From Fibrobacter sp. (lineage in GTDB: Bacteria > Fibrobacterota > Fibrobacteria > Fibrobacterales > Fibrobacteraceae), in assembly GCA_024399065.1 (NCBI GenBank), contig JAKSIB010000028.1, positions 1-43,615 of the forward strand: a DNA stretch of 43,615 nt, read 5' to 3'. Made by a program: the position numbers and the translations under genes. The notes under the pieces were generated by a model. That model saw only the letters and a program-made list of their open reading frames with translations, did no database searches and was not told where the DNA came from. Position 1 is the first letter of the stretch; each line of letters opens with the position of its first letter. Of this stretch, positions 1 to 43,615 are shown in pieces.

Positions 1-657
1 ATGCCAGCCCGGGAAGCCTACGCCCCAGGGGGAATCCCATTCCATGGCGCGCTTCTTGTCCTTGGGGCTGAACTTCCAGAGTGCGAAGTCAGTAGCGTTG
101 CGCTTTTCGCCCATGTCGATACGGCTACCCTTGCGGAGGTTTTCCACGTCAAGGCGGGCGAAGTCGGCATAGCGGGGGAACTTCAGGCTATCGAAGTAGA
201 TGCCGTCGGAAGTACGGTAGGTAAAGCCCTTTTCTTCGAGGGTCTTCACCAGGTCAATCTGTTCCTGGATGTGCTGGGTTGCAGGAGTCCAGCGGGTGGG
301 TTCCTGAATGTTCAGACGATGCCAGTCGGCCATGAAGGCGTCGGTGTAGAACTTGGCGATGTCCCAGACGGACTTGCCTTCGCGTGCGGCGCCCTTTTCC
401 ATTTTGTCATCACCGGAGTCGGCGTCGCTGGTCAAGTGGCCCACGTCGGTGATGTTCACGATGTGGTTGACCTTGTAGCCGTAGTAGTTCAGGGTGCGGA
501 CCAGGAAGTCTTCGAAAATGTAGGTGCGGAGGTTGCCGATGTGGGCGAAGTGGTACACCGTAGGGCCACAACAGTACATACGCACGGCGGGAACGCCTTC
601 GGGAAGAGTAAACAGTTCTTTCTTGCGTGATGCGGTGTTGTAGAATTGAAGTGCCAT
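1..657 (-). CDS. cysS: Cysteinyl-tRNA synthetase, N-terminal part (cut by window edge)
   Basis: Class I aminoacyl-tRNA synthetase that charges tRNA-Cys in the cytoplasm. The first 219 residues are visible and the rest lies beyond base 1. The N-terminus has the family pattern: the paired cysteines C29-C30 in '[16 protein letters not shown]', of which the family uses one as a zinc ligand, and 'HIGN' (residues 39-42) as the HIGH signature of the nucleotide-binding fold. The visible part ends in 'GVGFPGWH', which in the family precedes another zinc-binding stretch. The start at 657 is preceded by a strong GGAGG-type ribosome binding site. It diverges from the secreted-protein gene at 744. Identity rests on motif recognition and is very secure. 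Confidence 0.97.
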
Positions 658-743
658 TTGAGCCTCCGGTTAAATATTTTTCGGCGGAAAAAATAGTAAA
701 TTCCAAGGTAGATGCACCCGGAAATTAAGCCCTAGGTGGTTGA

Positions 744-1418
744 ATGGTAAAAAAGATACTTTGCATATGCCTTATTCTTGCGGCGTCCGCCCTTTGTAAA
801 TTGAACGAGGGTGGCAGTGCTGTAAGTTTTTCTGCCGGCTATGCCCAAAATTTTACCTCCTTTAACCCTGTGGCTGACCTGGATTTTAGGGTGGTGATTT
901 TCCCCTCGGTGTCGAATGGATTGGAAGTGGGCTTTGGAGCCTTGCCGTTCCAGGTTGCCTTTACAGGCGATTTTCAAACCGTGTCCGACAATGCCCTGAT
1001 GGATCTGGTTCTGGGCGCTAACGGCCTTTTATGGTATGCAATAGCCTCGCGATCGGCGGATGAAGAATCGGCACATAAGTTTATGTGGCCGGTAATTGTG
1101 CCCATGCTTCTAACCAATGGCTCTGTGTATTGGCCCCTCACTGCCAACGGAAACCTTGGCATTGTGAACAAGAATAGGCTGGTGACCCAGATTATTACCG
1201 AAGGATTTCATCTGAAGAGTTTTACCTACGAAGATGATCTTGGCGTGCGCTACTACATGGACCTGGATTCTCAGGCAACCCATAACGATAGCAAGAAAAA
1301 GATTACCCGAATGTTCTTTGACGCGGGTATTCGTCTGAGCAAGAATTTTGATTCCGATATGGATTTCAAGTTCTTTTTGAATGTGGGGCTTCTGAAGGGT
1401 TTCAGAAGACAAAATTAA
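744..1418 (+). CDS. Secreted or outer-membrane protein of unknown function (224 aa)
   Basis: I do not recognise the family. The N-terminus is a clear Sec signal peptide (MVKKILCICLILAASALC, then a polar region). There is a cysteine near the cleavage region, but the residues before it (S-A-L) do not make a good lipobox. The mature part has alternating hydrophobic and polar stretches and aromatic residues compatible with a small beta-barrel or beta-sandwich, for example around 'GLEVGFGALPFQVAF' and the C-terminal 'MDFKFFLNVGLL'. AGGTGG lies just upstream of the ATG at 744. It is transcribed divergently from cysS and followed by a gene with its own promoter, so it is probably monocistronic. Membrane location is inference. 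Confidence 0.75.
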   Translation: MVKKILCICLILAASALCKLNEGGSAVSFSAGYAQNFTSFNPVADLDFRVVIFPSVSNGLEVGFGALPFQVAFTGDFQTVSDNALMDLVLGANGLLWYAIASRSADEESAHKFMWPVIVPMLLTNGSVYWPLTANGNLGIVNKNRLVTQIITEGFHLKSFTYEDDLGVRYYMDLDSQATHNDSKKKITRMFFDAGIRLSKNFDSDMDFKFFLNVGLLKGFRRQN

Positions 1419-1423
1419 AAGCA

Positions 1424-1452
1424 TTGACCCGCCCTCAAAAATGGCCTAAAAT
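1424..1452 (+). promoter_or_regulatory. Promoter of the YwqK-like gene
   Basis: TTGACC (1424-1429), a 17-base spacer and TAAAAT (1447-1452) form a good sigma-70-like promoter. It lies immediately after the stop codon of the upstream gene and about 75 bases before the start at 1527. The leader contains a small inverted repeat, GTCGC/GGCGAC, at 1456-1472. Confidence 0.6.
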
Positions 1453-1526
1453 GATGTCGCTGAACAGGCGACCACGGCGGACCTTCTCAAAAGTACATTG
1501 TATGTGTACAAAAAGAGGAGGCTCCT

Positions 1527-2699
1527 ATGAGCGATGTAGAAAGACGATATCATGAAAATGGCAAATTGCGTTTTGAATGTCCCCTGAAGGAAGGCTTGCG
1601 CCATGGGGAAGGCCGGGAATTTTATGAATCCGGCGCTTTGCGGGGTACATACTTTTATCAGGATGGTCTGTTGGAGGGACCCCATGAGTTGCTCCATGAA
1701 AATGGTCAGAGGCTTTGCCGCCATGTTTATAGAAAGGGCCGTGTCATCGACAGCTTTGTTCCCATACTGAATCCGGATGGTTCCATTTATTACACCGAAT
1801 ACTGGGAAAATGGACGTTGCCGCGGTTACGATAAGAACAACCGTCTTCGTCGTGAGTTCGGTATGTTCAATACCAGCCATGACGGAATTTATCGCACGTT
1901 CTTCGGGGATGGACGCGTTGCTTCCGAGATGTTCTACAACGCTGGCACGCTGGATGGCTTTGCCAAGTACTGGTCCGAAGATGGCCTGAAGTGTAACGTC
2001 TATTTGTACGTGGATGGGGAAGAGTGTGTTTCCAAGAAGATGGAATACCATGAGAATGGTATGCAGTCCAGGGAAATCGATATGAACGGGGATCTGCCCG
2101 ATGGCATGGAATTGACCTACCATGAAAATGGAACGTTGCGAACCCGCATGTTCTACGAAAAGGGTACGGCCAAGGATGGTCCCGTCAACTATTACGACGA
2201 GGATGGCGTTCCCACCGTCTTTACCCATTGGGAAAACAATGTTGCCAAGAGCTATACCGAAGAAGGAAAATTGGTGCTGAAGGCCTACTACTATCGGGAT
2301 ATGCAAAATGGCTTGTGTGTTTCCTATGTGGATTCCGAGGAAGTGAGTTATTACTTTGATGATGTGGAATGCGAATCCAAGGAAGATTTCCTGGAAAAGA
2401 CTTTTGTTCACCTGTCTGAAAAGTTGGAGCGGAGCCTTTCTGATAATGTGGGCTTTGAAGCGAATACCTTTAAGGAATTCTTTGAGGAACAGTACAAGAA
2501 AATCATGACCCAGTCCAATGCCGGTCAGGAATTTTTCAACTATGAGGAATTAATTCGCTGCCCAGAAAATACGGGACGCGAGGAATGGATTGTGCGTTTG
2601 GCTGTTCGCGAGTTTATGCTTCGCCTTCGCTTGCCTAACGATGGCGATACCGAAGAGCGAGTTGTGAATGGATTAAAAAAGTTGCTTGGCGTGTCTTAA
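1527..2699 (+). CDS. YwqK/MORN-like repeat protein (390 aa)
   Basis: The first about 265 residues are tandem repeats of roughly 20-24 residues built on 'YHENG..R.....G..HG', for example 'YHENGKLRFECPLKEG', 'YHENGMQSREIDMNG' and 'YHENGTLRTRMFYEKG'. This is the MORN-variant repeat of proteins annotated as the YwqK family. The last about 120 residues are different: charged, helical and without the repeat, with 'FLEKTFVHLSEKLERSLSDN' and 'FKEFFEEQYKKIM'. No signal peptide is present, so it is probably cytoplasmic. AGAGGAGG six bases before the ATG is a strong ribosome binding site. Although such proteins are often labelled antitoxins, no toxin-like partner lies beside it. The repeat call is secure and the role is unknown. 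Confidence 0.85.
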   Translation: MSDVERRYHENGKLRFECPLKEGLRHGEGREFYESGALRGTYFYQDGLLEGPHELLHENGQRLCRHVYRKGRVIDSFVPILNPDGSIYYTEYWENGRCRGYDKNNRLRREFGMFNTSHDGIYRTFFGDGRVASEMFYNAGTLDGFAKYWSEDGLKCNVYLYVDGEECVSKKMEYHENGMQSREIDMNGDLPDGMELTYHENGTLRTRMFYEKGTAKDGPVNYYDEDGVPTVFTHWENNVAKSYTEEGKLVLKAYYYRDMQNGLCVSYVDSEEVSYYFDDVECESKEDFLEKTFVHLSEKLERSLSDNVGFEANTFKEFFEEQYKKIMTQSNAGQEFFNYEELIRCPENTGREEWIVRLAVREFMLRLRLPNDGDTEERVVNGLKKLLGVS

Positions 2700-2746
2700 G
2701 GATAAGTAAAATCCTATATTGTCTAGTGATTAGAACAGAGGGTTTT

Positions 2747-3610
2747 ATGAAAAAGTTCTTAAGTGTATTTGGTGCAGTAGCGGTGGCTGCTTGCATGACC
2801 GCTTGCAATGAGCAGAAAACCGCGCAGAATCAAACTGCTGCGGAACCTGCCGCAAAGGCGCAGAAAAATGCTGTGATTTATTATTCACAGACGGGAACCA
2901 CCAAGAAGGTGGCCGAAGAATTTGCAAAGCAGCTGGGTGCCGATGCCATTGAACTGCAACTTGTAACGCCTTATCCTTCCACTTACGACAGCACCATTAC
3001 CGCTGTCCGTGCTGAGCGAGAATCTAAGAAGTGGCCCGCCCTCGCTAACGCCAAGCAGGATCTTTCCAATTACGATACGCTCTATGTGGGCGCTCCCATT
3101 ATGTTTGGTTTCTTTGCCCCGCCTATGTACACCTTCCTGGATTCCAACGACTTGAGCGGAAAGGTGCTTGTACCTTTCTGCACTTACGGAAGCGGCGGTC
3201 GCCTGGCCAGCGCTAAGGAATTGAAGCAGTTGGAACCCAACGCCAACGTGGTGCTTTCCTACGGTATTTCTAATCGTCGCGCAAACAATCCCGAAGTAGA
3301 TTTGTCCGGCGAAGTTGAAAAGCATATTACTGCAGTTCGCGCCGGAACCGATGAGAAAAATTTCGTAGGCGCATATGGCGAATCTCGCCAGCCCACGGAA
3401 GAAGACTTGGCTGTGTTTGCCGAAGCCACTAAGGATTATGGTTATTTGAACTTGACTCCGTTTACGGTTTCTTCTCAGGTTGTGGCGGGAATGAATTACA
3501 TCTTCCAATGCCAAATGAAGGCCTTTGGCGAAGAGCTGGCGGCCTCTGTGAAAATCTTTAAGCCGTTACCGGGTCGCGGCCCTGCCCAGCTTATTAGCGT
3601 GGATAAGTAA
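2747..3610 (+). CDS. Lipoprotein with flavodoxin domain fused to a stefin-like cystatin domain
   Basis: A 287-residue lipoprotein: the signal sequence ends in the lipobox M-T-A-C with C20. A linker rich in A, K and Q leads to a flavodoxin fold (about residues 41-200). Its FMN phosphate loop is 'SQTGTT' (47-52), followed by 'YVGAPIMFGFFAPPMYTFLD'. Residues about 208-287 are unlike flavodoxin but match stefin-type cystatins. They have an N-terminal glycine (about 208), the first inhibitory hairpin QVVAG (244-248) followed by 'MNYIF', then 'KIFKPLPG' and a C-terminal 'SVDK', compared with stefin A 'QVVAGTNYYIKV', 'KVFKSLPG' and 'QVDK'. The start at 2747 is chosen over an in-frame start seven codons upstream because it opens the signal sequence. 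A terminator follows. The domain calls are observation plus family knowledge; inhibition of cysteine proteases is inference. Confidence 0.85.
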   Translation: MKKFLSVFGAVAVAACMTACNEQKTAQNQTAAEPAAKAQKNAVIYYSQTGTTKKVAEEFAKQLGADAIELQLVTPYPSTYDSTITAVRAERESKKWPALANAKQDLSNYDTLYVGAPIMFGFFAPPMYTFLDSNDLSGKVLVPFCTYGSGGRLASAKELKQLEPNANVVLSYGISNRRANNPEVDLSGEVEKHITAVRAGTDEKNFVGAYGESRQPTEEDLAVFAEATKDYGYLNLTPFTVSSQVVAGMNYIFQCQMKAFGEELAASVKIFKPLPGRGPAQLISVDK

Positions 3611-3632
3611 AAAGAAAAACCGCTAAAAAAAT

Positions 3633-3656
3633 GTCCGCCAAAAAGCGGACTTTTTT
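3633..3656 (+). terminator. Intrinsic terminator after the flavodoxin-cystatin gene
   Basis: GTCCGC and GCGGAC form a six-base-pair stem with a six-base loop, followed by six T residues. It ends the plus-strand transcript just before the convergent tetR-like gene. Confidence 0.85.
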
Positions 3657-3676
3657 GTTTTTTGAAATGGGGAAAA

Positions 3677-4243
3677 TTACGAGAAGATGCCGTACATAAA
3701 CTGATGGCAGATGTCGAAGGCTTCGCGGTCCGTCAGTTTGATAAGTCCACTCAAGTAGGCTTGTACGCTGGAGTTGATGACGCCTAGGAAAGAGTAGGCG
3801 TAACGCTGGTGGCGGCCTTTCATGTTTCCGTGATCTTTGCTTGCGGCAAGGAAAACTTCCATCAAGGCGTTAAGTTGTCTTTCGTAGAGGGGTGCCACTT
3901 CGTCGTGGATGTCGCCTTCGTTGGGTGTTACCACCATGGTGGAAAACCAAGCGTAGAATTCCGGATTGCGCTTGGCCAAATCGAAGTATACGCGGGCGAT
4001 GCTTTCCAGTGTTTTGACGATGTCGTGATTGTATGCGGTTGCGGCGTCAAACTCGGTCCAGAAACTTTCCAGATTCGTTGTGAGTACGGCGTTCAAAAGG
4101 CCACGCTTATTTCCGAAGTAATGGTACAGCGTGGGCTTGCCTACGCCTGCGGCGTCTGCCACTTTCTGCACGCCGGTAGCGTCGTAGCCTTCCTTGCGGA
4201 AAAGGATCAATGCCTGCTGTAATAGAACTTCTTTTGTACTCAT
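3677..4243 (-). CDS. TetR-family transcriptional regulator
   Basis: A protein of 188 residues with the TetR helix-turn-helix near the N-terminus: 'ATGVQKVADAAGVGKPTLYHYFGNK' contains the recognition helix 'GKPTLYHYF'. The variable C-terminal half would bind an unknown effector. I chose the start at 4243 (MSTKEVLL) over an upstream in-frame start at 4294. A promoter (4266-4294) lies between them, and the longer form would begin within the last codons of the amylase gene. It is transcribed downstream of and in the same direction as the GH13 amylase, 31 bases from its stop. A palindrome TGTACC-N4-GGTACA sits on its promoter, and two related palindromes sit on the amylase promoter. It therefore probably represses itself and the amylase. 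Family is certain; targets are inferred. Confidence 0.92.
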   Translation of the reverse strand: MSTKEVLLQQALILFRKEGYDATGVQKVADAAGVGKPTLYHYFGNKRGLLNAVLTTNLESFWTEFDAATAYNHDIVKTLESIARVYFDLAKRNPEFYAWFSTMVVTPNEGDIHDEVAPLYERQLNALMEVFLAASKDHGNMKGRHQRYAYSFLGVINSSVQAYLSGLIKLTDREAFDICHQFMYGIFS

Positions 4244-4265
4244 ACTGAACTCGCGCTGTGCTTCA

Positions 4266-4294
4266 AATATACTTTTATGTACCGCTGGGTACAA
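4266..4294 (-). promoter_or_regulatory. tetR promoter with operator palindrome inside the amylase 3' end
   Basis: Read on the minus strand: TTGTAC (4294-4289), 17-base spacer, TATATT (4271-4266). The 16-base palindrome TGTACC-GCTG-GGTACA (4278-4293) covers the -35 hexamer and part of the spacer. It also encodes the last residues of the amylase (V-P-S-G-T). Confidence 0.7.
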
Positions 4295-5705
4295 GGACGC
4301 AGCCCCACTTGGCGGGAATTTGAACCGTCAATTTTCCGTTTTTTGTGGTAATGTTCGTCTGCGAATTCAGCAAGTCGTGCCAATGACTTGCGATCCCGCC
4401 GCAATTTAAAGAACCGCCGCAGTTTAAAGAACCGCCCCGGTTTCCGTAATGCTTCTTCAAATCGATTTCAAATTGCACCGGGGAATCCTGCAGGTTTGCA
4501 AGCACTAGCGCGTCGCCCTTCGGGTGTGTGCGCCAGAAGGCCAACTGCTGGGAATGTACGAATTCCTGCTGGTAGCCGCCATCTCGCAAGGCGTCGGAAT
4601 CAAGGCGCACGCCGGCTAGATGCTGAATTTCAGAAAGAAGATTTTCTTGACCTGCGGCGCACTTGCCACTGCCCAAACTGCTCATGGGTGGGCGAAGGTT
4701 CCAATCGTCGCATCCGCCTTTCTTTGCATCAAGAGCATACTCTTCGCCATAATAGAGGGTGGGCACGCCGGGCAATGTATAGAACAGCAAATGTTGAACG
4801 TAGTTGTCGCTCTTGTTTTTCAAGGTGGTGTAAATTCGGCTTACGTCGTGGTTCTCATTAAAGAGCTGTAGTCTCGCGCCCTTGCAAGTTCCGCCCTTGT
4901 CGTCAAAAAGCTGGTTCAGGTTATAGGCCAGTTCAAACATGTTCCCGTCGTTAATGGAACTCCAGCAGGATTTATAAGTCTGATAGTTGGTCACAGAATT
5001 CAAGCCGGCCTCCAACCATCGGCGAGGATCTCCGAAAACCACTTCTCCCATCATCCAAAAATCCGCGCGCTTCCTATGGCAAGCATCCGCCAGATGCTTC
5101 AAGAAACCAAGGTCCATATCTTGGGCCGCGTCAATCCTGATTCCGTCAATGCCGAATTCATCCATCCAGTATTCTGCGCAATGGATCAACTCCCATTCCA
5201 CCGCGGGATTTCGCAGATCGAAGGCCGGCAATTCCTGAAAACCGGCCCAACAGTCCACCGTAAAGGGGTCGCCGCAAAGGTTGGGCTTGTCAAACTGAAT
5301 GTTGCGATACCAGGCGGCGAAGGGGGAGTTTCGTCCCTTTTCCCGCAGGTCGCGGTAAGCAAAATGATGCCTGGAGGAATGGTTCCAAACGGCGTCGAAG
5401 AACACGTGGAAACCTGCGGCCTGGAAACTGACAACCATCTGCTTCAAATCTTCGTTGTTACCCAGGCGGGGGTCCAGCTGATACATGTCGGTCACGTCGT
5501 AGCCGTGGGTTTCGCTCTTGAAAATAGGACCCAGGAGAATGGAGTCGGCGCGAAGACCCTGCAAGTGGGGAATAAGGCTGGTCAGCTCCCGGATATTCCT
5601 GAACCCGGCGCTGTTTGTGCCCCAGTATCCAGCGTGATCACCACTCCAGTCACTTTCTTTCAGTGCTCCCAAGGGGAAAACATGGTAAATGTGGTTGGGT
5701 CTCAT
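4275..5705 (-). CDS. GH13 alpha-amylase-family enzyme, cytoplasmic (476 aa)
   Basis: Hydrolyses alpha-1,4-glucan or maltodextrin bonds. All four GH13 regions are visible: 'DAVWNH' (104-109), 'GIRIDAA' with nucleophile D192, 'GEV' with acid/base E221, and 'FNENHD' with D287. There is no signal peptide, so it should act in the cytoplasm on imported or stored glucan. The C-terminal beta domain is short and contains an in-frame 18-base tandem duplication giving G-G-S-L-N-C twice. AGGAGAG precedes the ATG at 5705. The promoter carries two TetR-type operators, and the tetR gene follows directly. Exact substrate (amylose, maltodextrin or cyclodextrin) cannot be read from the sequence. Confidence 0.93.
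   Translation of the reverse strand: MRPNHIYHVFPLGALKESDWSGDHAGYWGTNSAGFRNIRELTSLIPHLQGLRADSILLGPIFKSETHGYDVTDMYQLDPRLGNNEDLKQMVVSFQAAGFHVFFDAVWNHSSRHHFAYRDLREKGRNSPFAAWYRNIQFDKPNLCGDPFTVDCWAGFQELPAFDLRNPAVEWELIHCAEYWMDEFGIDGIRIDAAQDMDLGFLKHLADACHRKRADFWMMGEVVFGDPRRWLEAGLNSVTNYQTYKSCWSSINDGNMFELAYNLNQLFDDKGGTCKGARLQLFNENHDVSRIYTTLKNKSDNYVQHLLFYTLPGVPTLYYGEEYALDAKKGGCDDWNLRPPMSSLGSGKCAAGQENLLSEIQHLAGVRLDSDALRDGGYQQEFVHSQQLAFWRTHPKGDALVLANLQDSPVQFEIDLKKHYGNRGGSLNCGGSLNCGGIASHWHDLLNSQTNITTKNGKLTVQIPAKWGCVLVPSGT
4398..4433 (-). repeat. 18-base tandem duplication inside the amylase gene
   Basis: Two adjacent 18-base units (4398-4415 and 4416-4433) differ at one base (A/G) and add six residues in frame near the C-terminus of the enzyme. 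Confidence 0.9.
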
Positions 5706-5726
5706 AACGCTCTCCTTTTTTTGTTA

Positions 5727-5775
5727 TATACCGAACGGTATAATAAATTTAGTATACCGGATGGTATATTGTCAA
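5727..5775 (-). promoter_or_regulatory. Amylase promoter with two TetR-type operators
   Basis: Read on the minus strand: TTGACA (5775-5770), 18-base spacer, TAAATT (5751-5746). Palindrome TATACC-GGAT-GGTATA (5753-5768) fills the spacer. Palindrome TATACC-GAAC-GGTATA (5727-5742) lies just after the -10, over the expected start site. Both have the same TRTACC-N4-GGTAYA form as the site on the tetR promoter, and their centres are 26 bases apart. A repressor bound to either would block RNA polymerase. Confidence 0.8.
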
Positions 5776-5786
5776 GGGGGAACTTC

Positions 5787-5828
5787 TAATACCGTCAAGG
5801 GGCGTTTCCCTAATGCCGTTAAGGGGCG
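5787..5828. repeat. Short direct repeat upstream of the amylase promoter
   Basis: Two 18-base copies of TAATRCCGTYAAGGGGCG at 5787-5804 and 5811-5828 start 24 bases apart and differ at two positions. They lie between the amylase promoter and the sstT terminator. No function is evident. Confidence 0.6.
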
Positions 5829-5862
5829 CGGTCCGACATCGTAAAAGGCGCTTTCAAATAAG

Positions 5863-5887
5863 AAAAACCTCCCGAAAAATCGGGAGG
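5863..5887 (-). terminator. Intrinsic terminator of sstT
   Basis: CCTCCCGA and TCGGGAGG form an eight-base-pair stem with a four-base loop. On the minus strand it is followed by a run of five T residues, 36 bases after the sstT stop codon. Confidence 0.85.
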
Positions 5888-5923
5888 CTTTGCGATGATC
5901 AATTTCTTGCGTTGCGCGAGACC

Positions 5924-7144
5924 TTAAATCTTCAAACCGTTCTTTTTCCTGTGGTGATATTCCGCTGTGGCGGTGAAGATAACGTCGCTACTGGAGTTCA
6001 GTGCGGTTTCCATGGAGTCTTGTACCACGCCCAGGATAAAGCCCACGGCTACGGCCTGCATGGAAATGTCTCCGCTAATGCCCAGGATAGAGCAGGTCAT
6101 GGGAATAAGGAACAGGGAACCGCCAGCGATACCGGAAGTTCCGCAAGCGCCAATGGCACTCATGACGCAGAGAATGCAAGCGGTGGGAAGGTCCACATGG
6201 ATGCCCAAGGTGTTTGCCACGGCCAGAGTCATGACGGCAATGGTCACAGCGGCGCCGCACATGTTGATGGTGCAACCCAGAGGAATGGAAACAGAGTAGA
6301 AATCCCTTTCAAGACCCAGGCGTTCGCAAAGAGCCATGTTCACGGGAACGTTGGCGGCAGAACTACGAGTGAAGAATGCGGTAACGCCACTGTCGCGAAG
6401 GCAGCGGAATACCAGGGGATAGGGGTTCTTGCGGAGGGTGATGGCCACGATGATGGGGTTCAGCACCAAAGCCACAACCAGCATACAGCCCACCAGCAGG
6501 CCCAGGAGCTTTCCGTAGTCTGCAAAGATGCTCATTCCATTTTCGGCCACGGAGGAGTACACCAGGCCAAGGATGCCGAAAGGTGCCATCTGGATAATCC
6601 AGCGGATGACCTGGGAAATGGCGGCAGAAGCGTCGGTAATGACGGTGACGGTGTGATCTACAGGAAGCTTCTTAAGAGCCAAGCCGAATACGATAGACCA
6701 GAAGAGGATTCCGATATAATTTGCGTTGGCCAAAGCTGCGATGGGATTCTGCACGCAGTTCTTTACCAGGTTGGTCAGTACTTCGCCGATTCCGCTGGGA
6801 GCGGTACCTTCTGCTGCGGTAGCGGTCAATTTCATGGTGACAGGGAACAGTTCGCTGCCCATGACTGCCAAGGCTGCGGCACCAATAGAGCTAATGACAT
6901 AAAGCAGGATTACCTTGCGGAATCTGCTGCCGATACCTTCGCCTGCGCCTGCGATGGAACTTGCCACCAGAGCAAAAACCAGGATGGGAGCGGCTCCTTT
7001 CAAGGCGCCTACGAAAAGCGTTCCTAAAATTCCGATTCCTGTACATTGGGGTGCGAGAAGCCCGAGGATGGCGCCAAGTACAAGACCTATGACGATGCGA
7101 ATGATGAGACTTGTGTCAATCCATTTTTTAACAATACGTTTCAT
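5924..7144 (-). CDS. sstT: Sodium:serine/threonine symporter SstT
   Basis: Inner-membrane sodium-coupled serine/threonine importer of the dicarboxylate/amino acid:cation symporter family; 406 residues, the usual SstT length. The N-terminus 'KKWIDTSLIIRIVIGLVLGAILG' starts the first transmembrane segment. The family core is present: the 'FFTRSSAANVPVN' hairpin with its serine-rich tip, 'PLGCTINMCGAAV' with the unwound substrate-binding helix, 'GTSGIAGGSLFLIPM', and a C-terminal 'VVQDSMETALNSSSDV' carrying the conserved D and N. It has its own terminator and no partner genes, so it is probably monocistronic. The assignment is firm; substrate preference follows from the family. Confidence 0.94.
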   Translation of the reverse strand: MKRIVKKWIDTSLIIRIVIGLVLGAILGLLAPQCTGIGILGTLFVGALKGAAPILVFALVASSIAGAGEGIGSRFRKVILLYVISSIGAAALAVMGSELFPVTMKLTATAAEGTAPSGIGEVLTNLVKNCVQNPIAALANANYIGILFWSIVFGLALKKLPVDHTVTVITDASAAISQVIRWIIQMAPFGILGLVYSSVAENGMSIFADYGKLLGLLVGCMLVVALVLNPIIVAITLRKNPYPLVFRCLRDSGVTAFFTRSSAANVPVNMALCERLGLERDFYSVSIPLGCTINMCGAAVTIAVMTLAVANTLGIHVDLPTACILCVMSAIGACGTSGIAGGSLFLIPMTCSILGISGDISMQAVAVGFILGVVQDSMETALNSSSDVIFTATAEYHHRKKNGLKI

Positions 7145-7254
7145 GGGGAATCCTTTTGTGTTGAGCGGAAAAAATATAGTATGAACGAAATGGTTGTGTA
7201 CTTATTGATTGTTGTACTCAGTTCAATGTTGGTGCAATTTGCTACCTTTGCGCT

Positions 7255-8385
7255 ATGCTTTTTGACGAAATCATCAATGACGCTTACGAGCCCCGCGAAT
7301 ACCCTGCCTTGGCCAGACTCTCTGATGAATGGGTGAGAACTAGACCTTTTGAAGGCTTGAAGATTCTTGCAGCAACTCCGATTTTCAGGAACACCTTGGT
7401 GCAGTACCGCGCCTTGATTGCGGGCGGTGCTGAACTCATCGTGGGTAGGGCCGAAGGTTCCGGCGATGGTGCCAGCATGCCTTGCGATCCGTCCATTGTG
7501 AACATGCTCAAGGAAAATGGCGTTCCCGTCATTAGCGATAGGGACGTAAAGTCCGGCGCGGTGGAAGATGATTTCGACTTGATCCTGGATTGTGCAGGTC
7601 AGTTCAGTTTCTGCAACCCTCACGTGGGTTTTGTGGAACTCACTCGCTCCGGTGTCCAGTTCTATGAAAAGTCTCCCTATCCGGTTTATGTGGCCGATAG
7701 CGGTATCGTGAAAAGAATCGAAACTACCCTTGGTACTGGCGAAGGTTGCTTCCGTGCCTTGGACCAGCTTGGTTTCAATACCTTGGGTTACGAGGGCAAG
7801 AGCCTGGTGGTGTTCGGTAGTGGAAAGGTTGGTTGTGGCATTGCTCTTCAGGGTGTCCGTCGCGGAATGAATGTCTGCACAATTACGGATACAACTCGAA
7901 GAAATGCGGGTTCTGATTTCTGCCATGTGCTGGAAAACAATGAAGTGCAAATTGTGGATTGCAAGAACGACACTTCTGTTTCTGCGATAGTTTCCTCTGC
8001 GGACTATGTGGTGACTGCAACAGGAGTCAAGGGGGCTTTGAGCCTCGCGGCGGTTTCCGCAATTCTGGATAATCCGCGAATTGTGGTGGCCAACATGGGT
8101 GTAGAAGATGAGTTCGGAGAAATGGTCCCCGCCAATCGTGTGCTGAACAAGAAGGCTCCGCTGAACTTCTTGCTGGAAGAGCCGACTCACTTGAAGTACA
8201 TCGACACCAGCCTTGCACTGCATGCTGCCTTGGGGGAACGCTTGCTTCAGGAATCTGCGCAGTGCATGGTGGGTTTCCCGTTCTCTGGGGTTAAGGACCC
8301 GGCAGGGGATTTGGAACAGTTGCTGTTGATGACTACCATTCAGCACGGTGTTATCGGCCCTGAAATTTGCGATATGCTGAGGTAA
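7255..8385 (+). CDS. S-adenosylhomocysteine-hydrolase-like NAD-binding protein
   Basis: A 376-residue protein with the layout of SAH hydrolase: a substrate-binding half, then a Rossmann NAD domain with 'VVFGSGKVGCGIALQGVRRG', and a region resembling the family C-terminus. The stretch 'VADSGIVKRIETTLGTGEGCFRAL' aligns with the family's 'VNDSVTKSKFDN.YGCRESL'. The lysine is kept, but the catalytic aspartate and the asparagine after it both become threonine. The N-terminal 'HMT' region, with the histidine of true hydrolases, reads 'ATPIFRNT'. The protein is also shorter than the usual 430-490 residues. It is therefore a related but probably non-hydrolytic or differently specific enzyme; its substrate is unknown. 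The ATG at 7255 has only a weak ribosome binding site. Confidence 0.75.
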   Translation: MLFDEIINDAYEPREYPALARLSDEWVRTRPFEGLKILAATPIFRNTLVQYRALIAGGAELIVGRAEGSGDGASMPCDPSIVNMLKENGVPVISDRDVKSGAVEDDFDLILDCAGQFSFCNPHVGFVELTRSGVQFYEKSPYPVYVADSGIVKRIETTLGTGEGCFRALDQLGFNTLGYEGKSLVVFGSGKVGCGIALQGVRRGMNVCTITDTTRRNAGSDFCHVLENNEVQIVDCKNDTSVSAIVSSADYVVTATGVKGALSLAAVSAILDNPRIVVANMGVEDEFGEMVPANRVLNKKAPLNFLLEEPTHLKYIDTSLALHAALGERLLQESAQCMVGFPFSGVKDPAGDLEQLLLMTTIQHGVIGPEICDMLR

Positions 8386-8502
8386 TTTTTTATTACAAAG
8401 GGAATGGATTTTGCGCCTTATTATAAAAAACTTTTTATAGTAGGGAGTCCATTTTTTAGGATGGTTTTGGACTATATTTGGGAAAGAAGAATGGGAGTGT
8501 GT

Positions 8503-9072
8503 ATGTTGAAAAGAATTCTTTGTCTCGTTGCTTTTTTGATGGTTTGTTCCTTTGCTGATGATATCATTGCTACCACGTCTAACGGCTCTACGGTAATTCT
8601 TCACGATAATGGCCGCTGGGAATATTACCAGAACAACGCCAAGATTCGTGATGTGCGCCCCACTGCAATTCCCGAAGATGCCAAGTACGAAATTTCCATC
8701 AAGTACGAAAGTGTTGATCGCATCAAGAAAGATGTGCGCATGGCCATGGAAGCGGACTTTGCTACTGAAGAAGAAATTAAGGATAGCCTCCGCAAGGTGC
8801 CTAAGGGAGGTATCGTTTATTTCCAGGTGCCCACCAAGCAGATCAAGCCGGGCTTCGTTCGCGAATTGACCTACTCCATTTACGATACGGGTAAGAACCC
8901 GATTTTTACAAAGACCGATAGTGATGATCACGCAACTGCTAGCGAAGACCGTGGCGTTTCTAACTTGATGGTTGTTCCCATTTATGCACGCCCCAAAGCA
9001 AAGGTAATGAAGGCTAAAGTTGTGAGCGAAACTGGTCGCCAGACTTTGGAATTTGATATTCCGGTAAAGTAA
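8503..9072 (+). CDS. Small secreted protein of unknown function (189 aa)
   Basis: The signal peptide MLKRILCLVAFLMVCSFA is followed by 'ATTSNGSTVILHDNGRWEYY', a short motif often seen at the mature N-terminus of bacterial periplasmic proteins of unknown function. The rest alternates charged helical segments (about 60-110) and beta-like segments ending in 'TLEFDIPVK'. Start 8503 is chosen because it opens the signal peptide and is preceded by GGGAG at a good distance; in-frame starts at 8404 and 8491 are less likely. Its stop overlaps the next gene as TAATG, so the exonuclease gene is probably translationally coupled to it. No function can be assigned. Confidence 0.78.
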   Translation: MLKRILCLVAFLMVCSFADDIIATTSNGSTVILHDNGRWEYYQNNAKIRDVRPTAIPEDAKYEISIKYESVDRIKKDVRMAMEADFATEEEIKDSLRKVPKGGIVYFQVPTKQIKPGFVRELTYSIYDTGKNPIFTKTDSDDHATASEDRGVSNLMVVPIYARPKAKVMKAKVVSETGRQTLEFDIPVK

Positions 9073-9632
9073 TGAAGTTTGCTGTTGTTGATCTAGAAAC
9101 GACAGGGGGAAAGGCCGAGCTCGGTCGAATTATCGAGATCGGAATTGTTTTGTTGGATGATTTTGAAGTGGTAAAGACTTACCAGACTCTTGTGGATCCT
9201 GGTCTGCCCATTCCTGAATTTATTCAAAATCTTACTGGCATCACCGACGATATGGTTCGTGGCCAGCCGCAGTTTAGTGCTGTTGCCGAGGAGGTGGCGG
9301 AACTTCTCCAGGGAAGGATTTTCGTTGCCCACAATGTGCTGTTTGACAGCAAGTTTATGCGTGCGGAGTTGAAGCGCTGTGCTATTAAGTACGACCCGCC
9401 GCGGCTCTGTACGGTGAAGCTTTCCCGTCGCTTTTTTCCGGGGCTTCCCAGCTACAGTTTGCATAACTTGATTATGTCTCTTGAACTGCCGGACTTTAAT
9501 CATCATCGTGCATTGGATGATGCAATGGCCGCGGCGGAATTGTTGAAGCTTGCCTTGCAGAAGGCGGGTGCAGAAAAAATCCAGAAAGAAGTGAAAAACA
9601 TTACCAAGGCAGAAACCTTAGTGATGTTCTAG
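9072..9632 (+). CDS. DEDDh 3'-5' exonuclease (DnaQ/epsilon-like)
   Basis: A 186-residue stand-alone exonuclease of the DnaQ superfamily, which removes 3' nucleotides using two metal ions. The motifs are complete: ExoI 'DLETTG' with D7 and E9, ExoII 'AHNVLFD' with D92, and ExoIII-epsilon 'HRALDDA' with H145 and D150. 'LTGITDDMV' is typical of epsilon-type exonucleases. It lacks the polymerase-binding tail region of full DNA polymerase III epsilon subunits, so it may be a repair or RNA-processing exonuclease rather than the replicative proofreader. Its start overlaps the upstream stop by one base. Its stop overlaps the convergent gene's stop in a shared CTAG. Confidence 0.9.
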   Translation: MKFAVVDLETTGGKAELGRIIEIGIVLLDDFEVVKTYQTLVDPGLPIPEFIQNLTGITDDMVRGQPQFSAVAEEVAELLQGRIFVAHNVLFDSKFMRAELKRCAIKYDPPRLCTVKLSRRFFPGLPSYSLHNLIMSLELPDFNHHRALDDAMAAAELLKLALQKAGAEKIQKEVKNITKAETLVMF

Positions 9633-10957
9633 TTTTCTGCGGCGGCGGTTTCGTTTGCTTTTCCAGCTTCGCCGTCGCTTTCGATTGCGTCTCCATTCTT
9701 CACTTGGAGAATGCCTGACTTGTATTTCATCTTCAAAATACGTGCGGCGGATTCTTCAACGCGCTGCTTGTATTTGCCGCTTTGTTTGGAAAGATTTGCC
9801 AAGATGTTCACCATGTCTACCGCCTTCCTGGGGAAGGTGATCATGAACATGTCGTTGCCTGCGGTGAGCGCAGTGAGGACTAGTTTCTTGAAATCCTTGG
9901 CGGGATAGTTCTTTCCCTTTACGCGCTCGGTTCCGCTGACCCATGCACGTAAGGAAACTCCCCAGAGGTCGTCTGTAAGGATCACTGTTTCTGGCGACAT
10001 ATCGCGGGCCATCTGCACAATCTTCGGTTCAAAAACCGCCGGCCTGTTGGAAATGCGAACGAATCGCACGCTGCTCATCATGGTGATGGGAATGTCGTTT
10101 GACAGCGCCTTGAAAAATTCAACGTTCTTCTGGATCTTGGCCTTAGGCGTTGCGCTGATGGCGATTTGATGGTCGCTGTTGGTCCAGGAATCGTAACCAG
10201 GGAAATGCTTCGAAACGCAGACGATTCCGCTTTGACGCATGCCGTCCACAAAGGACCTTACTTTATTTGCATTAGTGGTGTCTGCGCCCCAGGAGCGGTC
10301 GGATTCTTCCATAAAGGAATTCTTGCCTCGGCTATCTTTGGACGGATCAAGAACGGGAGCCAGGTTCACGTTGATGCCAACTTCCTTCATGGCGGCTCCG
10401 ATTTTACGGCCGATGTTTTCCACCTTCTCGTTGGTCATCTTGCGCATAGATTTTGCGCTAGGTGTGCGTTCCCATTTGGGATTGATTGCGGAAACTCGAT
10501 TGACTAAACCGCCTTCCTGGTCCACGGCCACAATGGGCGGGATGATCATGGTGCTATTGACGGTCTTCAAATTTTCCTGGAAGTTGTCCAGTTTCTTGAG
10601 GTGGTTCTTCATGACGAGATATCCGCCGAATTCATTCTTGATCATGAAATCTGCGGGAGTCATGTAGACCATCACCATCTGGGCGGCCTTCTGCTTGATG
10701 CTCAGCTTTTCCCAGAGGGGCATCAGTTCGCAGGGAAGATTATACGGATTCTGAGAAACGTCGCATTCGGCTGCTGTCGCGGCTGGCTCAGTTGCTGATT
10801 CTGCTGCAATCTCTGCAGAAACATCGCTTCCATTGTCTGGCTTTACTTCTGCGATGGCACTTTCCAATGCGGAAAGGTCGGTGAGCTCCTGCGCAAAAAC
10901 CACACTGAACAAAGTCAGTGCGGTAAAAAAAGCGCTTGTAAACCTAAACCTAAACAT
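9629..10957 (-). CDS. Secreted GH3 glycosidase, beta-N-acetylhexosaminidase-like
   Basis: A 442-residue exported GH3 enzyme. The signal peptide ends near 'SVVFAQE', followed by an acidic, alanine-rich linker to about residue 70. The TIM barrel then shows 'PPIVAVDQEGGLVNRV', 'NVNLAPVLD', 'CVSKHFPGYDSWTNSDHQ' and 'VILTDDLWG'. The first D of 'TDDLWG' is the expected nucleophile. NagZ enzymes have 'KHFPGHG...DSH'; here the second histidine of that motif is tyrosine while a D-H pair is kept, so substrate preference may differ. I chose ATG 10957 over the TTG one codon upstream. A likely role is cutting N-acetylglucosamine-containing wall fragments, inferred from the family. It follows topB on the same strand. 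Confidence 0.87.
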   Translation of the reverse strand: MFRFRFTSAFFTALTLFSVVFAQELTDLSALESAIAEVKPDNGSDVSAEIAAESATEPAATAAECDVSQNPYNLPCELMPLWEKLSIKQKAAQMVMVYMTPADFMIKNEFGGYLVMKNHLKKLDNFQENLKTVNSTMIIPPIVAVDQEGGLVNRVSAINPKWERTPSAKSMRKMTNEKVENIGRKIGAAMKEVGINVNLAPVLDPSKDSRGKNSFMEESDRSWGADTTNANKVRSFVDGMRQSGIVCVSKHFPGYDSWTNSDHQIAISATPKAKIQKNVEFFKALSNDIPITMMSSVRFVRISNRPAVFEPKIVQMARDMSPETVILTDDLWGVSLRAWVSGTERVKGKNYPAKDFKKLVLTALTAGNDMFMITFPRKAVDMVNILANLSKQSGKYKQRVEESAARILKMKYKSGILQVKNGDAIESDGEAGKANETAAAEN

Positions 10958-11024
10958 CAAACCTTTCGCTAGTCAGTGATTTCTTGTGGCCTCCCAACCA
11001 TCCGTCACTTTAACCCGGGTCCTG

Positions 11025-11078
11025 GCCTTAGGCCATGAACCTCGAACCTGACACCTGGAGCCTCGAACCTCCTAAGGC
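11025..11078. repeat. Intergenic repeat with inverted ends (CTCGAACCT family)
   Basis: GCCTTAGG (11025-11032) and CCTAAGGC (11071-11078) form perfect eight-base inverted arms. Inside are two direct copies of CTCGAACCT (11041-11049 and 11062-11070). The 18-base string ACCTGGAGCCTCGAACCT (11053-11070) recurs exactly at 24182-24199. One arm includes the topB stop codon. Confidence 0.75.
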
Positions 11079-13669
11079 ACGTAATCTTCGGCACTGCTCT
11101 TTGCGGCGGACTTCTTGGCGCCCCAGCGTCTCGGCTTGAATTCGCGAGGCGGGAAATCGAACTTCAGCTTGCCGCTCTTGTCCACATAGAGGAATGCGTC
11201 GAAGGTGCGGTGAGTCTTGTTGCTGCGGAAGCCCTTGATGAGTTCTGTCTTAACGCCCACGCCGGAAAGCATGGTCTTGATGGCGTCCAGAGGAATTTCC
11301 TTGCCCAAAAGAATCTTCGGCAACTGCAGGCCGCTAGGTTCTTTCTTCACATAGGAATCGCTGACGTAGCCGGTCAATGTTTCGAACACCGGTGCTCCAT
11401 CCAGCGGGGACACGCCAACCTGTTCGCCCAATTCTACTTCGGCGCCGTCGCGGTTGTCGTCAAAGACAAATTCAATCTTGTTCTGGTCGTTGATTATGAC
11501 CACGGCGGAGAATTCGGCGCCCTTCTTGCTGCGGAAACCAGCGAGAGGGCCAATCTTTCTGTTGGTCAAGAGTTCGACAATTTCTTCATCGGAAAGACGT
11601 TTACCGCCAATCATCTTGCGGATCACGATCCCGTCTTCGGTAGTGTAGCGGCTAACGGTTTCCATGACCTTCTTGCCGTTCACCGGGCTGAAGCTTGCTT
11701 CGCCTGTAGTACTTTCTTCCTTGAAGCCCTTGATGTTCTTCACCATGGTCTTGGTCATTTCCACGATGCCGTTCATGAAGCTTTCGCGGGTTTCCTTACC
11801 CTTTTCAATCTGCTCCATCTTGTATTCCCATTCGCCGGTCAGTTCCGGGCTGGTGAGGGCTTCGATGTCCATGGCCTTCAGCACCTTGATGAGGTCGAAT
11901 GCCTTGGCGGTGGGGATCATGTCCTTGCCGTCGCGGACCACGTACTTGTCGGTGACCAGTTTTTCAATAATAGCTGCACGGGTAGCCGGAGTACCAAGGC
12001 CGCGTTCCTTCATGGCGTCGCGGAGTTCGCCCTCTTCCACCAGCTTACCGGCACTTTCCATCATGGAGAGGAGGGTGCTTTCGGTGTAGTGTGCAGGAGG
12101 CTTGGTAAAGTCTTCCTTGGCTTCGATTTCCACGTTCTTGGCCTTGTCGCCCTTCAGCTGCGGGATGTTGGATTCATCATCGGAATCCTTGCCGTAAACA
12201 GCCTTGAAACCGGGTTCCACCAGAATCTTGCCTTCGGTGAGGAAGGTTTCCTTTTCCACGGTGGTGACGCGGGTGGTGTTCAGGTACTTTGCAGGCGGAT
12301 AGAACACGGCGATAAAGCGCTGGCAGATCATGGTGAAGATTTTCTGTTCCGCTTCGGTCAAATCCGTGGGCATGACGCCGGTGGGGATAATGGCAAAGTG
12401 GTCCGAAATCTTGGAGTTGTCAAAGACCTTGGGAGTCTTGACGATCCAGTTGTTGTTGAGGGCTGCCTGGGCGAAGGTGCTGAGGCTGCCGGTAATCTTG
12501 CCCATGGTGGACTTTACGGTGCCCACGTAGTCTTCGGGGAGGCACTTGCTGTCGGTACGCGGATAGGTGGTTGCCTTGTGGCGTTCGTACAGGGCCTGGG
12601 CGATAGAAAGGGTAGTCTTTGCGCTAAAGCCGAAACGGTTGTTGGCTTCACGCTGAAGGGTGGTCAGGTCGTACAACGGACCGCACTTCTGAAAACTGGG
12701 AGCGGTGGTCTCCTGGATGGTGCCGGCTTTGCCCTTCACCTTCTTGAGGATGTCCTGAACACGCTTTTCGTCAAAAATCTGCTTCTGCTTGCTGTCGCCT
12801 TCGGTGGTAAACCACTTACCGGCGTAGGTGCTGCCTTCGTTGTCGAATTCCGCTTCCACCGTCCAGAACTTCTTGGGAACGAACTGGTGGCGTTCTTCTT
12901 CGCGGTTCACGATGATGGCGAGGGTCGGGGTCTGCACACGGCCGCAGGGGGTAATCTGGAAACCGCCCATGGAGCTATTGTAGGCGGTAAGGCCGCGGCT
13001 ACCGTTCATGCCGATAAGCCAGTCTGCCTCAGAACGGCAAATGGCGGCTGCCTTCAGGTTTTCCATGTCGGCGCCGTCGCGCATATTGTCAAATGCTTCC
13101 TGGATGGCGGCAGGGGTCATACTCTGCATCCACAGACGCTTGATGGTCTTGCCTGTAAACTTGCCCTTCAGAACGTAGTCCAGGATGTAGAAGAAAATCA
13201 ATTCACCTTCGCGGCCAGCATCGCATGCGTTCACGATGGTGGTTACGTCCTTGCGCTTGATCAGCTTGCTCAAGATGGAAAGCTGGGCCTTGGTCTGCGG
13301 GTTTGCGGACAAGGGGAACTTTTCCGGCAACATGGGAAGAGTGCTCATTTCCCATTTCTTGTAGCGTTCATCGATTTCCTTGGGATCGGCGATTTCAACC
13401 AGGTGGCCGATGGCGTGGCTCACGATGGTGGTGTCGCTTTCATAGACTCCGTTACCCTTGGTAAAGGACTTTTGACCGAGGACTTTTACCAGGTCCAGGG
13501 CGACGCTGGGCTTTTCGGCGATAATGAGGGTCTTGCCTTCAACAGCGGGCTTGGCGGCTTTTGTGGCCTTAGTGGCCGTTGCCTTTGTGGCCTTGGCTGC
13601 GGTTGCAGTCTTTGCCTTGGCGGTAGTAGCCTTTGCTGTAGTAGTTTTAGACTTAGTAGTAGTTGCCAT
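11072..13669 (-). CDS. topB: DNA topoisomerase III with lysine/alanine/threonine-rich N-terminal tail
   Basis: Type IA topoisomerase of 865 residues that relaxes and decatenates DNA. After an unusual tail (residues 1 to about 46, almost only A, K and T), the Toprim domain opens with 'TLIIAEKPSVA' and carries 'NACDAGREGELIF'. The catalytic tyrosine is Y369 in 'TYPRTDSK'. 'GRVQTPTLAI' and 'GTPATRAAIIEKL' are further family motifs. The C-terminal about 250 residues hold topoisomerase C-terminal repeats without the cysteine zinc fingers of TopA. The gene starts three bases after the stop of the GT2 gene, so the two are almost certainly cotranscribed; the GH3 gene lies 114 bases further on. TopB rather than TopA is judged from motifs. 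Confidence 0.92.
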   Translation of the reverse strand: MATTTKSKTTTAKATTAKAKTATAAKATKATATKATKAAKPAVEGKTLIIAEKPSVALDLVKVLGQKSFTKGNGVYESDTTIVSHAIGHLVEIADPKEIDERYKKWEMSTLPMLPEKFPLSANPQTKAQLSILSKLIKRKDVTTIVNACDAGREGELIFFYILDYVLKGKFTGKTIKRLWMQSMTPAAIQEAFDNMRDGADMENLKAAAICRSEADWLIGMNGSRGLTAYNSSMGGFQITPCGRVQTPTLAIIVNREEERHQFVPKKFWTVEAEFDNEGSTYAGKWFTTEGDSKQKQIFDEKRVQDILKKVKGKAGTIQETTAPSFQKCGPLYDLTTLQREANNRFGFSAKTTLSIAQALYERHKATTYPRTDSKCLPEDYVGTVKSTMGKITGSLSTFAQAALNNNWIVKTPKVFDNSKISDHFAIIPTGVMPTDLTEAEQKIFTMICQRFIAVFYPPAKYLNTTRVTTVEKETFLTEGKILVEPGFKAVYGKDSDDESNIPQLKGDKAKNVEIEAKEDFTKPPAHYTESTLLSMMESAGKLVEEGELRDAMKERGLGTPATRAAIIEKLVTDKYVVRDGKDMIPTAKAFDLIKVLKAMDIEALTSPELTGEWEYKMEQIEKGKETRESFMNGIVEMTKTMVKNIKGFKEESTTGEASFSPVNGKKVMETVSRYTTEDGIVIRKMIGGKRLSDEEIVELLTNRKIGPLAGFRSKKGAEFSAVVIINDQNKIEFVFDDNRDGAEVELGEQVGVSPLDGAPVFETLTGYVSDSYVKKEPSGLQLPKILLGKEIPLDAIKTMLSGVGVKTELIKGFRSNKTHRTFDAFLYVDKSGKLKFDFPPREFKPRRWGAKKSAAKSSAEDYVP

Positions 13670-13672
13670 CTG

Positions 13673-14809
13673 CTATTTCCATTTGAATTTTCCGAGCAGA
13701 CCGAAAATAACGGCTAGCACGGTGAAGGGGGCGATAAGGAGTTCTACAGGAATACACCACTTGAGGAGGTGCGGCTGTTTGAACACCTTGAGCCCGCGGA
13801 CTATTAAAACGAAGTCGCCTACGCACTTGAGTGCGAAGACAATGGCTGTGGCCATGAAAATTTCAAAACTGAAGGGAGAAAGGATGGTTGCGATGCACTG
13901 CATGGCAAGGAACAGGAAAATCATGGACAGGACGAACACAATTTTCGGTGTGTAGTGGATCGTGGTGGAGGCCCAGCGTTTGCGCTGTTCCCACAGTCCC
14001 TTCAAAGTGTCTTTTCCGCTGGTGGTAACAAAGGTTTCTTCGGTTACGCAGTAGCGCATTGCCCAGGGACGTTCCTTGGCCAACTTTTGCATCAGCAGGT
14101 CGTCGTCACCGCTTTGCAGCTTGATGACGTTATCAAAACCGTTTACGTTCTTGAAGAAGGTCTTGCGGTAGGAAAGGTTGTTGCCGGTGCTGGTGAGGGG
14201 CAGGTGCATGGCGATGCCTGCGGTTCCTGCCACGCGGTAAATCATGGTTTCCACAGCCTGGAGGAAAATCAGTGCGCTTTCCTTGCCCGGGGTGGTGGGA
14301 ATGTAGGAGTGACCGGCTACCATTTCGATGCCCGGTTCGAATTCGCGGACGGTACCCGAAATCCAGGTGGGCTTTACAATGCAGTCGGCGTCGGTAAGGC
14401 AGAGGATGTCACCGTCGCAAACTTCGATCATGCGGCTAAGGGCATGCTTTTTGGGGCTTACACCTTCGGGAATTTCCTTGATGGTCAAGACGTGGAAATT
14501 ATCCGGATAGCGTTCGGCGTATTCAGCAAGGATTTTTGGGGTGTCGTCGTCACTGCGGTCGTCTGCCACCCAGACTTCCCAGAAGCCGTCGTAGTCCTGT
14601 GCCATGACGGAGTCAAGACAGGCTCGGATTCCTTCCGCCTCGTTTCGAGCGGCAATGAGGATACTTACCTTGGGAGCGGGGGTGACGTCGCTATTGCCAG
14701 CACGCACTTTTCCCAATACAAAGAAAAAGCGGAGGACCAGCCCGAAGTAGAACAGGCCGGACGCCACAAGCAGCGCAATGACTATATATGTTACGACGTC
14801 AAAAAACAT
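13673..14809 (-). CDS. Membrane-bound GT2 family glycosyltransferase
   Basis: Family 2 inverting glycosyltransferase anchored in the inner membrane. An N-terminal membrane helix (about residues 5-32) leads to a GT-A domain with 'VSILIAARNEAEG', the nucleotide-sugar aspartates 'VWVADDRSDDD', the metal-binding 'LTDADC', 'SGDDDLLMQKL' and the acceptor motif 'QRKRW'. Three to four hydrophobic segments close the protein. It resembles processive synthases that add sugars to lipids or extracellular polysaccharide, but donor and acceptor cannot be read. I use the ATG at 14809; a TTG four codons upstream is possible. It heads the probable GT2-topB operon. Family assignment is firm. Confidence 0.9.
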   Translation of the reverse strand: MFFDVVTYIVIALLVASGLFYFGLVLRFFFVLGKVRAGNSDVTPAPKVSILIAARNEAEGIRACLDSVMAQDYDGFWEVWVADDRSDDDTPKILAEYAERYPDNFHVLTIKEIPEGVSPKKHALSRMIEVCDGDILCLTDADCIVKPTWISGTVREFEPGIEMVAGHSYIPTTPGKESALIFLQAVETMIYRVAGTAGIAMHLPLTSTGNNLSYRKTFFKNVNGFDNVIKLQSGDDDLLMQKLAKERPWAMRYCVTEETFVTTSGKDTLKGLWEQRKRWASTTIHYTPKIVFVLSMIFLFLAMQCIATILSPFSFEIFMATAIVFALKCVGDFVLIVRGLKVFKQPHLLKWCIPVELLIAPFTVLAVIFGLLGKFKWK

Positions 14810-14903
14810 TTTCCGCAGCAAATGTAGTTCAAGTTTCTAGGGCTCAAAAAACGTGACAGTGAAAAATGCACGGGATTTTTAAAATAATCTGCACAAATGT
14901 TTA

Positions 14904-14937
14904 CTAAAAAAGAAGGCCCGGCCGGTTAGGTCGGGTC
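14904..14937 (-). terminator. Intrinsic terminator of the GH9 gene
   Basis: On the minus strand, GACCCGACC and GGCCGGGCC pair over nine bases with two G-U pairs, followed by TTCTTTTTT. It lies 28 bases after the cellulase stop codon. Confidence 0.8.
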
Positions 14938-14964
14938 TCTTAATATATATGTAAGAAGTTCTTA

Positions 14965-16755
14965 TTACAGAGCCTTTACGGTGAAGGTCCTCTGGGCGAG
15001 GCCGGAGGTAACCTTCACATGGAGAACACCCTTGGCTTTCAAGGTGAAGCTTGCGCGGCCTTCGGTGCTGATAACTTCCTGGACCTTGTTGCCCAGCATG
15101 TCGAACACCTGAACCTTGAAACCTTGGTTCTTTGCATTGACGATGGACAAGTCCATGCCGCTCTGGCTCATGGAGAAGGAACTGCGCTTGACGATTTCCG
15201 GAATGATGGTGGACGGAGAGTCCTTCTTGGTGGTGTCTGCCGGCTTTTCAGCTTCCTTGATACCGAGATCCACGTCGGTCTTCGGAGCCTTCTTGCTCAA
15301 GATGTAACCAAGTGCGCCAACCAAGGGGGCGTTCAAATCTACGCAGACTTCGTTCACGTTCCACTGGGACTTGTCACCGCTGTGGTTGCCATCGCTGAAG
15401 GCGCCTGCAATCATGCCGCCCAGCAACTTGTTCTTTTCAGGAACGTTGAAACCGGAATTCACGTCCATGTCCGGGTTTTCGTTGGCGTAGTAGCCACGAT
15501 GGTGCGGGGATGTGGGAGCCTTGGCGCTGTTGCGGGTAAAGCCGACCACGTAGGACTTCTTGTTGCCGTTGTCGCCCAGCAAGTAGGCGATGTTCTTTTC
15601 AATAGCGTCATCGTAGTCGGTGTCGCCAGAGAGCTTTGCATAAAGGGCGTAAAGGAATGCGCCACCGGACGGGGTGCGTACGGAGAAGCTTCCGCCACCA
15701 CCGGTTTCACGCATAAAGATGTCGCCGCTGTTCTTTTCGTAACCAGAGTAGATATGGTCAAGAAGCAGCAATGCGTCGCGGTACTGTCCACCAGGAGACA
15801 GGTCGAGAACCCACTGACCCATCACGACGGAAAGGGGAACTGCGTTGGCATAGTTCAAGCGGGTGTCGCTACCTTTCATGAATTCAATCTTGTCGAAGAG
15901 GCTCTTTGCGTCAGACTTGTAGGTTTCGTCCTTCGTGGTACGGTAGAGTTCCAATGCGGCGAGGAATACGCCATCGGTGGTTCTGCCACCCCACCAGGAG
16001 GATTCGTAGAAACCGGAGGAGTTGGTGATGCCACTGTGGCTCTTGGAGTAAGCGTAAGCGGTCTTTGCTGCAGCCAGGTACTTGGTACGGTTGGATTCGT
16101 CAGGGTCGATACGGGCCATCACAGCCAGCATTGCGGATGCCATACCCGGAGTGAAGCTGTCGTTTGCATTACCGGTAATGGAACGGGATTCGCCGCCTTC
16201 GCCAGAGCCGAGGGTGCTCATCTTACCCGGGGTCACCCACTTGGTGTGGTCTGCGTTACCGTCGCCCTTGACGGTGACGAAAGCGCTGGAACTGATGGCT
16301 GCCTTTACCCAGAAATCGGCTTCGTAACGGAGTTCTTCCAAAAGGTCGCGAACCTTATTGGGCTTACCGCTCTTACGGCTGTAGTCGTTTGCTGCCTTGT
16401 AGTCGGAATAATCACCGGTATAAAGGTCATAGAAACCTTCGGTGAATTCTGCGTAGGACAGTGCGAGAACGTAGGAAGAGAAACCCTGGGACTGACCGTA
16501 CATCACGTGGTCGCCGCAGTCGAACCAACCGCCGGAAACATCCTTGCCCTGGTAGTTGTCCTTTGTGAAACTGGTAGTGTAGTTTGTGCCGAAAGCGAGC
16601 CAGTTCGGACCCTGGCCGGAACGCTGTGCGCCGTAAAAGCGTGTTGTCATCCAGGCTGCTTCAACGTAGTCGTCGGTGCTAAGTGCTGCAAGGGAGTCTG
16701 TTGCAGCGAGACCGAAGCATGCGAGGCCTGCCATAAAAAGCTTTTTAAAATTCAT
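14965..16755 (-). CDS. Secreted GH9 endoglucanase (cellulase) with C-terminal sorting domain
   Basis: Cuts beta-1,4-glucan chains outside the cell. A signal peptide (to about A24, 'DSLAALS') is followed directly by the GH9 (alpha/alpha)6 barrel, without an N-terminal Ig domain. The catalytic acidic pair is in 'GGWFDCGDHVMYGQ' (D79, D82); 'SPHHRGYY' is the substrate-binding histidine motif; the proton donor is E469 in 'WNVNEVCVDLNAPLVGAL'. A linker (about 495-520) leads to a 75-residue domain, 'FKVQVFDMLGNKVQEV...FTLKAKGVLHVKVTSG', which resembles type IX (Por) secretion C-terminal domains. The start has GGAG nearby at a good distance. It has its own terminator. Enzyme class is secure; export route is inferred. 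Confidence 0.95.
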   Translation of the reverse strand: MNFKKLFMAGLACFGLAATDSLAALSTDDYVEAAWMTTRFYGAQRSGQGPNWLAFGTNYTTSFTKDNYQGKDVSGGWFDCGDHVMYGQSQGFSSYVLALSYAEFTEGFYDLYTGDYSDYKAANDYSRKSGKPNKVRDLLEELRYEADFWVKAAISSSAFVTVKGDGNADHTKWVTPGKMSTLGSGEGGESRSITGNANDSFTPGMASAMLAVMARIDPDESNRTKYLAAAKTAYAYSKSHSGITNSSGFYESSWWGGRTTDGVFLAALELYRTTKDETYKSDAKSLFDKIEFMKGSDTRLNYANAVPLSVVMGQWVLDLSPGGQYRDALLLLDHIYSGYEKNSGDIFMRETGGGGSFSVRTPSGGAFLYALYAKLSGDTDYDDAIEKNIAYLLGDNGNKKSYVVGFTRNSAKAPTSPHHRGYYANENPDMDVNSGFNVPEKNKLLGGMIAGAFSDGNHSGDKSQWNVNEVCVDLNAPLVGALGYILSKKAPKTDVDLGIKEAEKPADTTKKDSPSTIIPEIVKRSSFSMSQSGMDLSIVNAKNQGFKVQVFDMLGNKVQEVISTEGRASFTLKAKGVLHVKVTSGLAQRTFTVKAL

Positions 16756-16820
16756 AGGTATCTCCGTTTTGGACCAAACACCAATGAGCCAAAATTACCT
16801 TATTTCTTAAGGCATTCCGG

Positions 16821-16850
16821 AAACCCCTGAGATAAATTCAGGAGGTTTTT
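16821..16850. terminator. Terminator-like hairpin between the GH13 and GH9 genes
   Basis: AAACCCCTGA and TCAGGAGGTTT form a bulged stem around a GATAAAT loop. The T run is longer on the plus strand (five) than on the minus strand (three), where both flanking genes lie, so termination of the GH13 transcript may be only partial. Confidence 0.45.
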
Positions 16851-16868
16851 GAAAGTGTGTAACTTTAT

Positions 16869-18620
16869 CTAAACAGACTTGAGAATTACGGCTTCTAGGG
16901 GCAATAGAGAACCTTCGGTAGCGTTGGATTTTTTCGAAGGTGAACAGCACTCAATGCTGGAAATTTGGAGGCTGTGATTTTGGATCAATGATTTGTCGAA
17001 CGTAGCTTCGGTTTCCGACATGTTCACAAGGATTGTCCAGGACCGGCTTTCGCAAGTTCTTTTGTATGCAAAAATTTGAGTGTGCTCAGGAATCAAGGCT
17101 TCGAAACGTCCGTTCATAAGAGACGGATTTTCAGCTCGCAATTGGATAAGTTTCTTGTACCAATTCAATACAGACAAACTGTCGTTAGTTTCGCTTTCCA
17201 CATTGATGCTAGTGTAGTTTTCATTGACGGGAAGCCATGGCTTGCCTGTGGTAAAACCTGCGTTTGCGCTTGAGTCCCATTGCATGGGGGTGCGGGCGTT
17301 GTCGCGGCTGAAAAGGTGGACGAATTCCAGTGCCTGCGTCGGGCTGAAACCTTCTTCCAATGCAAACTTGTACTGAGCCTTGGAATTGACTTCGTTGTAC
17401 GTGTCGATGGAATCCCATTTCACGTTGGTCATTCCCAGTTCCTGGCCTTGATAGAGGAACGGGGTTCCTCGCAAAGTGAACATCAATGTGCCCATGGCTT
17501 TGGCTGCCAGCACTGGGTCTGCGTCTGGGGAGAAGTAGTTGTTGATGCAGCGGGGCTTGTCGTGGTTCTCAAAGAATACGGGATACCAGCCGTTGGTGGC
17601 GGTGGCCTTCTGACTTGCGATTAGGGCTTTCTTGAAGTCCATGATTCCGAAGGGCCCCGGCTTGCACCAAAGTTCTACGTCGTGCAAATGACTGAATTCA
17701 AACAACATATCGAAGGCGCCGTTTTCTCCTACCCAGTACTTTAGATCATCGGGCCCCACACCGTTGGCTTCCGCTACGGTGAATACGTTCTTGCCGTCGG
17801 TAACGTTCTTCTTGAACTCGTAAAGAAAATCCAAAATGCCTGGCGTGTTAACAGTCATGGTGTGGACGCTGACAAGACCGTCTCCCGCGTCCGGTTCGCC
17901 ATCCCCAAAATCCTGTGGTTTCTTGATGTAGGGGATGGCGTCAATCCTGAACCCGCCAACGCCCTTCTTGATCCAGAAGTTGGCGATGTCGTAAAGGGCC
18001 CGACGAACCTCGGCACATTCCCAGTTTAAGTCCGGCTGAGCGGTCGCAAAGGTGTGCATGTAGTACTGGCCTCGCTCTTCGCACCATTCCCACACCGAGC
18101 CTCCGAAAATTCCACGCCAGTTGTTGGGCGGACACCTGCGCAGTTCGCCGGTAGCTTCATCTTTCACAAAGCGGGGGTCGCGCCAAATGTACCAGTCGCT
18201 TTTTGGATTTGTTTGACTGGATCTAGATTCTAAAAACCACTTGCATTGGTCGGAGGTATGGTTGAATACCAGGTCCATCACGATCTTGATACTGTGGCGG
18301 TCCGCCTCCCGGATCAGGTTGTCCATGTGGTCCATGGTGCCGAAAATAGGGTTGATGTCGTAAAAGTCGGACACGTCGTAGCCGTTATCCACCATGGGGG
18401 AGGCGTACACCGGGGTGAGCCACAGGGCGCCCACCCCCAAGGACTCCAGGTAGGGTAGTCGGCTTGCGATTCCGTTCAAGTCGCCGATGCCGTCGCCGTT
18501 GGAATCCTGGAAACTGCTGGGGTAGATTTCGTAGGCGATGGTCTTCTTCCACCAGTCCGCGCGATTCTTGTCTGCGCAGCCCTTGCCCGATTCCTTGAAA
18601 TTTGTCCGATTTTCACACAT
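16869..18620 (-). CDS. GH13 alpha-glucosidase, oligo-1,6-glucosidase/maltase group
   Basis: A 583-residue cytoplasmic exo-acting GH13 enzyme that releases glucose from short alpha-glucans. 'YEIYPSSFQDSNGDGIGDLNG' is the hallmark N-terminus of the group. 'DLVFNH' (116-121), 'GFRIDAI' with nucleophile D227, 'EAN' with E284 and 'FENHD' with D354 are complete, and 'QPDLNW' marks subfamily 31. The residue after D227 is alanine; in this group valine there favours alpha-1,6 bonds while alanine or threonine favours alpha-1,4 bonds, so a maltase-like preference is likely. There is no signal peptide. It is divergent from yceD and lies upstream of the GH9 gene on the same strand. Together with the amylase at 4275 it would complete maltodextrin breakdown. 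Confidence 0.93.
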   Translation of the reverse strand: MCENRTNFKESGKGCADKNRADWWKKTIAYEIYPSSFQDSNGDGIGDLNGIASRLPYLESLGVGALWLTPVYASPMVDNGYDVSDFYDINPIFGTMDHMDNLIREADRHSIKIVMDLVFNHTSDQCKWFLESRSSQTNPKSDWYIWRDPRFVKDEATGELRRCPPNNWRGIFGGSVWEWCEERGQYYMHTFATAQPDLNWECAEVRRALYDIANFWIKKGVGGFRIDAIPYIKKPQDFGDGEPDAGDGLVSVHTMTVNTPGILDFLYEFKKNVTDGKNVFTVAEANGVGPDDLKYWVGENGAFDMLFEFSHLHDVELWCKPGPFGIMDFKKALIASQKATATNGWYPVFFENHDKPRCINNYFSPDADPVLAAKAMGTLMFTLRGTPFLYQGQELGMTNVKWDSIDTYNEVNSKAQYKFALEEGFSPTQALEFVHLFSRDNARTPMQWDSSANAGFTTGKPWLPVNENYTSINVESETNDSLSVLNWYKKLIQLRAENPSLMNGRFEALIPEHTQIFAYKRTCESRSWTILVNMSETEATFDKSLIQNHSLQISSIECCSPSKKSNATEGSLLPLEAVILKSV

Positions 18621-18654
18621 AGTGACCTAAATCTATGAACATTATGGACCTATA

Positions 18655-18683
18655 TTGACTCAAAAACGGGTTTTTACTAAATT
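18655..18683 (+). promoter_or_regulatory. Promoter of yceD-rpmF
   Basis: TTGACT (18655-18660), 17-base spacer, TAAATT (18678-18683) within TACTAAATT. The same TACTAAATT core occurs at the amylase and acpP promoters. The predicted transcript start is only a few bases before the yceD start codon. Confidence 0.7.
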
Positions 18684-18692
18684 TGAGCCACT

Positions 18693-19220
18693 TTGAGATT
18701 CGATATTGCACAAACACTGACTGAACCCGAAGACCGCCAGGTGGTCTGGTCCCATGCCGATGCCCCTGAAATCTTCGACGAACTGCACCTAAAGGGCGAT
18801 CTGGTAGCTCAGGTGCTGGTTAGCCCCGAAGGCGACAACAAGTGGCTTGTGACTGGTACGATCTCCGGCGTGCAAACGCTGACCTGCTCCCGCACCTTGG
18901 AGCCGTTTGACCGACCCTTCTCCACTGAAATCGTGGTCGAAGTTGAACGTACTCAGGTGCAAAAACAGGAACTGGACGACGAAGACGTCGACGTCTACGC
19001 GTTCAAGATCCCCCAGGGGCAGTACTTCGTTGACGTTTCCGAGTGCGTTCGTGAGCTAATTATACTGCAAGAACCGCAGGCACCCGTGAAAAATCCCGAC
19101 GAAGATTTTATCTTTGTAACAAACAACAAGCCAGAAGAGGAAGCCGATGGCGAAAAGCCCTTGGATCCCCGCTGGGAAAAACTCAAAGCTCTTAAGAGCA
19201 AAATGGAAAACAGGAGTTAA
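18693..19220 (+). CDS. yceD: YceD/DUF177 family protein
   Basis: A 175-residue cytoplasmic protein of the DUF177 (YceD) family, linked in other bacteria to 23S rRNA accumulation and usually encoded directly before rpmF, as here. The family core '[24 protein letters not shown]' and the acidic C-terminal half 'DEDVDVYAF...[13 protein letters not shown]' are visible. The second cysteine seen in some members is missing. The only start that keeps the N-terminal 'RFDIAQTL' is TTG at 18693, since a stop codon lies three codons upstream in frame. This start lies just after the predicted transcript start and lacks a clear ribosome binding site. The last codons contain the GGAG that serves rpmF two bases downstream. 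Confidence 0.88.
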
Positions 19221-19222
19221 AA

Positions 19223-19408
19223 ATGGCAGTACCTAAAAGAAAAACTTCCACCGCTCGTCGTGACAAGCGTCGTACCCACTGGAAGATGGAAGTGCCCGCT
19301 ATGGCTACTTGCGATCATTGCGGTTCCGTGAAGCGCCCGCACCGCGTGTGCCCGGTTTGCGGTTTCTACAATGGTGTCGAAGTTATCGACATGAAGGCCG
19401 AAGCCTAA
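19223..19408 (+). CDS. rpmF: 50S ribosomal protein L32
   Basis: Sixty-one-residue protein of the large ribosomal subunit. The N-terminus '[17 protein letters not shown]' is the classic L32 start. The zinc ribbon is of the four-cysteine type: 'CDHCGS' and 'CPVCGFY'. It begins two bases after the yceD stop, with its ribosome binding site inside yceD, so the two are translated from one message. A strong terminator separates it from plsX, although the order yceD-rpmF-plsX is the common bacterial one. Confidence 0.98.
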
Positions 19409-19425
19409 TTTTTAGTGTATATTAA

Positions 19426-19462
19426 GGTAAGCTCTGGTGCGCCCGGAGCTTACCTTTTTTTC
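19426..19462 (+). terminator. Intrinsic terminator after rpmF
   Basis: GGTAAGCTC and GAGCTTACC form a nine-base-pair stem, followed by eight T residues. It lies between rpmF and plsX and would reduce read-through into plsX. Confidence 0.88.
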
Positions 19463-19517
19463 TCTAAGGGACCTTTTATAAGGGTCAAAAGTTTTTTGAT
19501 GTATAAGGAAGTCTACC

Positions 19518-20504
19518 ATGATTAAAGTAGCTTTGGATGCCCTGGGTGGCGATTTCGCTCCCGACGTAGTGATTGATGGCGCCATTAATGCTGCCAACAA
19601 GGATGCTGATTTGCACATTGTTTTGTGCGGACCTGAGGCCGAGGTCAAGGCTGGTCTTGAAAAGCGTGGCTATACCGGTCACGGCATTTCCGTGGTAGAT
19701 GCACCGGATCCGGTGGCTATGGACGAACATCCTGTCATGGTTCTCAAGAAGAAGCCCCACTCTGGCCTGGTGACCTGCGTTGCCCTCCAGAAGATGGGCA
19801 AGGTAGACGCATCCGTCAGTGCTGGTAACTCCGGCGCCATGATGGCTAGCTGCCTTATGCTTCTTGGCAAGACCACCGAAAAGTTTGGCCGTCCGCCTAT
19901 CGGCTGCGTGATCCCCACCGCCGAAAAGCCCATCGTCCTTGTTGATGCTGGCGCTAACGTAGACGAACGCGCTTCTGTACTCGTAGACTTCGCTATTGCA
20001 GGTTCTGCATTTGCCGAAACCTACTTCGGTCGCGAAAAGCCGAAGGTCGGTCTCGTGAACATGGGCGAAGAAGAACACAAGGGCCCCGCAGTTTGCCAGG
20101 AAGCCTACCAGCTCCTGAAGAACGCTCCCGTGAACTTCATCGGCAACATCGAAGGTGAAGATCTGATCATGGGCAAGGCCGACGTGGCTGTTACCTCTGG
20201 CTTTACAGGTAACGTAATCCTCAAGATGATCGAAGGCTTCTACGAAATGCATCACAAGATGTTCGGCAACATTGATTCCGAAGCTGGACGCAAGTTCGAC
20301 AATATGTGGGACTACCGCATGACTGGTGGCGCTCTGCTCCTCGGCCTCAATGGTACTGGCATTATCGCTCACGGTCGTTCCGATGCTCTCGCAATCGAAA
20401 AGGCTGTTGAAGTTGCTGCCAAGTACGCTCGTCTTGGCGTGGCTAAGAACGTGAACGCACGTCTTGCCGAAATCAAGGACGAAGAAGCTCCCGCTCAGGC
20501 TTAA
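19518..20504 (+). CDS. plsX: Phosphate acyltransferase PlsX
   Basis: Makes acyl-phosphate from acyl-ACP, the first step of phospholipid synthesis by the PlsX/PlsY route, as a peripheral membrane enzyme. The 328 residues match the family: 'IKVALDALGGDFAPDVVIDGA' at the N-terminus, 'VSAGNSGAMMA', 'PIVLVDAGANVDERA', 'GNIEGEDLIMGKADVAVTSGFTGNV' and C-terminal 'LNGTGIIAHGRSD'. AAGGAAG precedes the ATG. The codon choice (AAG, GGC, CTC) is like that of the fab genes. It is separated from rpmF by a terminator, so it probably has its own promoter. Very secure. Confidence 0.97.
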   Translation: MIKVALDALGGDFAPDVVIDGAINAANKDADLHIVLCGPEAEVKAGLEKRGYTGHGISVVDAPDPVAMDEHPVMVLKKKPHSGLVTCVALQKMGKVDASVSAGNSGAMMASCLMLLGKTTEKFGRPPIGCVIPTAEKPIVLVDAGANVDERASVLVDFAIAGSAFAETYFGREKPKVGLVNMGEEEHKGPAVCQEAYQLLKNAPVNFIGNIEGEDLIMGKADVAVTSGFTGNVILKMIEGFYEMHHKMFGNIDSEAGRKFDNMWDYRMTGGALLLGLNGTGIIAHGRSDALAIEKAVEVAAKYARLGVAKNVNARLAEIKDEEAPAQA

Positions 20505-20514
20505 TCCGCGGATT

Positions 20515-20542
20515 GTCATCCCGGGCTCCGACCCGGGATCTC
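20515..20542. repeat. REP-like palindrome, copy 1
   Basis: GTCATCCCGGG-CTCCGA-CCCGGGATCTC: an eight-base-pair stem (ATCCCGGG/CCCGGGAT) between constant GTC and CTC ends. Two further copies lie at 25363 and 26278. Confidence 0.85.
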
Positions 20543-20544
20543 AT

Positions 20545-20580
20545 AAAAAAGACAGGTTTAAATGAAAACCTGTCTTTTTT
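20545..20580 (+). terminator. Intrinsic terminator of plsX (bidirectional form)
   Basis: GACAGGTTT and AAACCTGTC form a nine-base-pair stem with A6 before it and T6 after it, directly downstream of the REP-like palindrome. Confidence 0.88.
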
Positions 20581-20620
20581 ATATTTGATAGTAGTAATTG
20601 TCTTGAATGAGGATGCTGAA

Positions 20621-23013
20621 ATGAAGAATGTTTTTCATATGATCTGTATTCTGCTGGCAATAGTTAACTGTGCCTGGGCGAATGTTTGGACTGGTTCTAC
20701 GAGCGAACCTCAAGAAATAAAAACGATTGATGGTAGGGAATTTTATGTCATTACCAATGCAGAAGAATTGGCGTGGTTTGCGGCCAAGGTGAATGGCGGC
20801 GATGTTGATGTCAGCGCGATTCTCGGCAACGACATTTTTTTGCTTCAGATGAAGCTAGCACGAGTGCTGTTGCATGGACCCCGATAGGGGTGGATGAAAA
20901 CCATCAGTTCTCGGGTACCTTGGATGGTGCGGGTTTTACCATTTATGGACTTTATGTGGGAAAACATCAATATGCAGGACTCATTGGGGCTTTAGCTGAA
21001 ACAGGTGTTGTAAGGAACTTGAAACTTGCTAGTGGTTCCAATGAAGGTACGAAATATGCTGGGGGAGTTGTGGCTTTGAGTTATGGTACTATTCAAAACA
21101 CAACGAATTTTAGTTCTGTTTCCGCTACAGGAACCCTAGTTTATGCGGGGGGCATCGTTGGCTATAACGAAGGAAATATCCTTGATTGCGATAATGAAGG
21201 AAAAGTATCCACTACTTATGAAAGTGAGAAGGCTGGAAAATACTATGGTTATTCTGGTGGTATGACTGGTTACAGTACAGGTTTTGTAACGGGATGTTTG
21301 AATAAAGCTGCTGTTTCTGCCTATATCCGTATATACAATTCTTACTCCGCTTATGCATATGTTTATGCGGGAGGCATTGCCGCTTATAGTACGGGCTCTG
21401 TCGTCAAGAGCATGAATAGTGGATCGACTTCTGCGAAATTCGGAGCGTCTTATTCCTATTCTCCTGATGCCTATGCTGGCGGAATCGTGGGATATAATAC
21501 AGGAATTCTCTCCACTTGCGTCAATAGCGGGGTTATTGAATCCAATGGAAGTACGTACTCTACTCAAGGTTATGATCATGAATATGCTGGAGGTATTGCT
21601 GGTTCTAGTGTAAGTGTAGTTTCTGATTGCTTTAATAAGGGAAAGACTAGTTCGTCGGGGTATTATCACTATGCTGCAGGGGTACTTCCGAAGGGAAAAG
21701 CGGCAAACTCGTTTGATGTAGTCTCTTTAAAGTACTGGATTAAAGAATCTGAAATTCAGGGGACGGAGAGCTTGATGAAAAGTGCTCAGTTTGCTTGGCT
21801 TCTTAACACATCGAACGGAAGTACTGATAATAGTGGTATTTGGAGTTGGAACAATGAATTCCCCTATTTAGCAGATGAATCTAATAGACCTATTTACAGG
21901 GTGACATTCAATGATGGTATCGTTGATTCTTATGTGTATAGTTCCTATATGGGGACCACTCCGAAGCCTGAGGATGCTGAACCTGAAGCTGGAGAAAAAT
22001 TTGTTGCGTGGATAGATAAAGATGGAAAGGTGTTCCGTTCTCGTGATATTGTGTCTGAAGATCGTGCCTTTTATGCCGTATTTATTGATGAGGAGGCTTC
22101 TGCCTATATAATCACCATTAAAGACGGAGATAATACTTACTCGATTTTAACAGATGAAGAAGGAAAATTGACTTCGTTGCCTGAACATGGTTTAGTTCCT
22201 GAAGGAATGGAATTTGATGGTTGGTTCACGTCCGACAAGAAAAAAGTTGATGAATCAACAATTTTCAATTCTTCGACAACGATTACTGCGGTATATACTC
22301 GCTTAAAGTATACGATTACATTCCTTGATTTTGATGATAGGGTGGTTCTTGAAGATCGCTTTGAGTTGGGCTCTACCCCTGTTGCTGAATCTCCAGAACG
22401 GTCTTCAACGAGTTCCTATTCTTACACCTTCAAGGAATGGACTCCTCAAATTGTTGCTGTTGACGGTCCTGCTACTTATGTTGCGGTCTATGATTCAACA
22501 AAAATAATATGGTTGTCCGTAAATATAGACGGAAAGGAAAGCTCTGTTGTCGATGGTGAAGAAATTTTACTGCCTTCGGCATCGGAACGAGACGGCTATG
22601 TCTTTGTTGGATGGTATGATGCGGAGGGAAACAAATTAGGGGATGAAGGTGATAAGATCGTAGTTAACACGGACTTAGTCATAGAAGCCAAATACGAAAA
22701 GATAAACGACAGTTCGTCTAGTTCCAAAACGGAACCTACTAGTTCTTCATCAATGCCTATGGAGTCGAGTTCCAGTCAAACGGAAAAGGTTATTACTGTT
22801 GTAAATAACCCAAAATTTAATGTAAACGTCGAAGGTCACGTATTGCATGTTTCTGGAATTCATGAAAATTCTCTTGTTGCTGTTATGGATCTGCAAGGAC
22901 GGGTTGTAAGAACGGGATATGCTGATGGTGCAAATTTTGATGTGGTACTTCCGGTTTCTGGTTCGTATATGATTCGCATAAGCAATTATACCCGACTTGT
23001 GCATGTTAGATAA
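20621..23013 (+). CDS. GLUG-repeat surface protein in two frames, joined by a -1 shift
   Basis: Cell-surface protein of about 797 residues if the frames join. Residues 1-74 (signal peptide 'MKNVFHMICILLAIVNCAWA', then mature N-terminus) are in frame 1. The rest continues one base back, from 20842. The junction 'GNDIFL' plus 'ASDEASTSAVAWTPIG' restores the typical start of GLUG-repeat proteins. Without a shift, translation stops at 20885-20887. Residues about 100-350 hold GLUG repeats ('YAGGIVGYNEG', 'YAGGIAAYSTG'), about 425-690 three or four InlB-type B repeats ('GWFTSDKKKV', 'GWYDAEGNKL'), about 695-715 a serine-rich linker, and the last 75 a sorting-type domain. GAGG precedes the ATG. It is AT-richer than its fab neighbours. 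It could be a recoded gene, a phase-variable gene, a pseudogene or a sequencing error. Confidence 0.8.
20836..20842 (+). other. Slippery heptamer T_TTT_TTG at the frame junction
   Basis: In the frame of the ATG at 20621 the codons are ATT TTT TTG, so the heptamer has the X_XXY_YYZ phasing required for -1 ribosomal slippage. After slippage the next codon is GCT at 20842, exactly the frame that stays open to 23013. Small hairpins follow, including ACCCC-GATA-GGGGT at 20878-20891, which carries the zero-frame stop codon TAG (20885-20887) across its loop. A pure T7 tract is also a possible length-variation site. Confidence 0.65.
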
Positions 23014-23100
23014 GGTCTGTTCAAAAACAGGACGTAAGCCCTAGGACACCTTTTTATATCATTGAATTTGGGCCGGACCCTCCTGTTTGTGGTATGAATT

Positions 23101-23126
23101 TTGTAATTTTGTGATGTAAATTACAA
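23101..23126 (+). promoter_or_regulatory. Operator-like inverted repeat before fabD
   Basis: TTGTAATTT (23101-23109) and AAATTACAA (23118-23126) are perfect nine-base inverted arms with an eight-base spacer, ending 26 bases before the fabD start. The position suits a regulator of fatty acid synthesis; no regulator gene is next to it. Confidence 0.55.
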
Positions 23127-23152
23127 CTCGTTGTTTAACTCAAGGAAAAACG

Positions 23153-24073
23153 ATGTCCAAGACTATTCTTCTTTTCCCTGGCCAGGGCGCACAGTACGTC
23201 GGTATGGGCCAGACCCTCGCTTCTACTTTTGAACCTGCAAAGAAGATCATGCAGGAAGCTGACGAAATCCTCGGCTTCTCCCTGTCCAAGCTCATGGCAG
23301 AAGGTCCGGAAGAAGTTCTCAAGAGCACCGACAATACTCAGCCGGCTCTCTTCACCGTGTCCGCAATGGTCATGGAACTCCTGAAGTCCGAAGGTTTTGA
23401 ATTTGACTACGTTGCGGGTCACTCCCTGGGTGAATACTCTGCAATCTACGCTGCCGGCGGCTTCAGCTTTGCTGACGGTCTCCGCCTGGTCCGCACCCGC
23501 GGCGAACTCATGGCTTCTGCCGGTTCCAAGAACCCGGGTGCCATGGCCGCTATCATGGGTCAGGAAGAAGCTAAGATTTTGGAACTCTGCGAAGCCGTGA
23601 AGGATGCTGGCGTCGTGGTTCCTGCAAACATCAACTGCCCGGGCCAGATCGTCGTGTCTGGTGCTCAGGAAGGCGTTGCCAAGCTCTGCGAAAACTGCGG
23701 TGCTGCTGGCATCAAGGCCATTCCTCTGGCAGTGTCCGGCGCTTTCCACTCTCCGCTGATGCAGTTCGCTCAGCCGGGTCTCGCAGAAGCTATCGCAAAG
23801 ACCACTTTCAACGATGTGGCTAAGCCGGTTATCGCTAACGTTATCGCAGAACCTGTCACCTCCGGCAAGGAAATTGCAGACCTCTTGGTCCGCCAGCTGG
23901 TATCCCCGGTCCGTTGGAACGACTGTATGAACAAGGCCATCTCCCTCGGTGTTGACCAGGGTGTTGAAGTGGGTTCCGGCAAGGTCCTCATGGGCCTCAT
24001 GCGCAAGATCAGCCGCGACGTGAAGGTCACCCCCGTCGAAACCATCGAAGCATTTGCTGCATTAAAAGGTTAA
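23153..24073 (+). CDS. fabD: Malonyl-CoA:ACP transacylase
   Basis: Loads malonyl groups onto acyl carrier protein for fatty acid chain extension in the cytoplasm. A 306-residue protein with 'LLFPGQGAQYVGMG' near the N-terminus, the nucleophile S91 in 'GHSLGEYSA', the conserved arginine in 'RTRGELM' and catalytic H199 in 'SGAFHSPLM'. AAGGA precedes the ATG, and a perfect inverted repeat lies just upstream. It opens the fabD-fabG-acpP-rnc cluster, the common bacterial order; fabH is not beside it and fabF is missing between acpP and rnc. Very secure. Confidence 0.97.
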   Translation: MSKTILLFPGQGAQYVGMGQTLASTFEPAKKIMQEADEILGFSLSKLMAEGPEEVLKSTDNTQPALFTVSAMVMELLKSEGFEFDYVAGHSLGEYSAIYAAGGFSFADGLRLVRTRGELMASAGSKNPGAMAAIMGQEEAKILELCEAVKDAGVVVPANINCPGQIVVSGAQEGVAKLCENCGAAGIKAIPLAVSGAFHSPLMQFAQPGLAEAIAKTTFNDVAKPVIANVIAEPVTSGKEIADLLVRQLVSPVRWNDCMNKAISLGVDQGVEVGSGKVLMGLMRKISRDVKVTPVETIEAFAALKG

Positions 24074-24181
24074 TAGGCTCGAGGCACGAGGTCGGTCGCA
24101 AGGCTCCCTCCGAGCTAAATGAACGCGGCTTTGCCGCAAAAAGTAGAATTAGAACTCTAGGCCCAGAACCTCAACCCTGGA

Positions 24182-24199
24182 ACCTGGAGCCTCGAACCT
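24182..24199. repeat. Second copy of the CTCGAACCT-type intergenic repeat
   Basis: ACCTGGAGCCTCGAACCT, identical to 11053-11070, lies just before the fabG ribosome binding site. The remainder of the 140-base fabD-fabG gap holds related GGCTCGAGGC/GAACCTCAACCC text and no gene. Confidence 0.75.
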
Positions 24200-24213
24200 C
24201 ATAGGAGAAATAT

Positions 24214-24954
24214 ATGGGTAAACTTACTGGTAAGAAGGCAATCGTTACTGGCGCATCCCGCGGTATCGGTCTCGCCATTGCAACCGAACTGGCACGTGAA
24301 GGTGCCGATGTTGCCATCCTTTCCACTTCCGTGAAGGAAGACTTGGCAGCCAAGTTGAGCACCGAACTGGGTGTGCAGGTCAAGAGCTATGCTTGCGACG
24401 TGGGCAACTCCGAAACTGTGCAGAACGTGTTCAAGCAGATCATCACTGACATGGGCACTGTAGATATTCTCGTGAACAACGCTGGCATTACCCGCGATGG
24501 TCTCCTGATGCGTATGAAGGACGAAGACTTCGACGCCGTCATCCAGACCAACCTCCGTTCCGTATTCCTTTGCACCCGCGCCGTGGCTCGCACCATGATG
24601 GGCAAGCGCGCAGGCCGCATCGTCAACATCACCAGCATCAACGCTATCCGCGGTCAGGCTGGTCAGGCCAACTATGCCGGTGCTAAGGCTGGCGTTATCG
24701 GTATGACCAAGTCCAACGCCATGGAATTTGCTTCCCGCGGCATTACCGTGAACGCTGTTGCTCCGGGTTTCATTGGCACCGACATGACTGCTAAGATGGA
24801 CGACGCTACCAAGGAAAAGTACGCTGCTTCTATCCCCCTGCAGCGCATTGGTAACCCCGAAGACGTGGCCAAGGCAGTGGCATTTTTGGCATCTGACGAC
24901 GCTTCCTACATTACCGGACAGGTATTGGGCGTTGACGGGGGCTTGAACGCTTAA
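24214..24954 (+). CDS. fabG: 3-oxoacyl-ACP reductase
   Basis: NADPH-dependent reductase of the fatty acid elongation cycle, cytoplasmic, usually a tetramer. A 246-residue short-chain dehydrogenase with 'TGASRGIG' (12-19) as cofactor loop, 'NNAGITRDGLLMRM' (about 88-101), and the catalytic set N113, S141, Y154 and K158 in 'NYAGAKAG'. The C-terminus 'ITGQVLGVDGGLNA' is that of FabG. TAGGAGAAA precedes the ATG. The acpP promoter appears to lie within its last codons. Very secure. Confidence 0.97.
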   Translation: MGKLTGKKAIVTGASRGIGLAIATELAREGADVAILSTSVKEDLAAKLSTELGVQVKSYACDVGNSETVQNVFKQIITDMGTVDILVNNAGITRDGLLMRMKDEDFDAVIQTNLRSVFLCTRAVARTMMGKRAGRIVNITSINAIRGQAGQANYAGAKAGVIGMTKSNAMEFASRGITVNAVAPGFIGTDMTAKMDDATKEKYAASIPLQRIGNPEDVAKAVAFLASDDASYITGQVLGVDGGLNA

Positions 24955-24971
24955 CGATTTTTTACTAAATT
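24943..24971 (+). promoter_or_regulatory. acpP promoter at the end of fabG
   Basis: TTGAAC (24943-24948), 17-base spacer, TAAATT (24966-24971) within TACTAAATT, the same form as at yceD and the amylase gene. It would give acpP extra transcription independent of fabD. Confidence 0.65.
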
Positions 24972-25006
24972 AAACACAAACACTTAATCCAAAAATGGAG
25001 ACTAAA

Positions 25007-25246
25007 ATGAACGAAGAAATTTTTAAGAAGGTTGTCGACGTTATCGTTGCCAAGCTCGAAGTTAAGGCTGAAGATGTGAAGCCGGAATCCGAATTCGGTA
25101 ACGACCTCGGTGCTGACTCCCTCGACCGCGTCGAACTCGTCATGGCTCTCGAAGACGAATTCGAAGTCGAAATCCTCGACAGCGATGCAGAAAAGTTCCA
25201 GAAGGTTTCTGACGTCGTCGCTTTCATCGAATCCAAGAAGGCATAA
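25007..25246 (+). CDS. acpP: Acyl carrier protein
   Basis: Seventy-nine-residue acidic carrier of growing fatty acyl chains. The phosphopantetheine attachment serine is S38 in '[15 protein letters not shown]'. The start at 25007 is chosen over an ATG four codons upstream because GGAG (24997-25000) then sits at the proper distance and the resulting N-terminus '[17 protein letters not shown]' matches the family length. It has its own promoter in fabG and a strong terminator after it, fitting high expression. Confidence 0.97.
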
Positions 25247-25309
25247 TTAATCAATATGTGTAGCGGCCGCAACATTGGTCGCTCCCAAAGTTGATTAACG
25301 ACTTTAAAA

Positions 25310-25343
25310 AGTGGCCCCTGGTTAAGCCGGGGCCGCTTTTTTT
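25310..25343 (+). terminator. Intrinsic terminator after acpP
   Basis: AGTGGCCCC and GGGGCCGCT pair over nine bases (one G-U) with a ten-base loop, followed by seven T residues. Confidence 0.88.
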
Positions 25344-25362
25344 ATTGCCCTCACTCATGGCC

Positions 25363-25389
25363 GTCATCCCGGACTTGGTCCGGGATCTC
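25363..25389. repeat. REP-like palindrome, copy 2
   Basis: GTC-ATCCCGG-ACTTGGT-CCGGGAT-CTC: a seven-base-pair stem with the same flanks as the copies at 20515 and 26278, between the acpP terminator and rnc. Confidence 0.85.
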
Positions 25390-25453
25390 CTTTTTATTAA
25401 CTTTGTACAAAACCAATCTGCGGCCCAATCCGCAATCCCCAAAGGAGATAAAC

Positions 25454-26269
25454 TTGGAAAAATCAAATCTACTTCACAAAGTCTTAAAACTCTGGTTTCG
25501 CCAGAAGTCCGGTGACGGGCTTGAGGCGAAGCTCGGGTACCAGTTCAAGGATCCGGAACTGCTGGCTCACGCTCTGGTTCACCGTTCATACCTCATGGGC
25601 AAGGACATGCCCTACGAAAGCAACAACGAGCGCCTGGAGTTCCTGGGCGATTCCGTGCTGAACATGCTGACCACGGAATACCTGTACAAGATGTTCCCCG
25701 ACGATCCGGAAGGTGAACTTTCCAAGCGCAAGAGCGCCATCGTCTCGGGCCACGCATGCGCCCAGTCCTCCGAAGCCTGGAACTTGAGCGAATATGTCAA
25801 GGTAGGGAAGGCCGAAGCCAACATGGGTGGCCGTGGCATGGAAACCATCCTAGCCGACGCCTACGAAGCTGTGCTTGGCGCGGTGTACCTGGATGGCGGG
25901 TTGGAAGACGTTCGATCCATTTTGAACAAGTTCCATTTCCCCCGCATTCCTGAAATAATCAGTGCCGCGGAATTTGTGAACCACAAGAGCGCCCTGTTGG
26001 AATATGCCCAGGGAGTTTTGCGTACGGTTCCGGAATATATTCTCATTGCAGAAGAAGGCCCGGAACACCAGAAGGTCTTTACCACCGAAGTACATGTGAA
26101 TGGTAAGACCTACGCCCAAGGTTCCGGCCCCAACAAGAAGAAGGCTGAACAGGAAGCCGCCCGACTGACTCTGGAAATGCTGAAGGTGGAAGCTGCCGAA
26201 GCGGAGGCAAACAATCCTGCTGCAGATTCCAAGCCCAAGAAACAGATCCGCCATGTTGGACTGCCGTAA
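25454..26269 (+). CDS. rnc: Ribonuclease III
   Basis: Cuts double-stranded RNA, maturing rRNA and controlling mRNAs. A 271-residue protein with the signature 'NERLEFLGDSVL' (58-69) holding the metal-binding E62 and D66, the second acidic motif 'ILADAYEAVLGAVYLDGG', and a C-terminal double-stranded-RNA-binding domain ending 'SGPNKKKAEQEAARLTLEML'. A charged tail of about 25 residues follows. The start is read as TTG at 25454 because AAAGGAG (25441-25447) precedes it at the right distance; no ATG fits. The fab-acpP-rnc neighbourhood is common in bacteria. Confidence 0.95.
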   Translation: MEKSNLLHKVLKLWFRQKSGDGLEAKLGYQFKDPELLAHALVHRSYLMGKDMPYESNNERLEFLGDSVLNMLTTEYLYKMFPDDPEGELSKRKSAIVSGHACAQSSEAWNLSEYVKVGKAEANMGGRGMETILADAYEAVLGAVYLDGGLEDVRSILNKFHFPRIPEIISAAEFVNHKSALLEYAQGVLRTVPEYILIAEEGPEHQKVFTTEVHVNGKTYAQGSGPNKKKAEQEAARLTLEMLKVEAAEAEANNPAADSKPKKQIRHVGLP

Positions 26270-26277
26270 CTTAATTT

Positions 26278-26305
26278 GTCATCCCGGCCTTTGAGCCGGG
26301 ATCTC
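26278..26305. repeat. REP-like palindrome, copy 3
   Basis: GTC-ATCCCGG-CCTTTGAG-CCGGGAT-CTC: a seven-base-pair stem that occupies most of the 49-base gap between rnc and the peptide-binding lipoprotein gene. Confidence 0.85.
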
Positions 26306-26318
26306 CTTTGAGAAGATT

Positions 26319-28130
26319 ATGAAACTCTACAAGAACATTTTGACTATCGCGGCTGTGGCCTCTCTCGCCTTTGGCCTTTCCGCCTGTAACGAAAAGTCCG
26401 GCAAGTCCGGCGCCTCGGGAAAATCCGCCGCCCCGGTCTCCGAAGCTGATTGCCCCGTCATCCCTCAGGATCCTGAAGCTACGGGTGAGTTCGACCCGGT
26501 GGCCGGCAAGGACGCCCGCGCCTGCGGAAGTATTACCCTCTGGGGCTCCGCCATGCCCAAGTCCTTCAACATGTGGGAAGACTACAATAGCTTCTCGGCA
26601 GAACTGATGGGCATGATGTTCGAACCGCTGGTCAGCCTTCACAGCACTGAAGACCGCGAAGTCGGTATCCTTGCTGACAGCTGGACCGTTGGTGAAGATG
26701 GTAGAACTTTTACCTTCCACGTGGACCCACGCGCCAAGTGGAGCGATGGCAAGCCCATCACCGCAGAAGACGTGCAGTACTACTACGACGTAATCATGGA
26801 CGAGAAGAACCTGACTCCCATTTTCAAGGTGGGCCTCTCTCGTTTCGACCGCCCGGAAATTGTGGACAGCCTTACCATCAAGATGGTGGCCAAGGAAATC
26901 CATTGGGGTAACTTCTGGGAAGCCGCGGGAATGCTCGCTTTCCCCAAGCACGCTTGGCAGGGAAAGGACTTCAACCAGATCCGCTACGAATTCCCGGTGG
27001 TCTCAGGTCCCTACATCATTAAGACTTTCCGCGAAGACCGCTATGTGGAACTTGCCCGTCGCGCTGACTGGTGGGGTTTCAAGAAGAACTGGAACCGCGG
27101 TAAGTACAACTTCCAGAAGATCCGCTATCGCTTCATGAACGACCAGACCAAGGCTCTGGAAGCTTTCAAGAAGCAGGACTTCAACGCCTACGCCATCTAC
27201 ACCAGCAGCATTTGGATGAAACAGACCGACTTCGATGCTGTGCAGAAGGGCTGGGCTGTAAAGCAGCGTATTTTCAACAAGGAACCTATTGGTTTCCAGG
27301 GCATGGCCATCAACTTGCGTAAGCCCGAATATCAGGATGTTCGCGTTCGTCGTGCATTGAACTTTATGCTGAACCGTGAAGCTATGAACGAAAAGTACAT
27401 GTACGGTCAGTATTTCTTGCTGAACAGCTACTATCCGGATTTGTGGAACAACAACCAGAATCCTACCGCTACTTTGTACAAGTTCAATCCGGACAGCGCC
27501 CGCGCCCTCTTTGCAGAAGCGGGTTACAAGGTGAATGCGCAAGGTGTTCTTGAAAAGGACGGAAAGCAGTTCTCCATCAATTTCATTACCAGCAGCGAAG
27601 ACCTCCGTCACTTGACTCTCTTCCAGGAAGACCTGAAGAAGATTGGTGTGGTGGCTACCATCGAACAGATGTCCCACAGCACCTTGCGCAAGCGTCTGGA
27701 CGATGCCGACTTTGACCTCTACTGGGTGAACTGGGGCGCGGGCCGACTCCGTGATCCCGAAGCTAGCTGGCATTCTTCTACTGCAATGCAGAAGGGTACC
27801 AACAACCTGAGCGGTCTGCAGGACTCTGTGGTGGATAGCCTTATCAACTTGCAGAAGACGGAATTCGACCTGGCCAAGCGTAACGAAATCCTGAAGGCTC
27901 TGGATAACCGTCTTGCAGAAATCGTTCCCTACGTTTTGATGTGGCAGTGCGATCACCACCGCATCCTCTACTGGAACCGTTACGGCATGCCGGAAAAGGT
28001 GCTGGACAACTTCAACCGCGAAGATGCCATCCCCGTTTACTGGTGGGTGGATCCGGTTAAGTCCGCCGCCCTCGACAAAGCTATGAAGGCTGGCGAATCC
28101 ATGCCTGTGCCCGCTTACGATGTTAAATGA
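26319..28130 (+). CDS. Peptide/oligosaccharide ABC transporter substrate-binding lipoprotein
   Basis: A 603-residue family 5 extracellular solute-binding protein (OppA/DppA type). The lipobox L-S-A-C places C23 as the lipidated residue. Family blocks are visible: 'LADSWTVGEDGRTFTFHVDPRAKWSDGKPITAEDV' spans the conserved WSDG and TAEDV motifs, and 'VRRALNFMLNREAMNEKYM' is the VR.A...A.DR-type helix. These proteins bind peptides, or sometimes oligosaccharides, and pass them to inner-membrane permeases. No permease or ATPase gene lies beside it, so its partners must be elsewhere. GAGAAG precedes the ATG. A terminator follows. Family is secure; ligand unknown. Confidence 0.93.
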   Translation: MKLYKNILTIAAVASLAFGLSACNEKSGKSGASGKSAAPVSEADCPVIPQDPEATGEFDPVAGKDARACGSITLWGSAMPKSFNMWEDYNSFSAELMGMMFEPLVSLHSTEDREVGILADSWTVGEDGRTFTFHVDPRAKWSDGKPITAEDVQYYYDVIMDEKNLTPIFKVGLSRFDRPEIVDSLTIKMVAKEIHWGNFWEAAGMLAFPKHAWQGKDFNQIRYEFPVVSGPYIIKTFREDRYVELARRADWWGFKKNWNRGKYNFQKIRYRFMNDQTKALEAFKKQDFNAYAIYTSSIWMKQTDFDAVQKGWAVKQRIFNKEPIGFQGMAINLRKPEYQDVRVRRALNFMLNREAMNEKYMYGQYFLLNSYYPDLWNNNQNPTATLYKFNPDSARALFAEAGYKVNAQGVLEKDGKQFSINFITSSEDLRHLTLFQEDLKKIGVVATIEQMSHSTLRKRLDDADFDLYWVNWGAGRLRDPEASWHSSTAMQKGTNNLSGLQDSVVDSLINLQKTEFDLAKRNEILKALDNRLAEIVPYVLMWQCDHHRILYWNRYGMPEKVLDNFNREDAIPVYWWVDPVKSAALDKAMKAGESMPVPAYDVK

Positions 28131-28156
28131 TGCAAGGGGTTTGCGATAGATAAGGA

Positions 28157-28184
28157 AAAAGGCACCACCATAGTGGCGCCTTTT
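28157..28184. terminator. Terminator between convergent genes
   Basis: AAAAGGCACCAC and GTGGCGCCTTTT pair with one mismatch around CATA, with T runs on both strands. It can serve the binding-protein gene (plus) and the barrel gene at 28210 (minus). Confidence 0.82.
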
Positions 28185-28209
28185 CTGCTGCTTAATATGT
28201 TGATTCCGT

Positions 28210-28980
28210 TTAGAAGCTAAACTGGACGCTTGCGTTAACGTGGCCGGAGAAGGAATTCTCGTGTTTAAATTTTCCGAAGCCTGCAGTGAAATTTCCGACC
28301 AGGCTAACGTTCTTGTTAAAGATTGCTTCAAGGCCGAGCCATGCGGCTCCACTGAATTTGGCGATTTCGTAATCGTCTGATTCTTCCAGAGCCCAATTTC
28401 TTGCGATACTGGCGCCAGCCAACAGATTCAGCCTGTTGTCAATAAGATTGAAGCCGACTTCGCCCAAAGCCATTAACTCGGCCATATCGTAATCAATATA
28501 GCCTTTTGCTGCTACACCGAATTTCGAGATGATGTTGGGGTTTTCGTAAACCTTTCCAAACTGTACCCCCAGCTCGGCGTTATAGTCATATTGGAAACGA
28601 CTAGGTTCCCAAATGGGAAGGCCGACTTCGGCAAACACAGACAACATCGGAATGACTTGGTAGCGGGCTTCAAGTACAGGGACGCTTAGCAACACTTCCA
28701 TTTCGGCATCGGGGTCGAACAGGCCTCCGGCTTTGTAAAGACTTACGCCCAGACCTTCAATGGAAAGTTCCAGGGATTTGTTGAATATATACCGGAAGCT
28801 TACACCGTAGTGACTGTCGTGGCTTTCTTTTGCGGGCATGTTGGAAAACTCTCTGAAAAGTTTCATGCCGGTGCTTACTTTGACGCTTCCGTTCACATCC
28901 TGGGGCACAGGGTAAAGATCCCATTGGGCGAAACTTGCAGAAGCAACAAGTGCTAAGGTTGCGATAATTTTCTTGAACAT
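28210..28980 (-). CDS. Outer-membrane beta-barrel protein, WDxYPxP family (256 aa)
   Basis: The signal peptide 'MFKKIIATLALVASASFA' is followed by mature 'QWDLYPVPQDVNGSVKVSTG'. The rest is alternating beta strands with aromatic girdle residues, ending in 'GHVNASVQFSF'; the terminal phenylalanine is the usual signal for barrel insertion. The same signal peptide and 'WD.YP.P....GSV' opening occur in the next gene upstream (29093-29944), so the two are paralogues. The strong ribosome binding site AGGAGG lies before the ATG. I recognise no characterised family; a lineage-specific barrel is the best description. Outer-membrane location is inferred from sequence pattern. Confidence 0.82.
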   Translation of the reverse strand: MFKKIIATLALVASASFAQWDLYPVPQDVNGSVKVSTGMKLFREFSNMPAKESHDSHYGVSFRYIFNKSLELSIEGLGVSLYKAGGLFDPDAEMEVLLSVPVLEARYQVIPMLSVFAEVGLPIWEPSRFQYDYNAELGVQFGKVYENPNIISKFGVAAKGYIDYDMAELMALGEVGFNLIDNRLNLLAGASIARNWALEESDDYEIAKFSGAAWLGLEAIFNKNVSLVGNFTAGFGKFKHENSFSGHVNASVQFSF

Positions 28981-29029
28981 ATCAATCCTCCTAACAGATT
29001 TGCCACAAAATACAAAAACTGGTTATAAA

Positions 29030-29062
29030 AAACAAAAAAGCGCAACTTTTTTGAAGTTGCGC
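29030..29062 (-). terminator. Intrinsic terminator of the second barrel gene
   Basis: GCGCAACTT and AAGTTGCGC pair over nine bases; on the minus strand a run of six T residues follows. It separates the two paralogous barrel genes. Confidence 0.85.
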
Positions 29063-29092
29063 CTTAAAAATGCCGTTCAGTGGCGTTTTTCT

Positions 29093-29944
29093 TTAGAAAT
29101 TGAGAGCTGCGCCCAGGTAGATGCCCCAGGCGTTACCGTCCATCATGAGATACCAATAATCGTAGTAATCGTTGTAATGGTCGTGGCCTCTGTAACGTTC
29201 GTGACGATAGGTGAGCTGCATCTTGGCGGAGATGTTCTTGGTGATGTCGAAGGAGCCGCCGAACCACAAGTTGAATTGGGTGGAACCATTGTCATCATAG
29301 CCATAATCGTGGCCATGGTAGTCGTCCCATTCACTTTCAAATATACGGAGCTTGAACTGGAAACCGGCGTAGGGGGTGAGGCCGATTCCCGGAATGGTAT
29401 AGCCAGCTTCGAAACCCATATGGGCTTCCAGACCGCGATCAAAGTGGTCATGTTCAAATGCCCAAAGCAAACCTGCTTCGGAGCCAATCTTGAATCCCGG
29501 AACCTTGGTGTCGGCAGAGAATTGAGCACCCAGGTAGAAGGAAAATTCATTTCTGGAAGGGGGGTGTGTTACATCGCCGTGGTCGTCCCATTCGGTTCTA
29601 CCGGTGGGGAGGTTCAAGTCCAGGAAGGCGGTAATCATGGGGGCCACTTCAAATCGGCCACCAATGGTAAGGTCGCGGACGCCATCACCACCGTTGATGC
29701 ACTTGTAGCAGTCACGTTCGTTCCAGAACTGATAGCCCCAGCCTTGTAAGGAAAGTTCAAATTTCTTCATAAAGAAGACTCGGACGCCCATTTCCAGACC
29801 CATTTGTGACCAGTCATGGTCCTTGTCATAGTAGAAACCGGCTTCTACAGATCCGATGCCTTCCCTGGGGATGGGGTAATAATCCCAGGTTGCGAAGCTT
29901 GCTGTGACGAAAAATGCCAGCAACAAGGCGATTTTCTTGAACAT
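29093..29944 (-). CDS. Outer-membrane beta-barrel protein, WDxYPxP family (283 aa)
   Basis: Paralogue of the 28210 gene: signal peptide 'MFKKIALLLAFFVTASFA', then 'TWDYYPIPREGIGSVEAG'. Beta-strand pattern runs throughout and the protein ends 'IYLGAALNF'. It differs in loops rich in histidine, aspartate and tyrosine ('EWDDYHGHDYGYDDNG', 'RYRGHDHYNDYYDYWY') and a C-x-x-C in 'ERDCYKCING', absent from its sister. Such loops could bind metal or be purely structural; that is speculation. A terminator lies on its 3' side. A ribosome binding site AAGGAG lies before the ATG. Confidence 0.83.
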   Translation of the reverse strand: MFKKIALLLAFFVTASFATWDYYPIPREGIGSVEAGFYYDKDHDWSQMGLEMGVRVFFMKKFELSLQGWGYQFWNERDCYKCINGGDGVRDLTIGGRFEVAPMITAFLDLNLPTGRTEWDDHGDVTHPPSRNEFSFYLGAQFSADTKVPGFKIGSEAGLLWAFEHDHFDRGLEAHMGFEAGYTIPGIGLTPYAGFQFKLRIFESEWDDYHGHDYGYDDNGSTQFNLWFGGSFDITKNISAKMQLTYRHERYRGHDHYNDYYDYWYLMMDGNAWGIYLGAALNF

Positions 29945-30061
29945 CCAAAACTCCTTGAGAATGTTTGAGATTTTGCCTTTAATTTAATAATCCGCGACCA
30001 TTTTTCAATTCATTTTATCTTTACAAAAACGGGCCTGATTTTGCCGCGGTTTGTTCATAAC

Positions 30062-30095
30062 AAAAAAGCCGTCGCTATTAGCGACGACTTTTTAA
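30062..30095. terminator. Bidirectional terminator after the third barrel gene
   Basis: GCCGTCGC and GCGACGAC-type arms (one G-U pair) flank TATTA, with A6 before and T5 after. It ends the minus-strand barrel gene at 30118. Confidence 0.82.
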
Positions 30096-30117
30096 AATTT
30101 TTAGCTAGACTAAGCTA

Positions 30118-30744
30118 TTAGAACAGCCAAATGGAAGCACCCAGAGCGAACTGGAGGTTCTTCATAGCAGGTGCTTCGCCCTTGCTGAAGGTGTAGCCGG
30201 CGATAGATGCCTTGTCGGTGAAGATGTCGGTGAGGCCCATGTTGACGCGGAAGTCAATATCCACAGAGGAGATGATGTTGGTGCCAACGCCGAAGGAAAG
30301 GCCGAATTCGAAGGTGCTCAGTTCGTCGCCATCATAGTCGTGAGAACCGCTCTTCTTGGTAATGCCTTCGGTCCATTCTTCGCTGGTGGACAGGTTGAAG
30401 TTGAAAGACGGACCAGCTTCGATGTAGATGAGGCCGAGGAGTTCGCAACGGATCATGACGGGGATGTCCAAGGACCATTCAGTCATGGATCTGTCCTTGA
30501 AAGTCAAGAAATCTTCCTTGTTGGTGTTGCGCATGTCAATCATGACTTCCGGGGTAATGGAAATCGGAGAATCCTTGAAAGCAAGCTTTGCTGCGATACC
30601 GGCGTTAAAACCGAAACCTGTGGTAACCTTTTCAGCATCGTCACCCCACATGGTGGTCATGTTGCCGCCAACACGGGGGCCGAATTCGATTGCAGAAGCG
30701 GCAGAAACGAGAACAGCAGCTGCCAAAAGGATCTTCTTGAACAT
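30118..30744 (-). CDS. Outer-membrane beta-barrel protein, porin-like (208 aa)
   Basis: The signal peptide 'MFKKILLAAAVLVSAASA' leads to 'IEFGPRVGGNMTTMWGDDAEK', the opening of the PorT-like/outer-membrane beta-barrel group, and 'GFGFNAGIAAKLAF', 'ISITPEVMIDM', 'IYIEAGPSFNFNL' and 'NLQFALGASIWLF' are successive strands ending in phenylalanine. Start 30744 is chosen because AAGGAG precedes it and it opens the signal peptide; an upstream in-frame start would add 12 unrelated residues. Third barrel gene in a row on this strand but of a different family from the other two. It is divergent from the giant surface-protein gene at 30998. Role unknown. Confidence 0.83.
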   Translation of the reverse strand: MFKKILLAAAVLVSAASAIEFGPRVGGNMTTMWGDDAEKVTTGFGFNAGIAAKLAFKDSPISITPEVMIDMRNTNKEDFLTFKDRSMTEWSLDIPVMIRCELLGLIYIEAGPSFNFNLSTSEEWTEGITKKSGSHDYDGDELSTFEFGLSFGVGTNIISSVDIDFRVNMGLTDIFTDKASIAGYTFSKGEAPAMKNLQFALGASIWLF

Positions 30745-30997
30745 TGTTATACTCCTTGAAAAAATTTGATTGTAACACAAATATAATACTCCAGCTTGGA
30801 ATAAGCAATCCGTTGTAAAACAATGTTGTGATATAGTTCACTTTTTTGGATAAAAGAAAACTCTTACACGGCCTTGCTCGAAATTTACTTCGTTTGTTCA
30901 AAGTCACAAGTTGCCCTTTTTTGAGCAAAATCACGTTAAAAATCCCTTAAAAGTGAATATCTTTAATATGTAAAAAATTGGAAATTTAGAGGTTCTT

Positions 30998-33900
30998 ATG
31001 ATTACACGACAGCTTTTTGTTAAAATGGCTATGCTGCTCAGTTGCGGCATGGCCTTTGCTGCCCCAGGAACTAAATTTTTCACCTTGACCGAAGAAAAAG
31101 TTACTTCGCAGGCAAGACCTGGTACTGTAGCAAAAGTAACGGGCTACAACTTGTATTTGCGTCAGGCGGATACTGGGTGCGAAGCTGGTCGCTTGTTTGA
31201 AGAAGGAACTTGCCTTGGCTCTGTGGCCAATACCCCCGAGAACTTGTTCAAGTTGCTGGATGAACAGTGGGTTAACCATAAGGGCGATCCCGGTACCGAA
31301 GTTCCGTCCTTGACCTTTATGACCGATATCGACTTGCTTGAATTCTCTGCTAAAACTGCTGTAGGCAAGTGCGAGGTCAACCACGTTGCTTGGCCTGTGC
31401 CGACCGGCGCCGTGATTAACGGTAACAACAAAACTGTCAAGAATCTTTGTTTTGTTTCCGATAAGCCGATGACCAATGCCATGGGTCTTTTTGAACTTGT
31501 GGATGGAACAAATGTTTCCAACCTGAAGATCGACAATGTCCGTATGTCGGTTGGTGGCAGTAACGATGGCGCCGACTACTATCCTATGGGTGCATTTGCT
31601 GGCATCACCAATATGACTACGGTCCAGAACGTTACCGTAAGTAACGTAGATATCCAGGGTCCCGTCGCAGGTGGTATTGTTGGTCTTCTCAAGACTTCTA
31701 CCTTGAAGAGCATCAATAACCATAAAAACATTTCAGTTACAAACAATGTTACTATTACCAAAGGCTATGCAGGGTCCAAGACTTTTGAAAGCTTTTCCCT
31801 TAGTAGAGATTCCGTTTCCTCTCACGATGCTTTTGTGGGCGGTCTTGTTGGCGTAATCCTCCGTGCTGAAAATGCCGGCGACCCTTCTTTGGATGACGTG
31901 TTTGCAACTGTTACTGTAAAGGATTTGGCCAAGGGCCATAAGTCTGCAGTGGGCGGTATTGCTGGTGTGTACAAAACTGTGGGTGAAACGATTTCTGGCA
32001 TTGGCATCGGCAGAAAAATTGTCCCTGCTACCTGTGGCTGGGGTGGCTACTGCACTCCTGCCTCGGTTTCGGATGCAACGGAAGCTTCTGAAATTTCTGG
32101 TGGTAGCTCCATGGGCGGTCTTTTTGGTGCTGTGGTGGTTTATAACAATTATGAATACAGTACGGATGATGCTAACAAGTTCCACCTTACAATGAAAAAT
32201 TGCGCATTCAAGGGCTCTATTTCTGATGCTTCTGTTTATGCCTCCGAAGATGCCGGTCGTGTGATGGCTGTTGGTGGCATCGTTGGCTGGGATTCTCTTC
32301 AGACAAATGATATGTCCTTGTCTATCGAAGAAAGCAATGCTGAAGCAACCATTCAGGACTCTGTAGAAACTGCTGGTAACTATTACTACTATGCAGGTGG
32401 TATTACAGGTTATGGTGATGATCGCCTTTGCAACAATGGTGTAAAGGATGCTTCTGCTGCAATGTCTTTTTCTAATAATACCGCTTCGGGCTCTATCAAT
32501 ATTAAGGCTTCTAGCTCCGATATTGAAGGCCTGCATGTACAGACTTTTGTTGGTGGCGTTGTTGGCACAGCTTGCTTGTCTCAAAGTGCAAAGAATTTTG
32601 TAGGTAACACCTCTTCTGTTGACATTGCTTTGGATATTAAGACCGTTGCTGACGAAAATCTGGTTACGAATGGCGCAAACGTTTATGACACCCTTATTGT
32701 AGGTGGCCTTGCAGGATTTGTTGCGACAGGCTTAACAACGACCTTGCAGGTTTCCAAGGATGTCTTTAAGGGCTCCATTTCCGTGGAAGATAATTTAAAT
32801 ACAACCATGATTGGCGGTATCATTGGTGGTACTTTGCAGCGTGGAGTGAATACTCAAGGTAATGGACATAAGATTGATTTTGCCAGTATGAAGGTTGAAA
32901 AACTGAATGAAAAGTTCGTTGACTACAAAATGAATTCTGCGACCAAGCCCTATTCTGCATTGCAAATTTCTAGAGTGGGCGGTATTTGCGGCTTCTGTAG
33001 TGAACTTGAGAAAATGGATCTTATCAGCGTGATGGGTTCCATCGAAGTGTCTGGCAATTCTGCTGGAGATTCCTTGCTTGTGGGTGGCCTTGCGGGATCC
33101 CTTTATGCATCGGAAGCAACATTGGCTTTCATTACTAGAAGCTTTGTAAATGGCGACATTGCAGTTTCCGCTAATGCTGCAAATAAAAAAGTCGGCTTTA
33201 TGATTGGTTCTGCAGTCTTTAACAAGGGTTGCGCTCTTACATCTAACTACCATTATGGTGAAAATGATGCTGATGTGACCATGCCGGCAGGCGCTCTTTA
33301 TAGAGGCGGCGAACTTGCTGAAACATGGATGTCCAGTATCAATGTGTCTTACACAGTACGAAATGGTGCTGCTGAAAATTTGGATGAAATTCAATTCAAT
33401 GGAACCAAACTTGCCGCAAATATGAAGGTGGATGAATTCACCAAGTTCCTCAAGGCTCCGTATGCCAATATCCAGAATCAGGGTTGGGTTCGTTTGGATG
33501 GCAAGAATAACGATTTGCCTTATGTGGAAGGTGATGCCTCTGGTTGTGACGCTGGATCATTCCTGGTGAATTACTTCGACAAGGATTTGTCCCTTACCAA
33601 GCATGAATGTGTGCCGACAGGTAAAACCATCCAAAAGTTTACTACCGAAGATGTGGCTTATCCGGATAGTATGCATTGTACTGGTTGGAGAGTCCTTGAT
33701 GCAAATAAGGATACCGTTGATTTTGACTTGAAAACACCTATTGACGCAGAAGTAAATCTTTACGCAAAGTATGAACTCAATACCTATACGGTGACCTTTA
33801 CAAAGGGTGGTTCTGCCGTTGGTTCCCCGAAGGTTGTTGCTCATGGTGAAAGTGTCGAATTTCCGACGGTTTCTGGTGGTGCATGGGATTCCCTGGGCTA

Positions 33901-35983
33901 CAATTTTGTTGGCTGGAACGACTCTGTTAGCGTTCTGCGTGTAATCAAGAACTTGGATATCGGTGCCGTCTATGATCCTAAGGTTACCTATTACACTTAC
34001 TTGAATGCTGATACTACTGTCTTTAAGCAGGAATCTTATACCTATCCTGCAAAGCGCGAGGTTATTCCTGATGGCCCTGAGATGGTTGATGGTACTGGTG
34101 TTTACGAATTCAAGTTCTTGGAATGGATTAGCGTTGAATCCGAAGAATATGTCGGTAACGTTTATCAGGCTCTTTATGACACTTCCAAGGCTGTTTACAC
34201 CATTGTGTTCAAGGATAAGGAAGGCAACGTTTATGGCGATACTTTGCGATTGGAATACGGTGAAAAGATTGAATATCCCAATGCGCAAAAGCCTGGTAAG
34301 GAACTTGTCGGATGGTTGCCGGAACCTGAATTCGTAACCAAGAGCGAAGAAATCATTGCTTTCTTTGTGGATGTTAAGAGCTCCAGCAGCGTTGAAGCCG
34401 AAAGCAGTTCCAGCAGCGTTGTTCCGGAAAGTTCTTCCAGCAGTTCTTCTGAATCTGTGCTTGTGAAGAAGGAAATGATTACCGACACAAATACTGTCCA
34501 TCAGGAATCCTATTCCAAGGCTGTCAAACTGGAATTCTCCATCAAGGATGCCGACCCGAAGCATAATACCGATGTTGCTTTGATCGTGCGCAGAGAAGGT
34601 TCCGAAGACTCCATTGCAAAGGCTATGACATTTGATGGTATCGCAAGCATCGATACTGCTTGGGAATTGACGGTTTCTGCCGCAGGTAATTATACTGCTG
34701 ATCTCGTCATTGCCAATGGCGCTTTCGTCGATTCAGTCAAGTTCTCCTTCGTTGTCGAAGACCGAATTACCGTGACCCAGAATAGCTGGAACATGGTTGC
34801 CATGTCTGCAATCAAGTCCCAGAAGCAGGAATGGGGTAAGGGTGGCGCCTTCTTCTGGTGGGATGAATCCAATCCGGTGGGTGATTACTGGCAGTACAAG
34901 GCTTATGCAGGTGAATCTGCAGAAGATACCAAGGGCTTCTGGTACGGTACCACCGCAGGAACTCCTTTGGTAATTGAAGGTGTTGCCAATTGCAAGGACT
35001 CCATGATTGTTTGGGGCTTGAAGAATGTCTACAGCGGTTGGAATCTGGTTGCAAATCCCTGTGGCTGGAGTGTCGACCTGTCTAAGGGCGAAAACGACAG
35101 TGGTGAAAAGGTTGTCTTCTGGCAGTGGAATGCTGCAAAGAGCGACTATGATTCTGTCAAGGTGATTGGTCCCTACAGTGCTGTATGGGTCAATGTGAAG
35201 AAGGCTACCACCTGGCGCATGCCTTCCGCTCCCAGCTTTAATGTTGTAACAAAGAAGATGAGCGCTGAAGATAAGTTCAAGTCTCTCCGCAAGTCTGCAC
35301 TGCGCAAGGCTTCCTCCAAGAATTGGTCCGTGTTGGCAGTGCTCAGCGACAATAACGGAAAGACTGACTCCTGGAATATCCTTGGTGCTGGTGAAACTTC
35401 TGAAACCACTCTGGAACCGCCTTCCGGCATGGGTGACCGCGTCAACCTTTATGTAAAGGATGGCAAGGAAGCCTTGGCAAAGTCTGTGAAGGCTGTGGCC
35501 GACGAATACGAATGGACTTTGAATGTGAACGCAAGCACCAATCGCGAAGGCAAGATTTCCTTTGAAGGTGTTGACGAACTTCAGGCTGCTGGCCTCCACC
35601 TCTATGTTACCGTGGATGGCGTTACCTCCGAAGTCAAGCCGGGCGAATCTGTGAAGGTGGCTCTCACCAAGTCCTACAAGCAGGTGAATGTCCGCGTGGC
35701 TTCCGCCCCGAAGGCTATTGCCGTGGCAAGCCAGATCAATGGTTTCCGTGCGGTCAAGGCTGCCGATGGTCTCCAGATGCAGTTCGAAACCACTGGAGAC
35801 TTGGCTGGTGCTGCTTCCCGCTATGCTCTGGTTGATGTGAAGGGCAAGGTGATTGCTTCTGGCAACTTCTCTGCAAGCGCTGGCAACAATTCCATCACCG
35901 TCGCCGCTCCGAAGGCCGGCATGTACTTCGTTCAGCTGAAGGTTGGCTCCCAGATGAGTTCCGCCAAGGTCCTGGTGAAGTAA
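30998..35983 (+). CDS. Giant GLUG-repeat surface protein with sorting domain (1661 aa)
   Basis: Signal peptide ('MAMLLSCGMAFA'), then from about residue 220 to 705 at least ten 'GG(I/L/V)xG' repeats ('FVGGLVGV', 'AVGGIAGVY', 'SMGGLFGAV', 'FVGGVVGTA', 'MIGGIIGGT') typical of GLUG beta-helix proteins. About 925-1125 are InlB-type B repeats ('FTKGGSAVGSPKVVAHGES', 'GWND'). A poly-serine linker spans about 1127-1153. After an Ig-like stretch, residues about 1262-1661 hold a tryptophan-rich domain ('WNMVAMSAI', 'YSGWNLVANP') and a type IX-like end ('PKAGMYFVQLKVGSQMSSAKVLVK' in outline). AGAGG precedes the ATG. Its tail is shared with the next gene. Probably an adhesin or carbohydrate-facing surface protein; that is inference. 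Confidence 0.88.
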   Translation: MITRQLFVKMAMLLSCGMAFAAPGTKFFTLTEEKVTSQARPGTVAKVTGYNLYLRQADTGCEAGRLFEEGTCLGSVANTPENLFKLLDEQWVNHKGDPGTEVPSLTFMTDIDLLEFSAKTAVGKCEVNHVAWPVPTGAVINGNNKTVKNLCFVSDKPMTNAMGLFELVDGTNVSNLKIDNVRMSVGGSNDGADYYPMGAFAGITNMTTVQNVTVSNVDIQGPVAGGIVGLLKTSTLKSINNHKNISVTNNVTITKGYAGSKTFESFSLSRDSVSSHDAFVGGLVGVILRAENAGDPSLDDVFATVTVKDLAKGHKSAVGGIAGVYKTVGETISGIGIGRKIVPATCGWGGYCTPASVSDATEASEISGGSSMGGLFGAVVVYNNYEYSTDDANKFHLTMKNCAFKGSISDASVYASEDAGRVMAVGGIVGWDSLQTNDMSLSIEESNAEATIQDSVETAGNYYYYAGGITGYGDDRLCNNGVKDASAAMSFSNNTASGSINIKASSSDIEGLHVQTFVGGVVGTACLSQSAKNFVGNTSSVDIALDIKTVADENLVTNGANVYDTLIVGGLAGFVATGLTTTLQVSKDVFKGSISVEDNLNTTMIGGIIGGTLQRGVNTQGNGHKIDFASMKVEKLNEKFVDYKMNSATKPYSALQISRVGGICGFCSELEKMDLISVMGSIEVSGNSAGDSLLVGGLAGSLYASEATLAFITRSFVNGDIAVSANAANKKVGFMIGSAVFNKGCALTSNYHYGENDADVTMPAGALYRGGELAETWMSSINVSYTVRNGAAENLDEIQFNGTKLAANMKVDEFTKFLKAPYANIQNQGWVRLDGKNNDLPYVEGDASGCDAGSFLVNYFDKDLSLTKHECVPTGKTIQKFTTEDVAYPDSMHCTGWRVLDANKDTVDFDLKTPIDAEVNLYAKYELNTYTVTFTKGGSAVGSPKVVAHGESVEFPTVSGGAWDSLGYNFVGWNDSVSVLRVIKNLDIGAVYDPKVTYYTYLNADTTVFKQESYTYPAKREVIPDGPEMVDGTGVYEFKFLEWISVESEEYVGNVYQALYDTSKAVYTIVFKDKEGNVYGDTLRLEYGEKIEYPNAQKPGKELVGWLPEPEFVTKSEEIIAFFVDVKSSSSVEAESSSSSVVPESSSSSSSESVLVKKEMITDTNTVHQESYSKAVKLEFSIKDADPKHNTDVALIVRREGSEDSIAKAMTFDGIASIDTAWELTVSAAGNYTADLVIANGAFVDSVKFSFVVEDRITVTQNSWNMVAMSAIKSQKQEWGKGGAFFWWDESNPVGDYWQYKAYAGESAEDTKGFWYGTTAGTPLVIEGVANCKDSMIVWGLKNVYSGWNLVANPCGWSVDLSKGENDSGEKVVFWQWNAAKSDYDSVKVIGPYSAVWVNVKKATTWRMPSAPSFNVVTKKMSAEDKFKSLRKSALRKASSKNWSVLAVLSDNNGKTDSWNILGAGETSETTLEPPSGMGDRVNLYVKDGKEALAKSVKAVADEYEWTLNVNASTNREGKISFEGVDELQAAGLHLYVTVDGVTSEVKPGESVKVALTKSYKQVNVRVASAPKAIAVASQINGFRAVKAADGLQMQFETTGDLAGAASRYALVDVKGKVIASGNFSASAGNNSITVAAPKAGMYFVQLKVGSQMSSAKVLVK

Positions 35984-36006
35984 ATAGAAACTAGACTCCT
36001 CAAGAT

Positions 36007-36041
36007 GAAGGCTCCCGCGAGAAATCGCGGGGGCCTTCTTT
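36007..36041 (+). terminator. Intrinsic terminator between the two giant genes
   Basis: GAAGGCTCCCGCGA and TCGCGGGGGCCTTC form a long stem with one mismatch and a GAAA loop, followed by TTT. The two surface-protein genes are therefore transcribed separately. Confidence 0.85.
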
Positions 36042-36219
36042 GTATGAAAAATTCACTCCAAATTAACGTTTTTTGGACGTAAATTCCTTCAACAATCGGC
36101 CATGTAAACGAAAATCAATACTTTAAAATTTTCTTACAATTATCTAAATTCGTTATGTTTGGATGCCCTTTTTGAGGGACGTTGTGCCGTGTATGGCGAA
36201 GGTTTTAAGGGAGAATCTT

Positions 36220-39200
36220 ATGAAAAAGATCTCGTATGTTGCTTTTTTGTTGTTGACGCTGGTTGCGTCTGTTTTTGCTGCAGAAGGTGAAAAATTCCAT
36301 TACCAATGCTATAACAAAGGCTTGTTCAAGGAGGGGGACAGTCCTGTCGCCGCACCAGATGTTGGTAGGTATTGCTATGTGAACTATGGCAAGGCCATGG
36401 CTGATTCTGCGGTTCAGAGTAAGGATGATCTTGCGGAAAATGGTTCAACTACCAATTGGAATGATGTAGTTAATGTAATCCAAACGTATCCAAATGGGGT
36501 CTCCCTCAATTCGCTCCATTTGATTTTGCTGTCTGATTTGAAATTTCCAGGCTATAACGATATTACAAAGAGTTGCTTTGATAATGCTTCTTCGATAACT
36601 TTGACCGAAAAGGATTTTACACAAACAGCTTTTGTTTTTGATGGGAAAAAACACGTTATCAAGAACTATTGTCAACAAGGACGTCACGAAGTTGGCTTTT
36701 TTGGAACATTGTTGACTAAGCATAATGAACTTAATGACGTGACTTTTGAAAATGCCTATATAGAAATGACGGATGATAACACGGCTTCAACACTTAATAA
36801 AGTGGCGGTTTTTGTAGATAGTGTTGGCCCAGGCTCTCTAACGGGTATCTCCATAAAAAATTCAAAAATCGTGGTCAACAATAATTCTGGAAAAAATTCT
36901 GAGATTTTTCTGGGAGCGATAGGAGCTCGTGTTGGGAATGTTCAAATTCAACAGGATACGGTGGAAAATGTTTCCATAACTGGATCGGTTGGTACTTTAG
37001 GATCAGGTTCTTTCTATGTTGGCGGCCTTGTTGGAACTGCTGATTTTATAGGGGATGAAGGACGAGGAACCTTTACTGCAAATAGGGCGTCTGTGCAAAT
37101 TGATTTGCCGGAAGTAGCTGATGTTGATGTTGGTGGCTTGGCTGGTTTTGTGAGAGTGGGCGGTGGTTCCTATCATTATATTCAAAGGAATTATGTCTCT
37201 CCTCATACTTCGATTAATGGGGGAAATGCAGATTCTTTGTTTATTATAAAGTTGTCACAAAAAGAAATGCGTCGAGTGAATGCCGGTGGCCTGGTTGGAA
37301 GACTGTACGCTGTCTCTTCGTTTGTTGATTGCTCTGTTGAAAACAACAGCGTTGTTGGACGCTTGTCTGTGGCTGCTACAAAAATAACGAGCGATGATTC
37401 TCCTTTGGAATCAGGGGCTGTGGGTGGCCTTTTTGGGTATGTTTTTTTGGGTGATCGAACGCTCACGATTATTTATAATAAAATCATTGGGGATGTGGAT
37501 GTTAACGATATGTTCGTAGGAACTGGTTCTTACTACTGTGGCTATGTAGCAGGTGTTGTGGAAGAAAGTTTGGGGTCAAATGCGAAGAATCGTTTGCTTT
37601 TGAATTACCATTATGGTTTTGCTGATCAAAATGTTGATAAGTATGTGAAGTTCTGGGGCGTGTTTGGTGCTGATGGTCCTAAAGAAATTGATTCTTCAAT
37701 CCGTAATGAAATCCGCTATAATTACCGTAATGCTATAGGAAAAGGAAACGATGTTAAGCTTGCTGCCAACGGTTCCTTGAATTATGAAGGTACGGTATAC
37801 GGCCCAACCGCAACGTATGACAATCCAATTCTGAGTGAAGAGGACATGAAGTCACGCTTGTTTGCCTACGTGTTGATTGAGAATGGAAAAGCCATTTCTG
37901 TGGCTAGCGGAAACCCCCACCCCTCCTGGGAGGTTGATTCTACCAATGGGGGCTTGCCGTATATAACAGACAAGCAATCTGTGTATATGGTGGCAATTGA
38001 TATTTCGAAATTTTCAAACTTTACGGTTTCGCCTGTTGAAAATGATCTGTATGACAAATTCAAGAATTTGAAAAAATTTTACGACTCAAAAAGAGATCGT
38101 ACACAATATCGTTATGTGGCACTGACTGATATTAATGGCCGACTGCCCAAAGACTTTGTTGACGCCTATGAAAAGGACGTGAAAAATAACGGGTATGCGT
38201 TGAATTATGATAATCGTGCAGCGACTCTTTCCCCTTATAAAGTGTACGAATTAAAAAATAGGTCGGGTTATCATGAGTATGAAGTTGTTGAAGAGATTCC
38301 TTTTAATATTGAATATGGAATTTTAGGATTGGATCCTAACGGAGGTCTCCATATTGATAAGTTTGAGGATGAAACCTATTTTGTCTATTCTCCAGCCAAG
38401 GTTGAAAAAGCTGGTGCTTATGATGTGACAAAGATTATTCCTAGAATATTTGATACGAGTGATAATAATGCAGAATGGTTTGTTAGTGCTTATGAACTAC
38501 GCTGTGTAAATGAGGAGGGTCTCGATGTCCGTAAAGAAGGGGATGATGTAGATATTAATCATTGGAGCTTGTCTAGAATTTTAAACGAAATTGTTTCAGC
38601 AGGCGACGTGTATAAGACATGCGCAAATACTCCGACATTACGTTTGGGATATGAAAAGCTGAGTACAGGTGTTGCGAAGACTATTGCTGTTTCTCCAAAC
38701 GAATGGTCCTTGGATACTCCCGTTGAAATTTACGGATACAAAAAGGGCCAATTGGAAAGGCTTGACAGTACCTCTGTTGGTCCAGATCCTGTTTATGTTC
38801 CTTGGACTTCCCAGTATAAAATTGATTTGATGAGCCGTGGCTATGAGCATGTCAAGCCAATGGAGGTGGATGTCTGGTATTTTGATCAATATTTTTATGC
38901 CAGTGCAGAAATGTTGTTGGATTGCTTGAAGGATCACCCCTTGAAACTAGATGGTTGTTTTGAACAGACAGAATATGAGCATAAATACTATGATTCTGCT
39001 TCCGCTTATTTGGGCTCTCCTGATGAGATTAGTGCGGCCATCGAAACTTATCCTGCTGTTCGTTGGAGAGTTCCATTGGACTCCTCCAAAAAAATATCCT
39101 TGGATAGTTTGACTGCAGGCTTGTTTAGAAATGTAAATACTGACTTAAGTAACGTTTTGATCAAGATTGTTCCGAGACCCAATGTTATTCCGGAAATCTA

Positions 39201-41421
39201 CAGCATCGCCTTTATGCTAGATGATACTACCGGTGTACTCAGAGAGTATCCGTTTTATCATTCGCAAACAGGCGAGGTGTATGCCTGGGGTGATACCGTT
39301 GATTATTGCATTGATGGGGATCTATGCATGCGAGATTATCCGCATGACATCTATCGCAATGACGGGTGTGTTGTGGGGTGGACTTCCGAGAACATGAAAA
39401 TGAATGACTCAACCTTGAAATTCGGCTTGGGGGGCGATTTCCAGTTTGAGCTTCTTAGTGAAGCCTTGGAACCTGGTGCGTCGACGCTGTATCCCCTCTG
39501 GGCTCCCGCAGCGTATTGCGCCGAAGAAAAGCTTTCTGAAGAAGATAACGTCAAGTGGTCTGGAGCTAATGTTGAAGGAACCTTTACCCGGACTGTAATG
39601 AATGTTTTGGGTGGTGAAGTGATAATCCTGGACATTGATAAAAGAGCTGAGATTCTTGATACAACAATTCGTTATTTGGGAAAGAGCAAGTCAATGCTTC
39701 TTCCGCTAAATGATCCTGTGGAAATTGCAATTACTCGCAAACGAATTCTGCAATTTGAAGCCAAGGCTGGGTTCAAGGCTCCGGAATACATGACGCTTAG
39801 TTATGATAGTTCCCGCGTGTCAGATTTTTCGAATCTTGATGTTGATTTCACTTCGATTCATGTGAAGGACGGGGATTCCTTGCCGTCTGATTTAAGATGG
39901 AGTGTGCTAGAGGGTGTTTTTGAAATGGTGGATACTTCATCTCTTGCATTTGTTGACACCGCAGTGATTTCTTCTGGATATGCGGCTCGCTTGAAGGTTT
40001 CTACAACCAAGTTTGCTGCAGGTCGTGATGCAACGTTGAAGATTTCCTTTACGGATAATCTTGGCAATGAACTTAAATTCCCGAAGGCTATTGACACCGC
40101 AATTGTTGAAACGCCCTTTGTCTTGGATACTACGTTCATTCTTCGCCCTGGCAGCTATGTTGTTCGTGGAGAATTACGAGATGCATGGGATTCCGTGGCA
40201 ACCTTTACATCTCATGTCGTAGTTTCCTCCGAAATCCCTGCCGGTAAGGATAAGTGGATTATGGTTAATCTTAAGGCTGTTGACATGAAGAGCGTGGGCA
40301 AGGACGATGACCAGATTTTCTACTGGTGGAATGACAACGCCGACGTTGGGGAATTCTGGCGATACATCCGCTTTATTCCGGGTGAAGACTTAGCTGCAAA
40401 TAGAGGTTATTGGTATAGCTCTCTGGAAGGTCGCTCTCTGAAAATCAATACATCCTATGTAGATAGTGTCTACGATGTGGTCTGGAACTTGGTCAATGGC
40501 TACGATGGCTGGAACCTTGTAAGCAATCCCCACAGCTGGGATATCGCGGTCCCAGATTCTTTGGATATGTCCTGCTGGGATGAAAGTGTTTCTAATTACG
40601 ACGATTGTCATAATGTACTGCGTGGATTCAGGGCTGCCTGGGTTCATGTGGAAAAGTCCAACAAGGTAAAGTTGAAGGGCGAGCCTGTCTTTACTTCGGG
40701 TGTAGCCGGCTTCAAGAAGCGCGCCTTGGCGAAGGCCAAGAATGCGGAAAACTGGACCATCAGTGCTGTTCTTGCAGATAATCGTGGCCATCAGGATTTC
40801 TGGAACGTGTTGGGTATGGGCGAGGAGCTTGAAGGCTATGAACCTCCTGCCGGCATGGGCGACCAGGTGAATTTCTCCATCAAGAATGGCAAGAAGTTCC
40901 TGGCTAAGTCCGTGAAGGCCGCTCCCGCATCTTCCAAGGATGCTGCTGATCTGGAATGGGACGTGGTGCTGAGCGCCTCTTCTGATCGCAAGGGCAAGCT
41001 TTCATTCGATGGTCTGGATGGTATTGCCGGCTTTGGATATCATCTGTACGTGACTATGGATGGCAAGACTTCTGAATTAATGGCCGGTGATACGCTTCCT
41101 GTGGCCCTTAAGGCGGCAGGGACCACTGCCAAGGTTCGCGTCACCAAGGAAAAGCTGTATTTCAAGACCTCCGTGGATGGCCTCCGTATGGCACAGTCCG
41201 GAAACAAGTTGAATGTGAGCTTTACCGCTACCGAAAATCTGGCTGGTACCCGCGTGGTGGTGGATGTGCTGGGTATGGATGGCAAGGTGATTTCCTCCAT
41301 CGCCGACAAGGCTGCGGCCGGAACCAACGCCGTAACTCTGGATGCCCCCAAGCCAGGCCTCTATATGCTCCGTGTCCGAGTGGCAAGTCAACAGGCTAGC
41401 CGCAAGATTTTGGTGAAATAA
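36220..41421 (+). CDS. Giant GLUG-repeat surface protein with sorting domain (1733 aa)
   Basis: The signal peptide 'MKKISYVAFLLLTLVASVFA' opens the protein. Residues about 250-450 carry GLUG-type 'YVGGLVGTA', 'DVGGLAGFV', 'NAGGLVGRLY' and 'AVGGLFGYV'. The middle (about 500-1340) matches nothing I recognise and has no poly-serine linker. Residues about 1347-1733 repeat the tail of the 30998 gene: 'WIMVNLKAV', 'YWWNDN', 'YDGWNLVSNP', 'PAGMGDQVNFSIKNGKKFLAKSVKA' in outline, 'GYHLYVTMDGKTSEL' and 'PGLYMLRVRVASQQASRKILVK' in outline. The start at 36220 is set by AAGGGAGA and the signal peptide. Base composition changes inside the gene: the N-terminal two thirds are AT-rich, the tail is not. Surface adhesin is the likely but unproven role. 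Confidence 0.85.
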   Translation: MKKISYVAFLLLTLVASVFAAEGEKFHYQCYNKGLFKEGDSPVAAPDVGRYCYVNYGKAMADSAVQSKDDLAENGSTTNWNDVVNVIQTYPNGVSLNSLHLILLSDLKFPGYNDITKSCFDNASSITLTEKDFTQTAFVFDGKKHVIKNYCQQGRHEVGFFGTLLTKHNELNDVTFENAYIEMTDDNTASTLNKVAVFVDSVGPGSLTGISIKNSKIVVNNNSGKNSEIFLGAIGARVGNVQIQQDTVENVSITGSVGTLGSGSFYVGGLVGTADFIGDEGRGTFTANRASVQIDLPEVADVDVGGLAGFVRVGGGSYHYIQRNYVSPHTSINGGNADSLFIIKLSQKEMRRVNAGGLVGRLYAVSSFVDCSVENNSVVGRLSVAATKITSDDSPLESGAVGGLFGYVFLGDRTLTIIYNKIIGDVDVNDMFVGTGSYYCGYVAGVVEESLGSNAKNRLLLNYHYGFADQNVDKYVKFWGVFGADGPKEIDSSIRNEIRYNYRNAIGKGNDVKLAANGSLNYEGTVYGPTATYDNPILSEEDMKSRLFAYVLIENGKAISVASGNPHPSWEVDSTNGGLPYITDKQSVYMVAIDISKFSNFTVSPVENDLYDKFKNLKKFYDSKRDRTQYRYVALTDINGRLPKDFVDAYEKDVKNNGYALNYDNRAATLSPYKVYELKNRSGYHEYEVVEEIPFNIEYGILGLDPNGGLHIDKFEDETYFVYSPAKVEKAGAYDVTKIIPRIFDTSDNNAEWFVSAYELRCVNEEGLDVRKEGDDVDINHWSLSRILNEIVSAGDVYKTCANTPTLRLGYEKLSTGVAKTIAVSPNEWSLDTPVEIYGYKKGQLERLDSTSVGPDPVYVPWTSQYKIDLMSRGYEHVKPMEVDVWYFDQYFYASAEMLLDCLKDHPLKLDGCFEQTEYEHKYYDSASAYLGSPDEISAAIETYPAVRWRVPLDSSKKISLDSLTAGLFRNVNTDLSNVLIKIVPRPNVIPEIYSIAFMLDDTTGVLREYPFYHSQTGEVYAWGDTVDYCIDGDLCMRDYPHDIYRNDGCVVGWTSENMKMNDSTLKFGLGGDFQFELLSEALEPGASTLYPLWAPAAYCAEEKLSEEDNVKWSGANVEGTFTRTVMNVLGGEVIILDIDKRAEILDTTIRYLGKSKSMLLPLNDPVEIAITRKRILQFEAKAGFKAPEYMTLSYDSSRVSDFSNLDVDFTSIHVKDGDSLPSDLRWSVLEGVFEMVDTSSLAFVDTAVISSGYAARLKVSTTKFAAGRDATLKISFTDNLGNELKFPKAIDTAIVETPFVLDTTFILRPGSYVVRGELRDAWDSVATFTSHVVVSSEIPAGKDKWIMVNLKAVDMKSVGKDDDQIFYWWNDNADVGEFWRYIRFIPGEDLAANRGYWYSSLEGRSLKINTSYVDSVYDVVWNLVNGYDGWNLVSNPHSWDIAVPDSLDMSCWDESVSNYDDCHNVLRGFRAAWVHVEKSNKVKLKGEPVFTSGVAGFKKRALAKAKNAENWTISAVLADNRGHQDFWNVLGMGEELEGYEPPAGMGDQVNFSIKNGKKFLAKSVKAAPASSKDAADLEWDVVLSASSDRKGKLSFDGLDGIAGFGYHLYVTMDGKTSELMAGDTLPVALKAAGTTAKVRVTKEKLYFKTSVDGLRMAQSGNKLNVSFTATENLAGTRVVVDVLGMDGKVISSIADKAAAGTNAVTLDAPKPGLYMLRVRVASQQASRKILVK

Positions 41422-41466
41422 ATCTCGAAATTTGCTGAAAATTGCGTTTTTTGGTTGAAATTTGGG

Positions 41467-41495
41467 AAAAGCCCTCTTTTGCGGGGGCTTTTTTT
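41467..41495 (+). terminator. Intrinsic terminator after the second giant gene
   Basis: AAAAGCCC and GGGCTTTT-type arms around a CTCTTTTGCGG loop region, followed by a T run (41489-41495). Confidence 0.8.
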
Positions 41496-41630
41496 AATTA
41501 CGAATTATGAATTATGAGGTACGAGAGTCCGCGAACGATGATAGACAACCGATAATAAATTCTTATAGATTAATAACAAAAAGTGATTAGTTGCCGGAAA
41601 ATGATTGTTTTGGGCTATTTATTGCTTTTG

Positions 41631-41663
41631 ATTATCAATCATCTGTTTTCAATTATCAATCAT
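41631..41663 (+). repeat. Paired ATTATCAATCAT direct repeat before the transporter gene
   Basis: Two exact 12-base copies at 41631-41642 and 41652-41663 begin 21 bases apart, two helical turns, 50-83 bases before the transporter start at 41714. The rest of the 41496-41713 gap is AT-rich with GAATTAT repeats and no gene. Confidence 0.6.
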
Positions 41664-41713
41664 AAATAAAAACATTGCCATGGGTACCCTTTTATTCTAA
41701 ATTTGGCGTCACT

Positions 41714-43393
41714 ATGACAAAGGCTAAATTCATCAAATTCGTTATCGCATCGATTCTCGCAATCGTTGCTCTCTACTTGCCGTACGAATCCCTCGGTTTC
41801 GACGCTGCAAGTCCCATGGGCGTTCTGAATCCGCTGGAAATCCGCGTCATTGGCGTGTTCGTCATGGCTGCTCTCTTCTGGATTCTCCAACCGTTCCCGA
41901 TTTGGTCCACCTCCATGTTGGTGATCGTTCTCATGATCATCACCATGTCTGACTCCGCCCTCTCTCCGTTCCGCGTTGACGGTGTTACCATGATTAGCCA
42001 CAAGTCTGTGATGGCTACTTTTGCTAACCCGATCATCATGCTGTTCCTGGGTGGCTTCTTCCTGGCTGCTGCAGCAACCAAGTACAAGCTGGACTTGAAC
42101 TTGGCTCGCGTGCTCCTGAAGCCCTTCGGCAAGAACCCGAAGTTCGTGCTTCTCGGCCTCATGCTCATCACCGCAGTGTTCTCCATGTTCATGAGCAACA
42201 CCGCTACCGCTGCTATGATGCTCGCTATCTTGGCTCCGGTGCTCAAGCTCTTCGACGAAGACGACCGCGGTAAAGCTGCATTCGCTCTCGCTATTCCTCT
42301 TGGTGCAAACATCGGTGGTATGGGTACCCCGATCGGCACTCCTCCTAACGCTATCGCTCTTGGTGCTTTGAACGACGCTATCGCTCGTGGCGACCTGGCT
42401 GCAAATCCGGTTTCCTTCGGTCAGTGGATGGCTTTCGGTGTTCCGTACGTTATCATCCTTATGGTGATCGCATGGGTTCTCCTCATGAAGATTTACCCCA
42501 TCAAGATGAAGCAGATGGTTCTGAACATTGAAGGTGCTGGCAAGTTCGATACCAGCCCCAAGGCAATCATCGTTTACATCACTTTCGTTCTCTGCGTTCT
42601 CCTGTGGGTCACCGGTAAGGGTGTTCACGGTATCAACGATAACGCTATTGCTATGATTCCTATGGCTGTGTTCGCCCTGACTGGTGTTATCACCAAGAAG
42701 GACTTGAACGAAATGAGCTGGGACGTTCTGTGGCTCGTTGCTGGTGGCTTTGCTCTCGGTGTTGGCCTCAACGCTACCGGTCTTGCCGCTCACTTGATCA
42801 AGACCATCCCGTTTGCAAGCTGGTCTCCGGTTGCTCTCATGGTCGGTTGCGGTATCATCTGCTTGTTCATGGCAAACTTCATGAGCCATACCTCTACTGC
42901 AACTCTTCTCGTTCCGATTCTTTGCGCAGTTGGCATTGCTTGCCAGGACAACCTCGTTGGCCTCGGTGGCGTTACCGCTCTCCTGGTTTCTGTCGCCTTC
43001 GCTTCTTCTCTCGGTATGTCCATGCCAATCTCCACTCCGCCTAACGCTCTCGCCCACGCTACCGGTTACACCGATACCAAGGGTATGGCAATCACTGGCG
43101 TTGTGATGGGTCTCGTCGGCCTCGTGCTCTCCTGGGGCATGATGATCCTCTTGGCAAACATCCACTTCTTTGGCACTCCGGCTCCGAAGGCTGAAGAAGC
43201 TGTTGCTGCACCTGCTGCTGTTGAAGCACCGGCTCCTGCTGCCGCTGCTGAAGCTCCGGCTGCTGTTGTTGATAGCACCGTCGCCCTCTCTGCAGACTCC
43301 GCTGCAAACGTTGTCGTTGACTCCGTTCCCGCAGTTCCGGCTGTAGAACAGGTTGCTCCGGTTGAAGCTGCCCCGGCTGCTGAAGCTAAGTAA
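41714..43393 (+). CDS. SLC13/DASS-family sodium:carboxylate symporter with Ala/Pro-rich tail
   Basis: Inner-membrane secondary transporter of about 559 residues. Both inverted-repeat signatures are present: 'MSNTATAAMM' with 'GMGTPIGTPPNAIALG' in the first half, and 'MSHTSTATLL' with 'GMSMPISTPPNALAHA' in the second. These are the SNT/SxT sodium and carboxylate sites of the DASS family (citrate, succinate, malate or sulfate transport). About 80 residues after the last membrane segment are almost only A, P, V and E, not part of the family fold. The ATG at 41714 opens the first membrane region; an in-frame TTG 13 codons upstream is less likely. Since Fibrobacter ferments to succinate, a dicarboxylate role is attractive but inferred. 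Confidence 0.92.
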   Translation: MTKAKFIKFVIASILAIVALYLPYESLGFDAASPMGVLNPLEIRVIGVFVMAALFWILQPFPIWSTSMLVIVLMIITMSDSALSPFRVDGVTMISHKSVMATFANPIIMLFLGGFFLAAAATKYKLDLNLARVLLKPFGKNPKFVLLGLMLITAVFSMFMSNTATAAMMLAILAPVLKLFDEDDRGKAAFALAIPLGANIGGMGTPIGTPPNAIALGALNDAIARGDLAANPVSFGQWMAFGVPYVIILMVIAWVLLMKIYPIKMKQMVLNIEGAGKFDTSPKAIIVYITFVLCVLLWVTGKGVHGINDNAIAMIPMAVFALTGVITKKDLNEMSWDVLWLVAGGFALGVGLNATGLAAHLIKTIPFASWSPVALMVGCGIICLFMANFMSHTSTATLLVPILCAVGIACQDNLVGLGGVTALLVSVAFASSLGMSMPISTPPNALAHATGYTDTKGMAITGVVMGLVGLVLSWGMMILLANIHFFGTPAPKAEEAVAAPAAVEAPAPAAAAEAPAAVVDSTVALSADSAANVVVDSVPAVPAVEQVAPVEAAPAAEAK

Positions 43394-43420
43394 TTTTAGC
43401 GGAATAATCTGAAAAGATTG

Positions 43421-43452
43421 AGGACACCTCGGAAACGGGGTGTTCTTTTTTT
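43421..43452 (+). terminator. Intrinsic terminator of the transporter gene
   Basis: GGACACCTC and GGGGTGTTC pair over nine bases with two G-U pairs around GGAAAC, followed by eight T residues. Confidence 0.85.
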
Positions 43453-43510
43453 TATAAAGAACACAAGTGCGCCGGGATGAAGTCGCGGCGCTTTCCCTAA
43501 TCACAAAAGA

Positions 43511-43537
43511 AAAAGCCCCGCTTTCGCGAGGCTTTTT
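43511..43537 (-). terminator. Terminator of the tRNA transcript
   Basis: AAAAAGCCCCGC and GCGAGGCTTTTTT pair around TTTC. On the minus strand the stem is followed by a T run, just after the tRNA 3' end. Confidence 0.8.
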
Positions 43538-43541
43538 TCAG

Positions 43542-43615
<74 letters not shown>

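Follow-up and report, generated by a model that had tools for sequence, protein, structure and literature searches.

A split surface-protein gene of Fibrobacter sp. probably reflects loss of one base from a T-rich run, which would itself leave a -1 slippery heptamer

Analysis of a 43,615-nt window (the whole stretch of DNA studied, one of the 118 contigs that make up a 3.82 Mb draft genome) reveals a single Fibrobacter sp. surface-protein gene (20621-23013, plus strand) that occupies two reading frames, beginning in the frame of ATG 20621 and continuing in the -1 frame. Comparison with related sequences suggests that the gene very probably lost one base from a T-rich run and is a dispensable adhesin gene broken either by recent mutation or by an assembly error. 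The two frames, the unbroken homologues without the heptamer and the variability of the locus are observed, whereas the direction and recency of the indel, as well as any bypass of it, are inferred.

The zero frame (20621-20887, plus strand) encodes a signal peptide and the start of a GLUG protein, shows N-terminal homology with unbroken members of the family and ends after 88 aa at TAG 20885-20887. The site of the presumed one-base loss is a T7G tract on the same strand, with T7 at 20835-20841 and G at 20842, which places T_TTT_TTG (20836-20842) in X_XXY_YYZ phase relative to ATG 20621. The -1 frame runs uninterrupted through 725 codons from 20836 until a stop whose last base is 23013, and contains no other defect. 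Coordinates and phase confirm the first-pass annotation in its description of one surface-protein gene in two frames meeting at this heptamer, which lies within their overlap of ~26 codons. The heptamer is not a rare one, as TTTTTTG occurs 20 times in the window against 19.7 expected. Inspection of 58 intact relatives reveals 215 in-phase A/T slippery heptamers, spread over 53 of the genes and including four TTTTTTG; from this frequency (215 per ~62,800 codons), the chance of finding one within a ~26-codon overlap is ~9%.

When read through, the product comprises a signal peptide followed, in the part encoded by 20836-23013 on the plus strand, by GLUG repeats, Listeria-Bacteroides or InlB B-type repeats (Flg_new), a Ser-rich linker and a type IX-like sorting tail. 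The tail scores 21.0 bits (E 2.4e-4) against sorting domain TIGR04183, just under the curated cut-off of 23. With the N-terminal 183 aa as query, 78 of 80 Fibrobacter genomes yield relatives, the best 55% identical, and by these matches the joined protein is a member of a large Fibrobacter surface-protein family. Signal peptide, NDI...WTPIG motif, GLUG, Flg_new, Ser-rich linker and C-terminal tail are common to the present protein and that family; the present member differs in being split over two frames, with its best homologues ~50-55% identical over the N-terminal 183 aa. A search within the genus for close DNA-level relatives of the gene returned short pieces only.

To place the break in the context of this family, 60 family loci were fetched from Fibrobacter genomes of other species of the genus (one genome per species) and aligned across the junction. 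All 60 homologues cross the junction in one frame, typically with the codons AAT GAT ATT GTT TTT GGA. T_TTT_TTG at the junction is found in 0 of the 60, the longest T run there is 6, and four carry other in-phase heptamers nearby. The break is thus private to one genome among uninterrupted homologues, as expected of a pseudogene or a sequence error, and the first-pass annotation's dull alternatives of that kind are the ones best supported. It had also named uninterrupted relatives lacking the heptamer as the observation that would count against it, and for other species of the genus this is what the alignment contains. Viral contigs searched for the junction, at any tract length, gave no match. 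Most frame breaks confined to a single genome go back to indel mutations or sequencing errors (PMC3711429). Those of that GeneTack survey likewise combine a break in one genome with intact relatives and no conserved shift motif; the Fibrobacter break differs from them in that the homopolymer on which it lies resembles a shift site.

The resemblance may have a simple origin. Homologues carry Ile-x-Phe at the junction, where x is Val, Leu, His, Phe, Ile and others. If x were Phe (TTT), codons 72-74 would contain a T8 run, a hot spot for one-base loss, and such a loss would automatically leave T7G with T_TTT_TTG in the -1 phase. In two of its three possible phases, a T8 run that loses one base retains an in-phase -1 heptamer, which ties the motif to the lesion. 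A heptamer created by the base loss itself is not independent evidence for a program, and even a flawless slippery site where two frames meet says little when taken alone. On this reading the gene, which is dispensable, either mutated naturally and recently or was misassembled. Without slippage the gene would yield an 88-aa secreted stub with no repeats and no sorting tail, while accidental ribosomal or transcriptional bypass may yield a little full-length protein. Low-level incidental bypass is possible, and plausible because indel-prone runs also permit bypass, measurable for indels at homonucleotide runs of 3-8 bases (PMC3812077), and because T6G is a functional shift site in phage P2 (PMC3931495).

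Other family members have decayed at other sites. Although 58 of the 60 fetched homologues are intact to the tail, at least four family members besides the present gene are broken, at other places and by other lesions: a frameshift near A6/T5 in L116 (genome G038), a frameshift outside any long homopolymer in L120 (G065), and, in the two exceptions among the 60, an internal deletion with frame change in L125 (G037) and a nonsense codon in L167 (G043). Individual copies thus seem to decay fairly often, and these lesions share neither site nor kind. The G038 break was considered as a parallel frameshift site and rejected, as it lies ~60 codons further on, beside A6/T5, and runs in the opposite direction, which indicates parallel decay. 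Short open frames in contigs G063:C3 and G020:C64 were rejected as breaks because they are contig ends.

With regard to the choice between mutation and assembly error, the survey for split genes covered the window and the family loci. Within the window, comparison with the ORFs of eight relatives gave no second case that was convincing, as the candidates elsewhere in it proved to be ORF ends or antisense ORFs. The ORF 36163-41421, which is long and intact, includes two other A7/T7 runs. Together these observations indicate that the assembly is not generally poor at homopolymers, and a real mutation is mildly favoured over an assembly error. Two findings count against a one-base loss. First, the 725-codon remainder is free of defects, as would also be expected if slippage kept the gene expressed; given that 4.7% of substitutions in the -1 frame would create a stop, the lack of a nonsense codon does no more than limit a neutral lesion to an age of ~3% divergence. 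Second, T_TTT_TTG serves for real -1 shifts in phage P2 (PMC3931495), and a modest hairpin region lies downstream.

Of the alternatives, phase variation survives best, and it is still unlikely. It holds that replication slippage adds a base to the T tract or removes one, which turns production of the surface protein on or off, with the sequenced culture in the off state. The gene does have suitable features, being a surface-exposed repeat protein with a homopolymer break early in the gene and an intact remainder. Against this, contingency tracts tend to be longer than 7-8 T's, no long T run is present at the junction in the 60 homologues, and the other broken members carry different lesions at different places. 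The over-representation of long simple repeats that marks contingency loci was not found in the family: the 58 intact genes contain 50 homopolymers of at least 7, against 50.8 (sd 6.8) expected from synonymous shuffling, and 10 of at least 8, against 10.5 expected. The phase-variation reading of the first-pass annotation therefore finds no support across the genus or in homopolymer excess, although the tract may still vary within the species. Should it vary in the population, this gut bacterium, a degrader of fibre, would have a surface protein subject to phase variation. A broader form, in which the adhesin recently acquired either T_TTT_TTG as a shift site or a T tract that acts as an on/off switch, such that only some ribosomes or some cells produce the protein and a fresh indel has been turned into regulation, is quite unlikely.

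Programmed -1 ribosomal frameshifting, in which the heptamer would set the ratio of the 88-aa product to the full surface protein, is very unlikely. The heptamer is exactly in phase, and it is the motif of real -1 shifts in phage P2, where the tail genes E/E' undergo programmed frameshifting at the same T6G (PMC3931495). The arrangement is conserved among P2-like phages, whereas no relative of the Fibrobacter gene has it; conservation of the kind expected of a programmed site was found in 0 of the 60 homologues. In E. coli, U_UUU_UUA and U_UUU_UUU shifted far less readily than A_AAA_AAG (PMC5009743). Intact genes often contain in-phase A/T heptamers, as counted above, no Shine-Dalgarno-like stretch is seen upstream of the present one, and the 88-aa short product has no recognisable domain.

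Predicted folding downstream of the heptamer is of moderate strength. The first predicted stem begins 6 nt 3' of the heptamer (-5.0 kcal/mol alone), and folding of 51 nt gives a z-score of -2.1; with 100 nt the z-score is -1.5 and this stem is absent from the minimum-energy fold. The downstream fold ranks in the top 2% within the AT-rich gene, but only in the top 9% within the window. The hairpin containing the zero-frame TAG that had been noted previously is real (20877-20893, plus strand; GACCCCGATAGGGGTGG, -9.5 kcal/mol folded alone). It is the strongest in the region and lies over the Thr-Pro-Ile-Gly codons of the conserved Trp-Thr-Pro-Ile-Gly motif, whose CCNATNGG core is inherently half-palindromic. 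Homologues keep these amino acids, and folding there is mostly weak. The TAG-containing hairpin is thus most likely a result of coding, and with the site lacking in all 60 homologues the earlier proposal of programmed frameshifting is unsupported.

Transcriptional slippage on the T tract, as a regulated means of bringing part of the mRNAs back into frame, is extremely unlikely. The bypass measurable at short runs (PMC3812077) speaks for it, while runs shorter than about nine A or T show no evident selection against slippage in many bacteria (PMC1088944). T7 runs also occur in intact homologues and inside the intact ORF 36163-41421, and the tract is unconserved among the 60 homologues. Equally improbable are two translationally coupled genes, the second starting from GTG 20890, two bases past the TAG, and opening 707 codons; this arrangement was rejected because every aligned homologue is a single gene across the point, and the second product would be without a signal peptide, which a surface protein requires.

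The surface gene sits between plsX (Pfam) and fabD. In the closest species, with fabD 96% identical, the segment 20581-23080 (plus strand) is replaced by ~100 bp, so that the gap lacks the surface gene. In other relatives the same gap holds a gene for a lipoprotein with Ser-rich linkers, whole or truncated, or a putative PD-(D/E)XK-family transposase gene, named by resemblance. On these contents the plsX-fabD gap is a variable site, with the surface gene as apparently dispensable cargo. The gap itself (20505-23153), whose contents differ between close species, looks like an integration-tolerant site inside the fatty-acid gene cluster. At 20510-20555 it contains a REP-like palindrome, CATCCCGGGCTCCGACCCGGGATC, with about a dozen copies in the genome at 85-94% identity. 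Further along the window lie two adjacent, very long ORFs of 1661 aa (30998-35983) and 1752 aa (36163-41421), the former with a List_Bact repeat and a weak type IX sorting tail and the latter with no Pfam match.
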